Program-made: the position numbers and the translations under genes
Assembly: GCA_029856155.1 (NCBI GenBank)
Contig: JAHQWL010000075.1
Location: 1 to 64,000, forward strand
DNA length: 64,000 bases
DNA from: Promethearchaeia archaeon
Lineage (GTDB): Archaea > Asgardarchaeota > Lokiarchaeia > Sigyniarchaeales > SOKP01
Reading direction: 5' to 3'
The notes under the pieces: model-generated
What the model was told of the DNA's origin: nothing
The model's input: only the letters and a program-made list of their open reading frames with translations
Database searches by the model: none
In this document: in pieces, positions 1-64,000 of the stretch
Position numbering within the stretch: position 1 is the first letter of the stretch
Layout of the letters: the number at the start of each line of letters is the position of its first letter

Positions 1-780
<780 letters not shown>

Positions 781-890
781 TTTTTTTGTTTTTCTATGAA
801 GGGGTAAGCTTTCTTAATAAATTTTCGTAGTTTAAAAATCTCTATTAAAACTAAAGAATATCATTTCAAAAAGAGAAATTATTGTTTAAA

Positions 891-1892
891 ATGCATCTAA
901 AAGATAAAATTGGAATCCACTTAGATCAAATAAAACAACTCAAAGGGGTAGAAAATGCAGTATTAACTCAGCGAGATGGGAATCCCATTCAATCAACGGG
1001 AGTATGGTTTTCTAAAGATGAAATTTTTAACGTAAGTTCAGCAACTAGTGCAATCTTCAATGTTGGGATCCATCTGCATCCAGAGGATTTAAAATATATC
1101 TTAATAGAAGGGAAAAAAGCCAAAATTTTAATTGCTCCATTGAACAGTCCATTACATATCTCACTAAATAAAATATTAGAAACACAGGGTATTTTAGATA
1201 GTAATCACGAATTTTTTATTGCAATAACAGCACAACCAAACATAAATTTGGGTGGTATCTTCTTACAAACCAATGAATGTTTAAAAAAAATTAAAACAAC
1301 ACTAATAACATCAGGAGAATCTTTTAAACCACCATTAATTCAGTTTAATAATCAGAAGATTCAGAGTATTATCGAAGGGTTCAATCTTAAAGATACTGAA
1401 GATTTAGATTTAACATTATCTTCTTTTTCCTTAAGCTTTTCAGAAGCTATATCCTTAGAATTAAGAAAAGTCCTGAAGAATATTTCTGTAACTATTCCAG
1501 ATCTAAATTATGCTTTTATTACAATTGAAGGAGGTTTTATTGCTTCTAAAATCTTGAAGAAAATTGATTTAGATACTGAAAAGCTAGACAAGATCTCAGC
1601 AATGAGCTATTCACTATTCCAAACAGCTAATAGATGTGCTTGGTTATTAAAAAAAATGCAAGCAGAGAGAATTCTACTTGACTGTCAAAATTCGTTTCAA
1701 TTCATTGATGGATTAGGTAAAGCAATTTTTAGCACGGAAATAGGAAAACAGAGACAAAAATTAGGTTTAATACGATTAATACTCCCTCAATTTTCAAAGA
1801 AAATCGATAACCTTGTTAAAAAAGCCTCAGAAATTCAAGATCATCGAACATTTGATATTAAGAGAATGCTGGGGGAATTAGTAATAAAATGA
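891..1892 (+). CDS. Roadblock/LC7-like protein, probably two tandem domains
   Basis: The protein has 333 residues if the ATG at 891 is used; a TTG three codons upstream is the alternative. The N-terminal ~110 residues (ENAVLTQRDGNPIQSTGVW, then alternating strands and a helix) have the pattern of a roadblock/LC7 domain. Residues ~200-325 repeat the same order of elements (NYAFITIEGGFIASKIL..., a long helix, RILLDC...), so a second divergent domain is likely. Roadblock proteins are platforms or regulators for small GTPases. This gene leads an operon with an unknown protein and an MglA-type GTPase, so it probably acts as that GTPase's partner. The family call is from pattern, and the second domain is less sure than the first. 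Confidence 0.7.
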   Translation: MHLKDKIGIHLDQIKQLKGVENAVLTQRDGNPIQSTGVWFSKDEIFNVSSATSAIFNVGIHLHPEDLKYILIEGKKAKILIAPLNSPLHISLNKILETQGILDSNHEFFIAITAQPNINLGGIFLQTNECLKKIKTTLITSGESFKPPLIQFNNQKIQSIIEGFNLKDTEDLDLTLSSFSLSFSEAISLELRKVLKNISVTIPDLNYAFITIEGGFIASKILKKIDLDTEKLDKISAMSYSLFQTANRCAWLLKKMQAERILLDCQNSFQFIDGLGKAIFSTEIGKQRQKLGLIRLILPQFSKKIDNLVKKASEIQDHRTFDIKRMLGELVIK

Positions 1893-1904
1893 TATGGTGA
1901 GCTA

Positions 1905-2801
1905 ATGAATTTTTTTACCTTTTTAGATAAATTAAAACGGAACTATAATTCTATAATTTTATATTGTTTATTAGATAGAATTCCGATAATAGTTTTAGGG
2001 GAAGACTCAGATAAGATTGATAACTTTTTGATTGAACTTTCGGAACTTGTCCATTTTCGAAAAGACTATGTATTTTATACCGATTTTATCTCAATAAATG
2101 ATTATGAAAATCTTATATCAAATGAAAATATTGATTATAATTATCAACGTGCCCATATTAGATGTCCCTGTAGTGTTTCAATTAAAGCTATAAATCAATT
2201 TGATGATTTAAATTCATGGCTTATTGGATTAATAATTCCCGAAAAAAGAGATGAAGTAGTTTATATCAAAAACTTAATTAAAGAAAAAGCAAAAGATTTA
2301 CTATTTATTACAATTTCTTCTGATACCATTTCAATAAAGGTTGAAGGAATTAATTTAAAATTAATAGATTTAACACTTGAACAAAATACATTTAAAAAAA
2401 TATCTCAAGATACTGAAAAGTCCATAGCAAAGATGAAGAGAGTACTTTCAGATAAAATAACAACAAATCAACTTGATAAAGATTTATTAAAAACGTTATT
2501 AGACTTTGAAGAAGAAAAAAATGAGTTAAAAAAAAATATATTTAAAAGAGAAGTCCAAAATTTTTATTCGGGTTCAAAGAGAGCTTTCTTTATCTTATCT
2601 AGATTGAATCTACTTAATGATATCGGAATTCAAACTCGAATTGGCAGTAAAACTCTTTTAGAAACGATCGATTACGAAGAAGCACCAATCGAAAGAATTC
2701 TTTCCTTTATTAATAAAGAATGGAGAGAAAATTATTCGTCCTTAATCGAGGATGGTAAGAAAGCTTTTATGGGTGATAAAATAGTTTCACTTTGGGGTTA
2801 G
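1905..2801 (+). CDS. Unknown protein, middle gene of roadblock-GTPase operon
   Basis: This 298-residue soluble protein belongs to no family I recognise. It starts at an ATG 12 nt after the roadblock gene and ends 8 nt before the GTPase ATG, so the three genes are almost certainly cotranscribed. Residues ~1-165 look alpha/beta. Residues ~165-220 (DTEKSIAKMKRVL..., EEEKNELKKNIFKREV) form a charged helical or coiled-coil segment, followed by a helical C-terminus. CPCSV near residue 86 is the only cysteine pair. There is no signal peptide or membrane segment. Its place between a roadblock protein and a GTPase suggests an effector or regulator of the GTPase; that is inference only. Confidence 0.75.
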   Translation: MNFFTFLDKLKRNYNSIILYCLLDRIPIIVLGEDSDKIDNFLIELSELVHFRKDYVFYTDFISINDYENLISNENIDYNYQRAHIRCPCSVSIKAINQFDDLNSWLIGLIIPEKRDEVVYIKNLIKEKAKDLLFITISSDTISIKVEGINLKLIDLTLEQNTFKKISQDTEKSIAKMKRVLSDKITTNQLDKDLLKTLLDFEEEKNELKKNIFKREVQNFYSGSKRAFFILSRLNLLNDIGIQTRIGSKTLLETIDYEEAPIERILSFINKEWRENYSSLIEDGKKAFMGDKIVSLWG

Positions 2802-2809
2802 ATAATATT

Positions 2810-3403
2810 ATGATTTTTAATTATGATAATAAAACCTTACAAGTTAAAATTGTGTATTATGGACCTGCAATGTCAGGTAAAACAACTTCAATAAAATCAC
2901 TTTTCTCTTATTTTAATAAGGAGCATACAGTCAAATCAATTGATAGTTCGGTAGGACGTACATTATTTTTTGATTTTGGGGTATTGCATTTTGAAGGCGC
3001 TGAATGGAGTTTAAAATTTTTAATTTATTCTGCAACAGGTCAAGATTTTTATGCAAGTACTAGACCTGCTACGTTAAATGGTGTAGATGGATTAATTTTT
3101 GTAGTTGATTCTCAAATCGAATGTTTAGAACATAATAGAAGGTCTTGGAATGAATTGAAAACGTTATTTGGATCCAATTTTTATAATATTCCCATTGTAA
3201 TTTCATTGAATAAATGTGATATTTTTGAGAAACAAAATTTAGAGAAAGATGACTTTTTATCTTACATAGATTATCATAGGTTTAGACATATTTCTTTGAA
3301 AAAAACAATAGCATTAAATGGAAAGGGGGTATTAGATTCCTTTAATAAATTGATTAGATTTATGTTTCCACAGTTAAACATTAATCTTAGTATTAATAAC
3401 TAA
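2810..3403 (+). CDS. MglA-like small GTPase
   Basis: The protein has 197 residues from the ATG at 2810; an in-frame TTG at 2792 overlaps the previous gene and is less likely. The P-loop GPAMSGKTT is at residues ~18-26 and is preceded by KIVYY, a hallmark of MglA-type GTPases. The G3 region is SATGQ (~74-78) rather than Ras-type DTAGQ, again as in the MglA group. G4 is NKCD (~134-137). The usual G5 SA is not obvious; IALNGKG occupies that area. It is predicted to be a cytosolic GTP switch working with the roadblock protein of the same operon. Such pairs are abundant in Asgard archaea, and MglA/MglB sets polarity in bacteria. Confidence 0.9.
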   Translation: MIFNYDNKTLQVKIVYYGPAMSGKTTSIKSLFSYFNKEHTVKSIDSSVGRTLFFDFGVLHFEGAEWSLKFLIYSATGQDFYASTRPATLNGVDGLIFVVDSQIECLEHNRRSWNELKTLFGSNFYNIPIVISLNKCDIFEKQNLEKDDFLSYIDYHRFRHISLKKTIALNGKGVLDSFNKLIRFMFPQLNINLSINN

Positions 3404-3612
3404 TTCTTATTTTTATTCTCGCTTTCAGTCTTTAGGTACATATTTTTAGATATTCTTTTTATATAACCTTGTAGATAGAATTGTTTTAATAAATTTCTCA
3501 CTTTACGTACTTCTACAGCGTCAATTCCTAAAAGACTCATTATTTGAAAAATTGAAAATTGTTTTGGTAAATTTTCCTTAATATTATTATATAATCCCGT
3601 TTTTAATCACAT
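3400..3612 (-). pseudogene. Small winged-helix-like gene with disrupted start
   Basis: On the minus strand, codons from 3606 to 3400 encode a plausible 68-residue HTH-like protein (LPKQFSIFQIMSLLGI, VRKVRNLLKQFYLQGYIKR) that ends across the GTPase stop codon. A TATA-like box (AAGTATAAAAAGC, about 3648-3661) sits at promoter distance. The only in-frame ATG (3612-3610) is followed directly by TGA. In the neighbouring frame GTG ATT AAA AAC runs into the same protein if one base is removed near 3596-3600, giving MIKNGLYNNIKENLP. Either the gene carries a one-base insertion (decay or assembly error) or a shorter product starts at the internal ATG (SLLGIDAVEV...). From 3613 to 3901 I see only AT-rich spacer. 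Confidence 0.4.
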
Positions 3613-3901
3613 TAATTTTTAAAACTACAAGAATTAAATGAAGAAAGCTTTTTATACTTTATTTAAATTACAGAAAATAATTTAATAGGTGTTTAGGTTT
3701 TTATAATCCTCAAAGTAACTATAATTTATCATTCCTACTTATCGTAGATCATTTTTGTTTAGTTCTTTTCATCGAATTTTTACAACCTTAGTTATCTCCT
3801 AATAATCTTTTAGATCATTATTAATTTTTTTTGTTAATAAATCAAGAAAAATGGAAAATCGATATATTTTTCATATGTTAATTCTAATAAGTCTTAAAAG
3901 T

Positions 3902-4588
3902 TTAAATATCACGGAATTCTTTAAAATTATCTCCGATTGGAGCCTCTCCATCACCATATATCTGGTATAACCCTGTTCTTCTAGCACATTCAATAAAACT
4001 ACGATAAACATTTTTTCTTTGTTCATACAAAGCACAAGAGTTATAAATTATAGGATTCCAAATATACAATTTATGATCGGGTTCATACCATAGTTTTTCA
4101 TCTTTTAACACTTGTTTAAAATCTTCTTCACCAATTACTTCTGTGAGATCTTGTTTATTGAGCATAACTATAAGAGGAATTTCTGTAATTAATTTCCCTC
4201 TTGTAACATTTTTCAGTTCTTTTAACGATTCTATATTATCTTCAAAAAAATGGGTTTGTGAGTCGACGGTAAAGATAACTCCATCGGTTCCCTTAAATAT
4301 TTTTTTTCTTAAAGGTGAGAATCTTCTCTGGCCAGCGACAGTGTATACATGATAAAAAACTTTTCCTCGACTCTTTTGCTTTGTTGATTGAAAAATGCCT
4401 CTATCAAAATATAATGTTGATCCACTTGCCATTGAGATTTTTGTTAAATTTCCAGTAGGTTCAATATCTATTTCATTTTCTTTAGTGTATCTATAAAGCG
4501 TATCTACTATTGTTGTTTTTCCTGATCCTGCCATCCCCCAATATAAAAGCTTTATATATACTTTATGATCTGCTGTAAATCTAACCAT
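3902..4588 (-). CDS. MglA-like small GTPase, second copy
   Basis: This 228-residue GTPase is transcribed towards the first GTPase operon. The motifs are clear: P-loop GMAGSGKTT (~18-26), G3 as TVAGQ (~83-87) and G4 NKQD (~144-147). A plausible G5 is SCAL (~196), and the chain ends in a helical tail of about 30 residues. The VAGQ form of G3 and the fused beta-hairpin region (TLYFDRGIF) fit the MglA-related group common in Asgard genomes rather than Ras/Rab. It is not a close duplicate of the 2.8 kb GTPase: the switch regions and C-terminal tails differ. There is no prenylation-type cysteine at the C-terminus, so stable lipid anchoring is not indicated. Confidence 0.9.
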   Translation of the reverse strand: MVRFTADHKVYIKLLYWGMAGSGKTTIVDTLYRYTKENEIDIEPTGNLTKISMASGSTLYFDRGIFQSTKQKSRGKVFYHVYTVAGQRRFSPLRKKIFKGTDGVIFTVDSQTHFFEDNIESLKELKNVTRGKLITEIPLIVMLNKQDLTEVIGEEDFKQVLKDEKLWYEPDHKLYIWNPIIYNSCALYEQRKNVYRSFIECARRTGLYQIYGDGEAPIGDNFKEFRDI

Positions 4589-4814
4589 TGAAAATCATAC
4601 CTTATTTAATAAATTTTTACGTAAAATATAGCTCCTTCCTATATATTTCATAAAAAGAGCTTGTTGTTGATGAACTATTCTAGTAATTTTTATTTAAATA
4701 TATTAATACGTATTATTATAATTTAGTATTTATAATTGCTTTGTGATATTTTAAATTTTATTTTTAACAAGATATTTAAAATTAGAGCTCAACTTTACTA
4801 AAAAACGTGAGCAT

Positions 4815-5054
4815 TCATTCAAATTCTACAAATATTTTTCCTAGTCTAATTTTATAATTGCACCATAAAATTAATAGGTTATAATTTTTTCCTATATAAC
4901 CTTCTCTAATAATTAGATTTATAATATCTGAGTACATTATCTCTCTCTTCCCTTTAATTATTTGCTTAAGCTTACTGATTATATTATTCAATAGTTCACA
5001 ATTATTAGTTGTAATTTTCTTGATTTTTCCTAGGTTATTAGCTTTTTGATACAT
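4815..5054 (-). CDS. Small hypothetical protein (79 aa)
   Basis: This ATG-started frame of 79 residues begins MYQKANNLGKIKKI and contains IMYSDIINLIIREGYIGKNY, which has a helix-turn-helix feel, followed by a short strand pair. It stands alone between a GTPase and a TFB-like gene, with about 230 bases of AT-rich sequence on each side. I know no family for it. Amino-acid composition is balanced enough to be a real small DNA-binding protein, but in a genome this AT-rich a chance frame of this length cannot be excluded. Confidence 0.4.
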   Translation of the reverse strand: MYQKANNLGKIKKITTNNCELLNNIISKLKQIIKGKREIMYSDIINLIIREGYIGKNYNLLILWCNYKIRLGKIFVEFE

Positions 5055-5288
5055 TTTAATTCAAGTCATTTTATTAACTAATTTTATCATCCCTAGTTCA
5101 GATTCTTGATCAATTATATTCTAAATAGAACATTTTAAATTCCTACTTTTTTACTTTTAATCTTCTCTCTCTTTCCCTATAGAATTTTATTTCATTTCAT
5201 AGGAACATCAATACCATTAATGATATCGTTGTTCTACAAAATATAATTAATATTAAGCTTAACCTTTAAACTTAAAATATAAATTAAC

Positions 5289-6323
5289 GTGATCAAGATT
5301 AACCATATTAAAAATTGTAGTGAAGTTACTGAAAATTGCCCAGAATGTGGAGGTAATATAATCATAAATAGTTATGAAAAAATCTGTAAAGAATGTGGAT
5401 TAGTAATTAATAAATTCTTTCGAGAATCGGCTTTTATTTTTAATGATTTAAAAACCAAAATTAATCTAAGCAAACAATATGTAGCATTAGGAGAACGAAC
5501 TGATTTCATAGGTGGATTAGGTTCGTTTATTGATTATGAAAAATCTAAATATTTAAAAGATAAAAGCGGAAAACTTCTACCTCCAAGTGAGCAGAAATTA
5601 TTTCGAAGATTAAAAAAAAATTATGCTCAATTTCTAAGAATCAAAAATCATGAAACTGAATATAGAGTTTTTAATATTTTAAACAAGATTTCGCTATATC
5701 TCAACCTAAGCAAAAATATCCGAAATAATGCTGCTTATTATTATAAAAAAATTATTAAAACTGAAGAAAAAGTAATTAATAACATCTCACTTATAGCATT
5801 TTGTATTTTTTTTGCAGCACGGAAAGAATATCATAATGCTCCTATAACGATCAATGAAATCTCTAAGGCATTTCAAAATTTTGGTCATCGTGTAAATCCT
5901 AAATTAATTTTAAGAGATGGTGTAAGATATAAGCATCTTTTGAATAATGAATCATCACCTCATAAAAGTGAAGATTATCTCATTAGACTTGTAGATGAAG
6001 TTATAAAGCTTAAAGACTTAAAACCGAGATTAGTAAAAAAAGGAGTTATATGGTCTCTTGTTGAATTTCAAAATAGATTAGTAGGTAAGTGTCGTGAAAT
6101 TTTAAAAGAATTATCGTTGTGGAATAGAGGTGGGAGAAATCCCTTTATTTTGACAGGAGCGATTATATATCTCGCAGATAAATTATTGGGTAAAGAATAT
6201 AATCAAAAAGCAATATTAACTCAAAAAATCATATCTCAAGCCACAAACATTGCTGAGTATTCTATTAGAGATCATTATGTAAATCTTTTAAAACCATTGT
6301 TTATAAATAATCACTCAATTTGA
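5289..6323 (+). CDS. Divergent transcription factor B (TFIIB-like)
   Basis: Translation starts at GTG; 344 residues. The N-terminal zinc ribbon is intact (C17, C20, C33, C36: CPECGG...CKECG). Two cyclin-like repeats follow at ~105-200 and ~225-335, the TFB layout. It is strongly diverged from the conventional TFB in this window (29.05 kb): the B-finger/linker lacks the usual GSP-type motif and the cyclin repeats carry insertions. TFB recruits RNA polymerase to TBP-bound promoters, and archaea often carry extra copies for alternative promoter sets. This one is best read as an alternative or specialised TFB. No neighbouring gene indicates its regulon. Confidence 0.85.
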   Translation: MIKINHIKNCSEVTENCPECGGNIIINSYEKICKECGLVINKFFRESAFIFNDLKTKINLSKQYVALGERTDFIGGLGSFIDYEKSKYLKDKSGKLLPPSEQKLFRRLKKNYAQFLRIKNHETEYRVFNILNKISLYLNLSKNIRNNAAYYYKKIIKTEEKVINNISLIAFCIFFAARKEYHNAPITINEISKAFQNFGHRVNPKLILRDGVRYKHLLNNESSPHKSEDYLIRLVDEVIKLKDLKPRLVKKGVIWSLVEFQNRLVGKCREILKELSLWNRGGRNPFILTGAIIYLADKLLGKEYNQKAILTQKIISQATNIAEYSIRDHYVNLLKPLFINNHSI

Positions 6324-6487
6324 AAAATGTAATTAAAAACAATTAATGTGTAAAGAATCCTTTATTAGTGTATATTTAATAGTTAATTAAGGTGGATTAG
6401 GCTGAATTTAGGTCATATTAAATTTTTTAAATTATCTAAATTTATTAATTATAGCATTTTTGAATACATAAAAAATACAAAATTTCC

Positions 6488-6599
6488 GCTTCTGTAGTGT
6501 AGTTCGGTCAATCTAACTTAGTTATCAGTAAACTAGGATTAGGATTAAGCATACGAGGCTCTCACCCTCGGGACCCGGGTTCGAATCCCGGCAGAAGCA
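6488..6599 (+). tRNA. tRNA-Glu (CTC) with a ~37-nt intron in the D arm
   Basis: The acceptor stem is GCTTCTG (6488-6494) with CAGAAGC (6592-6598). The anticodon arm is CGAGG-CTCTCAC-CCTCG with anticodon CTC. The T arm CCGGGTTCGAATCCCGG is complete, and CCA is not encoded. Removing about 6514-6550 joins ...GGTCAATC to ATACGAGG... and restores a normal ~75-nt archaeal tRNA-Glu. The insert folds by itself (CTTAGTT with AACTAGG, 7 pairs including one G-T) and its flanks pair further (AATC with GATT), as expected for a bulge-helix-bulge splice site. The exact splice point is ambiguous by one base because C is repeated. Confidence 0.92.
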
Positions 6600-6680
6600 C
6601 AAATCTATATATCTTTTTCTTTGTTCATATTTTAAAGGATAAGTTATCTAATTTTTAAATTTTTTGAATAACTCATTTGC

Positions 6681-7079
6681 CTAAAGTTTGTCTCTCTTAA
6701 CAGATATTTTATTTAGAAGATCGAGCAAATTTAATAACATCTTAGTGTATGTTTCTATCAATTGTAAATGAGTCTCATTTTTTAATTTATCAGTTATCAT
6801 TTCTAATTTTTCAAACAATACATCTTGTAATAAAGATAATATCTCAATTTGTTTGTTTTGGTTATTAGTTCCTGGCTCTTTATTATGTAATATCTCCGTT
6901 CTTTCATTGCTATGATTTTGACTGGTTGCTATTAAAACTTTTCTATTGCATGTTGGACAAAAAATAATTCCATTTTTATTTCGAAAGGTTGGGTTATTAC
7001 AAATAGGACAAGCCATGTTTAGCATAGTACTTCCAGATCTAAGAAGATCCGCCATTTTTTTGATATTTTCATTAACCAT
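6681..7079 (-). CDS. UPF0148 / SSSCA1-type zinc-ribbon protein
   Basis: The protein has 132 residues. The N-terminal block MADLLRSGSTMLNMACPICN with a second pair CPTC (Cys 24, 27, 41, 44) is the signature of the archaeal UPF0148 family, related to the eukaryotic autoantigen p27/SSSCA1. The C-terminal ~70 residues are predicted helical or coiled-coil (LLQDVLFEKLEMITDKLKNE). The family's molecular function is not established. It sits upstream of eS17 on the same strand in the direction of transcription order eS17 then this gene, about 67 nt apart, so linkage to the translation gene is possible. Confidence 0.85.
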   Translation of the reverse strand: MVNENIKKMADLLRSGSTMLNMACPICNNPTFRNKNGIIFCPTCNRKVLIATSQNHSNERTEILHNKEPGTNNQNKQIEILSLLQDVLFEKLEMITDKLKNETHLQLIETYTKMLLNLLDLLNKISVKRDKL

Positions 7080-7145
7080 TATCTGTAATCTCTTTAAAAT
7101 TAGTTAAATTTTAATCATAAGAGAGACAAATTTGACTTGGAAAAT

Positions 7146-7340
7146 TTATTCTTTTTCCCTTATTTTTAATAAATTTACAATATATCCTGAGATTCTATTT
7201 CTTAAATGTTTTGAATCTACTTCAAGATATTTATCCAATAATTTTTTATTTTTTTCAAAATCGGTGGTAAACACATTCGGGTATTTGTTTATTAATTCTT
7301 TTGAAACATTTTTTATTAAAATTGTTCTTACTTTTCCCAT
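7146..7340 (-). CDS. rps17e: Ribosomal protein eS17
   Basis: This 64-residue protein matches eS17 closely along its length: MGKVRTILIKNVSKELINKY, then FTTDFEKNKKLLDKY and LRNRISGYIVNLLK. It is a small-subunit protein found only in archaea and eukaryotes. The length is usual for archaeal eS17. The frame on the opposite strand over the same bases is its shadow. Confidence 0.95.
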   Translation of the reverse strand: MGKVRTILIKNVSKELINKYPNVFTTDFEKNKKLLDKYLEVDSKHLRNRISGYIVNLLKIREKE

Positions 7341-7447
7341 TTCGATTACATTTATTTATCATTTCTTATTTTGACATTAAATATTTGGCAAAATAAATTT
7401 TTTTGGAATTATTTGGGTTTTTATACTTTAAATTAGAAAAAAATAGT

Positions 7448-8671
7448 GTGAAAAAAAAATATATAATGATACTTCCAATTCTATTAATAATAGAATTTAT
7501 AACTTTAATCAATCCTGTTAATGCTTTTAATTGTAATTTAATTACTTTGGATACAAGTCAAACTGAATATTATATAAATGAAGATATTAATATATATGCA
7601 TCTTGGGAATTATATTTTAATCCTGCAAACGAAATCGCATATACTCAAATCCATATATTAGATAATTCAGATCAAATTATATGGAATTCTTCAAAAAATA
7701 ACCAGATTGGAACTCATGAACAGAATTGGACGGTTAATATTGAAGAATTCATTTTGGATCCTAGAAATGACTCATATATACTCTTTATAAAGTTTTTTAT
7801 CTTTTATTTTCAAATTGATACAACAAATACTATGTATACTTACTTAGAAACAATAGTAATTAGAGCTATAAAAAGAAATGTCGCATGTGAATTAATTGGA
7901 TATAAAGATCATATAAAAATAGGTGAAAACGTATCTCTTATCGCAAAATTTTATACTGAATCATCAGAAAGTGTTTTTAATTTAACTAATGAAATAATAC
8001 AATTTATGACATCTTTTAATAATATAACAATATATTATTCTAATTACACGACAGATATAGGTGGGACTATTAGCTTCCAAATATCCTCCCTCACGCATTT
8101 AAAACTTGGGCAAAATTTTTTAATATTTTTAATAACAAATAACAGAGTCTTTAATGATTCAAAATTCCTTTATGAAATAATTGTTGAGAAAAATCCCGTA
8201 CTTATTGATATTATAAAATTTAATGATTTTCTTAAAAAAAATGAAGAGTTGGAAATTAATTTGCGATTCTACTATAGTTTCAACCAATCCGAAGAACCTC
8301 TTGCTAATTATAATATTACATTGAAGATTATCGATAATAAAACCCCAGTATTTATCAATGAATATGAAACAGATGAGTTTGGAAATTTAAAAATAAACAT
8401 CTCCCAAGAATTTTTTAATTTTAACCAAAAAAGCCAAGAATTCATAATTAATATTTATTTTAATGGAAATTATTTTTTTGATAATAAAACTTTATCTTTA
8501 GAATTAAAATTAAATCAGGATGTATATTCTGAAATAAACAATTCCTTTCAAATTAACTTCTTTTCTTTTATTTCCATTTTAGTAATAATATTAATACTAT
8601 TTTCTTACATGTTAAGTAATAAAAGAAGTAATAGTGAAAAGTTGCTAACAGATTTAATTATTAGATATTAA
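7448..8671 (+). CDS. Membrane-anchored extracellular protein, unknown
   Basis: I place the start at GTG 7448 (407 aa), because from there the protein opens with a good signal peptide (KKKYIMILPILLIIEFI...NPVNAF); a TTG at 7403 would only add residues before it. The body is beta-rich, rich in Asn with many N-x-S/T sites (for example NNITIYYSNYT), and contains repeated Ig-like phrases such as NEDINIYASWELYF and KIGENVSLIAKFY. A single C-terminal membrane helix (FFSFISILVIILILFSYM) is followed by a short basic tail. It is most likely a surface protein with two to three Ig-like or CARDB-like domains. No specific function can be assigned. Confidence 0.75.
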   Translation: MKKKYIMILPILLIIEFITLINPVNAFNCNLITLDTSQTEYYINEDINIYASWELYFNPANEIAYTQIHILDNSDQIIWNSSKNNQIGTHEQNWTVNIEEFILDPRNDSYILFIKFFIFYFQIDTTNTMYTYLETIVIRAIKRNVACELIGYKDHIKIGENVSLIAKFYTESSESVFNLTNEIIQFMTSFNNITIYYSNYTTDIGGTISFQISSLTHLKLGQNFLIFLITNNRVFNDSKFLYEIIVEKNPVLIDIIKFNDFLKKNEELEINLRFYYSFNQSEEPLANYNITLKIIDNKTPVFINEYETDEFGNLKINISQEFFNFNQKSQEFIINIYFNGNYFFDNKTLSLELKLNQDVYSEINNSFQINFFSFISILVIILILFSYMLSNKRSNSEKLLTDLIIRY

Positions 8672-8949
8672 ATTAAAAAGATATGGTTTTTAAACAATTT
8701 AAAGTATTATAAAATTATATCAATGAAAGGTTAACTTTCCATAGTCGACATAAATCTGAGAACCCCCTCTTATTGAGTTACAGCTAAATAATTTTCCGAA
8801 AGCTTTTAGAGTGATTTTTAGGAAGAAAAGGACATAAATTCAAGATAAAGATTTAAAATTCTGTGTTAAAAAATTAATACTCCGTCCTTTATTATAAACG
8901 ATTATTTTCTTAAATCACCATATAGTCTCATTTAATAAATCATTTGATT
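8672..8949. other. Intergenic region upstream of cdc6
   Basis: This AT-rich non-coding stretch of 278 bases holds a near-palindrome GAAAGGTTAACTTTC (about 8725-8739) and one C/G run, GAACCCCCTC (8760-8769), near it. Archaeal origins often lie beside orc1/cdc6 and use boxes ending in a G run. Only one such run is visible here and I find no repeated origin recognition box, so an origin is possible but unproven. The cdc6 promoter must also lie here. Confidence 0.3.
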
Positions 8950-10149
8950 ATGGAGTACTTAGAAGAATTACTAAGAAGGCCGTCAGTATTTAAGGATGAA
9001 AGTAAACTTGATATTAATTTCATTCCAAATAAATTGCCACACAGAGATAAAGAAATTTCCCTATTATCTCAACTTTTTCTTGGATTAATTACTAATCCAA
9101 ATTCATTATCAAGAAAGATCTTAATAACTGGAAAAACTGGAATTGGAAAAACTGCTACTGTAAAATTATTTGGAACCTTATTAGAAAAAGCCTCAAAAAA
9201 ACGAGATATAAATGTAAAATATGTTCATGTTAATTGTAGGAAAGAAAGGACAAGTTATAAAGTGTTAATCAAGCTAATCCAATTAATAGACAATAAATTT
9301 CCGAAACGGGGATATTCTTCACAAGATCTATTAGATATTCTGATTGAATTTCTATATCGCCATGATTTACATTTATTAATTGGTTTAGATGAATTAAGTT
9401 ATCTTATAAATAAACACGAAGATTTAATCTATTCATTAACCCGGATTAACGATGACACCTTAAAAGGGGATCAACGATTATCACTTATTGGAATTGTAAG
9501 AGAAATCTCATGTTTAAATAATTTAGATAACAGTACGATGAGTACATTGCAAAGAAATATAATTAATTTTAAGCCCTATTCGCAAGATCAAATTTATGAT
9601 ATTCTGAAATATAGAGCAGATATAAGTCTTAAAAACAATGTTATATCTAATAAAATGCTTGAAACCATATCTGAGATTACTTTTAGTTCTGGGGATGTTA
9701 GAACTGGATTAAATATTATGTGGAGATCCTGCAAAATTGCTGAAAGTAAGAATCTGAAATATGTAAATGCTGAATGTATTAGGTTGGGAAACCAAGATTT
9801 ACTTCCCTTTTCAACATTGGATATTCTAGAATATATGAATTCGCAGAAAAGAATATTCTTGCTCGCGATTATCAAAGCTTTAAATAATAGTGAGCAAATT
9901 GAAATTTCGTTTAATGAGGCTTTAAAAAGTTATAATATGGTATGTGAAAATTTAGGTTTAAGACCTAGATCTCATTCACAAGTATGGAATTATCTTCAAG
10001 AATTTAAAAGAGACAACATTGTAGTGGCTGATGTTATAAGCGAAAAAATAAAGGGTAGACGTGCTATTATCAAAATTACTGATTTAAGTTTACCTAATTT
10101 AGAAAAAAATACAATAGAAATACTAAACTCTAAAGGATTTAAAATTTGA
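8950..10149 (+). CDS. cdc6: Orc1/Cdc6 replication initiator
   Basis: The ATG at 8950 gives 399 residues. The AAA+ core has Walker A GKTGIGKT (~61-68), Walker B HLLIGLDEL with D147-E148, and a sensor-2-like region GDVRTGLNIMWR (~250). A winged-helix domain follows from ~300 (SHSQVWNYLQEF...RRAIIKITDL). Length and domain order match archaeal Orc1/Cdc6, which binds origin boxes and loads MCM. A winged-helix gene overlaps its stop codon by 4 nt, so the two are translationally coupled. Confidence 0.93.
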   Translation: MEYLEELLRRPSVFKDESKLDINFIPNKLPHRDKEISLLSQLFLGLITNPNSLSRKILITGKTGIGKTATVKLFGTLLEKASKKRDINVKYVHVNCRKERTSYKVLIKLIQLIDNKFPKRGYSSQDLLDILIEFLYRHDLHLLIGLDELSYLINKHEDLIYSLTRINDDTLKGDQRLSLIGIVREISCLNNLDNSTMSTLQRNIINFKPYSQDQIYDILKYRADISLKNNVISNKMLETISEITFSSGDVRTGLNIMWRSCKIAESKNLKYVNAECIRLGNQDLLPFSTLDILEYMNSQKRIFLLAIIKALNNSEQIEISFNEALKSYNMVCENLGLRPRSHSQVWNYLQEFKRDNIVVADVISEKIKGRRAIIKITDLSLPNLEKNTIEILNSKGFKI

Positions 10150-10439
10150 TCATCAATAAATTGGAAAAAAAAAACTTAATAGAAGATTTATTAGGATCAC
10201 GAGCTAGAGTTAAAATTCTAAAAACATTAGCAATAAATGAGGAATTGACTATCTCTTTAATTATTAGTAAAACAAGATTAAATTATTCCTGTGTTTTGGG
10301 GCATTTGAATTATCTAAAGATGGTTAATTTAATCCAAGAAAAGAGTTTTGGAAGAATAAAAATCTTTAGATATAAAGTAGAAAATATGAAAGCAAGGAGT
10401 CTAAGAAATTTTATAGAAATTTGGGAAGGAGATTTTTAA
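10146..10439 (+). CDS. Winged-helix (ArsR-like) DNA-binding protein
   Basis: This 97-residue protein begins at a TTG overlapping the cdc6 stop. The pattern LLGSRARVKILKTLAINEELTIS, a recognition helix (LNYSCVLGHLNYLKMVNLIQ) and a wing (SFGRIKIFRYKV) is the archaeal ArsR-type winged helix. No metal-binding cysteines are visible, so metal sensing is not suggested. It is coupled to cdc6 upstream and lies 5 nt before the prepilin peptidase frame, so it may regulate this small operon. Confidence 0.8.
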   Translation: MIINKLEKKNLIEDLLGSRARVKILKTLAINEELTISLIISKTRLNYSCVLGHLNYLKMVNLIQEKSFGRIKIFRYKVENMKARSLRNFIEIWEGDF

Positions 10440-10443
10440 TAAT

Positions 10444-11111
10444 ATGATCTCTATAGTTATTCTTATAACTGTATTTTTTTTCACTATTACTTTTTCAATT
10501 GTATCATATTTAGATTTAAAATTTCGTAAAATTCCAAATAATCTTTTTAAGTTTGCGTTTACTTTTAGTCTAATTCTTAATATAGGTGAAAGTATTTTAT
10601 ATTTCGACAATTATGTGTTATTTATATTTGGTAAAATTATTTTTTTTTTTTAGCTTTTCTTCCTTCACTTCTATTATTTAATCTAAAAGTAATAGGTGGA
10701 GGTGATGGAAAATTAATAATTTTGATATTTATCACTCATCCCCTAAAATATTTAAATCTAAATTTTGTTACTTCTTACTTTTTATTACTTTCGTTCTTTT
10801 TTATGGCAAAATTTATATTAAATTTTTTTTTAAATAATATACTTAAAGTAAATTCTTCATTTATCACTCTGTTTAATTTAAATTTAAAATATTCAATTTT
10901 TGAGAGATTTTACATTAAGAGTTTTTATAGATTCTTACAATTTTCAAAGTTAAGTGATTATCAGGAAGAGAAAATTAGAGTTAAATCTCTTTTTCTAGTT
11001 TTTAATAATAAAAAAAGATCAATCGAAATATTAGTTCAACTCCGTTCACCATTTATCATAGTAATTATTTTGACTTATTTATCTGTTTGTATAATAAAAA
11101 TAACGTTTTAA
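10444..11111 (+). pseudogene. Type IV prepilin peptidase (A24), frameshifted at a T12 tract
   Basis: The first frame (10444-10650) encodes an N-terminal membrane helix and the first catalytic aspartate motif SYLDLKFRKIPN (D24). It ends in TAG directly after twelve T residues (10640-10651). The -1 frame continues without interruption to 11111 and carries the second A24 motif, VIGGGDGKL, plus further membrane helices. Together they make one ~222-residue aspartyl prepilin peptidase that cleaves class III leader peptides. A -1 slip on the T tract, or one uncounted T, restores it. A fair ribosome-binding site (GGAG) precedes the ATG. Pilus genes 1.5-6 kb away and a Flp pilin at 26.8 kb give it substrates. 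Confidence 0.8.
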
Positions 11112-11196
11112 ATAATAAAGATCGGATTAATTTTATATTAAATAATTTTTATTAAATTAATGAATTTTAATAATTTTTTAATGTGAAATATAAAAA

Positions 11197-11592
11197 ATGG
11201 AGATTGAAAAAACAAGAGAAACTTCGTGGAAAATTCAATTAAAAAAAAAAAATGAAATTATTGAAATAACTTCTGTTGAGATTAGTGGTGAAGTCCAAAT
11301 AATCAAACTAGCTCTTATTAATAATGATAATACAGTAAGAGTCGAGATGAACAAAGAAGAATTTTTTAACTTCCTTTCTTTAATTTCCGCTTTTAAGGAC
11401 GTTGTTATCGGAGAAGAGACGCTCATTATTGATGAAGAACTGAAATTGATTGAAAATGAACAACAAGAGATCCAAGAAGAAGTCCCTAAATTAAATGGTA
11501 ATTTATTTCAAATACAGCCTGATACTACAGAAAAAAATATTGAAGACAATGATAATGAAGAATTGAATCCGGAAGAATGGGACCCTTGGTGA
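11197..11592 (+). CDS. Unknown protein with acidic tail
   Basis: This 131-residue protein has an N-terminal ~80-residue beta-rich domain (KIQLKKKNEIIEITSVEIS, VRVEMNKEEFFNFLSL). A strongly acidic low-complexity C-terminus follows (residues ~88-131, ending NEELNPEEWDPW). I know no family for it. It follows the prepilin peptidase on the same strand after 85 bases and is convergent with a V4R-like gene. The acidic tail ending in a Trp-rich cap could be a protein-docking segment; that is speculation. Confidence 0.7.
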   Translation: MEIEKTRETSWKIQLKKKNEIIEITSVEISGEVQIIKLALINNDNTVRVEMNKEEFFNFLSLISAFKDVVIGEETLIIDEELKLIENEQQEIQEEVPKLNGNLFQIQPDTTEKNIEDNDNEELNPEEWDPW

Positions 11593-11601
11593 TGTTTTTA
11601 T

Positions 11602-12090
11602 TTATTTTATTCTTTCTATTTTGTATTCACAGTAATCTAATTTTAATTCTTCTAAACAACATTGAGTTTCAGACACATTTACTCTATAAAGTGCAAATTC
11701 TCCAATACCAGTCAATAATCCCGTCACAAAATAACAGAAATATTTAGATTTGTTTTCCAATTCTGAGGAGATGTTATGAAAAAGATCTATGATTATTAAA
11801 TCCTCAGTAATTTTTTTTGGTTCGAAACGCCCCCATCCATGATTACTCAAAATATTACAGCATTGATTCACTAAATCTTCTAATGTTTTTGATTTTAAAT
11901 ATTCATCCCAATTCTGGATTAATGTCCAACCTGCCTTCTTACCAAGCCAAACTAATAAAGATTTTACCCCCTCTCCATAAATAGATGATAATATATCAAG
12001 TACTTGAGGGGGAAAAAATACAAATCGATCATTATATAGGTGATATTTCCCCTTGTTATACTTAAGCCCCTTCAATTTTAAATTTCTCAT
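11602..12090 (-). CDS. V4R-domain protein
   Basis: The 162 residues show the V4R (4-vinyl reductase, HNOB-related) fold pattern: LLVWLGKKAGWTLIQ..., GWGRFE, then YFVTGLLTGIGEFAL and ETQCCLEELKLDYCEYKIE. The C-terminal cysteine-containing ETxC...YCEY strand is typical. V4R domains act as ligand- or hydrocarbon-binding modules and as standalone archaeal proteins of unknown role. The start is an ATG with TATA-like sequence upstream. It is transcribed away from the small membrane protein at 12.26 kb. Confidence 0.75.
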   Translation of the reverse strand: MRNLKLKGLKYNKGKYHLYNDRFVFFPPQVLDILSSIYGEGVKSLLVWLGKKAGWTLIQNWDEYLKSKTLEDLVNQCCNILSNHGWGRFEPKKITEDLIIIDLFHNISSELENKSKYFCYFVTGLLTGIGEFALYRVNVSETQCCLEELKLDYCEYKIERIK

Positions 12091-12261
12091 AATATTAATC
12101 AGCGTTTTTTATTATATAATCTTTTGTAACAATTATAATGTTAATAAAAACCTAGTTTTGCCAAAGATAATAATGTTGTTTAATAACAATATTGTTAAAA
12201 ATTTAATTTGAAATCAGATTATGAGCCCTTTAAATAATTTAAGAATCATATAGTGTAAGAG

Positions 12262-12561
12262 ATGTTAGAGCTCAGCATTTTTTTATTTGAATTTTTATTG
12301 TTTTTTAGTATACTTATATTTATCTTTATATATTCTGCACTTTCTAGTGATATGTTAACAACCTTGATTTCTTTATTAATTTTCCTAATTATATTAGCTC
12401 CTTTTTATTTAATATTAAATAAATTTGAAATTTTTGTATATATTAATAATTTAGAAAACGTTACCTTTTTCAAATTCCTTTTTTTCTATTCTAAACTTAT
12501 AAATGTTTTTATTGGGATATATTTAGTTATAGAACTTTTCTATCTTTTCATTATTTCTTAA
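12262..12561 (+). CDS. Small multi-pass membrane protein
   Basis: The protein has 99 residues, nearly all in three or four membrane helices (LFEFLLFFSILIFIFIYS, TTLISLLIFLIILAPFYL, FIGIYLVIELFYLFII). Charged residues are few. I recognise no family. It faces the TadC-like gene, with the stops 18 bp apart, and may or may not be related to the pilus. Confidence 0.55.
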   Translation: MLELSIFLFEFLLFFSILIFIFIYSALSSDMLTTLISLLIFLIILAPFYLILNKFEIFVYINNLENVTFFKFLFFYSKLINVFIGIYLVIELFYLFIIS

Positions 12562-12578
12562 TAAAGCATTATATTACT

Positions 12579-14105
12579 TTAAATGATATTTATTGTATTT
12601 ATAAATGACGAGAGAAACGTTAAAAGGAAAATTAAGTTACAGATTACGATAATTAAAGATTTATTCTGGTATTGAATAATATTCAAGAAATTATTAGAAG
12701 TAATTGATATACTTGAAACAAATACGAAAGAAAGCATAATTATATAGTAATAATTTATTAAATTATTAAAACCAATTGAAATTGTAGGAGTTATTGAATT
12801 TATATTTCTTGTCATTAACACAAAAAAAGGGAACATTCCTGAAATTGCCCCAATTAAGATCGGTAGAAGAAAAATGAAGAAGAAAATTTTAAATTTCTCT
12901 CCTTTTATAATTATATTTAGTTTTTTTTCCAGTTTTTGATGTTTATATACAAGATTTATAATATCAATTATCTTTTCAGAAGATAATTTTGCATTTTCAT
13001 CTACAAATTTCTCGATTGCGTCTAAGATTAAATTATAACGTACAGATTTTAGTTCTAACTTAAAAAATTGGATCATATCACGAAATGAACAATTAAAATT
13101 CAAAAGACGAGTCAATTGATTTTTTAAGGTTTGTTTAAGAATCACGTATTCATTTTTATTCTGGATATATGATTTTAAAAAAGATTTTTCTGGTGAAATA
13201 TTGTTTTTTAAATTCATTGCAAAACTTTCTAAAAACAATAAAAATTCATTAAATTTTTTTTTTTCAACATTTGAGTTATTATTTATAAAACCAATCAAAT
13301 AAGTATTTTTATGTACAAATTTGGAACTTAAAAAATTTAAGAAGTATAAATAGAAAGGAATTAGTAAGATTAGGATTATTAAGTTAATTAATTGAAATAA
13401 AATCAAAAAACATAACCCTATTGGAAAAAATGTTCCAATAAAAAAGATAATACTGATTTTTGATTGAACTTCTCTTAAAAATATTTTATAGTTTTTTTGT
13501 AGCGTATTTTCTTTAAACTCATTAAATTCAGCCCTGAAATCAAAATGATTAACTATCAGATTTTTTAAATAACGATTAAAATCCTTAGAAGGCGTTATTG
13601 TCTTTAATAACTCGTCTTCTGGTGTACTACCTTCATGGATTCTTTTTAATATGTTGTTAAAATCATTTGAAATTGGAATCTTATAGTTTTTAATTAATTT
13701 AATAAAACTGATACAATAATCAGAATTCTTTTTTAACGTGTTATATATTAATGAAAAATCTAACTTGATTAAATATAGTAGAGCATTAATTTCTGATTCT
13801 CTTTTGTTAATTTCATGATAGAGAATGGTATTAAATTTATACGAGAGAGCTAAGGATAAAATAACTGAGTATAAAATTACTACTAAAGGGTTTAATTCTA
13901 CTAAAATTAATGAAAGTAATGCAATTAAGCTAAATGATGATAAAAAGATTATAAAACTTGCCCTATAAATGTTATCTTGATTGATATTATAAAAATTTCT
14001 GTAGAAATAATTATACCTTTCATTTAATGACTTAAATTTCAATTTAGTTAAATTATAGTTCTTGAATTTATTGCAAAATGCGATATATTTTCCAAGATTT
14101 TTCAT
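12579..14105 (-). CDS. TadC/GspF-type pilus platform membrane protein
   Basis: This 508-residue protein is the third gene of the pilus set ATPase - pilin-like - platform. Membrane helices are at ~47-100, ~215-265, ~405-440 and ~450-508, with two cytosolic helical domains between them (~100-210 and ~280-400). That is the duplicated T2SSF/TadC layout. Phrases such as FLLFLESFAMNLKNNISPEKSF and RYNLILDAIEKFV are typical of the helical T2SSF bundle. In this family the platform couples ATPase strokes to pilin extraction from the membrane. It runs 13 nt after the pilin-like gene. Confidence 0.8.
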   Translation of the reverse strand: MKNLGKYIAFCNKFKNYNLTKLKFKSLNERYNYFYRNFYNINQDNIYRASFIIFLSSFSLIALLSLILVELNPLVVILYSVILSLALSYKFNTILYHEINKRESEINALLYLIKLDFSLIYNTLKKNSDYCISFIKLIKNYKIPISNDFNNILKRIHEGSTPEDELLKTITPSKDFNRYLKNLIVNHFDFRAEFNEFKENTLQKNYKIFLREVQSKISIIFFIGTFFPIGLCFLILFQLINLIILILLIPFYLYFLNFLSSKFVHKNTYLIGFINNNSNVEKKKFNEFLLFLESFAMNLKNNISPEKSFLKSYIQNKNEYVILKQTLKNQLTRLLNFNCSFRDMIQFFKLELKSVRYNLILDAIEKFVDENAKLSSEKIIDIINLVYKHQKLEKKLNIIIKGEKFKIFFFIFLLPILIGAISGMFPFFVLMTRNINSITPTISIGFNNLINYYYIIMLSFVFVSSISITSNNFLNIIQYQNKSLIIVICNLIFLLTFLSSFINTINII

Positions 14106-14118
14106 TTAATTAACATTT

Positions 14119-14541
14119 TTAGTATAAATTAATAATATTAACTTTTATCAAAATAGACCATCGAGAAATATTTAAAAGATATTCTTTGGGTAGAATTTGG
14201 TGAAATTTACAATTTACAAATGTCTCATTGTATTCTAAAATTTTATTATAAATTTTTTCTTCAATAATAAAATCGTATTTGATAATCTGGTTATAGAAGG
14301 TGATGTTTAAATTATCCGGATATTGTATTTTTTTAAGATACATTTCATCTGTGTTTTGAACAACGTAGTCAATACCCTGGTTAATTTCCTCAAAAACATT
14401 CATGTAGGATTCTAAATTATTCTTTTCAATATAATTAAATTCTGTTAGCCTTCCAAAAAAGGGAATTAATATTGAAGAAAAAATTGTTAGAGTAAAAATC
14501 CCAAACCCAATTAGTAAAGTTTTTTCTATTAGGTTTGTCAT
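14119..14541 (-). CDS. Pilin-like or pilus accessory protein
   Basis: This 140-residue protein has one N-terminal membrane helix (LIEKTLLIGFGIFTLTIFSS, residues ~4-23) and an extracellular beta-rich domain. There is no clear class III cleavage site before the helix, so it may be a minor pilin, a FlaF/FlaG-like stator or a pseudopilin processed atypically. It lies between the secretion ATPase (16 nt upstream) and the TadC-like gene (13 nt downstream), which makes a pilus role likely. The family is not recognised. Confidence 0.65.
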   Translation of the reverse strand: MTNLIEKTLLIGFGIFTLTIFSSILIPFFGRLTEFNYIEKNNLESYMNVFEEINQGIDYVVQNTDEMYLKKIQYPDNLNITFYNQIIKYDFIIEEKIYNKILEYNETFVNCKFHQILPKEYLLNISRWSILIKVNIINLY

Positions 14542-14557
14542 GTAAATGAATATTAAT

Positions 14558-16738
14558 TTAAGGATTTAAACTTCTATTCTTTTTCCATGTATTCCAAAAA
14601 TGTTCTAATTGATCTATAGTTGTTAAGGAATAATATGAAATTTTATGAAAGAAATCAACTAACTCAATATTATTTAATTTTTTATTATGTAATAAAAATT
14701 CGAATATCTGATTGAATATTTTAATGAATGATAAGAACCACTCTCTAGTCAAAGCTATGTATTTAGTTAAATCAACAATCACATTTGTTTCATAAAGGGG
14801 TTTAGTCAACAACCATTCTTCAGTTTCTGGATTATATTTAAAAATCGAATTATAAATTAAATTTCTTGTATCATAGGATTTATTAATTTCAAATACCCCT
14901 ACAACCTTTCTCTTATTAAAATCTTTTTTCATTAAAATAATTAGATCCAGATCATTTAGACATAATCTATTTATATTGAAGTGATAAATAAAACGATTTA
15001 TAAGAGAATCAATATCTTTTGAGTGGATTGTTTGAAACCCCCTTAATCCCGCAGCAAGACAATGAAACATAGCCTCTGCTTCGTCCTTTGTTAGAATCTC
15101 TCCTAAGTAGATAGTATCTGGTGTTCTATGTAAAAGAGTTTTAATTTGATTACTTTTTGAATAATTACTTGATATTGATCCTTCTAAGGAATCTACCTTA
15201 TATTTTAATTGATGTTTACAATAGTCAAATTCATTTAAGGATTCTGTAATGTTTTCAACATATATCTTTCGAAACTCTTTTGGTGTCAATAAATCTAAAG
15301 CATTAATTAGCGTTGTTTTTCCAGTATCAGTTTCCCCTGTAACTGTAATATTTTTTCTACGGATAACATTGAAATACAGAAATGCTGCTATTAATGGATC
15401 TATAGTTCTATTTTTTAGTAAATCTTGTATTGTTAGAATATTTTTGTTTAACTTTCTTATATCTAAAGCAAAATTATTAATTTGAATCGGCTCTACATCG
15501 ATAGAAAATCTACAATAAAAATATTTATTCTTAATAACAAACTTTATACTGGGATTCATAAAATCGAGCCTCTGACCACTATACAATCTAATTAATGTTT
15601 TAATTCTTTCGATCTCTTTAGAATTAAATCGTATTTGTGTTCGACATCGGCCATAGGTTTGATGATTTATGTAAATTTCATCTTTAGGTGAATCTAGGAA
15701 TATTTCTTCAATAAAATCATCAATTAATAAGGGAAATAATTTTTCTAAGTTTAATTTTTTTAAGACTGTAATAAAACCTATCTTTTTATTTACAGATTTT
15801 GGTAACTTAAATTTTGAATTTAAAAATTTTCGCGCTTCTCTATTATACATCTTTATTAAACTTTCTAAAGAAATTAGTTGATCGAATTCAGCTATTTCTA
15901 TATTTTGATGAAGAGATTGACTTATTTTTTCGAAGTAATCCTCTTGTTGTTCTCCTTTATAGAAGAAATCGACTTTGTAATTTTTTTCAATTTCATACGA
16001 GTTTTCATAAATTTTTACCTTAAAAACACCATATTTTCCAGTATTATACGACTTTAATACTTTTTTTTCATTGAATAAGCTTCCAATTTGGTGTTTTTCA
16101 ATGGAATTAGATACAAATCTTTTTCCCAAAAAGAAATATTGATAAAAATTGTTAATAGTTTTAGAATTTCCGCTTTCTTTTTGAAAATCTTTAAATTTTT
16201 GTATTATATTCAAATTATTTAGAAGTCTTAGGACATAATTTTCTGATGTTTTAATAGAATTAATACAATTTTGACAAATTGAATCATAATTACCATTTTT
16301 CTTCAAATAAGAAACTCTATTTTTAAAGTTGATATAAATTAAAATCGGATTATATAATTCGTATTCCTTTATTTTATGGAGAGAAAAAAAATTCGGTAGA
16401 CTCTTACACTTAAATTCTTTATATTTACATTTTTCATCTCTAATCTTTTTGATTTTGTAATTTACTCTCTTAATTTTTTTTAAAATCTTGAAATAATCTA
16501 AAAATAAATTGAATTGATCAGCATTAACTAAAATCTCATTACATAATATTAAGAGAAAGTCAAATTTTCTATCTCGATATTTATATAAAACGTTTAAAAA
16601 ACAATATATGCATTTTTCGGATTTAAAGAAATCATTTTCGTTATGAGGGCAATTATAACAATCTAAAACCAAAAATAGATCTTTTTTACCTTCCAAACTA
16701 TCTTTTTCTGAAAAATAAGTTAGATCTTTCAAAGCCAT
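14558..16738 (-). CDS. Type II/IV secretion (pilus) ATPase, TadA/GspE family
   Basis: The protein has 726 residues. The ATPase core has Walker A TGETDTGKTTL (~464-474), an Asp box region (YVENITESLNEF), Walker B DTIYLGEI (~537-544) and the His box QTIHSKD (~565). These are hallmarks of PilT/TadA hexameric ATPases that power pilin assembly. The long N-terminus is unusual: it carries a four-cysteine cluster (C27, C30, C43, C46) and more CxxC pairs near residues ~122-160, suggesting a zinc module before the N-domain. It is the first gene of the minus-strand pilus operon; an AT-rich spacer separates it from divergent uL3. Confidence 0.92.
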   Translation of the reverse strand: MALKDLTYFSEKDSLEGKKDLFLVLDCYNCPHNENDFFKSEKCIYCFLNVLYKYRDRKFDFLLILCNEILVNADQFNLFLDYFKILKKIKRVNYKIKKIRDEKCKYKEFKCKSLPNFFSLHKIKEYELYNPILIYINFKNRVSYLKKNGNYDSICQNCINSIKTSENYVLRLLNNLNIIQKFKDFQKESGNSKTINNFYQYFFLGKRFVSNSIEKHQIGSLFNEKKVLKSYNTGKYGVFKVKIYENSYEIEKNYKVDFFYKGEQQEDYFEKISQSLHQNIEIAEFDQLISLESLIKMYNREARKFLNSKFKLPKSVNKKIGFITVLKKLNLEKLFPLLIDDFIEEIFLDSPKDEIYINHQTYGRCRTQIRFNSKEIERIKTLIRLYSGQRLDFMNPSIKFVIKNKYFYCRFSIDVEPIQINNFALDIRKLNKNILTIQDLLKNRTIDPLIAAFLYFNVIRRKNITVTGETDTGKTTLINALDLLTPKEFRKIYVENITESLNEFDYCKHQLKYKVDSLEGSISSNYSKSNQIKTLLHRTPDTIYLGEILTKDEAEAMFHCLAAGLRGFQTIHSKDIDSLINRFIYHFNINRLCLNDLDLIILMKKDFNKRKVVGVFEINKSYDTRNLIYNSIFKYNPETEEWLLTKPLYETNVIVDLTKYIALTREWFLSFIKIFNQIFEFLLHNKKLNNIELVDFFHKISYYSLTTIDQLEHFWNTWKKNRSLNP

Positions 16739-16870
16739 TTAAACATTTTTTATAAAGAAGAATTTAAATAACCCACTTTTATCTCTAAGGAAATATTAGT
16801 AAATAAAAATCTAAATGAAAAAATTTATTTATTTTAAAAAATTTATTTCCAAAAGTTAATGTGATAAAGG

Positions 16871-17890
16871 ATGGGTCATCGTAAGAAACACGCCCCAAGA
16901 CATGGGTCACTAGCATTTCTTCCTAGAAAGAGAGCAACGCAAATAAAAGGTCGAGTAAGACATTGGTTAGATAGCTCAGATGAGATTAATTTTCTTGGTT
17001 TTGCTGGATTTAAAGCGGGAATGACTCATATAACCTATATTGAAGATCAAAGAAATAGTCCCTATTATGGAAAAGAATTGATGAAGCCAGTAACAGTTAT
17101 TGAAGTCCCTCCATTAATCCTGATAGGGATAAGAGTCTATAATGAAGATGATTATGGTAAATATATTGTTGGAGAACTATATACTCTTGAATTTAATAAT
17201 TATTTATCTAGGAAAATAAATCCTCCAAATTTAGATAATTATGACCCTAAAGTGTCTAAAAATGAAATTCTAAAAGTTTTGAATACGAAAAGTGAAGTTC
17301 GAGGTATTTTTCAAACACAACCGTATCATACATCATTACCTAGAAAAAAACCAGATATTATTGAAGTAAAAATTAATTCAATAAACAAACCTAAGGACGA
17401 ATTTAATTTCGCTTATAAAAATTTGGGTAAAGAAATAAGAGCACGAGATGTTTTAACTGAGGGTGAGTTAGTAGATGTGGTTAGTATTACCAAAGGAAAA
17501 GGTTTCCAAGGTCCTGTTAAAAGATTTGGAATTAAAATTCTAACTCGCAAAAATAGTAAAATAAAGAGAGCTGTTGCATGTATTGGTCCGTGGCATCCCG
17601 CTAGAGTTCTTTACACAGTCCCACGTGCTGGACAATTAGGATTTCACCAAAGAACAGAATATCATAAAAGAATTATGGTAATTGGGGAAAATGAAGAAGA
17701 GATTAACCCAAAAGGGGGTTTTATAAGATATGGGAAAATCCGAGGAGATTACATATTGATTTTAGGGTCTATTCCTGGATCTAAAAAAAGATTAATTAGA
17801 TTAAGAAAAACTATCAGACCATTAAGATCTTTTGTTGTCAATACTCCTGAAATTACATTTATTAGCCGAGAGAGTCAACAAAGAAGGTAA
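16871..17890 (+). CDS. rpl3: Ribosomal protein uL3
   Basis: This 339-residue protein begins MGHRKKHAPRHGSLAFLPRK, as archaeal/eukaryotic uL3 does, and has the conserved core VSITKGKGFQGPVKRFG followed by the loop region GPWHPARVLYTVPRAGQLGFHQR. It is a large-subunit protein near the peptidyl transferase centre. It is the first of a uL3-uL4-uL23 run, the opening of the archaeal S10 operon. The spacer to uL4 is 22 nt. Confidence 0.97.
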   Translation: MGHRKKHAPRHGSLAFLPRKRATQIKGRVRHWLDSSDEINFLGFAGFKAGMTHITYIEDQRNSPYYGKELMKPVTVIEVPPLILIGIRVYNEDDYGKYIVGELYTLEFNNYLSRKINPPNLDNYDPKVSKNEILKVLNTKSEVRGIFQTQPYHTSLPRKKPDIIEVKINSINKPKDEFNFAYKNLGKEIRARDVLTEGELVDVVSITKGKGFQGPVKRFGIKILTRKNSKIKRAVACIGPWHPARVLYTVPRAGQLGFHQRTEYHKRIMVIGENEEEINPKGGFIRYGKIRGDYILILGSIPGSKKRLIRLRKTIRPLRSFVVNTPEITFISRESQQRR

Positions 17891-17912
17891 TTTTATACAA
17901 TTTGGTGATATA

Positions 17913-18701
17913 GTGGATAAAGTCAATGTTTATAATTTGGATGGCAAGAAAAAAGGACTTATTGATAAACCGAAAATTTTTGATGTAAAACCAAGAATGG
18001 ATCTTATTCAGATGGCAAGTGCATCCGCTCAAAGTAAAAATAAGCAGGTTCAAGGAAGAGATAAGAGAGCAGGGTTAAGAAATACTGCCGAGGGTTGGGG
18101 AACCGGACACGGGATGTCTAGAGCCCCCAGAATAAAAGGTAGTGGATTTATTACGGCAAGACAGGTAGGACGAGTTCCTTTTGCTAAGGGGGGTCGAAGA
18201 ACACACCCAATAAAAACAGAAAAAAAGATTAAAAAAAAAATTAACAAGCGGATCAATAAACAATCAATAGTTTCTGCTATTTCTGCATCTGGTGATAAAT
18301 CTTGGGTTCAAAAGGGCGGATTTATTATTGAAAATGTACCTGAAATCCCTTTAGTTGTCGATGATAAAATCCAAACAATTAAAAAAACCACAAAAATTTA
18401 TTCAATATTATGCAATTTGGGATTAAAAAAGGATTTAATTAAAATTAAGAAAAGTAGAAAGATCAGATCAGGAAAAGGAAAATCAAGAGGTCGAAAGTAT
18501 AAAAAAAAAAAGGGAATCTTAATCGTAATTAAAGATGATTACGGAATTATTAAGTCCTCAAGAAATATTCCGGGAACAAGTGTTGTTAGAGTTGAGAATT
18601 TATCAATTAAAACATTAACACCCGGTGGTACATCTGGTAGATTGATTCTTTGGACTCAATCTGCTTTCAATGAATTAAATAATTATGAGGTGTTAATCTA
18701 A
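17913..18701 (+). CDS. rpl4: Ribosomal protein uL4
   Basis: I set the start at GTG 17913 (262 aa, DKVNVYNLDGKKKGLI...), because the frame further upstream overlaps uL3 and has no similarity to uL4, while archaeal uL4 begins just before the VYNLDG block. The conserved loop QGRDKRAGLRNTAEGWGTGH and the GRVPFAKGGRRTHP region are clear. The stop abuts the uL23 start codon directly, so the two are coupled. Confidence 0.96.
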   Translation: MDKVNVYNLDGKKKGLIDKPKIFDVKPRMDLIQMASASAQSKNKQVQGRDKRAGLRNTAEGWGTGHGMSRAPRIKGSGFITARQVGRVPFAKGGRRTHPIKTEKKIKKKINKRINKQSIVSAISASGDKSWVQKGGFIIENVPEIPLVVDDKIQTIKKTTKIYSILCNLGLKKDLIKIKKSRKIRSGKGKSRGRKYKKKKGILIVIKDDYGIIKSSRNIPGTSVVRVENLSIKTLTPGGTSGRLILWTQSAFNELNNYEVLI

Positions 18702-18965
18702 ATGGAAATATTCTATAAATTTATTAAAAAACCGTTAATTACTGAAAAAACTTTTGATTTAATCGAAAAGGAGAATAAACTAGTGTTTATAGTAAATAGA
18801 CAAGCAAATAAAAATCAAATCAAAAGAGCTATTGAAAAATTACATAATGTAAAAATAATAAAAGTTAATACTATGATTACTCCAAAAGGAGAGAAAAAAG
18901 CTTTTGTAAAGCTACACCCCGAATATTCCGCTCAAGATATTGCCATTGATTTAGGTATTTTTTAG
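18702..18965 (+). CDS. rpl23: Ribosomal protein uL23
   Basis: This 87-residue protein has the uL23 blocks [20 protein letters not shown] and [20 protein letters not shown], ending in a C-terminal [20 protein letters not shown]. It lies at the exit tunnel and anchors targeting factors. The gene begins one base after the uL4 stop. The S10 operon normally continues with uL2, but here the next gene is a convergent unknown, so the operon ends early. Confidence 0.96.
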
Positions 18966-20084
18966 CTAATGGTTTCTTTTAAATTCTTGACAATTAAATT
19001 TTTGTATGTCTTTTGGATGTACTATTTTAATATTTTCCATTACTTTTATTGATTCAGCTTCTAATAGTTTCTTATGTCCCAATTCATTTAATATTAGAAT
19101 ATAAATAATATATTTTGGATAATATTTTTTTAGGATTCTTAGAATATATTTCGAATCTAAATCTTCTAATATAATAAATAAATAACTGTTTTCAATAAAC
19201 ATTAGGTTATCAGCTAGTCTTACATATTCAATTTCATTATTTAATAGGTTTTGTTCAAATTTCTTATTGATTTCTGATAAATTTAATGACGTAGAATAAT
19301 TTTTAGGAAAAAAAAGATCTAAAAAATTGTTTAAAAAATAAAAACTGTCGTTTATTTCTAATCTCCAAAGATAATTAAAAATTGTCCTAATTTTAATATC
19401 TTGTTTCTTAATTAAATCACTTTGAAAAAAGTCATTAATATTATCCTCAAGATCAATGGCGGTCTCAACATTTTCACATTCTTCGACAAAGTAAGATGAT
19501 ATTTTTATATTATCATTATGATCTGTTTTAAAATTAATTATTAAAAATCCTTTACTCCCAAGATTGTTTATTAGCTTTAAGAAGTCTAATATGAATGATT
19601 CCTTTTTTTTAATAAAATCGAAATTAATAAGAAAAAAATTAAAAACCTTTGAATTATTGTCATTTGAAATTTTTATAGATTCAGATAATTTGGTGATAAA
19701 TGAATTAGAATTTATTTCTTGAGAGAGATTAGATAAAAATTGAGCCTCCAAATCTTTTTCTTTTAAAAATTTAGCAGAATTATGAATTTCAAATATCGTT
19801 TGTTGGATAAAATTAAAGGATTTGATTATTCGTTCTTTTTTAGAATCTTCAAAGTTTAAAAATAATAATTTTTCACAGTTTTCATTAGTGTTTATTTGGA
19901 TAGCGTAATATTGAATTATTCTTTTTCTTAGAAATTCATTTAAAACAGATAAAAATGATTTAGAATTTTTATAAACAAGTATGGCGAACGCAATGATTTT
20001 ATCATTTTTTGTTATACTTTTATAGTAAATAAGGTGATTTTCAATCAAATAGTTAAATAGTTTAAACTTTCCCTTTTTAACCAT
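18966..20084 (-). CDS. Unknown protein (372 aa)
   Basis: This soluble protein of mixed alpha/beta character is rich in Asn, Lys, Phe and Ile; I recognise no family. The N-terminal 90 residues (DKIIAFAILVYKNSKSFLSV, YYAIQINTNENCEKLLFLNF) read like a small profilin/roadblock/longin-type alpha-beta sandwich. The remainder has helices and strand pairs (RLADNLMFIENSYLFIILED). The stop touches the uL23 stop on the opposite strand. No membrane segment and no catalytic motif are visible. A longin-like N-domain would fit an Asgard genome but is only an impression. Confidence 0.7.
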   Translation of the reverse strand: MVKKGKFKLFNYLIENHLIYYKSITKNDKIIAFAILVYKNSKSFLSVLNEFLRKRIIQYYAIQINTNENCEKLLFLNFEDSKKERIIKSFNFIQQTIFEIHNSAKFLKEKDLEAQFLSNLSQEINSNSFITKLSESIKISNDNNSKVFNFFLINFDFIKKKESFILDFLKLINNLGSKGFLIINFKTDHNDNIKISSYFVEECENVETAIDLEDNINDFFQSDLIKKQDIKIRTIFNYLWRLEINDSFYFLNNFLDLFFPKNYSTSLNLSEINKKFEQNLLNNEIEYVRLADNLMFIENSYLFIILEDLDSKYILRILKKYYPKYIIYILILNELGHKKLLEAESIKVMENIKIVHPKDIQKFNCQEFKRNH

Positions 20085-20315
20085 ATTATTAATAATTTTA
20101 ACAAGAATTATAAAAACTGAAATTTTTTATTAATTATTCCAATTATTATAAATTCATTAACTTCAACCTATTGTAATAATTTTTTTGAAATAAAAATATA
20201 TTAAAACAACTAAATAAGCAGTCTTAACTTTAATCTGATTGTAATCATTCTATACGTTAATGTTAAAACAAAACTTAAAAATCACTTCTATGTTATAATA
20301 AATTAATTTTTAATT

Positions 20316-21590
20316 ATGGTGGTAGAAGTTTTAAATTCTATTAAGGAGCGATTGTTATCTTTAAATCCAGATATTTTGATTCAAGCACCATCAAGAATAA
20401 ATTTGATAAATCCTTTAGATGCTGTTGAAGGAGATTTCTGGATGCCATCAGTAGCGATCAATGGGGTAAAGAACCCACTTTCAGCATTTTTTTATATTAA
20501 AAGTAATGTCCATGAGAGTAAACTAAAAATATTTAATCTAAAAATTGATGGCAAAAAATGTTCTTTTGAACTAAGCAGAGATGAAAAACTTTTAAAGAGT
20601 AAAGAGGAAATCAAACGAAGATTTGAAGGAGAAGATAAGTTAATTTATGCCAGTATTGCTAGATTCTCTAAAATGAATTCTTATTTTGAAGAAATGTTTA
20701 AAAAAACTAATTTCGAAATAGGTTTAATCTCAACAATTCCTTTACAAAGTGGTTTGGGTGGAAGCGCGGCTATTATAATTGCTATTCTTTATGGATTTGC
20801 AAATTATTTCAATATTTTTAATAACTTAAAATATGTGAAGAACAATGAATTCCCAATTAATAAAGATATAATAGCAGAGCTGGCAACTAAGATTGAGGAT
20901 GAAGATTTAGGAATTACATCGGGTTATGGAGACCGATATGTAATAAGCAGGGGAGGATTGAGCTTTTGTTCATATTATGGAAAGCTTTCCCATAAAGAAA
21001 TTTCAAAAGAACCTTTAGCAATCTATGATAGACTCGATAAAGTATACAATTTAAATGATATCCCAATAATCGTTTGCTATTCCGGAGTACTTCATGAAAG
21101 TGGTGATATCCATAGAAAGTTAAGGAAAATCTATTTAGAAAACAATCCTGAGATTATAAAAAGTTATATAAAACTAGCAAAAATAGCTTGGAAGTCTAGA
21201 TTTTCTATAATGTGTCGTAACTGGAAGGAACTAGGAAATTATTTTAAACAAAATACAATAATTATGAATAAGGTAATGAAAGATGCAGGTTTTGAATATG
21301 GGATTGGATTAGCAAATAATATTTTAATTGAAATAATAGAAGCCCATCCCGAGGTATATGCCGCTAAATTAACTGGTGCTGGAGGTGGAGGTTCTGTTTT
21401 TGCGTTGGTTAACCCAGAAAATATAGACAGCATTTTGAATTATTGGAAAGACCGATTAAATGAGATTATTATAAATAAAGATAAATTCTCTTCAAAATTT
21501 CCTTCATATCCTTTAGAAGTAACAAATGAATTGAAAAATGCTCAATTTTTCCGAATTAAAATTGATAAAGAGGGAGTGAAAAAGTTATAA
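20316..21590 (+). CDS. GHMP-family sugar/mevalonate-type kinase
   Basis: The 424 residues show the three GHMP features: an N-terminal segment PSRINLINPLDAVEGDFWMP, the ATP loop PLQSGLGGSAAI (~142-153), and the C-terminal KLTGAGGGGSVFALV (~346-360). The DEDLGITSGYGDRYV stretch resembles the substrate region of glucuronokinase- or heptokinase-like members. The acceptor cannot be named from sequence alone; a sugar 1-kinase is a reasonable guess. No pathway partner is adjacent. The stop is followed 43 bp later by a zinc-ribbon micro-ORF on the same strand. Confidence 0.85.
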   Translation: MVVEVLNSIKERLLSLNPDILIQAPSRINLINPLDAVEGDFWMPSVAINGVKNPLSAFFYIKSNVHESKLKIFNLKIDGKKCSFELSRDEKLLKSKEEIKRRFEGEDKLIYASIARFSKMNSYFEEMFKKTNFEIGLISTIPLQSGLGGSAAIIIAILYGFANYFNIFNNLKYVKNNEFPINKDIIAELATKIEDEDLGITSGYGDRYVISRGGLSFCSYYGKLSHKEISKEPLAIYDRLDKVYNLNDIPIIVCYSGVLHESGDIHRKLRKIYLENNPEIIKSYIKLAKIAWKSRFSIMCRNWKELGNYFKQNTIIMNKVMKDAGFEYGIGLANNILIEIIEAHPEVYAAKLTGAGGGGSVFALVNPENIDSILNYWKDRLNEIIINKDKFSSKFPSYPLEVTNELKNAQFFRIKIDKEGVKKL

Positions 21591-21632
21591 TCCATTAGTA
21601 ATTATATTAATAAAAGAAATTGAGGATTTAAA

Positions 21633-21809
21633 TTGAGCAAATTCGAGAGATATAAAAAAAAAACTGAAACTTATATTGACCCTCATAAACATTGTAAAAA
21701 GTGCGGAGAAATGATAGGTGAGGCGTTTTCTTATTGCCAAGAATGCTATAAAACCTTAAAAGAAAAGAAAAAAAGGAAATTCTTCAAGAGGAAAAATAAA
21801 GATTCATAA
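21633..21809 (+). CDS. Small zinc-ribbon protein (58 aa)
   Basis: A TTG start is preceded by a GAGG ribosome-binding site 7-8 nt upstream. The protein begins SKFERYKKKTETYIDPHKHC and holds HCKKCGEMIGEAFSYCQEC, that is CxxC...CxxC with spacing typical of the archaeal DUF2116-like zinc ribbons. It ends in a very basic tail (KEKKKRKFFKRKNK). It is likely nucleic-acid associated, perhaps ribosomal. It lies between the GHMP kinase and the convergent LysRS. Confidence 0.8.
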   Translation: MSKFERYKKKTETYIDPHKHCKKCGEMIGEAFSYCQECYKTLKEKKKRKFFKRKNKDS

Positions 21810-21847
21810 TTAATATTCTACTTCTTCAAACTACAGAATTTCAGACA

Positions 21848-23554
21848 TTAAATATTTAGTCTCTCTGTAAGCCAATCTTTATCTATTAAGGATAAAAAAG
21901 GACCTAATCGTGGACCATTTTTTTTACCTAAAATAATTTGATAGACTGCTTCAAATAATTTTCTTGGGGGGTAATTTAATTCATTTTTAGCTATAGTAAA
22001 AATCCAATTTTGAATAGAATCAGCATCTAAAGCTTCAGTTTTTTTTAAATATTCTTTTAATAATTGTATTCCTTTAATTTGGTTTTCTTCCATTTTTTTT
22101 ATTATATTTTTATTAATTTCATTGGGTATAGTGAAAATCTCTATTTTTTTCTCAATTTCTTTCTTTGTTTTAGGATTTTTTTCGGTTTCCAGTATATTTT
22201 TTACTTCTTCAATCCAATTTTTTGTACGGGAAAGAAGCGCCCTGAATTCCTGTTTCGTAATTACTTTTTCAAAATTTTGTTTTTCCATATAGGATTTTGC
22301 TTTTTCATAGAGTCTATCTATACTTAAAATATTCTGAATTTGAGTGAAAAATGTCAAGAGTTTCAAGGGGATGTTTTTTGTTTTCGTGTGTGGAACATCG
22401 GATACTTGAGTTAAGGGAAAAAGGTAATTGAAAAACTTCCTCTCTTCGGGATCTTCTATTGTTTCTAAACCATAATAAACATTTTCCATTTTTTCATAGT
22501 AATCATAATATTGGGGTAGTTCTTCAATCCTAAATGTAATATGTTTTGATGGAATAGTTTTTAAAATAATTGTTCTATAAATCCTTGGATCTGCCATCTC
22601 TAGGTATTTGGTTGGAGTAAAAACATGTCCTTTAGAAGTTCCCATATCTTGATCTCCTAATCTTAACCATTCATAAGGAACTTTAACCGGCCCTTCATAA
22701 GAATATAATTCTTGACATAGTTCAATGCCCGTATCATAAGCACCTCCTTTAACACTATGATCTTTGCCCGCAGGCTCACAAGTAGTTGTATATATAGCCC
22801 ATTTTGCAGGCCAATCTACACGCCAATTTAATTTCAGTCTACCACTCCAAATAGATAGAATTCCCTCATGTCCACACGCCTCACATGCATAAGAGACTGT
22901 TTCTTTCTCTTTAAAAAATTCTTTTACTCTATTTGGATTAATAGATCCTTCACTATCTCTGTGTTGAATTCTGTTACAATTTTCGCATATCACCATTACT
23001 GGCATCCACTTTTTCTGCATTTCAATAAAATATTTTCTATCTTCTTCTTTTAGGGTGGGAAGTATATATTTTTTTAATATTTCTTTAATTTTTCCTGTAT
23101 TCTCTAAGGCAATTTTAATTTTTTCTTGCATTTTTTTTGTTTTGTATAACTCATGGGACCATACAATTTTAGTCTTAATTCCGAAATTAGGAAATACGTT
23201 AATTAATTCATTACTAAAGTGATGAGCATAACTTTCACAGTTGCAATCATTGTATGGACAGGGAATCATAGAAAATGGTTTTCCAATGTGTTTATTTTGA
23301 AAATTCTTTGAAATATATGCTGGAAATCGTTTAGCCGCATCCAAACTGTCGAAAAATAATAAATTATTAACTATTTTACCATCATTTTCAAAAATTCTTC
23401 TTAAAGTATCGCAAATTATTATTTCTCGTAATATTCCTAAATGGATATGACCAGATGGTGTTTTACCAGTAGAGAGAGTTATTTCTTTAGGTTTACGTGA
23501 GTAAATTTCTTCAACAATCTCTTCTACCCAATGAACAGGAAAATTTTCATTCAA
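21848..23554 (-). CDS. lysS: Lysyl-tRNA synthetase, class I
   Basis: The protein has 568 residues. The class I ATP-binding signature SGHIHLG is at ~34-40, a KMSKS-type loop (MGTSKGHVF) at ~303-311, and a zinc ribbon (CENC...CEAC) at ~192-228. The N-terminus HWVEEIVEEIYSRKPKEITL is characteristic of class I LysRS, the archaeal form that is unrelated to the class II enzyme of most bacteria and eukaryotes. It charges tRNA-Lys with lysine. It is divergent from ABCE1, with a 139 bp shared promoter region. Confidence 0.96.
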   Translation of the reverse strand: MNENFPVHWVEEIVEEIYSRKPKEITLSTGKTPSGHIHLGILREIIICDTLRRIFENDGKIVNNLLFFDSLDAAKRFPAYISKNFQNKHIGKPFSMIPCPYNDCNCESYAHHFSNELINVFPNFGIKTKIVWSHELYKTKKMQEKIKIALENTGKIKEILKKYILPTLKEEDRKYFIEMQKKWMPVMVICENCNRIQHRDSEGSINPNRVKEFFKEKETVSYACEACGHEGILSIWSGRLKLNWRVDWPAKWAIYTTTCEPAGKDHSVKGGAYDTGIELCQELYSYEGPVKVPYEWLRLGDQDMGTSKGHVFTPTKYLEMADPRIYRTIILKTIPSKHITFRIEELPQYYDYYEKMENVYYGLETIEDPEERKFFNYLFPLTQVSDVPHTKTKNIPLKLLTFFTQIQNILSIDRLYEKAKSYMEKQNFEKVITKQEFRALLSRTKNWIEEVKNILETEKNPKTKKEIEKKIEIFTIPNEINKNIIKKMEENQIKGIQLLKEYLKKTEALDADSIQNWIFTIAKNELNYPPRKLFEAVYQIILGKKNGPRLGPFLSLIDKDWLTERLNI

Positions 23555-23693
23555 TTTTTATTCACTTTAGAGCTTTTGCTTAAATGAGGTAATATTTTGT
23601 ATTACAAAAATTTTTCTATTATGTTTAATTGTATATTTAACGTAAGCAAATTATATTTGTCATTTTTGCTTTTAAATGATAGTGAGTTAACTA

Positions 23694-25526
23694 ATGAGGA
23701 TTGCTGTTTTAAATAAGGATTTTTGTAAACCAGATAAATGCAGTCCTTTTGGGGAAAAACCTTGTATTAAATATTGCCCTAGAGTAAGGACTGGAGATAA
23801 AACAATAGTTTTAAGTCCTGATGGAAAAAATGTTATAATAACAGAAAGTTTATGTTCTGGAGAAGGGATTTGCATCAAAAAATGTCCTTTTAATGCAATA
23901 CATATTGTAAATTTGCCCGATCCTCTGGAAAATCAAATTTCATATCGATATGGACAAGATCAATTTTCCTTATTTCGAATGGCAATCCCTAAAAAAGGAA
24001 AAGTGCTTGGACTCATAGGACAAAATGGAATTGGTAAAAGTACATTATTAAAATTACTTTCGAATGAATTGAGTATTAATTTTGGTCGGTTTGGAGAAAA
24101 AGCTCCCGAATGGAAGGAAATAATTGAACATTTTAAAGGTTCTGAACTACATCAATATTTCATTGAACTAAAAGAAGAAAAAACTAAGATTGTCCATAAA
24201 CCTCAAAATATTACAGTGATCCCTAAATTTGTATCAGGAAAAGTTTTTGATCTTTTGAATAAAAATGATAGGGGAGAGCAACTAGATCAAATTTCTAAGG
24301 AATTAAATCTTATAGAAATCTTAGACAGAGAAATTTCGGTACTATCGGGGGGAGAATTACAAAGAGTAGCCATTGCAGCAGCTTATCTCAAAGATGGAGA
24401 TATATATTTATTTGATGAACCGAGTTCATATTTAGATGTTAGTGAAAGAATTAATATGGCTAAATTAATCCGAACATTATCAGATAAAAATAAGACTATA
24501 ATTGTTGTCGAACATGATTTAGCTATTTTGGATTACTTAAGTGATTACGTCTCAATTTTGTACGGCCTCCCTGGTGTTTATGGGATAGTATCACATCCTC
24601 AAGGTGTTCGAGTGGGTATAAATATTTATTTGAATGGATATATCAAAGATGAAAATATGAGGTTCAGAGAGGAAGCTATCTTATTTCATGAACGACCACC
24701 TCAAGAATCTTTATTTGATTCTGGAGATGTCGTTTTTTCTTATGATGATATTGAAACTTCATTAGGAAACTTTCATCTAACCGCTTCTGGGAGTGAAATT
24801 CATGCTGGTGAAATTATTGGAATATTAGGACCAAATGGTATTGGTAAAACTACCTTTATAAATTCAATCGCAAATACTATTACTATTGAAATCAAAGATA
24901 TGGATGAGAAAATGGAGGAAAGCAATAAAGAAAATAGTCAAAAATTGAAGGTTACAATAAAACCACAATATATTAAAATTGAAGAAGAAGGATCAGTATC
25001 AGATCTTATAGCGCAAATTAAATTAGCTCCTCATTTGAGTCAATCCTATAAAAAGAGATTAATAAATAATTTAAATTTGGAGAATATCAGGGAGCGAAGT
25101 TTTTCTGAATTAAGTGGAGGAGAATTACAGCGAGCAGCAATAGCTAGATGTCTTTCTACAGAAGCGGATATTTATTTATTAGATGAACCTTCGGCATTTT
25201 TAGACGTTGAAATGAGATTACAGGTAGCTCAATTACTTCGAAAATCTATTGAAGAGTTGAAAAAATCTGGTTTTGTTGTAGAGCATGATATAATAACCCA
25301 AGATTTCATTGCTGATTCCATATTAGTATTTGAAGGGACTCCCGGTTTAGAAGGTAAAGCTTTACCTCCTCAAAATTTGAGGGATGGATTTAATACATTT
25401 TTAAAAATGATGGGAATAACATTTAGGAGAGATAACACTACGAAAAGACCTCGTGTAAATAAATTAGGAAGTAATAAAGACTTATATCAAAAACGGATAA
25501 ACGAATTTTATTACATCCCTAAATAA
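23694..25526 (+). CDS. ABCE1 / RNase L inhibitor, ribosome recycling ATPase
   Basis: This 610-residue protein has an N-terminal iron-sulphur region (Cys 11, 16, 24, 28; then 54, 60, 64). NBD1 has Walker A GQNGIGKST, signature LSGGELQR and Walker B YLFDEPSSYLD. NBD2 has GPNGIGKTT, LSGGELQR and YLLDEPSAFLD. ABCE1 splits post-termination ribosomes with aRF1/Pelota. The second Fe-S motif reads CSGEGICIKKCP where many relatives have CxGCGICxKKCP, so one expected cysteine (position 57) is Glu here. The length and every other motif are standard. Confidence 0.97.
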   Translation: MRIAVLNKDFCKPDKCSPFGEKPCIKYCPRVRTGDKTIVLSPDGKNVIITESLCSGEGICIKKCPFNAIHIVNLPDPLENQISYRYGQDQFSLFRMAIPKKGKVLGLIGQNGIGKSTLLKLLSNELSINFGRFGEKAPEWKEIIEHFKGSELHQYFIELKEEKTKIVHKPQNITVIPKFVSGKVFDLLNKNDRGEQLDQISKELNLIEILDREISVLSGGELQRVAIAAAYLKDGDIYLFDEPSSYLDVSERINMAKLIRTLSDKNKTIIVVEHDLAILDYLSDYVSILYGLPGVYGIVSHPQGVRVGINIYLNGYIKDENMRFREEAILFHERPPQESLFDSGDVVFSYDDIETSLGNFHLTASGSEIHAGEIIGILGPNGIGKTTFINSIANTITIEIKDMDEKMEESNKENSQKLKVTIKPQYIKIEEEGSVSDLIAQIKLAPHLSQSYKKRLINNLNLENIRERSFSELSGGELQRAAIARCLSTEADIYLLDEPSAFLDVEMRLQVAQLLRKSIEELKKSGFVVEHDIITQDFIADSILVFEGTPGLEGKALPPQNLRDGFNTFLKMMGITFRRDNTTKRPRVNKLGSNKDLYQKRINEFYYIPK

Positions 25527-25834
25527 AATCACCTTTGATTAGGAAAAAGGGTATTTATTTTATTAAATATATTTTTATACTCCTTAATTTCGATTGGAAA
25601 AAAAATAAACTAAAACAGATAATCTAGTTTATTTCTTTTTTAATAATATTATTTATATATTTTTCACGAATTATAAGCTGGGTTCTATACTTAAATTTTA
25701 AAGTATTTTTTAATTTCTCCTATACTAAAATGAATCTGCAGTGGAAATTTTGGTGACTATATTGAAATTAATATGAGATTAATAAAATGGATTGAACGAG
25801 AAATAAAATGTAAAAATAAAGAAAAAGAATTTAA
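25527..25834. other. Intergenic region between ABCE1 and a winged-helix gene
   Basis: About 310 bases of AT-rich sequence separate two convergent genes. It contains T-rich stretches after the ABCE1 stop (about 25555-25580 and 25628-25670), suitable for archaeal termination. A 21-codon frame near 25773-25838 exists but has no supporting features. I see nothing else. Confidence 0.4.
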
Positions 25835-26089
25835 TTAATCTCTAAATTTCCAAAAAACACGGGGGCGTCCTCTATTTCCGTCATTGCGAGAGAATTTTTC
25901 AATTAATTTCTTTTTTTGAAGTTTTACAAGATTGTCATATATAGTAGTTCTAGGAGTTTCTAGTTGCTTTACTAAATCTCGCCTTGTTAATGGCCCCACA
26001 TCTTTTAAAGTTTTTATTAAATTAAACTGAATGGGTGATAGAAATCCTCTATGTTCAGGATAATTTTCTAATGATGTTTTATTTGCCAT
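25835..26089 (-). CDS. Small winged-helix transcriptional regulator
   Basis: The 84 residues form a single winged helix: FLSPIQFNLIKTLKDVGPLT (helix 1), RRDLVKQLETPRTTIYDNLV (helix-turn-helix) and a wing ending GRPRVFWKF. The GRPR wing is typical of archaeal TrmB/MarR-like or Lrs14-type small regulators. A GGAGG motif sits just before the ATG. It is divergent from the RHH/HTH gene at 26.3 kb, and the ~215 bp between them probably holds both promoters and may be its own operator. Confidence 0.85.
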   Translation of the reverse strand: MANKTSLENYPEHRGFLSPIQFNLIKTLKDVGPLTRRDLVKQLETPRTTIYDNLVKLQKKKLIEKFSRNDGNRGRPRVFWKFRD

Positions 26090-26303
26090 GATTTATTCCT
26101 CCACTTATTTAAAATTGAAAGAAATACGACAATTTTACGACTTTTTAAATTTTAAAGTGAAAAAATTTATTCTTATGATCTAGTTAGTTCCAAATGATAT
26201 ATAAATGATGCTTATTTATGTATTATTATCATCAATTAGCATAAGATTAAAAAATTAAAATTTTTTCTTTCATATTGTAAAACTATTTATTTCTCATTAA
26301 AAA

Positions 26304-26675
26304 ATGACTGAAACTGCAAGAACAACTGTTACTATTAATAAAAGTTATATGAAATTAATTGAAGAATTAGTAGATGTTTTTGGAGCAACAAAAGCACAAG
26401 TGATCAGTAATATTGTAGAATATTTTTTTAATGATAGCAAAAATGATCCTCTTTTAAGGAAGTTAAGAGCAAGAAAAAGAAAAGATAAACCTCCTGAGAA
26501 GCCTGATCTTGATAAAAGAATACAGAGATATTTAAGAAGGTCAGATAAAATACCTTTCGAAATATTTATTGATCACTTAAAATTAGATTCTGAGTTTGTA
26601 ATAGAACATTTAGATGACTGGGGTGAAAAGTATAATTTTATGTTGATTGATAATAAGATCGTCAAGACCAAATAA
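26304..26675 (+). CDS. Ribbon-helix-helix-type DNA-binding protein with C-terminal helical domain
   Basis: The 123-residue protein opens with a strand and two helices, ARTTVTINKSYMKLIEELVD then ATKAQVISNIVEYFF, the ribbon-helix-helix (CopG/MetJ) pattern. A basic linker (KLRARKRKDKPPEKPDL) and a second helical domain (~70-123) that could be a winged helix follow. It is probably a dimeric DNA-binding regulator. It is convergent with the Flp-type pilin gene 35 bp away; no functional link is evident. Confidence 0.7.
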   Translation: MTETARTTVTINKSYMKLIEELVDVFGATKAQVISNIVEYFFNDSKNDPLLRKLRARKRKDKPPEKPDLDKRIQRYLRRSDKIPFEIFIDHLKLDSEFVIEHLDDWGEKYNFMLIDNKIVKTK

Positions 26676-26710
26676 ATTTAATGGCTTTTTTTAAACGATA
26701 ATAAAAAACA

Positions 26711-26911
26711 TCATCGAAATAAATCAAAAAAATCATTTGATAGCCCTACAGTCCAATCTAACATTGAAGTAACAACACCAATGATAATAAAAAAAATGAA
26801 TAATGCAAACCCAACTAATAACGCATATTCAATAAGATTCCCTCCGTATTCATCAGAAAAGAACTCTTTAGTTTTAGCCCTAAATTTTTTGAAAAAATAT
26901 TTAAGTTTCAT
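26711..26911 (-). CDS. Flp-type (class IVb) pilin
   Basis: This 66-residue protein has a basic N-terminus (KLKYFFKKFRAKTKEFFSDE), then EYGGNLIEYALLVGFALF leading into a long hydrophobic helix and a short tail. That is the Flp pilin layout: cleavage after Gly23 puts Glu at mature position 5 and Tyr at 6, the G/xxxxEY rule. It should be processed by the A24 peptidase at 10.4 kb and assembled by the TadA/TadC-like machinery at 12.6-16.7 kb, although it lies 10 kb from them. Confidence 0.82.
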   Translation of the reverse strand: MKLKYFFKKFRAKTKEFFSDEYGGNLIEYALLVGFALFIFFIIIGVVTSMLDWTVGLSNDFFDLFR

Positions 26912-26983
26912 TATTACGTTTATTTTTAATTACTCTTTTAAACTAAACTAATTCTAGATGAGTTTTTATTTGAAAATAAATTT

Positions 26984-27397
26984 TTAAGATTTTAAAATTT
27001 TGTAGACTTCATTAAGCTCCTCTTCGGACGCTTGAGTTCTAGGTATTTTAATTCGAAATTTTTCATCATCATAATTTCTTGGAATTATGTGAATGTGAAA
27101 ATGTTCAATAACTTGCCCCGCAGCAGCAAAATTATTTTGAAGTATATTATATCCATCTATTTTTAAATTTTCATGAATCTTTTTTGCTAAATTCTTTACT
27201 TCCTTATAGACTTCAGTAAGCTCATAATTTGGTATGTCTTCTAAATTTGAGTAATGATTTTTCGGGATTACAATAGTGTGTCCCTTAGAAATGGGAGAAA
27301 TATCCAAAAAGGCTAAAATTATTTCATTTTCAAATAATATTTTTGAAGGAATTTCTTTATCAGTTATTTTACAAAATAAACAATCATTTTCTTTCAT
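26984..27397 (-). CDS. HIT-family nucleotide hydrolase
   Basis: The 137-residue protein carries the HIT triad as EHFHIHIIPR (His99, 101, 103) and the N-terminal zinc-type CLFC motif (Cys 6, 9), with SKGHTIVIPKNH in the middle. HIT proteins hydrolyse nucleotide conjugates such as AMP-lysine or ApnA; Hint-like is the closest description. It is complete and of usual length. It is divergent from the NIF3-like gene. Confidence 0.95.
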   Translation of the reverse strand: MKENDCLFCKITDKEIPSKILFENEIILAFLDISPISKGHTIVIPKNHYSNLEDIPNYELTEVYKEVKNLAKKIHENLKIDGYNILQNNFAAAGQVIEHFHIHIIPRNYDDEKFRIKIPRTQASEEELNEVYKILKS

Positions 27398-27528
27398 ATC
27401 TATTTGACTCTTTTTAGTTTGAAGATATTTTCGATTTAATATTAATATTTTAATTTAAAATTAAAAAACCTTTACTCAGTTTTATCATATTAAAATATCC
27501 AAATTTTTCATATTAATACTTTTAAAGA

Positions 27529-28353
27529 GTGATTCAAATATCGCTTCAAGAAATAAAGGAGATTTTAACACATAAATTTTCACCTAAAGCATTTAGATTC
27601 AATTCAGAGATATATGGCTTGCATTATGATAAGAGTTTAAACAATAAAATGATAAAGAAGGTACTGCTAACAATTGATCTAAGTTTAGAAGCGATACATT
27701 GTGCATTAAAAAATAAAGTTAACTTAATAATATCTAATCACAGTTTAATAAACAAACCAGTACTAACATTTAGGCAAAACCTAATAAATAAATTAGTATT
27801 ACTTTCTAAGTTCCCCGTTTCAATATTTGTATTAAATTCCTCATTTGTCGCAGCAGAAGGAGGTGTTTCAGATACACTCGTAAACGCTCTTTATTTAAAA
27901 CTGGAAAACACATTTGAAATTAAGAATAAAAAAGGAATAAAAATCCCTATTGGAAGGATCTGTTCACCATTACATTATTTAAATAACAAAGACACATTTA
28001 CTTTAGAAGATTTAGTACAACGGATAAAAACAAATTTGAATTTAAAATGTGTTTCATTTGTCGGAAATCTCAAAAAATCAATCAATAAGATTTGTATTGT
28101 TGGTAGCCATGTATCGGATGCGAACTGCATAAAGAAAGCTATAAATTTAGGATGTGATTGCTATATATCGGGAAAAATTAACTATTTTGACGCAGTTTTT
28201 GCAAGAGATATGGGACTCAATTTAATAGAAACATCGCATTATAAGAATGAAATATTAGCAACTAAAAAATTATGTAATATCTTGAGTTTAGAGTTTCCTC
28301 AAGTTGAATTTATATTATTTGAATCTAAGAGCCCATTTAATACTTATATGTGA
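27529..28353 (+). CDS. NIF3 / DUF34-family protein
   Basis: Translation starts at GTG; 274 residues. The N-terminal domain has the NIF3 phrase KKVLLTIDLSLEAIHCALKNK then LIISNHSLI, and the C-terminal metal-binding motif is ETSHYKNEI (His ~235, Glu ~239). Most NIF3 proteins have two adjacent His in the first motif (HHP); here it is NHS, so one metal ligand may be missing or replaced. The family is a dinuclear metal protein with uncertain cellular role, sometimes annotated GTP cyclohydrolase I type 2. It lies upstream of the beta-helix gene on the same strand, 96 bp apart. Confidence 0.85.
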   Translation: MIQISLQEIKEILTHKFSPKAFRFNSEIYGLHYDKSLNNKMIKKVLLTIDLSLEAIHCALKNKVNLIISNHSLINKPVLTFRQNLINKLVLLSKFPVSIFVLNSSFVAAEGGVSDTLVNALYLKLENTFEIKNKKGIKIPIGRICSPLHYLNNKDTFTLEDLVQRIKTNLNLKCVSFVGNLKKSINKICIVGSHVSDANCIKKAINLGCDCYISGKINYFDAVFARDMGLNLIETSHYKNEILATKKLCNILSLEFPQVEFILFESKSPFNTYM

Positions 28354-28449
28354 GATGGTTGATAAAAGTTTAAATTATTTAAGAGATAAGTTGAATTTAA
28401 AAAGTAATAATTTTATTTACTTATCATAAACATTTTAAGTGAGAATCAT

Positions 28450-29031
28450 ATGCCTATAATGGAGTATAATGGTAAGAAACCCGATATAAGCCCAAATAGT
28501 TACGTTTCACCCATGGCGACTTTAATTGGAGATGTTCGTGTCAATGATAATGTAATAATTTGGCCGGGATCAATTATTCGCGCTGAAAATTCACCAATTA
28601 ATATAGGTGAATATACAACAATTTTTGATGGAGTTATCTTGTTTACACGCTCCCAAAAGAGCTCAATAAATATCGGTAGATATTGTATTATAGAAACAGC
28701 AGTTACGCTATTAGGATGTTTTCTAGAAGATTATGTTCAAATAAAAGAGGGTACATTAATTTATGAAGAAGCATCAATAGGTGAAGGAGTAATAATTTTA
28801 AACCAAAGTCAGGTTCCACCAGGATTAACCATACCCGCTCGAGCGGTCATGAGGGGAATTCCCGTAGAGCCTGTAAGAGAACAAACACGTAATGATGTAC
28901 TTAAACAGAAAGAAAAAGCTGAAAATTATTCTCAACTATTCATTAAAATCAAAAATCAATTACCAAACGCTCAAGGTTATTTATTAACCCTGCCAGATTT
29001 TATCAAAATAATGTTAAAAAAAGATGAATAA
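28450..29031 (+). CDS. Left-handed beta-helix protein (gamma-carbonic-anhydrase-like) without histidines
   Basis: The 193 residues show hexapeptide repeats throughout (ATLIGDVRVNDNVIIWPGS, INIGRYCIIETAVTLLG, ASIGEGVIIL), with PARAVMRGIPVEPVRE at the helix end and a C-terminal alpha helix, exactly the YrdA/CaiE-like gamma-CA layout. However, the entire protein contains no histidine, so the three zinc ligands of gamma-carbonic anhydrase are absent. It must be a non-enzymatic scaffold or bind something else. It is complete, and convergent with canonical TFB. Confidence 0.88.
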   Translation: MPIMEYNGKKPDISPNSYVSPMATLIGDVRVNDNVIIWPGSIIRAENSPINIGEYTTIFDGVILFTRSQKSSINIGRYCIIETAVTLLGCFLEDYVQIKEGTLIYEEASIGEGVIILNQSQVPPGLTIPARAVMRGIPVEPVREQTRNDVLKQKEKAENYSQLFIKIKNQLPNAQGYLLTLPDFIKIMLKKDE

Positions 29032-29051
29032 AAAAAAAATTAAAAATTTAG

Positions 29052-29939
29052 TTATACCATAATATTAAGCATTTTTACAAGCTCTTTATATCTTGAACGA
29101 AGTGTAACTTCAGTTACTCCCACTAAATTTGCAATATCTTTCTGCGAAACCTTTTTATCTTTCTTTTTACAAACTAGATATAATGCACCCGCACATAGAC
29201 CTTTTGGATCTTTACCACTTGTAGAATATTTTGAAGTAAAATTTTGTAAAATCTTTATAGTTGCATTTTCTGCATCTACATCTAACTCCAGTTCAGCAAT
29301 AAACCTTGGAATAAGAGAGATCGGATCTGTTGAGGGTGCTTTTAAATTTAATTCTCTAATCAAAGTTCTATAACATCTCCTTACATTTTTTGCACTAATA
29401 GACGTCTCATCTAAAATCTCTTGCAAAGTTCGTGGGATTTTTCTCTCTCTGCAAGCAAAATATAAACACGCTGCGACCATCCCATTAATCGATCTTCCAC
29501 GTAGTAATTTCTTTTTGAATGCCTCTATATATAATCGTATTGCTGCTTTCTTAACATGATTAGGTAAATTAAGATTACTACCTATCCTTTTTAATTCAGT
29601 AGTAGCAATTAACATATTCCTTTTATCCCATGTCATGCGAGAATTCCATTTCGCAGCTCTTTTCAAATCAGGACTTTTAATATTAGCTTTGTCTATAATA
29701 GTGCTTAGACCCATATCTGGTAATAAAATTGAAATTGGAGAACCTGTTCTTTCTCTAGATTCCTTTTCCTGCTTGGTAAATGCTCTTTTTCCACTATGGG
29801 ATATATCAACAATTCGTTCACTTATAACTAAACCGCACTGTCCACATACAGTCTCTCCCTTTTCGTGAAGTAAGATAATCTTCCCTTCACATTCAGGACA
29901 TAAATTTGAAAAATTACTTAAATCTGATTCAACTTCCAT
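29052..29939 (-). CDS. tfb: Transcription initiation factor B (canonical TFB)
   Basis: The protein has 295 residues. The zinc ribbon has C14, C17, C32, C35 (CPEC...CGQC). The B-finger/linker holds RAFTKQEKESRERTGSP and LLPDMGLSTIID, and two cyclin repeats end with the recognition helix VSQKDIANLVGVTEVTLRSR. Everything is standard for archaeal TFB. A strong TATA box stands 30-40 nt before the ATG, implying a nearly leaderless mRNA. Together with the divergent copy at 5.3 kb the window encodes two TFBs. Confidence 0.97.
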   Translation of the reverse strand: MEVESDLSNFSNLCPECEGKIILLHEKGETVCGQCGLVISERIVDISHSGKRAFTKQEKESRERTGSPISILLPDMGLSTIIDKANIKSPDLKRAAKWNSRMTWDKRNMLIATTELKRIGSNLNLPNHVKKAAIRLYIEAFKKKLLRGRSINGMVAACLYFACRERKIPRTLQEILDETSISAKNVRRCYRTLIRELNLKAPSTDPISLIPRFIAELELDVDAENATIKILQNFTSKYSTSGKDPKGLCAGALYLVCKKKDKKVSQKDIANLVGVTEVTLRSRYKELVKMLNIMV

Positions 29940-29968
29940 AATAACAACCCAATATAATTTTTAAAATA

Positions 29969-29982
29969 ACTTATATAAATAA
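29969..29982 (-). promoter_or_regulatory. TATA box of canonical tfb
   Basis: On the minus strand the sequence TTTATTTATATAAGT lies about 30-43 nt before the tfb start codon at 29939. A transcript start ~25 nt downstream of the box would fall within about 10 nt of the ATG. No Shine-Dalgarno sequence is seen before the ATG, which fits leaderless translation. Confidence 0.5.
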
Positions 29983-30200
29983 AACCTATTATTTGAAGAT
30001 TATTTTATAGATATTAACCCGTGTAGCGAATAAAATTGTATTATAAAAACTGACTATATTGCGTGACTGAAACACTAATATATTCTTTGATGCAGATAAT
30101 ATAAATATAAATATAATATATAAATGTTTCGCTAGTACGTTACTACGTAAGAGCCTATCCAAATTGATTTTAATCAAGGAATTTTTTTTTCACTCTTAGC

Positions 30201-30809
30201 CTAAACTAAATAGGGAAAACTAGTTGAAAAACCCAGAAATATTATCATCACAAGTGATTTAATCAAAAGTTGGACTATTCCATGAGGATTACTTATCACA
30301 CGGTTATTATTGATTAAATAATAAAGACTCAAGAAGAAATATATTATTCCCAAAAATGAAGTAAATGCTATAATAGGATGCATATATATCAAGAACTTAT
30401 CACTTAAAAATAAATAAGATTCAGGAATATAACTAACTACCATCTCTATTAAAAAATAAATTAAACCATTTGGCAGGGGAGACAATATCCACATTAAAAA
30501 GTATATTAAATAATTGAATAATATCCCAAAACCAAAAGATAAATAAAGCGTGCCTAATATCAATCGTACTTTTCCGAGCTGATCCTCTTCCTTCAATACA
30601 CCTTTGCTTCTTTGTTGAAGAAAAATCCCTCTTAATCTTGTCAAGGTTAAGAGTCCGATGAAAATTATTATAAAAACAAACGTATATTTCATGAACGGAA
30701 AGATAGCTTGAAAGAACCCAAAATATAACCTCTCTAAATCAGATAAGAGAATACCCGATAGTAAATCTTCTATGAAATCGTTAATCATAAAATTCAGTAT
30801 ATAATTCAA
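30201..30809 (-). CDS. Multi-pass membrane protein, unknown
   Basis: The protein has 202 residues with four or five membrane helices (MKYTFVFIIIFIGLLTLTRL, TLYLSFGFGILFNYLIYFLM, HPIIAFTSFLGIIYFFLSLY, LLIKSLVMIIFLGFS). A cytosolic loop with LQQRSKGVLKEEDQLGK lies between helices 1 and 2. I recognise no family. It stands alone between canonical tfb and a small cysteine-containing protein on the same strand; spacing over 100 bp argues against a tight operon. The ~260 bp to its 3' side is AT-rich and holds the tfb promoter. Confidence 0.65.
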   Translation of the reverse strand: MNYILNFMINDFIEDLLSGILLSDLERLYFGFFQAIFPFMKYTFVFIIIFIGLLTLTRLRGIFLQQRSKGVLKEEDQLGKVRLILGTLYLSFGFGILFNYLIYFLMWILSPLPNGLIYFLIEMVVSYIPESYLFLSDKFLIYMHPIIAFTSFLGIIYFFLSLYYLINNNRVISNPHGIVQLLIKSLVMIIFLGFSTSFPYLV

Positions 30810-30916
30810 CCTATTTTATTATTCTATTTTGAATATTTAAAGTCTACAAATAATCTAATATAAGATGCTTAAAAAAATGAGATAAATAACAGCACTCAAG
30901 ACAAGTAAATTTACAG

Positions 30917-31348
30917 TTAAGTTATCTTTTCACATTCATTATTAATAACTTTCATGGTTGCGTTAAAATCTTGCCACCAATCTTGCCCTTGCTGAGCTAC
31001 TAACATAGGATCGATCTTATGAGAGTCTAAGCACCTGATCTCTTCTTTATGGGATTTAACTTTCCCTTGCCATATTTGAGAAATAATATTTTGTAAATTA
31101 ATTTTTACTTTTCTGATTAATTCCTCGTACGGAACTGAAACATCTTCAATCTTTTGTAATCTTTGAAGTTGGTCAAACTTCACCTTTTCTTTTGCCCGAT
31201 TTAAATCACCACAACTGATTTTAATAGAAAAAGGCTCCTCTTTTCCCCATTTGCAAAATTTTTGAATATCACATAAAGAACAATAACTTTCAAAACTAAT
31301 TGTGTAATCCTCAAGACCAACTATCGAATAATTTAAAATTTTTGGCAT
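30917..31348 (-). CDS. Small cysteine-containing protein, unknown
   Basis: I prefer the ATG at 31348 (143 aa, PKILNYSIVGLEDYTISFES); an upstream ATG at 31384 sits almost on top of the expected transcript start, judging from the box CCTAAAATATAATAG near 31405. The N-terminal part has CSLCDIQKFCKWG and a later lone Cys in ISCGD, a possible metal site. The C-terminal half is helical (LQRLQKIEDVSVPYEELIRK). I recognise no family. It is divergent from the 7-TM gene at 31.46 kb. Confidence 0.6.
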   Translation of the reverse strand: MPKILNYSIVGLEDYTISFESYCSLCDIQKFCKWGKEEPFSIKISCGDLNRAKEKVKFDQLQRLQKIEDVSVPYEELIRKVKINLQNIISQIWQGKVKSHKEEIRCLDSHKIDPMLVAQQGQDWWQDFNATMKVINNECEKIT

Positions 31349-31455
31349 TTTTCTTCTAATATTTATTAATAATAACATACACACTTTAATCTATTATATT
31401 TTAGGGCGTTCAATTTTTTGGTTTAATTTAAAAACCTAATTATAAAAAAAAATAC

Positions 31456-32286
31456 ATGAGACTTGAAAATAAAAAGAAATTCTATCTAACTGTAATTTCT
31501 ATATCTGTCATTATTGGTGCAATTTCAGTTGTTCTATTGTATATATTTAATTGGAATGCTATAATACAGTCCTATCTTACCCATGAGGGTGCTTTAGGCG
31601 TAGTGTTAATTATATCGAGCAGAATAATTATTTTGTCTGGAATGGTCATATATACCTTTTATAAATGGTTTCAGCAAGAACAACAATATTTCTCAGATTT
31701 GCCCTTTTTATTCGGGATTTTCTTTTTATTTCTTGTATTCGGAAAGGCTTTAGATTTATTTGCTGACTTTATTTATTTTGAATTGAATGAAACCCTCGTT
31801 TTAAATGTACTTAAGACTCGATACTTCATTATGATCTTTGACTTCTTACCTATGATATACCTTAGTACTGAAATGATTCTTTTTTCATTTTCATTGAGAT
31901 CACGCTTCAACAGACTTACCAACGAGGAAATGCGCAATAAGATAAACTATCGGTTGATTTTCAGCATTTTATTGATCGAGTTCATCGCAGGATTCTTAGC
32001 TCCAAGTGTTAGAAGTTTAACCATATACTATCCTATTATCATCATTCCTTCATTACTTACGATCTTCTGGCTCTTTAGATTTGCATATAAAAACAAACGC
32101 CTCTCTCAAGTAAACACCTTAATCTTAACAATAGGATTCGGAGCATATTTAATCTCTCAAATTGTCCGCCCCTTAGCACAGTTTATTATAGGAGAATCTG
32201 ATGTTTTCGTGATTTTTGCAGAATCAATAGACCTAGTAATTTTCCTAGTCATATTTCTCGGGTTTTACCGGGAATCTAAGTATTAA
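31456..32286 (+). CDS. Seven-helix membrane protein, unknown
   Basis: The 276 residues contain seven clear membrane helices (FYLTVISISVIIGAISVVLL, ALGVVLIISSRIIILSGMVI, LPFLFGIFFLFLVFGKALDL, then four more). Polar loops are short and the tail is REESKY-like. The layout resembles the 7-TM sensor modules found fused to kinases in archaea, but no cytosolic output domain is attached. I know no named family. An ATG lies immediately after a T-poor spacer of ~70 bp. It is followed by the MFS gene on the same strand after 88 bp. Confidence 0.65.
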   Translation: MRLENKKKFYLTVISISVIIGAISVVLLYIFNWNAIIQSYLTHEGALGVVLIISSRIIILSGMVIYTFYKWFQQEQQYFSDLPFLFGIFFLFLVFGKALDLFADFIYFELNETLVLNVLKTRYFIMIFDFLPMIYLSTEMILFSFSLRSRFNRLTNEEMRNKINYRLIFSILLIEFIAGFLAPSVRSLTIYYPIIIIPSLLTIFWLFRFAYKNKRLSQVNTLILTIGFGAYLISQIVRPLAQFIIGESDVFVIFAESIDLVIFLVIFLGFYRESKY

Positions 32287-32374
32287 ACTCTTTTTTTTAA
32301 ATTATCATGATAATATATCATATTTCCCAAATTTTACTTCTTTAAATAATTAGAATCAAAAATTAAAATGTATT

Positions 32375-33601
32375 ATGTTTAAATCAAAAAGACATGAATC
32401 AAAATCATATTTGAATTTAAATTATATTACATTTATATTCATCTATTTGGTTTCTTCATCTATTTTTGTTTTTCTTAATAATTATTTCCCTATTCTTTTC
32501 TTTGATGTCTTTAATGTTAATCGATTCTTGCTTGCATTAATGCAGTTTCTTGCTTATTCTATTTTGTTATTACGTCCAGCTTTTGCAGCTATAACAGACA
32601 AATATAAAATCAAGGGGTATCAACGGAAATATTATATTATTTTATCTGGGTATTTTTTAGGTTTAATTTATATCCTGATGGGGCTAAATATTAATAATAT
32701 TTTAATATATGGTGTTTTCTTATTTTTGATTTATATGTTAAGTACAATGTTAGATGTCTCTACCAAATCATTAGTTATTGATATCTCTCCAACTAATGAA
32801 ATTAAGAAAAAATATCTTTTCTTTATATGCGTTGGTGAAGCTCTAGGAAAATTCTTTCCCTTTCTACTATTTTTTCTTCTAATCAATAATATATATTCAA
32901 TAGCTTCTTGGGAAACTTTGATTATCTGTAGTTTTCTTTTGTTAATACCCTTGTTAAGTATATTGCCATTCATTACTGAAAGAAGTCAAACTAATATTCA
33001 AGTCGTTCAAAATCCTGAAGATTTTAGAAATTCTGAAGATTATTGTTTAGATTTACCAAAAAATGCTAAAAAAATATTCGTATTACTCTGTATATTTGTA
33101 TTTTTTGCATTTAGTGATGTTATTTTCATATATCCATTTTACCCTTTTATATTAAATAAATTTGGACTTAAGAATTTTAACCTTTTTAATTTTTTTTTAA
33201 TTTTTTACTTCCTTATAAGCATAACAAGTAGCGCAATCGGAAGTTTTCTTATAAAAAGAACAAAACCTAAAAAAATTATATTATTATTAATCCCAATTAT
33301 AGGTCTTATTTATTTCTTGATAACAATTGTCCCTTTTACTATTTTTGTAATTTTATATTTTTTAGTATGTTCATTAGGAACAATTACTAACTTGAATATT
33401 TCAGTTTATATAATGAAATTTAAAAATGGAAGTAAATCGGTTTACTTTCACATTATAGCATCGTTTAGAAATCTTTCGACATTCATCTTTCTTCCGTTAG
33501 GAACTTTATTATCAGGATTCATCGCTACAGAATATCTAATCATCATTGGGGCTTTTTTACTGAATATATCACTCATCCCTTTAATATTTATAACGCTTTA
33601 A
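32375..33601 (+). CDS. MFS transporter
   Basis: The protein has 408 residues and about twelve membrane helices. The loop after helix 2 (LLRPAFAAITDKYKIKGYQR) corresponds to the MFS motif A region (PxxxxxxDkxxrr), and the same layout recurs after helix 8 (SFLIKRTKPKKIILLL). The central cytosolic loop (ERSQTNIQVVQNPEDFRNSE) separates the two six-helix halves. The folate-biopterin-type or general MFS assignment cannot be refined, and the substrate is unknown. Confidence 0.85.
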   Translation: MFKSKRHESKSYLNLNYITFIFIYLVSSSIFVFLNNYFPILFFDVFNVNRFLLALMQFLAYSILLLRPAFAAITDKYKIKGYQRKYYIILSGYFLGLIYILMGLNINNILIYGVFLFLIYMLSTMLDVSTKSLVIDISPTNEIKKKYLFFICVGEALGKFFPFLLFFLLINNIYSIASWETLIICSFLLLIPLLSILPFITERSQTNIQVVQNPEDFRNSEDYCLDLPKNAKKIFVLLCIFVFFAFSDVIFIYPFYPFILNKFGLKNFNLFNFFLIFYFLISITSSAIGSFLIKRTKPKKIILLLIPIIGLIYFLITIVPFTIFVILYFLVCSLGTITNLNISVYIMKFKNGSKSVYFHIIASFRNLSTFIFLPLGTLLSGFIATEYLIIIGAFLLNISLIPLIFITL

Positions 33602-33649
33602 TACCAAAATCAAGTTAAATATCAATGATATCTGTAGAATATCCAATAA

Positions 33650-33686
33650 AGAAAAGAAAAAATAGAAGAATCTTAAAAAGATTCTT
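33650..33686 (-). terminator. Stem-loop plus T run after the Gly-rich micropeptide
   Basis: On the minus strand, AAGAATCT and AGATTCTT (33679-33686 with 33666-33673) form a perfect 8-bp stem with a 5-nt loop. CTATTTTTTCTTTTC follows at once. It begins three bases after the TAG of the micropeptide frame. This supports a short minus-strand transcription unit ending here. Confidence 0.6.
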
Positions 33687-33688
33687 AT

Positions 33689-33771
33689 CTAGCCTCCTCC
33701 TTCTCCAGTAGATGGCATACCTTTATTTCTAAATGCAATTTTATAAAGTAAACGAAAAAAAAATAATGCAA
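33689..33771 (-). pseudogene. Micropeptide with Gly-rich C-terminus (start/frame unresolved)
   Basis: Minus-strand codons from 33778 to 33689 read SLFALFFFRLLYKIAFRNKG then MPSTGEGGG and stop, a hydrophobic/basic segment followed by a Gly-rich end. The only standard in-frame start is the ATG of the last nine residues. A TTG at 33771 (HYFFF) would start the peptide if the nine-T tract (33755-33763) had one more T, giving ~27 residues. A terminator follows and a divergent AT box precedes it. The same kind of peptide, ending GDGGGP, lies at the same relative place upstream of the paralogous giant gene at 45-48.7 kb. Confidence 0.4.
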
Positions 33772-33775
33772 ATAA

Positions 33776-33800
33776 AGATTATATAAAATTATAAAATATC
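33776..33800. promoter_or_regulatory. AT box usable in both directions
   Basis: The segment GATTATATAAAATTATAAAATA reads as a TATA box on the plus strand (TTATATAAAA, 45-57 nt before the giant gene ATG at 33836) and on the minus strand (TTTTATATAATC, about 10-20 nt before the micropeptide region). One divergent promoter could therefore drive both. The assignment rests on pattern only. Confidence 0.4.
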
Positions 33801-33835
33801 TTAATAATAGTGTAAAAAAAACTGTATTATCTAAT

Positions 33836-36800
33836 ATGCTTGGACTTTTTAATTATAAAACTTTAGAGGAGTTATCCATAGGAAAGGGTTTGAGTCGAAT
33901 ACAAAATGTATTTAACACTTTTATTCATGAATTAGAGGATAATCTTAAGATACAACCCATTTACCCAAATATTTTAATAAAAATTATTGACAAAGAAAGT
34001 TTACCAATAGGAAAAAACATATCTATTCTTGATTTTGGGGTTAATAGAATAATTAAAAATACTAAATTAATTATAGAAGTTCCCAAAAATAAATTTTTAC
34101 CATTCATATTGTTTAGAGAAGCATGTTATTCCTTCCTTCCAAATGGTATAAGTCAACTCGTTAAAATTTGTATAAATCAAATTGTAGAAAACAATCTCAT
34201 CGGAGTATCGACTTCTAAAGAATGGAAAAAGTTTATAAGAGATTCCCTAGTAAACAGGGATTTCATTTACTCTCAATTTGATAAATTAAAAAAGTTTTTT
34301 AAAATTGAAGCAGAAGAGCCGTTTGAGAGTTCTACTCAGTTTTTTTTTAAGGAAATGAGAGAAAACATCGAATTGAGCAAAAATAATAACCTCAATAGGT
34401 TCTATGATATAATTTTTGAAAACTATGCTTATAAAACATCAAGATCTATATTTAACTCAGATATTATTAAAACACTGAGGATCCTAATTCAAATTTTCTA
34501 CGAGACTAAAACATATCTAAATTTAACAGATTATCAAACCAAATTTAAAGAGTTTAAAGAAAAAAAGAATTTAGAATTAGAGATAAGTTTGAGAAAATTT
34601 ACAGAAAATATGCAATGGATTAATAAGTGTTCTTCCATTTCGCCTTCATATGAAATCTCCTTTGATAGTATTGACCTTCATCTAATTATAGGTATCATAA
34701 AATTCAATCCCCTTTTAGAAAGAATAAAAATCAAGACTGTTATGGAACAATGGCTATTTTATCATTCTCCAAAATTATGTGAAAATAGTTTTACAACTGA
34801 ACTCTTTTTATTTTTTATTGTTCCCAGACTATATTTAAAAGATCTGTTAAATTATTTTGATAGCTTAAAAGATTCTGGATTTGTTCTTTACAATAAGTTT
34901 TATCAAGTTTCAAGTAAAACATCGCTAATAAACTTAAACTATTTTATGAACGTCTCTAACGTAATTAAGATAATAGAACCATCAAGTATTAAGTATAGGA
35001 GTAATTATGAAATTGAAACTGTCACTGAATATCCCCCTATCCCCCATCAATCCCCCTTGTCCCTATTTGATTTTACCCTTTTAGATCGTATAAAATATGT
35101 TTCAGTCACGGGTTTAACTTTTGATAAAAGAATAGAAACATTAAATGCAATAAAAGATGATATCAAAAATGAGTTACGAAAACAGAAAACATTTAATAGC
35201 CAGTTTAAGGACAATTTAAGTAAACTTAATAAATATAAACACCAATTTTTGCAGTTATTAGAAGAGAATGAGAAACAAGGATTTTTATACTTTTATTCTC
35301 AACTAAACAATATTCTAAATTACATTGATCTAATTGATGGTGTTTTAAATGAGCATTCAGAGATATTAAATATATATCAGCTCAAGACTTTCATAGATGA
35401 AAAAGCAACCTTTCAAATCATCGATGACCAATTAATTTTACAAAATGAAAATATTAATAAAATAGTATTTCATCATTTTCTTCCTCTTTATTTTCAATCT
35501 AAAAGCTCATTTAGAGAAGAAGTAGAAAAATACCAAAATTACTATGACATCTTAAATACCTGTAAAAATCTTAAAATTTTAGATCTGAGGAAAATAAAGA
35601 AAATTGTTAGTGAATCTAAGTTAGCTGATAAAATTTATGAAACAAGAGAAAAAATATACAAGGAATTATTTAAGACTGTAAGTTCATATAAAATTACAAA
35701 TGAGAAAATTGAATCTACTATCAGAACATTTTTAAATCATGATCCTCCGGTGTTGAATCCACTTCTAATAAATACAATTTTCACAAGTACATTTGCGAAA
35801 TATTATCCTGAATTAATACTAAAATATACACCTGAAGTTTATAATCAACTTCAAAAATTGAAACCATATTTTCCAAGAATTTTTATATATAAAATGATAG
35901 AGCTTAAAACAAACAAAAATTTCATTAATATTTCAATCTATTTTCTGAATATCAAAGAAAAAAAACTATTCTTATCGGTCTTATATTCTTATTTTAATGA
36001 CTATATAATTACAATTAAACGTTTTTTTTGGAGAGGTTTTGTAAGAATCCCTGAACTATTGGCAAGAGATTTTTACGATTTTAAATCTAAGCAATTCTTC
36101 TATTCAGAAGATATTTTCAGCCAACTTCAAAAATTTTCTGAAAAAATTCTTGGTGAAAAATTGGTATATCCTGATTATTCAATGATAAAAAATATAAACG
36201 AATTATTCTGGACCAGAAAGCAAAATATGGATAGTTTGGTAAATGTTGTAAAAGAAAGAATCTCACGTCAAAAAATAGACTTCAACTCAAAAGAATTAAA
36301 GGATTTATCAGATTTTACAAAAAATATCGAAACCTTTATATTAAACAGAACTAAATTTATAGATCTAAAAATCAAACAATTCTTCAATACATATATAAAA
36401 TCAATAAATTTTCTTCCAGCATTTCAAAAATTTGGCTTTTCACAGTACTATTTATATTTTCGGCCATTTTTTTATAAATCTCCGACTTTCGAAATTGATT
36501 TCAGAATTTTATTTGCAAATTCCTTCCAAAAAATTAAATATCCAGCTGTTATTGAACAAAATCCAGCAATCTATGGCAAGTATATATTTCCATTAAGAAC
36601 TCCTAATAAATCTTATTTGAACTGGCTTGTAAAATCAAAAAAGATTGTTTCTGAGTATTGTCTTTTTTATAACAAGAAATTTTATGAGATTGTTCATTTT
36701 AATCGCAATTTAACAAATGAAAATTGGAGTTATTCATCACTTAGGTTTAAAACTTACATGCAAGATGTATTATTCAATCCCTACTACGAACCAAAGATTT

Positions 36801-37462
36801 CAGGTATTAGAGAATTCGATATTTGTGAAATTTCCGAAACCGAGATCTATGGATATTATACAAAGGAATTCGAAGATTTATCTAATATTTATAATACTCA
36901 ATCTATTGATATTAAATCATTCTTAGGAACAAAACAATATTCCAAGATTAACACAATTATTGAACTCATCAAGAAGAAATTAATTTTCCCTTATATATCA
37001 CTAAAAAATTTAGATTTTCAAGATAAAGTATCAATTATTTTGCCTGATACTAAACAAGAGTTTAATGAAAAGATAATGAAGGTATTTAGTTTTTTTAATA
37101 TGTGTCGAATATATGAAATTGAGGGAGAATTTTTTATATATGGTTTTGAGGAGGAAAAAACTTTTGAAAATGGATTATTAATTGAAATCTGGTTTCCAAA
37201 ATGTGAATTAGATGAATTTTTTAATGTATTTGATTTAATATTTCAATATTTCGAAATTAAACATTATTTAATCTTGACAGACTTAATTAATGGGAAGACC
37301 TTATTAAAGTCCATTTATGGAAACTTAAATTTTTTAAAAGATTATAATCCCTTATTGAACCTAAAATGGAATGATAAAGATAAGATATGGATGAATCATA
37401 AGCTTTTTAATGAAAAGTTCGAACCAATTTACCCAGATTTGATTAAAAAGGAAAATGAATAA
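33836..37462 (+). CDS. Giant conserved protein of unknown function, paralogue 1
   Basis: The 1,208-residue soluble protein has no signal peptide, membrane helix or classical nucleotide-binding motif. It is homologous along its length to the protein at 45.0-48.7 kb. Shared blocks include GVNR..I near ~68, FNPLLE near ~295, a winged-helix-like IVPRLYLKDLLNYFDSLKDS near ~322, LPAFQ.FG...YLY (~860-878), NSFQKIK (~890), P(N)xSYLNWL (~922), EIEGE.(F/Y)I.GF (~1094), and a C-terminal LILTDL.NG...KS.YGN...MNHKLF. The last ~130 residues look like paired alpha-beta (ACT/Lrp-effector-like) sandwiches. Multiple HTH-like and ligand-domain-like segments suggest a large regulatory or scaffold protein. Function is unknown. 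Confidence 0.85.
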   Translation: MLGLFNYKTLEELSIGKGLSRIQNVFNTFIHELEDNLKIQPIYPNILIKIIDKESLPIGKNISILDFGVNRIIKNTKLIIEVPKNKFLPFILFREACYSFLPNGISQLVKICINQIVENNLIGVSTSKEWKKFIRDSLVNRDFIYSQFDKLKKFFKIEAEEPFESSTQFFFKEMRENIELSKNNNLNRFYDIIFENYAYKTSRSIFNSDIIKTLRILIQIFYETKTYLNLTDYQTKFKEFKEKKNLELEISLRKFTENMQWINKCSSISPSYEISFDSIDLHLIIGIIKFNPLLERIKIKTVMEQWLFYHSPKLCENSFTTELFLFFIVPRLYLKDLLNYFDSLKDSGFVLYNKFYQVSSKTSLINLNYFMNVSNVIKIIEPSSIKYRSNYEIETVTEYPPIPHQSPLSLFDFTLLDRIKYVSVTGLTFDKRIETLNAIKDDIKNELRKQKTFNSQFKDNLSKLNKYKHQFLQLLEENEKQGFLYFYSQLNNILNYIDLIDGVLNEHSEILNIYQLKTFIDEKATFQIIDDQLILQNENINKIVFHHFLPLYFQSKSSFREEVEKYQNYYDILNTCKNLKILDLRKIKKIVSESKLADKIYETREKIYKELFKTVSSYKITNEKIESTIRTFLNHDPPVLNPLLINTIFTSTFAKYYPELILKYTPEVYNQLQKLKPYFPRIFIYKMIELKTNKNFINISIYFLNIKEKKLFLSVLYSYFNDYIITIKRFFWRGFVRIPELLARDFYDFKSKQFFYSEDIFSQLQKFSEKILGEKLVYPDYSMIKNINELFWTRKQNMDSLVNVVKERISRQKIDFNSKELKDLSDFTKNIETFILNRTKFIDLKIKQFFNTYIKSINFLPAFQKFGFSQYYLYFRPFFYKSPTFEIDFRILFANSFQKIKYPAVIEQNPAIYGKYIFPLRTPNKSYLNWLVKSKKIVSEYCLFYNKKFYEIVHFNRNLTNENWSYSSLRFKTYMQDVLFNPYYEPKISGIREFDICEISETEIYGYYTKEFEDLSNIYNTQSIDIKSFLGTKQYSKINTIIELIKKKLIFPYISLKNLDFQDKVSIILPDTKQEFNEKIMKVFSFFNMCRIYEIEGEFFIYGFEEEKTFENGLLIEIWFPKCELDEFFNVFDLIFQYFEIKHYLILTDLINGKTLLKSIYGNLNFLKDYNPLLNLKWNDKDKIWMNHKLFNEKFEPIYPDLIKKENE

Positions 37463-37592
37463 GCTTAGAACTTTTAGATTAAACTAAAAGCTAATGTTAA
37501 TTCTTAATTAAAAAGTGTTAAATAATTATAATAAAATTTAAACGTTATTTTGGATATTTTAATAAGTATAAGACATTAAATAGGTAGAAAAA

Positions 37593-37667
37593 GGACCTAT
37601 AGCCTAGCCTGGATAGGGCGTCGGACTTCTAATCCGAAAGTCGCAGGTTCGAATCCTGCTAGGTCCG
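37593..37667 (+). tRNA. tRNA-Arg (TCT)
   Basis: The acceptor stem is GGACCTA with TAGGTCC and discriminator G. The anticodon arm TCGGA-CTTCTAA-TCCGA gives anticodon TCT, reading AGA/AGG. The T arm GCAGGTTCGAATCCTGC is complete. It has 75 nt, no intron, and CCA is not encoded. It is convergent with the Trm5-like gene, whose stop is 3 bp away. Confidence 0.96.
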
Positions 37668-37670
37668 CTC

Positions 37671-38828
37671 TTAATTTGAAGCTTTAATTTTTAAGTCAGC
37701 AACAATCAATTCAGATTTGGGCGAATAATGCTTAACGATTTTAGAATTAATGATAGACTCAATTTCCCAATAATGACGAGTTATTTCTTCCTCAAGGTTC
37801 TTTAAAGATTTATCAATAGGATTTGGTTTTTCAGAGAATTGATAAAAGTGTAAAATCCCACCAGATTCTTTCATTAAATAGCAAGCTACATCAATAAATT
37901 CGATTGAGCTTTCAGGTAAATTCATGATTATCCTATTTGCTTTATTCCTCAGAAGTTGGCCTAAATGGTTTTTAGGCTCAAGAAGTTCTTTAATATCTAT
38001 ATTTTTTGGAAAAATTTCTCCCTTTAGCTTATTTAAATAAATATTTTCTTTCAGATATTCATAAGCATTGGAGTTAATATCAAACGCATAAATTTTGACA
38101 TTTTTATTTTTCGCAATTTGAATAGAGAAAGTTCCAATGCCAGCAAACATATCAACGATTATCTCGTCTTCTTGTATCCTAGTTGAAGCAATCCTTCGTC
38201 GTTCAAAGACTAATCTTGGTGAGAAGTATGTATTCTTAACATCAAGCTTAAAAATACAATCATTTTCCCTATGAATTGTCTCAGATTTTTCTTCACCGTA
38301 CAAAACATCTAATTCTCGTAAACGATATTTTCCTTTGATTTGACTCTTTTTCTCATAAACGGTTTTTACATTTTTATTTACGTTTGATATCCCCTTAGCA
38401 ACCATCTGCTTATAAACGCTGAAATCCTTATCATCAATATTAATAAATTTATCAAACTCGATTATAGCTATACTTCCAACAATATCATATGATTTTGGAA
38501 TTACTTCTGAATACCTATCCGGTATTTTACCTTCTAATGCTTCCTGAAGTGTTCTATATTTAAAATTTTCTTTGGGTATTCCTTCTTTGGAAATTAATTC
38601 AAAATTAATTTTTTTATCTACTGATGAAGTTACTCTATCGATTAGAGTTTGGTCTTTAACTATTGGAAATAGTATATTTTCATTCTCATATAAAATTTTA
38701 AATCTTTGATTAATAAGTTGGGTATTTTTTAACTTATTTTTTAAAAAATTAATGAATGCTTGTCCATCTTTCGCTTTAAATTTAATGTATAAGATCTCAG
38801 TTTGGTTATAATTTCCCATTTTTCTCAT
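37671..38828 (-). CDS. trm5: Trm5-type tRNA (guanine37-N1) methyltransferase
   Basis: The protein has 385 residues; a second ATG at 38819 is also possible. The SAM motif DMFAGIGTFSIQIA, the substrate motif NLPESSIEF and the Trm5 phrase VKNTYFSPRLVFERRRI are all present. The preceding THUMP-like/D2 region contains the KMVAKGISNVNKNVKTVYEK-type strand. Trm5 makes m1G37, guarding the reading frame on tRNAs read at CNN codons. The start overlaps the stop of DUF371 by ~23 nt, and TgtA and AK6/Fap7 follow upstream in one minus-strand operon of RNA-processing genes. Confidence 0.93.
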   Translation of the reverse strand: MRKMGNYNQTEILYIKFKAKDGQAFINFLKNKLKNTQLINQRFKILYENENILFPIVKDQTLIDRVTSSVDKKINFELISKEGIPKENFKYRTLQEALEGKIPDRYSEVIPKSYDIVGSIAIIEFDKFINIDDKDFSVYKQMVAKGISNVNKNVKTVYEKKSQIKGKYRLRELDVLYGEEKSETIHRENDCIFKLDVKNTYFSPRLVFERRRIASTRIQEDEIIVDMFAGIGTFSIQIAKNKNVKIYAFDINSNAYEYLKENIYLNKLKGEIFPKNIDIKELLEPKNHLGQLLRNKANRIIMNLPESSIEFIDVACYLMKESGGILHFYQFSEKPNPIDKSLKNLEEEITRHYWEIESIINSKIVKHYSPKSELIVADLKIKASN

Positions 38829-39243
38829 TTATTTCAAATATGATTGAAAATTTTTTTCCAGAAATTTTTAGATTTTCGATTAGTTCACGGTTTATTTCAA
38901 TCGATGATTTAGTACAATTTATTAGAACCGTTCTATCACAAATAAAATCGCTTTTGCGAAAAACCATATCTTTTTTATCCACTAATCTTAATTCTTTATT
39001 TCCAAAACCATAAAAGCAATCTTGAAGATTTTCCAACCTTAAAATGATTTTTATTTTACTTCCATCTTTTATTTCCTTTTTTAAACAGGGATTTAAATCA
39101 CAACAAGCTTTTGAAGCATTTATTCCTATGATACAATTTCCTTTCTTTGTTAAACTCTTTTCTTTTGTAATTTCAATAGTTGTACTATGCGTACAGAGAA
39201 TATTTTCGTGTCCATAGGCAAAAATCTTTTCTAAAATCGCCAT
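38806..39243 (-). CDS. DUF371 archaeal protein
   Basis: The 145 residues match the archaeal DUF371 pattern: AILEKIFAYGHENILCTHST then TIEITKEKSLTKKGNCIIGI and NASKACCDLNPCLKK. The family is small, conserved in archaea and without established function. It is nested between TgtA (5 nt upstream) and Trm5 (overlapping), which suggests a role in tRNA modification or translation. Several cysteines (ACCDLNPC) could bind a metal. Confidence 0.88.
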   Translation of the reverse strand: MAILEKIFAYGHENILCTHSTTIEITKEKSLTKKGNCIIGINASKACCDLNPCLKKEIKDGSKIKIILRLENLQDCFYGFGNKELRLVDKKDMVFRKSDFICDRTVLINCTKSSIEINRELIENLKISGKKFSIIFEINEKNGKL

Positions 39244-39248
39244 ATACT

Positions 39249-40895
39249 TTATTCATCCCTAAAGAATTGTAATAAATCGTTTAAATTAGTAAATTTAGAA
39301 TAGTTTGAATGAAATTTAGAATTTAAAAGAGGTTCTAATCCATGAATTGGATTAACAGGGTTAAATTTTTCAACTTCATTAAATTGATTTAAATAGCTCT
39401 CGGGAATTAATACTCCACATTTATGATACTTATTATAATTTTGATTAATATAAGCGCTTGACTTCTTAACTGAGTTCTTATAAAGTTCATCATCCTCTTC
39501 GGAGACCGTTATAGATTCAAATTGTCCCATCGGATATGTACTTATTAATTCAAGTGGAATTATTCCAAAATAGAAAGAATTAAACACAATATGTATGTCT
39601 TTAACAGCGATTATTGTATTATCATTTATCTCTTTAAGCCAATTTTGGATTGTTGGAGAATTTTCTCCTCTAGCATCTAATTCTGGTAATATTATTAAAA
39701 ACTTTACATCTTCTGGAACCCGATAGTTGATATTAATCCTCTTCTCATATCTGGTAATCAAAGGTCTGTAAATATCTTCAGTAGAAACAAACATTCTCCC
39801 ATGCTTCTTATACACTTTTTCATAGAGTTCAAACACAGGAGATTTTTTCTTTAAGATCCGTACTGCTTTGATTAAATTAGGGTGTGCTCTTACACGTTGA
39901 TCAACAAGTTCCCACAAATTCCCCTCTCTTATTGCTTGTCTAATTGTTTTTAGCTCAGAAAAAGAAAGATACAAGTTATGTTCTGCTAAGAGTTTAATTC
40001 GCAAATTATCTTCGAATTTCCTCAGTTCATTTGGTTTAAATTTTGTACAAATTGGGCAATGGCATGGAAATTCTTCTAAATCCTCAAGATTTTTTGTACC
40101 TGTGGATAAGGTAAAATACCTATTCTCTTTAGCATATAAGATATATGCTGCAGAATCCATTAAATCGCAACCACATGCGACAGCTAAGGAAAAAAACTGT
40201 GGTAGACCTAACCCAAACATGTGTAATGGTTTATTTGAGTTTATATTTTTTTTCACATTCAACAAAATTTGAATAGCTCTATCAAATCTGTAATCAAGAA
40301 AAGATTTTACCAATCCCCCAATCGCATAAACATCAAAATCCAGTTTATTCATTTCATTAATACATTTTGTCAAAAGATCATCATATTTACCTCCATGAAT
40401 CGGCCCAAACCATGCACAATTTTCATTGAATCGTCTTTTAACGTTATCTCTTGCTCTATCGATTGTTGCATCAACTTTTTTTTTTGCTATTTCATATGCA
40501 TCATCAGGTTGTACAGGAAGATCAAGGATCACAGGAAAATCTGATTCAATCTTTTCTTGAAATCCTTCAATTTCTTCAGCTTCAATCTTCATATCAGACT
40601 TGTTATACATATACTGTTGAAATGCTCCGCTATCGGTTGCGATAAGACCATCAAAATCAAGAAATTGGTGAATCTTTTTCTTCATGAGGCTTTCTTTTAT
40701 AGTTTCATTTTGAAAAAGGATATAAGCATTCGTAAAAACAGCTTGAGCACCAAAGCTTTTTAAATCAGAAGGTTGAATAACATTTTTAAAAGGATGTACT
40801 ACAGGAAAAAGATTAGGGGTAATCATCTGCTTATTGTTGACTTCTAATTTTCCTATTCTGCCTAAAGCATCTACATCTAGAATTTCATACTTCAT
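39249..40895 (-). CDS. tgtA: Archaeosine tRNA-guanine transglycosylase
   Basis: The protein has 548 residues. The TGT barrel shows LIATDSGAFQQY, DLPVQPDD, GPIHGGKYDDL and AIGGLVKSF, plus the zinc site CHCPIC (~275-280) with the downstream His in AEHN. Length and the C-terminal extension fit the archaeal TgtA type, which swaps guanine for preQ0 at position 15 of tRNA on the way to archaeosine. It is cotranscribed with DUF371 and Trm5, and AK6/Fap7 lies 27 nt upstream. Confidence 0.95.
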   Translation of the reverse strand: MKYEILDVDALGRIGKLEVNNKQMITPNLFPVVHPFKNVIQPSDLKSFGAQAVFTNAYILFQNETIKESLMKKKIHQFLDFDGLIATDSGAFQQYMYNKSDMKIEAEEIEGFQEKIESDFPVILDLPVQPDDAYEIAKKKVDATIDRARDNVKRRFNENCAWFGPIHGGKYDDLLTKCINEMNKLDFDVYAIGGLVKSFLDYRFDRAIQILLNVKKNINSNKPLHMFGLGLPQFFSLAVACGCDLMDSAAYILYAKENRYFTLSTGTKNLEDLEEFPCHCPICTKFKPNELRKFEDNLRIKLLAEHNLYLSFSELKTIRQAIREGNLWELVDQRVRAHPNLIKAVRILKKKSPVFELYEKVYKKHGRMFVSTEDIYRPLITRYEKRININYRVPEDVKFLIILPELDARGENSPTIQNWLKEINDNTIIAVKDIHIVFNSFYFGIIPLELISTYPMGQFESITVSEEDDELYKNSVKKSSAYINQNYNKYHKCGVLIPESYLNQFNEVEKFNPVNPIHGLEPLLNSKFHSNYSKFTNLNDLLQFFRDE

Positions 40896-40922
40896 TTGGT
40901 TTCCTTTGAGAATTTACGTTTA

Positions 40923-41516
40923 TTAATCAAAAAATTCATTTAAACGATCCTCTTTAAATAACTTTTCAAGCCAATCAACTTTTCCAATCTTAAAATTTTC
41001 TCCGTTATTATTTTCAAATATAATTTCAACGATAATTTGCGCTACAGCTTCAATATTAGTATTTGTCGTGTCGATTTCATATATGGGTGCTTTTATCCGC
41101 TTTTGAATAAAATAATTGGCACAATTACCTAGAATTTCTGCTTGAATGTTTTCATTAATTTTTTCTCTATCGAAATTTTTTATTTCTAATCTTCTGAATA
41201 ATTCATCCGGATCACATCTTAAAATAAATACATAATCAATAAATCTTTCGGGAATAATATCTGAGAAATGGCTTTCTATTATCAGGTATGGTGGATTCTC
41301 TTGTTTAATATCTTCAATCTTATCTAAAATATAAGGTAGAAATATTTCAAAATCTACGATATATGTTTTTCTTTCTTCATCATATTCAAATGAAAATTCA
41401 TCCGAAATTGCTAATTCATTTAAAGACATTATTTTAGCTTTAATTAAATTAGAAATTTCTTTTGCTACCGAAGTTTTTCCGCAGCCAGGTGTTCCGGAGA
41501 TAACGATATTTTTCAT
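40923..41516 (-). CDS. AK6/Fap7-type adenylate kinase (ribosome assembly)
   Basis: The 197 residues begin with the P-loop GTPGCGKTS (~8-16). The AK6 phrases IIESHFSDIIPE and FILRCDPDELFRRLEIKNFD follow, then KINENIQAEILGNCANYF. Fap7/AK6 acts late in small-subunit maturation, binding uS11 and hydrolysing ATP. The C-terminal ~25 residues form a short helical tail. It leads the minus-strand operon of tRNA-modification genes. Confidence 0.92.
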   Translation of the reverse strand: MKNIVISGTPGCGKTSVAKEISNLIKAKIMSLNELAISDEFSFEYDEERKTYIVDFEIFLPYILDKIEDIKQENPPYLIIESHFSDIIPERFIDYVFILRCDPDELFRRLEIKNFDREKINENIQAEILGNCANYFIQKRIKAPIYEIDTTNTNIEAVAQIIVEIIFENNNGENFKIGKVDWLEKLFKEDRLNEFFD

Positions 41517-41874
41517 TTCTAAGTATATAATAGAGATCGATAATTAAAAAAGTGAATGAACATAATTGAAGTTAATTCATAGTAAGAGTTTTCAGGAAGA
41601 ATTTTTCTTGATAATATCAAAGAATCCTCTAAGATGTAAAAATACATAATAAAAGAGTGATTTAAATTATGATGATAGTATCATTCAATACAATCCATTG
41701 GGTGCTTAATAACATAATTACAATACAAACTTGGTTTCTTATTAAAGAATATTATTACTCATGAGGAGAAAGTACTATTTGATGAATCGATGCGATTACA
41801 GTTAAGTAAGCGCAGAATGGACAAAAATAAAGATCTTGAATTTGAAATTCTAACTTACCTTTTTTTACTATTTA
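41517..41874. other. Intergenic region with a possible gene relic
   Basis: This AT-rich stretch of 358 bases lies upstream of the AK6 operon. A plus-strand frame open from 41718 to 41897 has unusually protein-like content (NIITHEEKVLFDESMRLQLS, SKRRMDKNKDLEFEILTYL) but no start before an internal ATG at about 41790, and it runs into the 3' end of the GIY-YIG gene. It may be a remnant of a lost gene. Otherwise I see only promoter-like AT boxes. Confidence 0.35.
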
Positions 41875-42324
41875 CTAATGTTCAAGGAAATCTCTGAAAC
41901 TATGATATACACAGACAATATATTCACATTTGGGGCATTCGTACCAATCTTTATATCTCTCATTTGATTTTATTAGTAATGGGATTTGACAAGAGGGACA
42001 TTTTATAGGTTGTTCTTTATGATTTATTATATGCTTTTTATAATCCTCTTCTAGCTCACATTCAAGATCTTCTTTTAATATATATGAATCTGTTTTTGCT
42101 ATAAAATCTAATATTTCTTGGTTCGGATACCATTCATTATGATGTCTGTATTTTCTAAATCTTTTATGTAAATCATATTCTCCTCTACTATTGCCTTCAA
42201 TAATCTTTAGTATTCTCAATTTGTCTGCATTGAAGCTCTTTAAAATACTACATCTATCTTTTGGATTAGTAGAAAAACCAATCTTTATCAATCCTGTTTT
42301 TTTAGCTTGAATAAAATACAACAT
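41875..42324 (-). CDS. GIY-YIG (T5orf172/MUG113-like) protein with zinc ribbon
   Basis: The 149-residue protein opens MLYFIQAKKTGLIKIGFS, with a downstream Arg (R24) and EYDLHKRFRKYRHHNEWY, the T5orf172-type GIY-YIG nuclease pattern common in phages. Residues ~109-133 form a zinc ribbon (KCPSC...ECPKC). This pairing suggests a DNA-binding nuclease. It stands in a region with other mobile-looking genes (tRNA-Ile, PD-(D/E)XK-like protein). Whether it is active or domesticated cannot be told. Confidence 0.75.
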   Translation of the reverse strand: MLYFIQAKKTGLIKIGFSTNPKDRCSILKSFNADKLRILKIIEGNSRGEYDLHKRFRKYRHHNEWYPNQEILDFIAKTDSYILKEDLECELEEDYKKHIINHKEQPIKCPSCQIPLLIKSNERYKDWYECPKCEYIVCVYHSFRDFLEH

Positions 42325-42674
42325 TATATAATTCCTCTTAAGTGATAATGCTTTTCTTAATCATCGATTAATATGAGTTAAGAAAGAATTTTTGGTCATT
42401 CACCTTCTCTAATTAATTATAAAATAAAGATTTTCTTTAATTTAAATGAAAGAGTCCCGAAATTTTATGATTAATAAATAAATCGATGCAATAAAAAGCA
42501 ACTACTTCGCCAAATAAATAAAAATCTTTAACGTAGACTAAGCATACTTAAATTTAGCAAGTTATTCCATCCATATTTTTAATCGGAGTGACTAATTTAA
42601 CTCATCTCATTGAAAGATTGAAATTTAGTTTTTAATTAAAATTTATTGTTTAAAATAAGGAAATAATAAAATAA
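42325..42674. other. Intergenic region, nothing recognised
   Basis: These 350 bases of AT-rich sequence hold the promoter of the GIY-YIG gene (minus) and of the small ORF at 42.7 kb (plus). I looked for direct repeats, terminal inverted repeats and copies of the neighbouring tRNA-Ile end and saw none. Confidence 0.4.
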
Positions 42675-42869
42675 TTGAGAAAAAACTGCAAGAACCTCAT
42701 GAATTATATATTATTTAAGAATAAATATCCTATGTTTGATATTGAATATAAAATTAGACAGAGCTATTATAATGCTCTCGAAAATGCAAATCTAAAGGAA
42801 GATGATATGATTTTTATTGGTTGGTTTTGTAAAAGATATATTAAAGCAAATGAACATTACTTGAAATAA
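42675..42869 (+). CDS. Small hypothetical protein (64 aa)
   Basis: A TTG-started frame encodes a helical protein: PMFDIEYKIRQSYYNALENA then EDDMIFIGWFCKRYIKANEH. The composition is protein-like, with aromatic and charged residues alternating in helical registers. I recognise no family. It lies 70 bp from the 3' end of tRNA-Ile on the opposite strand, between the two nuclease-like genes, and may belong to the same accessory segment. Confidence 0.5.
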   Translation: MRKNCKNLMNYILFKNKYPMFDIEYKIRQSYYNALENANLKEDDMIFIGWFCKRYIKANEHYLK

Positions 42870-42938
42870 AAGTTTTATACCTTTTTGAGTGCCCGCTGTA
42901 AAAAAAATAATCGGAGTATCACATGCCTAACTAATAAG

Positions 42939-43055
42939 TGGGAAAGGGGGGCTTCGAACCCCCGACCTCACGGTTATCAGCCGTGCGCTATACCAGGCTA
43001 AGCCACTGAAGAGATACTTCTAACACAAGAATCCACTCTCCCAAGCTGCTTTCCC
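42939..43055 (-). tRNA. tRNA-Ile (GAT) with a ~43-nt intron next to the acceptor stem
   Basis: On the minus strand the acceptor GGGAAAG (43055-43049) pairs perfectly with CTTTCCC. The anticodon arm CACGG-CTGATAA-CCGTG carries GAT. The T arm GGGGG-TTCGAAG-CCCCC is perfect and CCA is not encoded. Between the acceptor stem and the D arm (TG-GCTTAGCCTGGTATAGC) sits an insert of about 43 nt (43006-43048). Removing it gives a normal 74-nt tRNA. The insert pairs internally (GGAGAG with CTCTTC; TTCT with AGAA). An intron around position 7/8 is non-canonical and would need the relaxed archaeal splicing endonuclease. Confidence 0.9.
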
Positions 43056-43199
43056 TTTAAAGATTAATTATAAAAGTTTTAATTCTTTATTATTAAAAGT
43101 TGTAATGGTTATTATCAATGTACAATTTGTTGAATAATTTATATAATATATAGCTAAAAAATTTTTTGACAATTTGAAAAAGATAAATTTCCCTTAAAT

Positions 43200-44648
43200 T
43201 TACAAAAAGTCGTCTAAAGAACCCTTGATTCGATACGATTCACCATCTCCTAAAGGATCAAACCTAACATAGGGATCATATTTCATTTGAACATCATAAA
43301 GGCCAAATACATCTTTAACCTGTTCATTGAATTGTAGAACAATTTCCTGTATTACTCGTTTTTGATTTTTCAATAACATTTTTCGATTAAAACCGTCCTT
43401 TTCTTTCAAGCGTATTAGAATTATCTTTTTTCTATAAGAAACCTCATTTTTAATAGAGTCTCTCGCGTTTATTGAGGCAAAATCCTCCATACTATCGCAA
43501 AAAGGATTTTTTTTAATATTTATCTCATCATGATAAAAACCATCATATTCTCCAGCTATCGCAAATTTATAATTGATTCCGTCATTCCCTATAACATAAA
43601 CATTAGGACAAAAATGATCATATCTTAATTGGCCAACAAAAACAGGAATAGGATATTTAACTCCATTTATTCGTATTGTTCGGATAATGACCTTCTCTCT
43701 ATCAATTCCACAAGCCTGTTCTAACCTTACTTGAACTTTGAATTCTTTTTTAAAAAACTGCTCTAAATAAGTCCTCATCATTCTTTCACAGATCAACTCA
43801 TTACAATATGGGCACCAATTATAATCATATATTATTTTTCTCACTTGAATCGAGAATTCATGTCCTACTCCGCATGATATTTTTATATACCTATCAGTAG
43901 GATATTCAGTCATTAATTCATAAACAGTTCTCGAAGTCAGAATACGTGCTTTTCCATGACTTCGATACTGAATGAAGTCTTTAATATTCTCATATTCAAT
44001 TCTTTTTCGTATAGCACACGTTTTGCCCCATACTTCATCGTAAATCGCGCGTGATTCACCAGGATTATAGCATTTCACTTGAACAAGATATTCTATTACC
44101 CATGGTTTAAATGTATTTTTACTGATTATCCCATGCAAATCACCTTTTAGTAAATTATTCCTTGTTGGAATCAAAGATATGCTCTTAGGATATAATCTAA
44201 TATATTTTTCAATTATTTCATAAAACCTAATTTTTTCTTTTTTTTTAGCTGAATTTTCTGGCCAAAATAATTTTATAACATCTTCTACTGCTTCTTTCCC
44301 ATATAATATTTCTAACCAAGTTGAAATGTAAGCTCTAAGTGTTGGTCTTGAAATTCCTAAGCGATCTGAAATCGTTCGTAATGATCCAAATCTGTCATCA
44401 TATATAATGTCTTTAAAACAATTTATTGGGTCATTTCCTAATAAATCTATTACATAATTTCTAATTTTTTGTTTATCTATTTCACTGAGATTTGAACAAC
44501 TAGGTTTTAAACCTAAATTTATGTTGTTAGTACGAAAAAAATTCGAATTATTCGGGTCGTAATAATTAAAATGGCGACCTTTGGAGTTATTTAATCCACA
44601 ATAATTTTCACCATTAATATGATTCCTTTTGTTATTTTCTTTTTTCAT
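43200..44648 (-). CDS. HTH / zinc-finger / PD-(D/E)XK-like nuclease protein
   Basis: The protein has 482 residues. Around 85-115 is a helix-turn-helix (FGSLRTISDRLGISRPTLRA). At ~258-285 is a zinc finger (CGVGHEFSIQVRK...CPYC). This is followed by ICERMMRTYLEQFF, then GEYDGFYHDE (~367) and NARDSIKNEVSYRKKIILIR (~395-415). The order zinc finger - LEqff - EYDGxxH - rDxiKn - iiLIRl is that of VSR-like/phage-type restriction endonuclease folds. It is therefore a probable DNA nuclease with its own DNA-binding domain, possibly from a mobile element. No partner methylase is near. Confidence 0.65.
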   Translation of the reverse strand: MKKENNKRNHINGENYCGLNNSKGRHFNYYDPNNSNFFRTNNINLGLKPSCSNLSEIDKQKIRNYVIDLLGNDPINCFKDIIYDDRFGSLRTISDRLGISRPTLRAYISTWLEILYGKEAVEDVIKLFWPENSAKKKEKIRFYEIIEKYIRLYPKSISLIPTRNNLLKGDLHGIISKNTFKPWVIEYLVQVKCYNPGESRAIYDEVWGKTCAIRKRIEYENIKDFIQYRSHGKARILTSRTVYELMTEYPTDRYIKISCGVGHEFSIQVRKIIYDYNWCPYCNELICERMMRTYLEQFFKKEFKVQVRLEQACGIDREKVIIRTIRINGVKYPIPVFVGQLRYDHFCPNVYVIGNDGINYKFAIAGEYDGFYHDEINIKKNPFCDSMEDFASINARDSIKNEVSYRKKIILIRLKEKDGFNRKMLLKNQKRVIQEIVLQFNEQVKDVFGLYDVQMKYDPYVRFDPLGDGESYRIKGSLDDFL

Positions 44649-45022
44649 TTAATCCCATACATCTTATAATTCTTCTGTTACTCTATTTTCAATAAAAATT
44701 TTATCAAACAATGAAATAAAAATCTATTTTATGTTTTAGAGTTATTATTTTATACATTTTTTATTAGAAATTACCACTTTAAAATCCGTGATATTTATCT
44801 TTTTCTTTCCTCTTTAGATATATAATCATTAGAGTTTATAAATTTATATATTTTCTATTCAAGCGATTTTATCTTTATAAATAAACTAAAAATCTTTAAT
44901 TTAATTTTGCCTTTATAAATCTTTCGTAAAACTAATTTATGTTAGCATACCCATAAATACTATAAAAAAATCAAATTAATGAAACCAAAAAAGTAAATAA
45001 ACTAAGGTATTATGAAAAATAT
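44649..45022. other. Intergenic region, nothing recognised
   Basis: These 374 bases of AT-rich sequence lie upstream of the nuclease-like gene and downstream of the giant protein 2. Several TATA-like boxes are present, as anywhere in this genome. I see no RNA gene, repeat or credible frame. Confidence 0.4.
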
Positions 45023-48000
45023 CTAGGATTCTAAAATTCGTTCATTTTCTACTTTTTCTTTGAAAATAAGTTCGGGATACAAAAATTCAAAAGTTTTACT
45101 AAACAATTTATGGTTCATCCACATTTCATTTTTTGTGTTCCATATTAAATTTTTTAAGGGATTATATTTTTCAAGAAAATTTTTATTTCCGTAGACCGAT
45201 TTGATAATAGAGTCACCATTAACCAAATCAGTTAATATCAAATATTTTTCAATCCTTAAGTACTGAAAAATATATTCAAAAATTCTTAAAAATTCAGCAA
45301 TTTCGCAATCTGGAAGATATAATTTGATCATTAGTCCACTATATATCTTTTTCTTCTTACTAAAGCCGTGAATATAATACTCTCCTTCAATTTCGTAAAT
45401 AAAACCTAAATTGAAATACTGAAATATGTATTTTAGTATATCAATTGTATCTTTTTTTAGATTTAGCAAAATAATATGGATAATTTCATTCAATCCCAAA
45501 TTTTTTGGAGTAATAATGGGAAAGATAATTTTCTTCTTGATTAAAGTTTGAATCTCATCGAAGATAGATTGGTTAATAATATTATAATTTTTCTTAATAT
45601 CAACAGAATGCCAATTATATATATGCAATAAAGCTTTAAAATAGGGAGAATTAGGTTTATAATAATCTGAAATTATTAAATCACCAGTATCAAAATGTTT
45701 CACGTCTGAAGTTTGAACTCTATAATTTGGATTGAAAAGAATATTTTGTATATAAGTATTAAAATTATTAGAATCTAAGTACCATCCATTTGAGCTTAAA
45801 TTATAGTTGAAATGGAAAATTTGAGAAACAGATTTAATAGTAAATAGGCAATATTCTCTTATTTTGTTTTTACTTCTCAACCAGTTAAGGTATGAAGTAT
45901 TGGGTTTATTGTAAGGAAATAGATATTTAATAAATATGGAATTAGAACTATCAATTGATGCCATATGCTTAATTTTTTGAAAAGTATTTGTAAATAATAT
46001 TTTGAAATCTACATCTTCTACATCAAAAGGAGTAATATATAAAAAGTATTGTCCTAATCCAAAATTTTGGAAAGCAGGAAGTAGTTTTATTGATTTTATA
46101 TATTGTCTAAAGAAATTTTCTTTTTTTATTATTTGAAATTCTCCTTTGTTCATAAAATGTTTTTCAAGATTTAAGTGAAAATGTATTAATTTTTGAATAT
46201 CTATTGGATTAAAACTGATACATTCAGATCTAATTCTTTTGTTGATTTTCTTAATAAGATTTGCCAGATTTTCTTTTATAGACCAATGTTTAATCGTACT
46301 AACTGATTTTTCTTTAAATTGGTTTAACTCTTCGCCACAAATATTTTTAGTGTAAAGAAAAAATTGCTCAAATAGATCTTTGGTGAAGAAAAACTCTTTC
46401 TTATTGAAATCATAAAAATCTTTTCTTGAAAAAGTATGTAAAAAACCGTCCCATGAATATCGTTTAAAAGATATAATATTTTCTTTAAAAATCTTAGATA
46501 TTACTGAAATTAATGTTATCTTTTCGTTATTATTCAAATATGGAATAAAAAGTTGTAAAAAAATAAATTCTTGGTTACTGAATAAATCTATTGTTTCATA
46601 GAAATAACTTTTAGGAAAATAATTTTTTATTTTATTTATTGTAGCTCTTACTTCAGGGGAATTTTTTAGTATTATTTGAGGAAAATAGCTTGCGACTGAA
46701 TTTGTCCATATAGTAGCAATTAAGTAGGGTTTAATTATCTTAGGATCTTTATTGATAAATTCATCTATCTTGAGATTAATTGTCTTATTTGATACATTAT
46801 AAGTTTTATTTTTTTTTTTTAATTCTCTTAATCGTGCTTTTTTTAATTTAGTAATCTTATTTGATAAGTTTGGATCATTGATTATTTTTTTAATTGATTT
46901 AATACTAAAAATTTTTAAATTAGAACATAACTTTAAAAATTCGTAAAAAATTCGGAGTTTTTCAACATCTTTAGCATATTTGGCTCTAGAATTCAAATAA
47001 TTCAGGAAGAGATTTTTAAAAGTAAAGGAATTTGAATCTATATGGTCAAATATATTACTTTCTTCAATTGATTGTATTATATTCTCTTTTTCAACAAATT
47101 CTTTAAATTGAATAAAATTATTCATTCTGTTTGTATCTTTCGATTCTTTTTCAATTATTTTGAAATAATTTACCCATTTTTTTAATTCATCTTTAATATA
47201 GAAAAATCCGAAATTTTGATTTCTTTCTAAAAAAATTACGAAATCCTTTCGGAGTTCAGGAGAATCAATTAGTATTTTCAAACTATTCTCTAATTCTTCA
47301 ATTAAACTATTTTCACCTATGAAAAAATTAGAATGATCAGATTTTATTATGTTTGAAATTTCCCTTTTTCTTGAAAAGTTTATTCCAACAAAAGAAAAAA
47401 ATCTTATTCTCTCTAAAATTAAAAAATCCAGAAGTGTTAGATTAGGTTTATTAAAGTCTTTATTATAATTTTGTATGAATTCGATTTCAAAGTCTTTTGA
47501 GTAGTTTTTATTATTAAGTTCTATTATCTGCCCATTTTTATAAGATTCTCTAAAATAATTTAAATTCAACGAAAAAACATACTTCTTTGCTAAAGAACAA
47601 TGTTTCTTAATTATGTATCCATATTTCTCCATTTCTTTCAACATATAAATCAAATCTTTAATATAAATTCTTGGAATAACAAAATATGCCGATAATTCTA
47701 CTGCAAAATTAGTTATCGAAAGTTTTGGCATAATTAGAAATGGCATTTGGTTAGTAATCTTGTCAATTTTAGCTTTTTCTAGTAGAGGATTGAATTGCAA
47801 ATGGCATGTAATAATAGCTATATTAATTGCTTTCCAATCAAAATAGTATGATGGGGTTATATAGCTATATTTATTAATCCATCGAAGGTTTTTTCTAAAA
47901 CTCCGTGAACTCAAATCAGTTTGGATGATTCCCTGTTTTTTAAAATTATTAAAGTAATTATAAAATCCTTCCAAAGTATCACAGTTTTTTATTTTGTAGA

Positions 48001-48685
48001 AAATTTTAGTTAAAATTCTAAGAGTTTCTGTAATCTCATTACTCTGTAAATTCTTTGAAGATTTGAACATAAAATCTTCATACATTTTATTAAAGTAAAA
48101 TTGTAGATTCTCATCGAAATCTAGGTTTGAATTTTGCCTGATGTATTCAAAAAAGAATTGTTTTGGACTTTCGGAATCTTTTGTTTCTTTTAATTCAAGG
48201 AATTTGTCAAAACGGAATTTATCTGATTGATTCGATAGAAAATTGTAATTCAAAAATCTTTCTCTTATGAAAAGTCCCCATTCTGTAACCGAGGTGAATT
48301 CTTTTAAATCAATTTCTACAAATTGGTTAATAGCAAAATCAATGAGATTTTTTTCTTTTAGATTATTCGGGATAAAAGTAAGATAAGCACTTTGAAGTAA
48401 TAGAAAGGGGAAGAACTTTCTATAATTTTTAAAAAGTTTAATATGATATATATCATCTCTTATAGATCTATTCACTCCGTAACTATGTAATCTTTTATCT
48501 GAATCTCTGTTCTCATTTATTTCATCAACAACATGTATTTTTACTTTTTTGTTGATTACATCTAAATTTAAATAAGCTTTTAACTCATTCATTAGATAAA
48601 TGAAAATCTGATTTATCTTAATAGGATCATCCATATTAGATAATTTTTTCAACTTATCTAAATTAGGAGAGTTAACCAAATTCAT
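45023..48685 (-). CDS. Giant conserved protein of unknown function, paralogue 2
   Basis: The ATG at 48685 gives 1,220 residues. It is a full-length paralogue of the 33.8-37.5 kb protein: the shared blocks run in the same order from the N-terminus (HSYGVNRSI..., FPFLLLQSAYLTFIPN) to the C-terminus (EIEGEYYIHGF, YLILTDLVNGDSIIKSVYGN, MWMNHKLF). No transmembrane, signal or NTPase motif is visible. The region ~600-660 is basic and helical (KIIKKIINDPNLSNKITKLK-like). It faces its paralogue. An inverted repeat AAAGGA-AC-TCCTTT (48750-48763) lies upstream, and a divergent micropeptide gene begins 279 bp away. Confidence 0.85.
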   Translation of the reverse strand: MNLVNSPNLDKLKKLSNMDDPIKINQIFIYLMNELKAYLNLDVINKKVKIHVVDEINENRDSDKRLHSYGVNRSIRDDIYHIKLFKNYRKFFPFLLLQSAYLTFIPNNLKEKNLIDFAINQFVEIDLKEFTSVTEWGLFIRERFLNYNFLSNQSDKFRFDKFLELKETKDSESPKQFFFEYIRQNSNLDFDENLQFYFNKMYEDFMFKSSKNLQSNEITETLRILTKIFYKIKNCDTLEGFYNYFNNFKKQGIIQTDLSSRSFRKNLRWINKYSYITPSYYFDWKAINIAIITCHLQFNPLLEKAKIDKITNQMPFLIMPKLSITNFAVELSAYFVIPRIYIKDLIYMLKEMEKYGYIIKKHCSLAKKYVFSLNLNYFRESYKNGQIIELNNKNYSKDFEIEFIQNYNKDFNKPNLTLLDFLILERIRFFSFVGINFSRKREISNIIKSDHSNFFIGENSLIEELENSLKILIDSPELRKDFVIFLERNQNFGFFYIKDELKKWVNYFKIIEKESKDTNRMNNFIQFKEFVEKENIIQSIEESNIFDHIDSNSFTFKNLFLNYLNSRAKYAKDVEKLRIFYEFLKLCSNLKIFSIKSIKKIINDPNLSNKITKLKKARLRELKKKNKTYNVSNKTINLKIDEFINKDPKIIKPYLIATIWTNSVASYFPQIILKNSPEVRATINKIKNYFPKSYFYETIDLFSNQEFIFLQLFIPYLNNNEKITLISVISKIFKENIISFKRYSWDGFLHTFSRKDFYDFNKKEFFFTKDLFEQFFLYTKNICGEELNQFKEKSVSTIKHWSIKENLANLIKKINKRIRSECISFNPIDIQKLIHFHLNLEKHFMNKGEFQIIKKENFFRQYIKSIKLLPAFQNFGLGQYFLYITPFDVEDVDFKILFTNTFQKIKHMASIDSSNSIFIKYLFPYNKPNTSYLNWLRSKNKIREYCLFTIKSVSQIFHFNYNLSSNGWYLDSNNFNTYIQNILFNPNYRVQTSDVKHFDTGDLIISDYYKPNSPYFKALLHIYNWHSVDIKKNYNIINQSIFDEIQTLIKKKIIFPIITPKNLGLNEIIHIILLNLKKDTIDILKYIFQYFNLGFIYEIEGEYYIHGFSKKKKIYSGLMIKLYLPDCEIAEFLRIFEYIFQYLRIEKYLILTDLVNGDSIIKSVYGNKNFLEKYNPLKNLIWNTKNEMWMNHKLFSKTFEFLYPELIFKEKVENERILES

Positions 48686-48963
48686 CAATTTAATATATAA
48701 TTTTTGTCTTGAATCTAATATGCTGCAATTTACTTTTTAAAATTTTTCAAAGGAACTCCTTTTGTATCAAATATAATATTCCTTTATAAAGAAAAAATTG
48801 AAATAAAAATAATTCTACATAAGGATTTTATAAATATTTTTGATTCACTATAAGTGCAATTTAACCTAATTTTTATCGAAAATTAGAAAATTCTTTCTGT
48901 TTAAATAGAAGAATATAGAAGAAATGACATCAATTCATTTCATTTAATAAAAAGGTAATTAAT

Positions 48964-49077
48964 TTGAAATTATTTAAAGTATATAGAGTTCTTTTATTTG
49001 TATTAATCGGCATTGCTTCCTTTTTGCCTATGATTAGCATTGTATTAGGTTGGAAAGGAGATGGTGGAGGACCATAA
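48964..49077 (+). CDS. Hydrophobic micropeptide with C-terminal GDGGGP
   Basis: The TTG start at 48964 gives 37 residues: a basic N-terminus KLFKVYRV, one hydrophobic helix (LLFVLIGIASFLPMISIVLG) and the end WKGDGGGP. It is too short for most gene finders. The single-membrane-helix plus Gly-rich tail is not random sequence for this genome, where GGN codons are scarce. Its position, divergent from the giant gene, mirrors the GEGGG-ending micropeptide beside giant gene 1. Whether it is a membrane micropeptide, a leader or a secreted signal is unknown. Confidence 0.6.
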   Translation: MKLFKVYRVLLFVLIGIASFLPMISIVLGWKGDGGGP

Positions 49078-49359
49078 TACAAAAAGCCCATTAATCAAAT
49101 AAAGAATATTTCAAATTTTTTTTACATTTATTTCTCTGATACCTGGATTTTTTATATTAAATTTATGAAATTGAAGCAATTTTTATTAAATTCTGGACTA
49201 ATTTAAAATAGATTTAGATATTTAGATTTAGAATTAACACTATTTAATGGTTGTTAGGAATAAATGTAATAAATAGTATTTAAAAAATTTTTTGACCAAA
49301 AAAATAATAAAATATGCTTATTTTTAATTAATATTATACAGTAGATGTGTTGAGATAAA

Positions 49360-49944
49360 TTGAAGTCGGGATATAGTCATGTGAAAGAAACGTTCGAAAA
49401 GCACGAAAAAGGATATCAAACACCACATTGGTATCGCGGAATTGAATATCGAAAAGGTAGATCGATTCAAAGAGTTGAAAAACCTACAAATCTTCATCGA
49501 GCAAGAACGTTAGGGTATAAGGCAAAACAAGGATACGTAATAGTTCGAGCAAGAATTAGGAAAGGAGGTATGCATAAAATTCGCCCAAAACGAGGAAGAA
49601 AACCAAGAGCTATGGGTGTTACTAGATATACAACTGGCAAGAATCTTCAATGGATTGCTGAGGAACGAGTTCAGAGAAAGTATCCAAATATGCAAGTTCT
49701 AAATAGTTACAAAATCTATGCCGATGGGAAACATTGGTATTACGAGACAATTTTAGTAGACCCCAATCATCCTGTAATTAAGTCGGATCCAAAAATCAAT
49801 TGGATAGCTGACCCACAACATACGAAGAGAGTAACTCGTGGTCTTACATCAGCAGGAAAAAGAGCTCGAGGCCTTCATAAGAAAGGTTGGGGATCAGAAA
49901 AAACACGACCAAGTATTAGAGCAAATAAGGGTCGTGGTAAGTAA
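49360..49944 (+). CDS. rpl15e: Ribosomal protein eL15
   Basis: The 194 residues start at TTG and match archaeal/eukaryotic eL15: [40 protein letters not shown] and [20 protein letters not shown]. Length is normal. It stands alone as a single transcription unit; the 280 bases before it are AT-rich with TATA-like boxes near 49310-49335. The stop is convergent with an SDR gene. Confidence 0.97.
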
Positions 49945-49986
49945 CTTTTGTAGTTTTATTTTCTCTTTTTAAAAATTTAAAAGAAA

Positions 49987-50784
49987 TTATAACTTATTTA
50001 TACTAATTGTCATTCCACCATCAAGGATTATATTTTGTCCCGTAATATAGTCTGATGCGGGGGATGCTAAGAACAACGCTACATCTGCAACTTGTGTAGA
50101 TTCTCCGATTTTATCAATTGGTAGTTTAACATTTCGTAATTTAATCCATTCTCTGATAAAATCTGGATCATTATTGTATATTGGCGTAAGGAAGATTCCT
50201 GGACAAATAGCATTTACTGTTATGTTGCTAGGGCCTAATTCAAGTGCCCAAAGTTTTGTAAAAGCAATAAGGGCAGCTTTACTGACGCTATACATCCCAA
50301 TAAATGGGTTTAAACCACATTCTGTACCTGCACATGACGTAATATTAATGATTTTTCCTGCTATCGGTTCAAATTTCTGTTTACTCATTTTTCTATAAAA
50401 TGCTTTTGTTATATTCCATGCTCCTTTTACATTTACATCCATAACTCTATTGTAGTCCTTAATTTTAGTTTTTAGACTTGAGGAACCTCCTCTTATCCCC
50501 GCATTATTTACTAAGATAAACACATTATCAAATTTATTAAAAACATTCTCACTCATGATGCTTACTTGTTCTTCATCAGAAATATCTGCTTGTTCAAGTA
50601 AAATCTCAACATTATTCGATTTTAGAACAATATCGCGGGTTTCTTTTATACTTTCAAGGTTAATATCATTTAATACTAAATTTGCACCTTTATTTGCAAA
50701 TGCAATCGCCATTTCACGACCAAATCCACTTCCTGCCCCTGTAATAAGGGCTACTTTTCCCTCCAAAAAGTTTTCTTCTGACAT
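49987..50784 (-). CDS. Short-chain dehydrogenase/reductase
   Basis: The 265 residues have the NAD(P) motif TGAGSGFG (~15-22), NNAG (~92-95), the catalytic Ser in INITSCAG and the YxxxK motif YSVSK (~165-169), plus the PG motif NAICPGIFLTP. It is a classical SDR oxidoreductase, probably acting on a keto or hydroxyl group of a small molecule. It is the last gene of a four-gene minus-strand operon with a ThDP enzyme, a VOC protein and a DUF39 protein (spacing 23-66 bp), so its substrate may be the ThDP product. Confidence 0.93.
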   Translation of the reverse strand: MSEENFLEGKVALITGAGSGFGREMAIAFANKGANLVLNDINLESIKETRDIVLKSNNVEILLEQADISDEEQVSIMSENVFNKFDNVFILVNNAGIRGGSSSLKTKIKDYNRVMDVNVKGAWNITKAFYRKMSKQKFEPIAGKIINITSCAGTECGLNPFIGMYSVSKAALIAFTKLWALELGPSNITVNAICPGIFLTPIYNNDPDFIREWIKLRNVKLPIDKIGESTQVADVALFLASPASDYITGQNIILDGGMTISINKL

Positions 50785-50807
50785 ATTACTTCACTTTTAA
50801 TTAACTT

Positions 50808-52541
50808 TTATTTTCCATATAATCCTTTATTCTTCTTATAAAGTCCTAGTAGTTTCATTGCTGAGGGCGTTTCAAAAGCAATATCAACATCAAGTACAGC
50901 TGGTTTCTTTGAGTTAATCGCTCGTTGTAATGCCGGTTTTATATCTTCTGGTTTATCAATTTTTTCTCCGTAACACCCAAAACTCCTAGCAATTTCAGAA
51001 TAATTTATTGGAGGAAAATCTACATCACAGTATCTTTTTCCAAGATTAAGTTTCTGAGCAGATTTAATCATTCCCCAAGAACAATTATTTCCGATTATAA
51101 TAATTATAGGTAGATTTAACCTTACAGCGGTTTCCAATTCTTGGATATTAAACATAAAGCTGCCATCTCCAGTAATACAAACGACTAATTTATCTGGTTT
51201 AGCCATTTGTGCGCCAATTGCATACGGAATACCAGTACCTAAATGACCCATCGAAATAGAGCGAAAAAAACTTCGTGGTGGGCGTGGTTTAAGACTTATT
51301 AAATCCAATGAAAAAAGATAAATATCTCCCCCATCAATGACTAATTGTGTATCATCTGGTATGAAATCTAATACTTCATGCACAAGTCTGTGAGGTTTCA
51401 TAGGTAATTTATTAGATTTTAACATTTTTTCTATTTGCTGTTTATCATTTTTCCTTACATCCTGCAAATATTCATTCCATTGCGACCATTCAGTTACTTT
51501 TTCTTTAGGAAGATTCTTTTCCATTTCTTCTAATAATTGATTAATAACAGCTTTAGCATCTCCAACAATAGCAACAGTTACAGGTCTATTTTTACCAATT
51601 TCAGTTGGGTCTATATCAACTTGGATAATTTTTTGATCTTGATTCCAAATTGGGGATGCTCCATAAAGAATCGTATGATCCCATTTACAACCAAAAGAAA
51701 GGACTACATTTGCTTCAATAGCAGCTCTTCTATATGCCATAGCAGTCAATTTTCCTCCTACAAATGTTTTATCCGTTGTTACCACTCCTATACCACTTAA
51801 AGTTGTTCCAATAGGAAGATTATATGTTTCTGATAACTTATTTAACTCATTGAAAGCTTCAGAAGCATTGATACCGCCCCCAGCTACTATTAAAGGTTTA
51901 TCGGTATTCTTTAAAATATCTACCGCCTTTATTATACCTTCTATATTTCCCGCTGGTCTATATTCTGGGCGGTATTGTTTTGGATCTAAAATTTTTTTTT
52001 GATCAGCCTCTGTAGCATCTCTGACTAATGCTGTTTCCCTTAATTCGAGAAAAACAGGACCTCTTCTTCCAGTCATAGCAGTTCTTATACATCTTTGAAT
52101 AGCATGCGGTATTTCATATGGATTTTCTACAGAAACCTGTAATTTTGTTATAGGTTTCATCAGATTTATTTGGTCTAAATCCCCTTGTAATATTCCAATA
52201 TTGTCAAACATTCTACCAACTTGAGCACCAATTACCAACATTGGTATCGAATCAGCATATGCCGCAGCAACAGCTGGAATCAGATGAGTTACTCCGGGTC
52301 CTGCTGTTCCTAAACAAACACCTATTTCTCCAGTAGCCCTCGCCCAAGCGTCTGCCATGTGTCCTCCAGCTTGTTCATGTCGTACCATTACAGTGTCGAT
52401 CCCCTCTTCGCGACCCCAACGTTCAATAGCATCATAAATCTTTAGTAATTCTCCACCAACAAGACCAAAAATTTTAGTAACGCCTTCTTTAATAAGGCAT
52501 TTAACAACTAAGTCGCCACCATTTAATAATTGATTTGACAT
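50808..52541 (-). CDS. Thiamine-diphosphate enzyme, acetolactate-synthase-like
   Basis: The 577 residues show the three AHAS/POX-type domains: the N-terminal pyrimidine-binding domain with catalytic Glu in VRHEQAGGHMADAW (E56), a central FAD/DHS-like domain, and the C-terminal ThDP motif GDGSFMFNIQEL...NN (~455-485). AHAS, glyoxylate carboligase, oxalyl-CoA decarboxylase and benzaldehyde-lyase-like enzymes share this pattern, so the substrate is open. No AHAS small subunit (ilvN) is adjacent, and the operon partners (SDR, VOC, DUF39) argue against a simple branched-chain role. Confidence 0.93.
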   Translation of the reverse strand: MSNQLLNGGDLVVKCLIKEGVTKIFGLVGGELLKIYDAIERWGREEGIDTVMVRHEQAGGHMADAWARATGEIGVCLGTAGPGVTHLIPAVAAAYADSIPMLVIGAQVGRMFDNIGILQGDLDQINLMKPITKLQVSVENPYEIPHAIQRCIRTAMTGRRGPVFLELRETALVRDATEADQKKILDPKQYRPEYRPAGNIEGIIKAVDILKNTDKPLIVAGGGINASEAFNELNKLSETYNLPIGTTLSGIGVVTTDKTFVGGKLTAMAYRRAAIEANVVLSFGCKWDHTILYGASPIWNQDQKIIQVDIDPTEIGKNRPVTVAIVGDAKAVINQLLEEMEKNLPKEKVTEWSQWNEYLQDVRKNDKQQIEKMLKSNKLPMKPHRLVHEVLDFIPDDTQLVIDGGDIYLFSLDLISLKPRPPRSFFRSISMGHLGTGIPYAIGAQMAKPDKLVVCITGDGSFMFNIQELETAVRLNLPIIIIIGNNCSWGMIKSAQKLNLGKRYCDVDFPPINYSEIARSFGCYGEKIDKPEDIKPALQRAINSKKPAVLDVDIAFETPSAMKLLGLYKKNKGLYGK

Positions 52542-52607
52542 ACTTAAAGCTATTATAAATAAAAAATAAAGTTTATTATAAAAAGAGATTCAACAAATAT
52601 TTACAAA

Positions 52608-53051
52608 TTAGAGAGCAATCAATTCGAGATAATAGCCTAAAACTTTTTTGGTATCTAAATAGTAAAATTTAACTTTTCCAACTTTTCCCATTTGAATTAC
52701 ATCTATATTGTATTCTTTCTTAAAATAATTAATGAATGTCTCAGCATTCTTAGTATATACGCCTAAGTGATGTAGCCCCACATTTCCTTCTTTTAGAAAT
52801 TCTAAATATAAATGATCCCCTGTTGATTCTAATAGTTCTATAATTTCAAACTGTTTCCCACTAAAGTTTTGCATTATTTTCTTCATTTTAAATTCTACTT
52901 CTTTTCCTTTATAATTTACATTGCTGGTTTGTTCAACAATATTTATCTTTCCTTTAAAATCTAGTAATGCATTGTAAAATTCTGCGGCTTTTTCAATATC
53001 CTTGACAAGGATACCAATTTGATCAAATTTTGATAGCTTTAATTCTGTCAT
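52608..53051 (-). CDS. VOC-superfamily protein
   Basis: The 147 residues form two beta-alpha-beta-beta-beta modules: KFDQIGILVKDIEKAAEFYN at the N-terminus and GLHHLGVYTKNAETFINYFK in the second half. That is the glyoxalase/vicinal-oxygen-chelate layout; methylmalonyl-CoA epimerase has a similar HLGI start. Metal ligands are incomplete compared with epimerase (the first HIGI-type His is Gln in FDQIG). It is cotranscribed with the ThDP enzyme and DUF39 gene; substrate unknown. Confidence 0.85.
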   Translation of the reverse strand: MTELKLSKFDQIGILVKDIEKAAEFYNALLDFKGKINIVEQTSNVNYKGKEVEFKMKKIMQNFSGKQFEIIELLESTGDHLYLEFLKEGNVGLHHLGVYTKNAETFINYFKKEYNIDVIQMGKVGKVKFYYLDTKKVLGYYLELIAL

Positions 53052-53068
53052 TATTAATATGCAAAGTC

Positions 53069-54358
53069 TTATTTTACTATTTTAGCAAAATGTAATTTAC
53101 TAATTGGTTTCTTTAGAGGAAAATCCCCCTTTAAAATCAATGATTTTAATTCTTCTGCTAATTTTATTGCTCCATGTCTATCTGATTGTCTTAAGACAAT
53201 TGGGACGTCATTATCTTCGAAATTAACCTTTTTTAGATCTAATTTAAATGCTTCTGGACATAAATGGGTACAATTACCACAATTAAAGCAGCGAGAGCGA
53301 TCTATTGCAAATATCCTACCTCCCTTTATAATAAATGCATCAGTAGGACATTTATCAATAGCTTTACATTCTTCACAATTTTTACAGGCATCAAGGTTAA
53401 ACTTCATTATAAAATTATTGTCCCAAACATCACCATAAGTCATTTCTCCTACTTTTTCACGCCCAACAAGACTTAAAATCGTTAATTTAACAAATTTATC
53501 AGATTTTACGATATTATTGAATATTCTTTCATTTAATATAGGAATAGGAACAGCTATACTACAGATAGGTTCTAAACCATAAGATGTTTTGAAAGCACCC
53601 ATATACTCGGGTTTCATTCCTTGTAATGAAGCAATAGTCATCATGTTAGGTTTTTCGACATAGTTACGAGTTCCAGGCCCCATTAGATACCCAATTGTCC
53701 CATTTACAAGAACAGGAGATCCAACTCCAAATGATTCGAATTCAGGATCATTTTGAAAAGGATTAAGCGCACCACATCCTGAAAAAGTTATTTCTGATTT
53801 ATTAGGAGAAAAAGGTAAACAGGAGAAAATAGTGTTAACTTGATGAGTTTCACAGTTAATCATTGCATTATAATTTTTAATCGCCTGTCTAGTCCCTGCT
53901 AATTTAGCAAATTGCATATCTTCTAGTTTCATTTGTTTTTCAATAGTTTCACCTTCAGCACTCATAGCTACAATTGTTACTACTTTTCTCTCAACGATAT
54001 CTCTAAAAAGAGAACCACCACAATAATTATCAATCGTTTTACTTTGAGTGGTTCCATAAATAATCAGATCTACAATACCTAAATATTCATTTGGGCATGG
54101 TCCAGGAAAGGCTGGGATTCCATTTATATCAACTTCGGTAAATTTTCTCAATGTTTTAGGCGGTGAAAGGCGAAAAGAGAATATCCCCATAATTCCGCTC
54201 ATAAGTCCTTTGGTTGCAGTTGTAACAACATCTACATCTTCAAAATTAACCTTCTTGCCTTCATTAATCCGATCTAACAATTCTTGAACGGTTAATATGA
54301 CTGCCGAACCATTTTCGATCTTTTTTCTGATTTCTGAAAGTTTTCTTTTTTTAACCAA
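53069..54358 (-). CDS. DUF39/HcyBio protein with 2x[4Fe-4S] ferredoxin domain
   Basis: The 429-residue protein starts at TTG. The DUF39 (HcyBio) domain, known from methanogens as part of L-aspartate semialdehyde sulfurtransferase, spans ~1-310. Its core features are FEDVDVVTTATKGLMSGIMG, FPGPCPNEYLG, DNYCGGSLFRD and MGPGTRNYVEKPNM. The C-terminal ~60 residues add two ferredoxin motifs, CKNCEECKAIDKCP and CFNCGNCTHLCP. In methanogens it helps make homocysteine without free sulphide transfer from cysteine. It is the first gene of an operon with VOC, ThDP and SDR genes. Confidence 0.9.
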   Translation of the reverse strand: MVKKRKLSEIRKKIENGSAVILTVQELLDRINEGKKVNFEDVDVVTTATKGLMSGIMGIFSFRLSPPKTLRKFTEVDINGIPAFPGPCPNEYLGIVDLIIYGTTQSKTIDNYCGGSLFRDIVERKVVTIVAMSAEGETIEKQMKLEDMQFAKLAGTRQAIKNYNAMINCETHQVNTIFSCLPFSPNKSEITFSGCGALNPFQNDPEFESFGVGSPVLVNGTIGYLMGPGTRNYVEKPNMMTIASLQGMKPEYMGAFKTSYGLEPICSIAVPIPILNERIFNNIVKSDKFVKLTILSLVGREKVGEMTYGDVWDNNFIMKFNLDACKNCEECKAIDKCPTDAFIIKGGRIFAIDRSRCFNCGNCTHLCPEAFKLDLKKVNFEDNDVPIVLRQSDRHGAIKLAEELKSLILKGDFPLKKPISKLHFAKIVK

Positions 54359-54484
54359 TAGAAATCATCACTTAATTTCAAAAACTATCAATTTAAATAT
54401 TTATTTATAATAAAATTTTATTATTTATCCCATTCTTAACATAATTATAAAGAGTCAAGCAGTTTTTTTGAGGTTATAGTATTT

Positions 54485-55210
54485 TTGTCATATTTTGAAT
54501 CAAGATTGCCAGTAGATTTCAATGATTTTAACGATGTACTAAAGAAGTTAAAATTATGTGAAGAATTAGGAATAAAAAATGTAATTATTGAACCTAAAAA
54601 TAAGTTTAGTAAAATATCCTTAGAAATTAAGAAGAGTATAGAAAGAGAAACGAATTTAAATACTTTTTATCGAATTAATTTAAGATTAGATAATCTCGAA
54701 GGCTTTAAAAGAAGAATTCAAGCTTTTAATAATTTTTCTGATATTCTTTCAATTGAATCTTTAAACAAAGAAGTGCAATTACACGCCGCAAGAGATTCAA
54801 GAGTAGATGTAGTCTCGTTTTCAAATCCTGAAATAATTAAGACACTTACTCCTGGAGTTATTTCACTGACAAAACAAAATAAATCATTTTTAGAATTTTC
54901 AATGGCTCCAATTATGGTGAGAAATAAAATAAATCAATCAAAAAATTTCAGAAATTTATATAGAACCATCCAGTTAACACTAAAATTAAAAGGTAATTTT
55001 ATTATAAGCGGAAATTTTAATAATATATATGATTTTAGACATCCAAGAGCTTTAATAAGTATTTGTAATTCTCTTTTAGGAATTCCTTTAGATAGAGCTA
55101 AAAAAATCTTTAATGTTAATCCTATTTTATTATTAGAAAAATCTAAAAAACGAAATTTGAATAATATTGAACCGGAAGTGAGAATAATTAGAGGTGGGGA
55201 TGTACAATAG
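54485..55210 (+). CDS. rnp3: RNase P protein Rpp30 (p30)
   Basis: This TTG-started 241-residue protein has the RPP1/p30 PHP-type barrel pattern: a strand with FYRINLRLDN, VQLHAARDSRVDVVSFSNPE, LTPGVISLTKQNKSFLEFSM and, near the end, IYDFRHPRALISIC. It binds the specificity domain of archaeal RNase P RNA together with Pop5. The stop overlaps the putative Pop5 start. The conserved tail IIRGGDVQ follows a basic loop. Confidence 0.93.
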   Translation: MSYFESRLPVDFNDFNDVLKKLKLCEELGIKNVIIEPKNKFSKISLEIKKSIERETNLNTFYRINLRLDNLEGFKRRIQAFNNFSDILSIESLNKEVQLHAARDSRVDVVSFSNPEIIKTLTPGVISLTKQNKSFLEFSMAPIMVRNKINQSKNFRNLYRTIQLTLKLKGNFIISGNFNNIYDFRHPRALISICNSLLGIPLDRAKKIFNVNPILLLEKSKKRNLNNIEPEVRIIRGGDVQ

Positions 55211-55566
55211 TTAGAAAAGAAAGGCAAAGATATATCTTTTTTAAAATTATTACAGAAAGTAAAACAGATATCACTCAAAATTCTCTAGTAAAATCAATTT
55301 GGCAATCAATCTGGCGATATTTTGGATTGAAAGAAGCTAATAAAATTGGGTTATGGTTAATAGAACTTAACCTAGAAGAAAATTATGGAATTATAAGATG
55401 CACTCACCAAACAAAAGAAATATTAATTTCATCTTTAACTCTTGTACAAGAAATTAATGGAATTAGGGTAATACTGGTCCCTAAAAAAACTTCTGGGACA
55501 ATAAGAACTTTAAAAAAACAGAGCAAATATAGTTTAATAGAAACAAATGAAAAAATCATATCTTAA
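55207..55566 (+). CDS. rnp2: RNase P protein Pop5, start codon apparently AUA
   Basis: From 55207 the frame reads VRKERQRYIFFKIITESKTD then VKSIWQSIWRYFGLKEANK and continues to IRTLKKQ, the full Pop5 fold (~119 aa, normal length). The next upstream in-frame stop leaves no ATG, GTG or TTG before the conserved block; the first TTG is at 55327, deep inside the domain. The codon before VRKERQ is ATA (55207-55209), overlapping the TAG of Rpp30 in an ATAG arrangement analogous to ATGA coupling. Either AUA initiates here or the base is wrong. It partners Rpp30 in RNase P. Confidence 0.85.
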   Translation: MVRKERQRYIFFKIITESKTDITQNSLVKSIWQSIWRYFGLKEANKIGLWLIELNLEENYGIIRCTHQTKEILISSLTLVQEINGIRVILVPKKTSGTIRTLKKQSKYSLIETNEKIIS

Positions 55567-55572
55567 TGAACG

Positions 55573-56013
55573 ATGAGGGAATACAAGTTAACAAAAGCAC
55601 ATATTCAGCAGATTAATGACATTTCTAAAGCTACTCTAAAAATCTCCTTATTAGATATTAAAAATGTAGAGAAATATCCATTTCTTTTAATAGTTCAATC
55701 AACAATAGAAAACTCAATAAAATTATCAATTTATCCACTAAAAAAAGAGAAAATTATAAAGGTAACATTTTCAGGATTCGATTTTTCCAATAAAATTTTT
55801 GACGAAATCTCAAAAAACCTCCAGAATTTTCAAATTATTCATACATCGGGAGCCTTAATAATTAAGAAACAACTATTTTATGAATGTTATTTGAATTTAA
55901 GTTTAGAAGAAATCAAAGTTATGGATTTAAAAGCTTCTTTAGATGAGATTAAAAATATATTTAAAGAAATAAAAATAGAAGAAATTGGACTTAAAAAAAG
56001 CAAAGAAAATTAA
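55573..56013 (+). CDS. Unknown protein in RNase P operon
   Basis: The 146-residue protein begins 7 nt after Pop5. It is alpha/beta with strands VEKYPFLLIVQSTIENSIKL and TFSGFDFSNKIFDE, ending in a helical charged tail (LDEIKNIFKEIKIEEIGLKK). I recognise no family. Tight spacing on both sides (next gene 3 nt away) makes it part of the RNase P operon; a role in RNA processing or ribosome work is plausible only by context. Confidence 0.75.
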   Translation: MREYKLTKAHIQQINDISKATLKISLLDIKNVEKYPFLLIVQSTIENSIKLSIYPLKKEKIIKVTFSGFDFSNKIFDEISKNLQNFQIIHTSGALIIKKQLFYECYLNLSLEEIKVMDLKASLDEIKNIFKEIKIEEIGLKKSKEN

Positions 56014-56015
56014 TT

Positions 56016-56465
56016 ATGGATACTTGGAAAGTTTTTTTAAAATTCTCAGACGGTGAAGATAAAGAAATCGAATTATTTGATGCAAAAGTATATTTTGGCG
56101 GATACCTAAAGATAAAAAGAAGTTATTTTAATGCTCTTTTTAAAACAATCAAGATGACTAAAAGATATTTTACTCAAAAAGCAATAGAAAAAGTAATTGG
56201 ACCTAATAAAGATAACTGGACCCTTAATCCTTGGATGCTAATAATTGTTAAAGATAATGAAAAAAGAAAACCATTTTGGTTTTTTATTAAAAGAGAAAAA
56301 GATCTCTCTGGGGTACTTGTTGCTATAGGACCTAAACCATTTGCAGAATTTAACAATAAAAATTTATCAGAAGCAAAAAGAGAAATTAAGAGTCTGATAA
56401 ATTATATTGTAGCATATTTAAATAAATTTAAATGTGTTATTATACTCCCAAATTACCTTCCTTGA
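56016..56465 (+). CDS. Unknown protein, last gene of RNase P operon
   Basis: The 149-residue protein shows DTWKVFLKFSDGEDKEIELF, AIEKVIGPNKDNWTLNPWML and KPFWFFIKREKDLSGVLVAI. It is beta-rich with many aromatic residues, no membrane segment and no motif I know. It begins 3 nt after the previous stop, so it is translationally coupled. About 190 bases of AT-rich spacer follow. Confidence 0.75.
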   Translation: MDTWKVFLKFSDGEDKEIELFDAKVYFGGYLKIKRSYFNALFKTIKMTKRYFTQKAIEKVIGPNKDNWTLNPWMLIIVKDNEKRKPFWFFIKREKDLSGVLVAIGPKPFAEFNNKNLSEAKREIKSLINYIVAYLNKFKCVIILPNYLP

Positions 56466-56658
56466 AAGATTACTATCTAAATCAGATTAATCTGATAATT
56501 GTTTCTTTATTTTTTAATTTTAATTGCACAATTTGATGTTGAAACTTCAGAAAAATACAAAGAATATGCGAAAAATATTAAATTAAATTTTAATTATCAA
56601 TTTTAATATCGGTTAATACAGAAAATACAACAATTTAAAATTAAATGGCTTATTAATC

Positions 56659-57453
56659 TTGAAGAAACTAAGTTTCAGAGTCATAATCTGCATACTAATA
56701 GTAAATTTGACTATTATTCCATTCCTTTTTGTATTAAAAGGCTATGGAACAACTGAAGAAATAGATTCTAAGTTCGGGGATTCTCCAGAAATTGATGGAT
56801 ATATTGATCTTTTTTCAGGAGAATGGAATAAAGCTACAAAAGTGGAGCTTTTTTTAGATGATTTACCTATTAAATTTTGGGTTATGCAAAATGAAGAAAA
56901 TCTTTATATTTCTGTTCAATTTGATTTAGTATTAGAGTATCATAATGCCACTGAATTTATTGGACTTATTATTTCAAATAGTTCTTCTGAGGATAAAGAA
57001 GAATTTATCGACGCGAAAATCCTTCAATTTTCTAATATTTCAGTAAATATATTTAACTATTTTGACTATTATATTAACAATAGTATTTTTTCTATTGACA
57101 CTGAAAAAAATGGTGATGGAGCAGCAAATTTGGATGGAACCACTTCCACATATGAGTTTTCTATTCCTATAAAGAATACTTTTGAAAATGAGGAGGATGT
57201 CGTATTAGATTATGGAAATACGTATGCTTTTAATATTACTTATGGAGATGTACCAATTTATCCAAATGGAATAAAAAAAAGCACTATAGTTCTCATAAAC
57301 CTAGGCTCATTACCCTCTTCATTACCAACACTTACTAATATAATTTTATTTGCATTTTGTATAGTAATTTTTAGTATTCTGGGAATTCTCTACGTTTTTT
57401 ATATATATAAAATTTTTAGATTGAAAGCAAATATTAAAAGAGTAAAACGGTAA
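56659..57453 (+). CDS. Surface protein with CBM9/DOMON-like domain
   Basis: The TTG start gives 264 residues: a signal peptide (LSFRVIICILIVNLTIIPFL), then GDSPEIDGYIDLFSGEWNKA, PIKFWVMQNEENLYISVQFD and a beta-sandwich to ~220. A C-terminal membrane helix (IILFAFCIVIFSILGILYVF) and a basic tail follow. The PEIDG...W..A...Y opening with NEENLYIxVxF is typical of carbohydrate-binding family 9-like domains. Several N-x-S/T sites suggest glycosylation. It is followed 1 nt later by a small membrane protein. Confidence 0.78.
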   Translation: MKKLSFRVIICILIVNLTIIPFLFVLKGYGTTEEIDSKFGDSPEIDGYIDLFSGEWNKATKVELFLDDLPIKFWVMQNEENLYISVQFDLVLEYHNATEFIGLIISNSSSEDKEEFIDAKILQFSNISVNIFNYFDYYINNSIFSIDTEKNGDGAANLDGTTSTYEFSIPIKNTFENEEDVVLDYGNTYAFNITYGDVPIYPNGIKKSTIVLINLGSLPSSLPTLTNIILFAFCIVIFSILGILYVFYIYKIFRLKANIKRVKR

Positions 57454-57454
57454 A

Positions 57455-57871
57455 ATGTCAAAAATTCCTAAACAACAAGAAAAGGACCTAAAATCAAAGG
57501 AAAAATATCGATCTAACGAAAAATTTGCGTATAAATCTGTAATAATCTCAGCTATTTTAGGAGGAATTTTTTATACTATCTCTCTCTTCTTTAATACGGG
57601 ATTTATAACTATTTTTATGAATAAAGATATATTTTGGAATTTTATTGATATCACCATTAAATCAATAGCTATTATGTTGTTTTTTTTGTTTATGATAACG
57701 AGTGTTGGAAATTATAAAGAATTAATTGGTAAACCATTAAATTGGAAAGAATTACTTTTATTATTCTTGCTTTCTATTGGTCAAACTATCTTAAATATTT
57801 GGGTTTTTACTTTTACGCTTTTTGGACTTGCTATCATACTAATCTACCTATATATAGTCCAAGAGTTCTAA
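57455..57871 (+). CDS. Small multi-pass membrane protein
   Basis: The 138-residue protein has a charged N-terminus (KIPKQQEKDLKSKEKYRSNE) and three or four membrane helices (SVIISAILGGIFYTISLFFN, IKSIAIMLFFLFMITSV, LLLLFLLSIGQTILNIWVF). It directly follows the CBM9-like gene and precedes GDPD by 13 bp, so the three are likely cotranscribed. No family recognised. Confidence 0.65.
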   Translation: MSKIPKQQEKDLKSKEKYRSNEKFAYKSVIISAILGGIFYTISLFFNTGFITIFMNKDIFWNFIDITIKSIAIMLFFLFMITSVGNYKELIGKPLNWKELLLLFLLSIGQTILNIWVFTFTLFGLAIILIYLYIVQEF

Positions 57872-57884
57872 AACAGAACTTCTT

Positions 57885-58640
57885 ATGAATTTAAAAATGA
57901 ATTCGGAAATTTTATATATTGGACATAGAGGAACTAGAACTAATTTTGATGAAAATACTATAGACGCATTTAAAAAAGCTATAGAATTTGGGGCGGAATA
58001 TATTGAATTTGATGTCCGGAAAACTAAAGATAAAAAACTCATTATTCTGCATGATTCATCTTTAAATAGAACCACAAATGGCTCGGGGAAACTAAAAAAC
58101 TTCAATTATAATGAAATTAAAAAATATAGGACTAAAAATCATAAATGTGCTATTCCACTCTTATCAGAAGTCTTAGAAGAGTTAAAAGGACTAGTAAAGT
58201 TTATAATTGAGTTAAAAGATGATGACTTAACAGACGGAATTCTAGAAATAGTTAATAATTACAGCATATTAGAAGAATGTATATTTAGTGGGAGGAATTT
58301 AATAGATTTACAAGAAATTAAAAAGATTTATCCAAAAAGCAGAATATGCTATAATATTACTAAAGGATTGGGACTCAAAATCAAAGATTTTTTGAGATTA
58401 GGGAGATTTAAACAATTAGAATTTAAACTAGATTTAATAAATCTAAGATCGAATCTAATATCTTTAGAATTTATTGAAATTTGCCATAATAATAATATTA
58501 AATCTTTAGCATGGGACTTTATCTCATATAACAATCCAATATTTCAGATTAAATCTCTAATTGATTTAGGTATTGATGGGATTTTATTTGACAATCATAG
58601 AAATATTACAAAAATTAAAAGCTGGGTCAGCTTAACTTAA
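57885..58640 (+). CDS. Glycerophosphodiester phosphodiesterase
   Basis: The 251 residues show the GDPD barrel motif GHRGTRTNFDENTIDAFKKA (His, Arg, Glu-Asn-Thr), then AEYIEFDVRKTKD with catalytic Glu/Asp, LIILHDSSLNRTTNGSG and, later, the Glu of VKFIIELKDD. It hydrolyses glycerophosphodiesters to glycerol phosphate and alcohol, and in archaea may act on ether-lipid head groups. No signal peptide. A second Met four codons in (MNSEILYIGH) is an alternative start. Its stop overlaps the NEMF stop by 4 bp. Confidence 0.93.
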   Translation: MNLKMNSEILYIGHRGTRTNFDENTIDAFKKAIEFGAEYIEFDVRKTKDKKLIILHDSSLNRTTNGSGKLKNFNYNEIKKYRTKNHKCAIPLLSEVLEELKGLVKFIIELKDDDLTDGILEIVNNYSILEECIFSGRNLIDLQEIKKIYPKSRICYNITKGLGLKIKDFLRLGRFKQLEFKLDLINLRSNLISLEFIEICHNNNIKSLAWDFISYNNPIFQIKSLIDLGIDGILFDNHRNITKIKSWVSLT

Positions 58641-60697
58641 TTATCTTTCTTAATCCTTGAAATCCCGTTGGGCAAATATAAAATAATTTCATCTATGGAT
58701 AATAATTTAACCCAAATTCTTGAGTCTTTATCAGCGTTTTTAATAAAATAAGATTTTATCTCTTTAGCTAGTTTTCCTTTGGTGAATCCACTTGATTTTG
58801 AGGGTATAATACTTACTACATTTTTGGTTTGCTTTTTTATTGCCGATTCTGGACCAGAAATGATTTTTGGGTAAAATATTTTACTAGTATCCGTTAAATC
58901 CGCTTCTAAATCAATAATTTTTAATCCTATTGTCAATTCAGTCTTTGCATTTTTGATAAAATTCTTTTTTCCAGAAATAATAAAAGACCCTTTTGGTAAA
59001 AACTCACCTGAAGGAGGACTTTTTGAAATTTGATTTGGTTGTATATAAAATATATCAACAACACCCCAGTTCTCTTTCCATGCCCTTGAATAACTTGCCA
59101 CAAAATCAGCAGTTTCATGAATAGTATTTAATGGAATTTTTTTATCTTCTGTATTTTTAATTACTACTAATGGAGAGCCGGGGAAGTTAGTATGAAATAC
59201 TAGATCTTTTGCTTCGATATAATTTTTAAAAATAGTTTCATTTGAACTAGCATCTCTCCCACCGATAATTAGAAACCCATCAGAAGATATAAACCATCTA
59301 TACTTCTCATACCATTTTTTCTTTGGCTTTTTAATTAGGAAATCAACTTCGGCTTCAATTGACTCTTTTTCAAGTTTTAATTTGTCAATTTTCTTTTTAG
59401 TTTTTTCAATGGCAATTATAGTTCCTTGAATTTTTTTCTCAGCTTTCTTACCCTTGGAGTATATATCATTAGCATTTTGTCCAATACTTTTCTTTAAGTC
59501 AACGTAAACATTATGGTCGTTAACTCTTATTAATAGTTGATTAGTTGAAGGAATCACTTTTTCATAGAATTCTGTTCCATTTAAAGATTCCAATTTTGCT
59601 GTCTGCAGTTTATTATTAATTTCTACCCATTGGTAACCTTTTTTTTTTGCTTCCAATATCACAGAATATAATTTTTCTAACGAATTTAAATTAGTATATA
59701 TTAATTCTCCAATTTCGTAATATTTTTTCTTTTTATTCTTAAGCTCTTCAAGATATTCCTTTTGATTTTGTAAAATTTTTTCTTGAGATTTTATTTGATC
59801 ATCAATTCTTTGATCTTTTGGACTCTTTAAGGCTTCAGAATCTATTTTAGAAAAAAATTCATCAACAGCTTCATTAAATGTAAAAAAATGTTTTTTATCG
59901 TAATCTCTAAGAATTTCGATTTCAAAAGGAAGTACAGATATTTGATTCCCTTGTTGATCAAAAATGATTTGAGCATCAATTTTGCCAAATAATAATTGAT
60001 TTCTTAAATTTTTAAAAGAATCATATAAATTTTGGTATTCTTCATCAGAAAGGTTTTTTCCAAGAAGTTTTTTATCAATCTTTCCTCTATGACATATTTC
60101 TTCACTATATAAACCAGATAGGTGGATATTTCTTGAAAGATCTCTGACAATTTCGACTTCAGAGTTTTTAAATAAATCTTTAAAATCTTCTTTATTTAAT
60201 GTAATAAAATTCTTTCCTTGACTTTTAGGAAAAAAATACTCTTTTTGAGCAAGGAGCGCTCTCTCTCTAAATATTCTATATTTTTTCGCAATTTTAATAA
60301 TATTTTTTTCATCTAAGAGGAGAAAATTTCCCTTATTAAATAATTCTATTACAAATTTCCAAGGTTTGTTTTCCCAATTGCTTAATTCGATTATGATGAT
60401 TCGATCAAATTGATGTTGGGAAATTTTTAGTATCCTACGATTTCTTAAAAGTTTTCTTAAAGAACCAATATATTGACTGGGATAATTTGGAATAGGATAA
60501 TCATAATCTGTTAAATTTATCCGAGAATCTTTTTTAATAATTAAATTTTTCTTTCCAAAATTGGTATTGATTTTAATTATCAATAAATCTTCTATTTCAT
60601 AGATATTTAGTATTGTACCATTGGTCAATATTGAATCTAATTCTTTAACAATAGCAAATACGTCAAAATTAGAAAATTCTTGGGTTATTTTAATCAT
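58637..60697 (-). CDS. rqcH: NEMF/Rqc2/RqcH ribosome quality control protein
   Basis: The 686-residue protein has NFACT-N (~1-180, ending at SRNIHLSGLYSEEI), an H-rich linker and coiled coils with many Lys/Glu (~285-430). The NFACT-R (DUF814) domain at ~455-570 shows RWFISSDGFLIIGGRDASSN, KDLVFHTNFPGSPLVVI and GVVDIFYIQPNQISKSPP. NFACT proteins bind split 60S/50S subunits and tRNA and can add C-terminal Ala tails. Archaeal members are conserved. The NFACT-C/M extension of eukaryotes is absent. Confidence 0.93.
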   Translation of the reverse strand: MIKITQEFSNFDVFAIVKELDSILTNGTILNIYEIEDLLIIKINTNFGKKNLIIKKDSRINLTDYDYPIPNYPSQYIGSLRKLLRNRRILKISQHQFDRIIIIELSNWENKPWKFVIELFNKGNFLLLDEKNIIKIAKKYRIFRERALLAQKEYFFPKSQGKNFITLNKEDFKDLFKNSEVEIVRDLSRNIHLSGLYSEEICHRGKIDKKLLGKNLSDEEYQNLYDSFKNLRNQLLFGKIDAQIIFDQQGNQISVLPFEIEILRDYDKKHFFTFNEAVDEFFSKIDSEALKSPKDQRIDDQIKSQEKILQNQKEYLEELKNKKKKYYEIGELIYTNLNSLEKLYSVILEAKKKGYQWVEINNKLQTAKLESLNGTEFYEKVIPSTNQLLIRVNDHNVYVDLKKSIGQNANDIYSKGKKAEKKIQGTIIAIEKTKKKIDKLKLEKESIEAEVDFLIKKPKKKWYEKYRWFISSDGFLIIGGRDASSNETIFKNYIEAKDLVFHTNFPGSPLVVIKNTEDKKIPLNTIHETADFVASYSRAWKENWGVVDIFYIQPNQISKSPPSGEFLPKGSFIISGKKNFIKNAKTELTIGLKIIDLEADLTDTSKIFYPKIISGPESAIKKQTKNVVSIIPSKSSGFTKGKLAKEIKSYFIKNADKDSRIWVKLLSIDEIILYLPNGISRIKKDN

Positions 60698-60769
60698 ATT
60701 ATGTTTAAATCCTTATTTATCAATAATATATAATGATTTTTATAATAAATAATATTTATACTATTAATT

Positions 60770-61210
60770 ATGGGAAAGCGCAAGAAGGTAGATATTAAAA
60801 AAAGAAGACATAAATTACTAAGAGAGAAGAAGAAAGAACTACAGAAAAAGAAAATTCAAACTGAAAAAAAACCATTAACAATTTTGGATCTCCGATTAGA
60901 AAAGGAAACAAAGTTATATTGGATTCGCGCACTTACTGGCGCGTTAAGTGCAATCATAGGAAGACTTCTATTTGGATTAATAGGATGGTTTATGCTTCTA
61001 TGGATGTTAATTTGGTGGTTTTTATTTCCTTTCGTAGTTAGTTTTATAATTTATAATTATGACTATGATAAAGAAGAGTGGAATTGGAAAAATATAATTC
61101 TTCCAGGCATAGGTATGTTTTTCTTCTTGTTTATGATTTTCGGTGTTCTTATTCATACAATACTTAATTTTATACCGGAATTTTCATCGGTCCTTGAGTT
61201 ATTTCTATAA
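60770..61210 (+). CDS. Basic-N-terminus membrane protein, possibly EMC6-like
   Basis: The 146-residue protein has a very basic coiled N-terminus (KRKKVDIKKRRHKLLREKKK), then YWIRALTGALSAIIGRLLFG and two more membrane helices with aromatic clusters (WFMLLWMLIWWFLFPF; LPGIGMFFFLFMIFGVL). The RALTGALSAII element before a glycine-rich helix resembles EMC6/Rab5-interacting proteins of the ER membrane complex, which have archaeal relatives. The match is short and could be coincidence. It is divergent from NEMF. Confidence 0.5.
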   Translation: MGKRKKVDIKKRRHKLLREKKKELQKKKIQTEKKPLTILDLRLEKETKLYWIRALTGALSAIIGRLLFGLIGWFMLLWMLIWWFLFPFVVSFIIYNYDYDKEEWNWKNIILPGIGMFFFLFMIFGVLIHTILNFIPEFSSVLELFL

Positions 61211-61227
61211 GAATAAACCTTTCATCT

Positions 61228-61734
61228 TTATAATTGTATTCTTTGTATAATTTTTTTCTCTTTCTTTTCTTTTGATGTAAAAACAATTGCTTCTAAATTA
61301 TAAATACGTTCACAATAAACACACTGTATTTTCAAGGGTTTCTCGTCTAAAACTAGAAATTCAGTATCAATGGGTTCCTTTTCTGAATTTGAAATGCATG
61401 TCTCATTGACACATAATATTAATTTTTTAATAGTTTTTGGAAGTTCCACTTTTTTCTTTTCAATTACTTTATAATTTTCAATTAAAGAAATTGTAGCATT
61501 AGGAGATAGTATAGATATCTGTTGCATTTGTGTTTCATTTAAAAAAACATTCTCAATTTTTATTATATCTTTTGTTTGATATTTCTTTGATGAAACATTA
61601 ACTCCAATGGTCATTAAATTTCTAGATTCATCAATTCCAGTAAGATTGAGAATTGTCAAAGCATACCCCGCATCTATATGATCAATTACAGTACCTTTAG
61701 ATATTTTATCAATTTTTAATTTTTCTTCTAACAT
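61228..61734 (-). CDS. pyrI: Aspartate carbamoyltransferase regulatory chain
   Basis: The 168 residues show the PyrI nucleotide-binding domain: LKIDKISKGTVIDHIDAGYA then NVSSKKYQTKDIIKIENVFL. The zinc domain carries the four cysteines CVNETC...CVYC. PyrI gives allosteric control to PyrB in pyrimidine synthesis. No pyrB is in the window; in many genomes the two are adjacent. Confidence 0.92.
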   Translation of the reverse strand: MLEEKLKIDKISKGTVIDHIDAGYALTILNLTGIDESRNLMTIGVNVSSKKYQTKDIIKIENVFLNETQMQQISILSPNATISLIENYKVIEKKKVELPKTIKKLILCVNETCISNSEKEPIDTEFLVLDEKPLKIQCVYCERIYNLEAIVFTSKEKKEKKIIQRIQL

Positions 61735-61799
61735 TTCCTTAAAAAAAAATTACCTTAATTGAAAAAATTTTTGATAATTGCAAAATAATATTTTTTACT

Positions 61800-62870
61800 T
61801 CATAATAATGGAATTGAAATAAAAAATAAAATGGCAGACAAAGAGAAATTATAAGATAAATTGTCATCAATCTCTAAATCTAAATAATCCAATAATCCAA
61901 TTATTAATGCACCCACTAAGGGAATTAAAAAAAACCCTAACAGGCTAAATCTATAAAAACTTCTTAGCAAATATAATAAAATCAATCCAGATATGAAGGC
62001 AATAATAATACCAGAAATTAATCCTTCATACGTTTTATTTGTTTTTCTAATTCTTCTGTGTCCTATAGTCCTACCAATTAAATTAGATGTTATATCTCCA
62101 AAAATAGACATTACCATTGAAGTACAAATAATTACGGGACCTTTTGGTTGAATTAATCCATAAATAATTATTATCGAAAAACATCCAATACTCATTGAAA
62201 TGTGAGGTCCTAACCTTAAATGTAATTCTTTTTCTCTTAATAATTGATTGACTGGCTTTAAAGGGTAGATATCAGGTGTTAATATTCTAACTATATCAGC
62301 AGTTAATAAACCTAATAAGGATATCCCAACTAAAAAAATTACCAAATTTTGAGTAAAAACCATTATATCCCCTCCAATATGAAATAATTCTGAAATGAAA
62401 TCTGGTATGTATTCTAAAATATATACAAAAAAATTTTGGATTAAAAATCCAAGTGTAAAATAAAAGAAAACAATTCCTAAAACCACTAAATGTGTTAATT
62501 TTCTATATATATCATACTTAAGAGGGAGTTCTGTAAATGATTGTGGTTCACTCTTATTCTCTCTATATTTAATATTTTTAACTCTATGTTTCTCTCGAGA
62601 AATGAAAAGATAGAAGAGAGGAAGGTAAAATCCAATAGAGCCGATTAGTAAAATATTAAATGGAAAAACTAAGAATTCTTTGTTGGAGAGGTTTAAAAAT
62701 TTTATCAGTATGAGATTAGCTGTAATTGACGTTATTAGAACTAACCCGTTTGATAAATTATTGATAAATGCCCCCTTTTCCTTATTTTTTCTTGCTAAAT
62801 ACGTAATATAAAAAATAATAAACCCATAACTATACAGAGTACTAACAATTATTATCGAAAAAATGTTCAA
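61800..62870 (-). CDS. CTP-dependent polyprenol/dolichol-kinase-like membrane protein
   Basis: The 356-residue protein has about nine membrane helices. The dolichol kinase/SEC59/VTE5 signature appears as RKLTHLVVLGIVFFYF and, near the C-terminus, MSIFGDITSNLIGRTIGHRR followed by RKTNKTYEGLISG. That matches the CTP-transferase family acting on isoprenoid alcohols or phosphatidate. In archaea such enzymes phosphorylate polyprenols or take part in ether-lipid CDP activation. It lies 65 bp upstream of pyrI on the same strand. Confidence 0.83.
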   Translation of the reverse strand: MNIFSIIIVSTLYSYGFIIFYITYLARKNKEKGAFINNLSNGLVLITSITANLILIKFLNLSNKEFLVFPFNILLIGSIGFYLPLFYLFISREKHRVKNIKYRENKSEPQSFTELPLKYDIYRKLTHLVVLGIVFFYFTLGFLIQNFFVYILEYIPDFISELFHIGGDIMVFTQNLVIFLVGISLLGLLTADIVRILTPDIYPLKPVNQLLREKELHLRLGPHISMSIGCFSIIIIYGLIQPKGPVIICTSMVMSIFGDITSNLIGRTIGHRRIRKTNKTYEGLISGIIIAFISGLILLYLLRSFYRFSLLGFFLIPLVGALIIGLLDYLDLEIDDNLSYNFSLSAILFFISIPLL

Positions 62871-63090
62871 TAACGACCAAACTCATGAAAGTTTAATATT
62901 TAAAGGTTTTATTTTTTTTAATATTTTCTTGATGAAGAAGGAGTTAAAATATAAAAAAAAATAATTGACATTCGTTAATTAAAGGCAATTCTTCTGAAAT
63001 TAAAGTCTTTTGAAATGTTTGAATATTTAAAATCCTTTAATAAAGTTATAGAAAAAGATGATTAAAATACAATAAAAAGTATAAAGAAAG

Positions 63091-63507
63091 CTAGCGTCCT
63101 TCAAAAATTTTATAGAGATTTTTTGCCGCAATTCTCATTACTTTTACAGTCTTCATTAGTGTATCAATTATAGTTCCAGCACATACAATCACTAATCTTC
63201 CAGCATTAGTAATAACAATATAACCATTTTCTGCTCTTACTATTATCTCACTTAAATCTTCTTGGAATAAAGTTTGGATTGTTGATCTCCCCGTCATTAA
63301 CAATGCACTAGCGAGTCCGCAGAATTGGTCCCCATCAACATGATATTGTGGTAAAGCAGAGAAAGCTATTTGATATCCTTCAAAACTTACAAGTGCGATT
63401 GCTTCAATATCTGCATTGGAGGTTATAAATGTAATTTGAGGACTTATTTTTTCGATATCATCTTGATTGATTCCTAAATCAGACCCAAATTGAATAAGTC
63501 TACACCT
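63091..63507 (-). CDS. Roadblock/LC7 protein, start codon unresolved
   Basis: The minus-strand frame is open from 63507 to 63091 (138 codons). The protein text runs DDIEKISPQITFITSNADIE, AIALVSFEGYQIAFSALPQY, LMTGRSTIQTLFQEDLSEII and VRAENGYIVITNAGRLVIVC, a complete roadblock domain. No ATG, GTG or TTG precedes the conserved part; the first TTG at 63303 falls in the middle of the domain. A TATA-like stretch about 63530-63545 would start a nearly leaderless mRNA just upstream. So a rare start such as ATT/ATC, or a sequence error, must be assumed. Roadblock proteins partner small GTPases. Confidence 0.8.
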   Translation of the reverse strand, partial: RCRLIQFGSDLGINQDDIEKISPQITFITSNADIEAIALVSFEGYQIAFSALPQYHVDGDQFCGLASALLMTGRSTIQTLFQEDLSEIIVRAENGYIVITNAGRLVIVCAGTIIDTLMKTVKVMRIAAKNLYKIFEGR

Positions 63508-63916
63508 TTAGTGCTTTTAGGTTTTATAATTATTATTATAAATATAATAATTTTTATCTTATTATATTTTTATTTTTAACATTTGAAGTTTATTTTAGGT
63601 TGAAATTAAAAAAATTAGATCAAAGATTTAATAATACATTCTAACTAGGATATTGATCCCTTCTATGATTATTCTTATAAATCACAATTTGTAAAAACTA
63701 AAAAAATATCAAATTTATCGATTTATCTAAATTATCTCAACCTACTATAATATTTTTATAGAAGTACTTTATTTACTATTCAAAAGTAAATTTTAATATT
63801 TTATAATCTTAAAAATATTTAACACAACCTTTGAGTTTTTTTAAGGGTTTGTGAATGAATTTTTTAGACTAAAAATTAATTGATTAATAATTACGAGATA
63901 TTAATAAAATCAGATT
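63508..63916. other. Intergenic region at the right end
   Basis: About 410 bases of AT-rich sequence hold TATA-like boxes for the roadblock gene (minus) and for the gene starting at 63917 (plus). The run of bases around 63700-63830 has no frame with protein-like content. I see no RNA gene or repeat. Confidence 0.4.
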
Positions 63917-64000
63917 ATGATAACCACACGCGAATCTATAAGTTATCAGTACTCATTGATTTTTGGATATTCGTCTCCAAATGATGTTGTTGTTGGAGAT
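63917..64000 (+). CDS. Start of a gene leaving the window
   Basis: An ATG opens a frame without stop to the window end: ITTRESISYQYSLIFGYSSP then NDVVVGD. The content is protein-like and codon use is more balanced than in surrounding spacer. Too little is present to name a family. Confidence 0.5.
   Translation, partial: MITTRESISYQYSLIFGYSSPNDVVVGD

Follow-up and report, generated by a model that had tools for sequence, protein, structure and literature searches.

How can a tRNA be spliced when its first exon comprises only seven nucleotides, and how might an interruption at such a place have arisen? These questions are raised by a tRNA-Ile(GAT) gene on the minus strand (43055-42939) of the window, by which we mean the whole 64,000-nucleotide stretch of DNA that was analysed. 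The assembly holding the window is archaeal, AT-rich and 4.1 Mb in size, and Rfam locates an archaeal 16S fragment at the window start. A first-pass annotation, made from the sequence alone, had described the gene as interrupted between the acceptor stem and the D arm, and this arrangement is indeed present. Rfam reports a partial tRNA only (42945-43007, minus strand, 44.7 bits, model positions 6-65), and ARAGORN does not detect the gene, which indicates that tRNA annotation in archaea of this kind is probably incomplete. The annotation had also considered that another complete tRNA-Ile(GAT) might exist elsewhere. None was found in the assembly, which is 97.25% complete by its record, when a pattern search was combined with a DNA search (a pattern search alone could miss a GAT gene with an intron inside the searched pattern).

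Read 5ˊ to 3ˊ on the minus strand, the locus consists of GGGAAAG (43055-43049), CAGCTT, GGGAGAG (43042-43036), 30 nt, and then TGGCTTAGCC...CTTTCCCA (43005-42939), which includes the anticodon GAT. Two acceptor 5ˊ strands are present, not one. The annotation had judged both acceptor strands to be perfect, with approximately 43 nt following position 7. GGGAAAG does pair 7/7 with CTTTCCC, and 43 nt do separate it from U8, but the second strand had been missed and the likely intron is only 30 nt in length. GGGAGAG also pairs at all seven positions with the 3ˊ acceptor strand, with one G.U pair. The features of the gene and its conserved neighbours are as follows.

43155..43169, minus strand: A/T block TCAAAAAATTTTTTA, a probable promoter element now serving the tRNA gene
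43049..43055, minus strand: outer copy of the acceptor strand, GGGAAAG, in the leader
43043..43048, minus strand: spacer CAGCTT, whose GCTT is shared by 13 of 14 genes (CAGT in L031) and could pair with D-stem nucleotides
43036..43042, minus strand: likely exon 1, tRNA nucleotides 1-7, GGGAGAG
43006..43035, minus strand: 30-nt intron at position 7/8
42939..43005, minus strand: exon 2, tRNA nucleotides 8-73, matched by Rfam, with the anticodon GAT inside the loop at 42974-42980
40923..41516, minus strand: AK6-like kinase (kinase family matches), the conserved downstream neighbour
39249..40895, minus strand: tgtA, encoding tRNA guanosine(15) transglycosylase (family matches), the next conserved neighbour

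Between the tRNA and the kinase gene is a 149-aa ORF (41875-42324, minus strand) with T5orf172/MUG113 (GIY-YIG-like) matches; of the other loci compared, only L016/L191 has it.

The compared set comprises 40 tRNA-Ile genes, 14 with the 7/8 interruption and 26 without it. The 35 named genomes that share the tRNA are labelled Candidatus Lokiarchaeota or Lokiarchaeia, and 13 of their 35 loci carry the intron. Because the order of tRNA-Ile, AK6-like kinase and tgtA is widely kept (the kinase at 31 of the 35), intron-bearing and intronless genes are mostly orthologs. The presence of the intron is patchy on a tree of AK6 and TgtA, which is a locus tree rather than a species tree and includes 29 of 36 rows, the rest being too short or without a match. 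The V-type ATPase subunit A was dropped as a species marker, since two paralogs occur in most genomes, including that of the window (C13 and C46) and most relatives searched. In 25 relatives without a full match, the pattern search found no tRNA-Ile(GAT), and four of these, from genus g7, have a gene interrupted within the anticodon (by eye; one ends at a contig edge). A kinase search in 20 of the 25 yielded four full-length matches. By eye, tRNA-Ile(GAT) is broken within or next to the anticodon loop, and not at 7/8, in L069, L071 and L072 (g7) and in L036 and L077 (g5).

Comparison of the 14 interrupted genes indicates that the gene very likely carries a 30-nt bulge-helix-bulge (BHB) intron at position 7/8, the splicing of which we infer from the fit of the motif. 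Exon nucleotides 2-5 can pair with intron nucleotides -6 to -3 to form a central helix in 55 of 56 cells, the inner helix is paired in 99 of 112 cells, and the bulges read AG^N and A[A/G/T]^U. The gene thus has the central element of archaeal BHB introns, a helix of about 4 bp flanked by two 3-nt bulges that contain the splice sites. The proposed junction is the best of nine slides, with a slide of -1 giving 54/56 and 58/112 and the others giving less in the central helix; the fit is lost once the junction is moved by 1-4 nt. When the intron was shuffled base by base, the observed pairing was reached in 0-36 of 20,000 cases per gene. The arrangement is thus more than chance, given that 14 relatives share it, shuffles rarely match it and slides lose the fit. 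One central-helix mismatch occurs in L020. In L031, which belongs to a different genus, the intron is unrelated and 32 nt long; its geometry is the same and its central helix is altered (CGAG:CUCG). The fold check of the borders that had been proposed at the outset accordingly favours 7/8 in all 14 genes, with a 5ˊ border that does not lie at GGGAAAG.

The inner strand is taken as the exon because it is common to the uninterrupted genes and because a junction there forms the archaeal splicing motif. Uninterrupted genes of genera g1 and g2 read GGGAGAG-TG-GCTTAG, and those of other genera read GCGAGAG and similar. Of the 14 intron genes, 12 have GGGAGAG as the inner strand, and two have GCGAGAG together with the matching change in the 3ˊ strand. 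The outer helix, formed by the leader with nucleotides 9-12, is paired in 52 of 56 cells. Two leader-side nucleotides are left unpaired in this helix and only one of its four pairs can form in L031, and thus the splicing motif is a relaxed one. Taken as a whole, the precursor does not stand out in its fold, which 11 of 200 shuffled sequences equal, and the central helix has mean pair probabilities of 0.20-0.98, with values of only 0.20-0.54 in at least six of the 14 genes. Both exons lie in order within 104 nt, which distinguishes the gene from split or permuted tRNAs.

The origin of the intron was examined at loci with filled and empty alleles. In the closest pair, L178 (filled) and L172 (empty), 2221 nt replaces 76 nt between flanks that are 93.9-95.1% identical upstream and 98.8% identical over 164 nt downstream, where homology starts at U8 within 2 nt. 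The same border is found in L168/L177 (2.5 kb more), in L170/L176 (about 6 kb more) and in L164/L167, which are 93.4% identical over 1840 nt from U8 and share no homology in the 5 kb examined upstream. In these comparisons the promoter, leader, exon strand and intron are not orthologous to the empty alleles, and the DNA from U8 on matches. Because these genomes hardly differ in tRNA positions 8-73, the border at U8 restates the position of the intron, and the new information is that the leader and promoter are, judging from their sequences, not orthologous. The borders and the upstream non-orthology together suggest that a cassette supplies the promoter, leader, nucleotides 1-7 and intron. Further upstream on the minus strand of the window are the following features.

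43200..44648, minus strand: orf482, a predicted PD-(D/E)XK/Vsr-like nuclease (motif and fold) and proposed homing endonuclease
45023..48688, minus strand: orf1221, unassigned, between two promoter blocks, with relatives also near some intronless tRNA-Ile genes
49258..49309, minus strand: probable stranded original promoter and leader start, with 90.4% identity across 52 nt to the leader of L171, which has no intron, and 6.25 kb from U8

The last of these includes the same 15-nt promoter block as that now serving the tRNA gene, at 49281-49295 and 6.1 kb upstream, and the original promoter block of the gene therefore seems, from this match, to survive there. The layout of L193 is compatible with a deletion from one promoter block to the other that left the intron and leader copy in place. 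The right end of L178 (genus g2) is 93% identical to that of L194 (genus g1) over 252 nt, and the kinase and TgtA proteins of g1 and g2 are mostly about 50% and 60% identical to those of the window. Presence and absence at one locus is thus accompanied by co-transfer of flanks (L178/L172, L168/L177, L170/L176 and the g1-g2 right ends), as is characteristic of homing. Elements of the pNOB8/SSV type combine an integrase or recombinase gene with tRNA-derived direct repeats at both ends. Neither orf482 nor orf1221 has an integrase or recombinase family match, and no acceptor fragment was seen by eye at the left junctions of four loci. From these borders, we consider it probable that the intron has spread as a cassette.

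An endonuclease-like gene or its remnant is located upstream in six intron loci, since orf482 homologs lie directly upstream of five of the other 13 intron genes (one is an 88-codon remnant). None was found at any of the 22 named loci without the intron, among which the upstream sequence covered reaches at least 2 kb in 18. A search of 65 family genomes yielded 21 matches in 15 genomes, including 15 matches at E<=2e-20, of which 14, in related genomes, are located no more than 1.5 kb from a tRNA gene. The neighbouring tRNAs are those for Ile (six, the window included), Ser/Val (two), Lys (two), Gln, Leu and Val, plus one with several interruptions, the identities of the Val and multiply interrupted neighbours being read by eye. 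In the Ser/Val pair the ORF is 3ˊ of tRNA-Ser, and thus the link of orf482 is to tRNA genes and not always to their 5ˊ end. In the exception, L201, a relative (1453-2694) is flanked on each side, by eye, by a copy of the same protein-gene 3ˊ end, a layout that looks as if the element had brought a replacement gene end. No tRNA was seen near the six weaker matches. A chance estimate for the tRNA linkage, which assumes 46 tRNA genes and 3.6 Mb and counts related genomes as independent, is given no weight here. At L204 and L206, a tRNA-Lys gene whose 5ˊ half contains additional sequence lies on one side of the orf482-like ORF and a degraded second tRNA-Lys-like 3ˊ half lies on the other (by eye).

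The orf482 protein belongs to no Pfam or NCBIfam family. Its relatives share the conserved motifs GxLRxD, EYDGxxHD and ARDxxKN. In a fold comparison, the whole domain gave middling matches to I-Bth0305I (3r3p; Z 7.4, 97 residues aligned, rmsd 3.5) and to 3hrl (Z 6.8). The domain model alone matched RAP (Z 8.1), 3hrl (6.8), TnsA (5.6) and also Bax1, with I-Bth0305I not among the rows, and Foldseek returned no significant match with orf482 against the PDB. A PHROG homing-endonuclease family is matched by three of 14 relatives and not by the protein of the window; single relatives match two endonuclease families, and the protein of the window matches none. No relative was found in viral contigs. 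Together, the motifs and fold matches point to a PD-(D/E)XK/Vsr-like nuclease, with an activity that is predicted.

Homing would be the likeliest driver of the cassette, and spread by orf482 cleavage is marginally favoured. A competing explanation that retains considerable weight, while being the less probable one, accepts the intron and leader copy as real and makes orf482 a passenger, or ascribes the spread to an integrase-like element or another route such as homologous recombination between alleles. It gains from the eight of 14 intron loci that lack orf482, from left borders that are variable and lie inside homologous promoter DNA, and from a nuclease assignment derived from motifs and a middling fold match. 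The linkage of the orf482 family to tRNA genes (14/15) argues for an active role instead, as does the finding that the closest relatives of orf482 occur only at intron-bearing tRNA-Ile genes and at none of the 22 named loci without the intron.

The outer acceptor strand is a regular companion of the intron. A leader 7-mer able to pair with the 3ˊ acceptor strand is present in all 14 intron genes (7/7 in 12, 6/7 in two) and starts 13 nt upstream of exon 1 (14 in L019). Within 60 nt upstream of the 26 genes without the intron there is no 7/7 7-mer; a 6/7 7-mer occurs in three of them (L061, L066, L069), at this offset in L069 only. For this test, intron class was assigned from the sequence between the acceptor strand and U8 rather than from the leader, the leaders having been seen beforehand. 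Loci that repeat a gene already included (L042-L048, L058, L063-L065), seven distant relatives (L034, L035, L037-L041), fragments (L070, L073) and L077, which resembles L036, were excluded, as were genomes to which no locus had been assigned. The contrast of 14 with 0 does not represent 14 independent events, since relatedness and, in part, a common cassette link the genes, and a Fisher figure for this contrast likewise takes no account of relatedness. In the same genome, 17 other tRNA genes were inspected, and a second pairing copy within approximately 200 nt was seen in none. An A/T block (at least three A followed by at least four T) is located no more than 150 nt upstream of exon 1 in all 40 tRNA-Ile genes and is perhaps a promoter, in which case the leader would be transcribed with the outer copy included. 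By eye, a C-rich triplet is located about 5 nt before the G-rich acceptor strand in uninterrupted g1 genes (L021, L022, L023, L024, L026) and could form a small hairpin with that strand.

Is the leader copy in use? We regard a function as moderately likely. The opposing account, in which the intron is as proposed and the copy is a role-less relic of a tandem duplication at insertion, is a rather unlikely one. It draws on the resemblance of GGGAAAG CA GCTT to nucleotides 1-13 (GGGAGAG TG GCTT) and on the fact that some of the 14 genes have one cassette by descent or transfer and are thus not independent. However, the pairing of the outer copy with the 3ˊ strand is held in 96 of 98 cells despite five substitutions, which appear as G.U pairs at positions 4-6, with two mismatches in all. 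GCG-type copies in L020 and L031 match their own stems, and the copy is retained in solo alleles without the endonuclease gene. It also recurs in tRNA-Ser at another spacing: in L217, L218 and L219, tRNA-Ser(GCU) has an intron at 6/7, and a leader copy, GCTCGGG, pairs 7/7 with CCTGAGC in all three (L219 by eye). No 7/7 leader copy was found in 25 other tRNA-Ser genes of the family, two loci being unreadable. Splicing of the tRNA-Ser intron is less sure because the central helix of its motif is poor by eye.

A different choice of exon would reverse the roles of the two strands. If exon 1 were the outer GGGAAAG, then a 43-nt intron that includes GGGAGAG would be removed to leave the junction GGGAAAGUGGCUUAG, and this we consider improbable. 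The outer strand does pair perfectly with the 3ˊ strand, with no G.U, and the energy model favours it both before splicing and, in 13 of 14 genes, afterwards. However, a border there forms no splicing motif (central helix 43/56, inner helix 46/112 cells), and the outer strand is more variable than the inner one, which matches the intronless genes, and is mismatched (U.U) to the 3ˊ strand in L019 and L051. The outer strand was thus rejected as the exon on motif fit and variation. Since GGGAAAG pairs worse with the intron and is more variable, it is a leader copy, and the intron is most likely 30 nt and not about 43 nt. A 13/14 intron that removes a second copy of nucleotides 1-13 was also considered and rejected, because a U at position 8 comes after the outer copy in only three of 14 genes (L018, L052, L031). 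That the gene is a dead pseudogene or an assembly artefact is hardly credible, since standard finders do miss or truncate it, but the arrangement is common to 14 separate assemblies, the gene is the sole GAT gene found in its genome, and the tRNA body and exon strand are conserved.

With the 30-nt intron and the leader copy as the preferred reading, the following course of events can be proposed. A mobile cassette would capture the tRNA-Ile(GAT) gene at position 7/8 and provide it with a promoter, a leader, nucleotides 1-7 in a new copy (GGGAGAG) and the 30-nt intron. The endonuclease-like orf482, which lies just upstream in the window, would be part of that cassette. While held by the intron, exon 1 would be unable to form the acceptor stem. 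The leader strand GGGAAAG might stand in opposite CUUUCCC, such that the precursor stays cloverleaf-like and the short 5ˊ exon is tethered to the 3ˊ exon until ligation. Cuts at 7/8 and ligation would yield a normal 74-nt tRNA-Ile with the junction GGGAGAGUGGCUUAG, after which exon 1 would displace the spare strand and RNase P would take off the leader. Folding of the precursors is consistent with the stand-in role, as the outer copy and 3ˊ strand have mean pair probabilities of 0.41-0.99 and the inner pairing is near 0 in 13 of 14 genes. In the energy model, pairing of the outer copy persists after splicing in 13 of 14 genes, and thus the presumed strand exchange needs tertiary structure or enzymes that are outside the model. 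Taken in its main lines, with intron, cassette and a leader copy in use, this account is one that we favour with reasonable confidence.

The splicing endonuclease of the organism is compatible with this proposal. Two PF01974 paralogs are present in the genome, on contigs C13 and C52, and they fit a heteromeric enzyme by sequence. One retains the histidine seen in the alignment and has the Aeropyrum chains 3p1z_B and 3ajv_B as its closest matches; the other has serine at that position and most resembles 1a79_A, from Methanocaldococcus. The nearest precedent for the presumed DNA-cleaving partner is I-Bth0305I, a free-standing homing endonuclease of the EDxHD type. The orf482 system resembles this type in its predicted nuclease fold, motif pattern, conserved adjacent target and horizontal spread. 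It differs in that the family is unnamed in Pfam and NCBIfam and is tied to protein-spliced tRNA introns rather than to group I introns.

Heteromeric splicing endonucleases are tied to non-canonical introns in PMC4033280 and PMC4090602, and such an enzyme is likely here as well. The window intron resembles the non-canonical archaeal BHB introns described there in being short, with a central helix that joins the 5ˊ exon and the intron, as in the canonical BHB (PMC4090602), and with two 3-nt bulges. Acceptor-side positions are rare in these reviews, in agreement with the original impression that an intron at this place is unusual. The list in PMC4090602 gives positions 20/21, 22/23, 25/26, 29/30, 30/31, 45/46, 53/54, 56/57, 59/60, 'etc.' and 3/4. 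The intron would thus count as a BHB intron whose outer helix is relaxed and whose position is outside that list, and it differs from the listed introns in its leader copy of the acceptor strand and its link to an endonuclease-like gene. Many tRNA introns at non-canonical positions are already known in Asgard archaea (PMC11291895), and 7/8 introns may already be tabulated, for example in its intron table.

By analogy, the gain of the intron is like that proposed for tRNA-Thr(GGU) of Caldiarchaeum (PMC3293823), where an integrating element brought an intron, the enzyme gene is adjacent, the native 5ˊ part was moved upstream, and empty and filled alleles were compared. That case involves a putative recombinase and position 24/25, and a 5ˊ tRNA fragment is kept. 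Here, in contrast, the enzyme is predicted to be PD-(D/E)XK/Vsr-like, the position is 7/8, the native acceptor strand is lost and the promoter would be supplied by the cassette. In split tRNAs of Nanoarchaeum and others, complementary flanks hold two pieces together for splicing (PMC3218864). The tether proposed here resembles these flanks, although it would lie within one transcript and copies the exon strand itself. Neither a leader copy of the acceptor strand nor a tRNA-linked endonuclease cassette in Asgard archaea is described in the titles and abstract openings of the openly licensed papers searched.

As a tentative generalization, to which we give a somewhat less than even chance, Lokiarchaeia might harbour a family of tRNA-capturing homing cassettes. 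Each would combine an endonuclease with a replacement end of the target tRNA and a short protein-spliced intron, which would at once restore the tRNA and disrupt the target of the enzyme. Where the intron is in or next to the acceptor 5ˊ strand, a surrogate acceptor strand in the leader would scaffold splicing. The origin of archaeal tRNA introns is a debated question with few cases, and such cassettes, if real, would represent a direct and repeatable route of intron gain in relatives of eukaryotes. Cassette-borne gain is directly testable because a single locus offers empty, filled and apparently solo alleles, the last having lost the element and kept the intron. With its leader copy, the gene would offer a new solution to the problem of splicing a 7-nt exon that is half of an acceptor stem. 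Extra sequence in the D-arm region or elsewhere was also seen by eye in other tRNA genes of the same genome (L076, L140, L143, L150, L153, L160), including a tRNA-Arg-like gene (L140) in which a 9-nt direct repeat is located at the borders.
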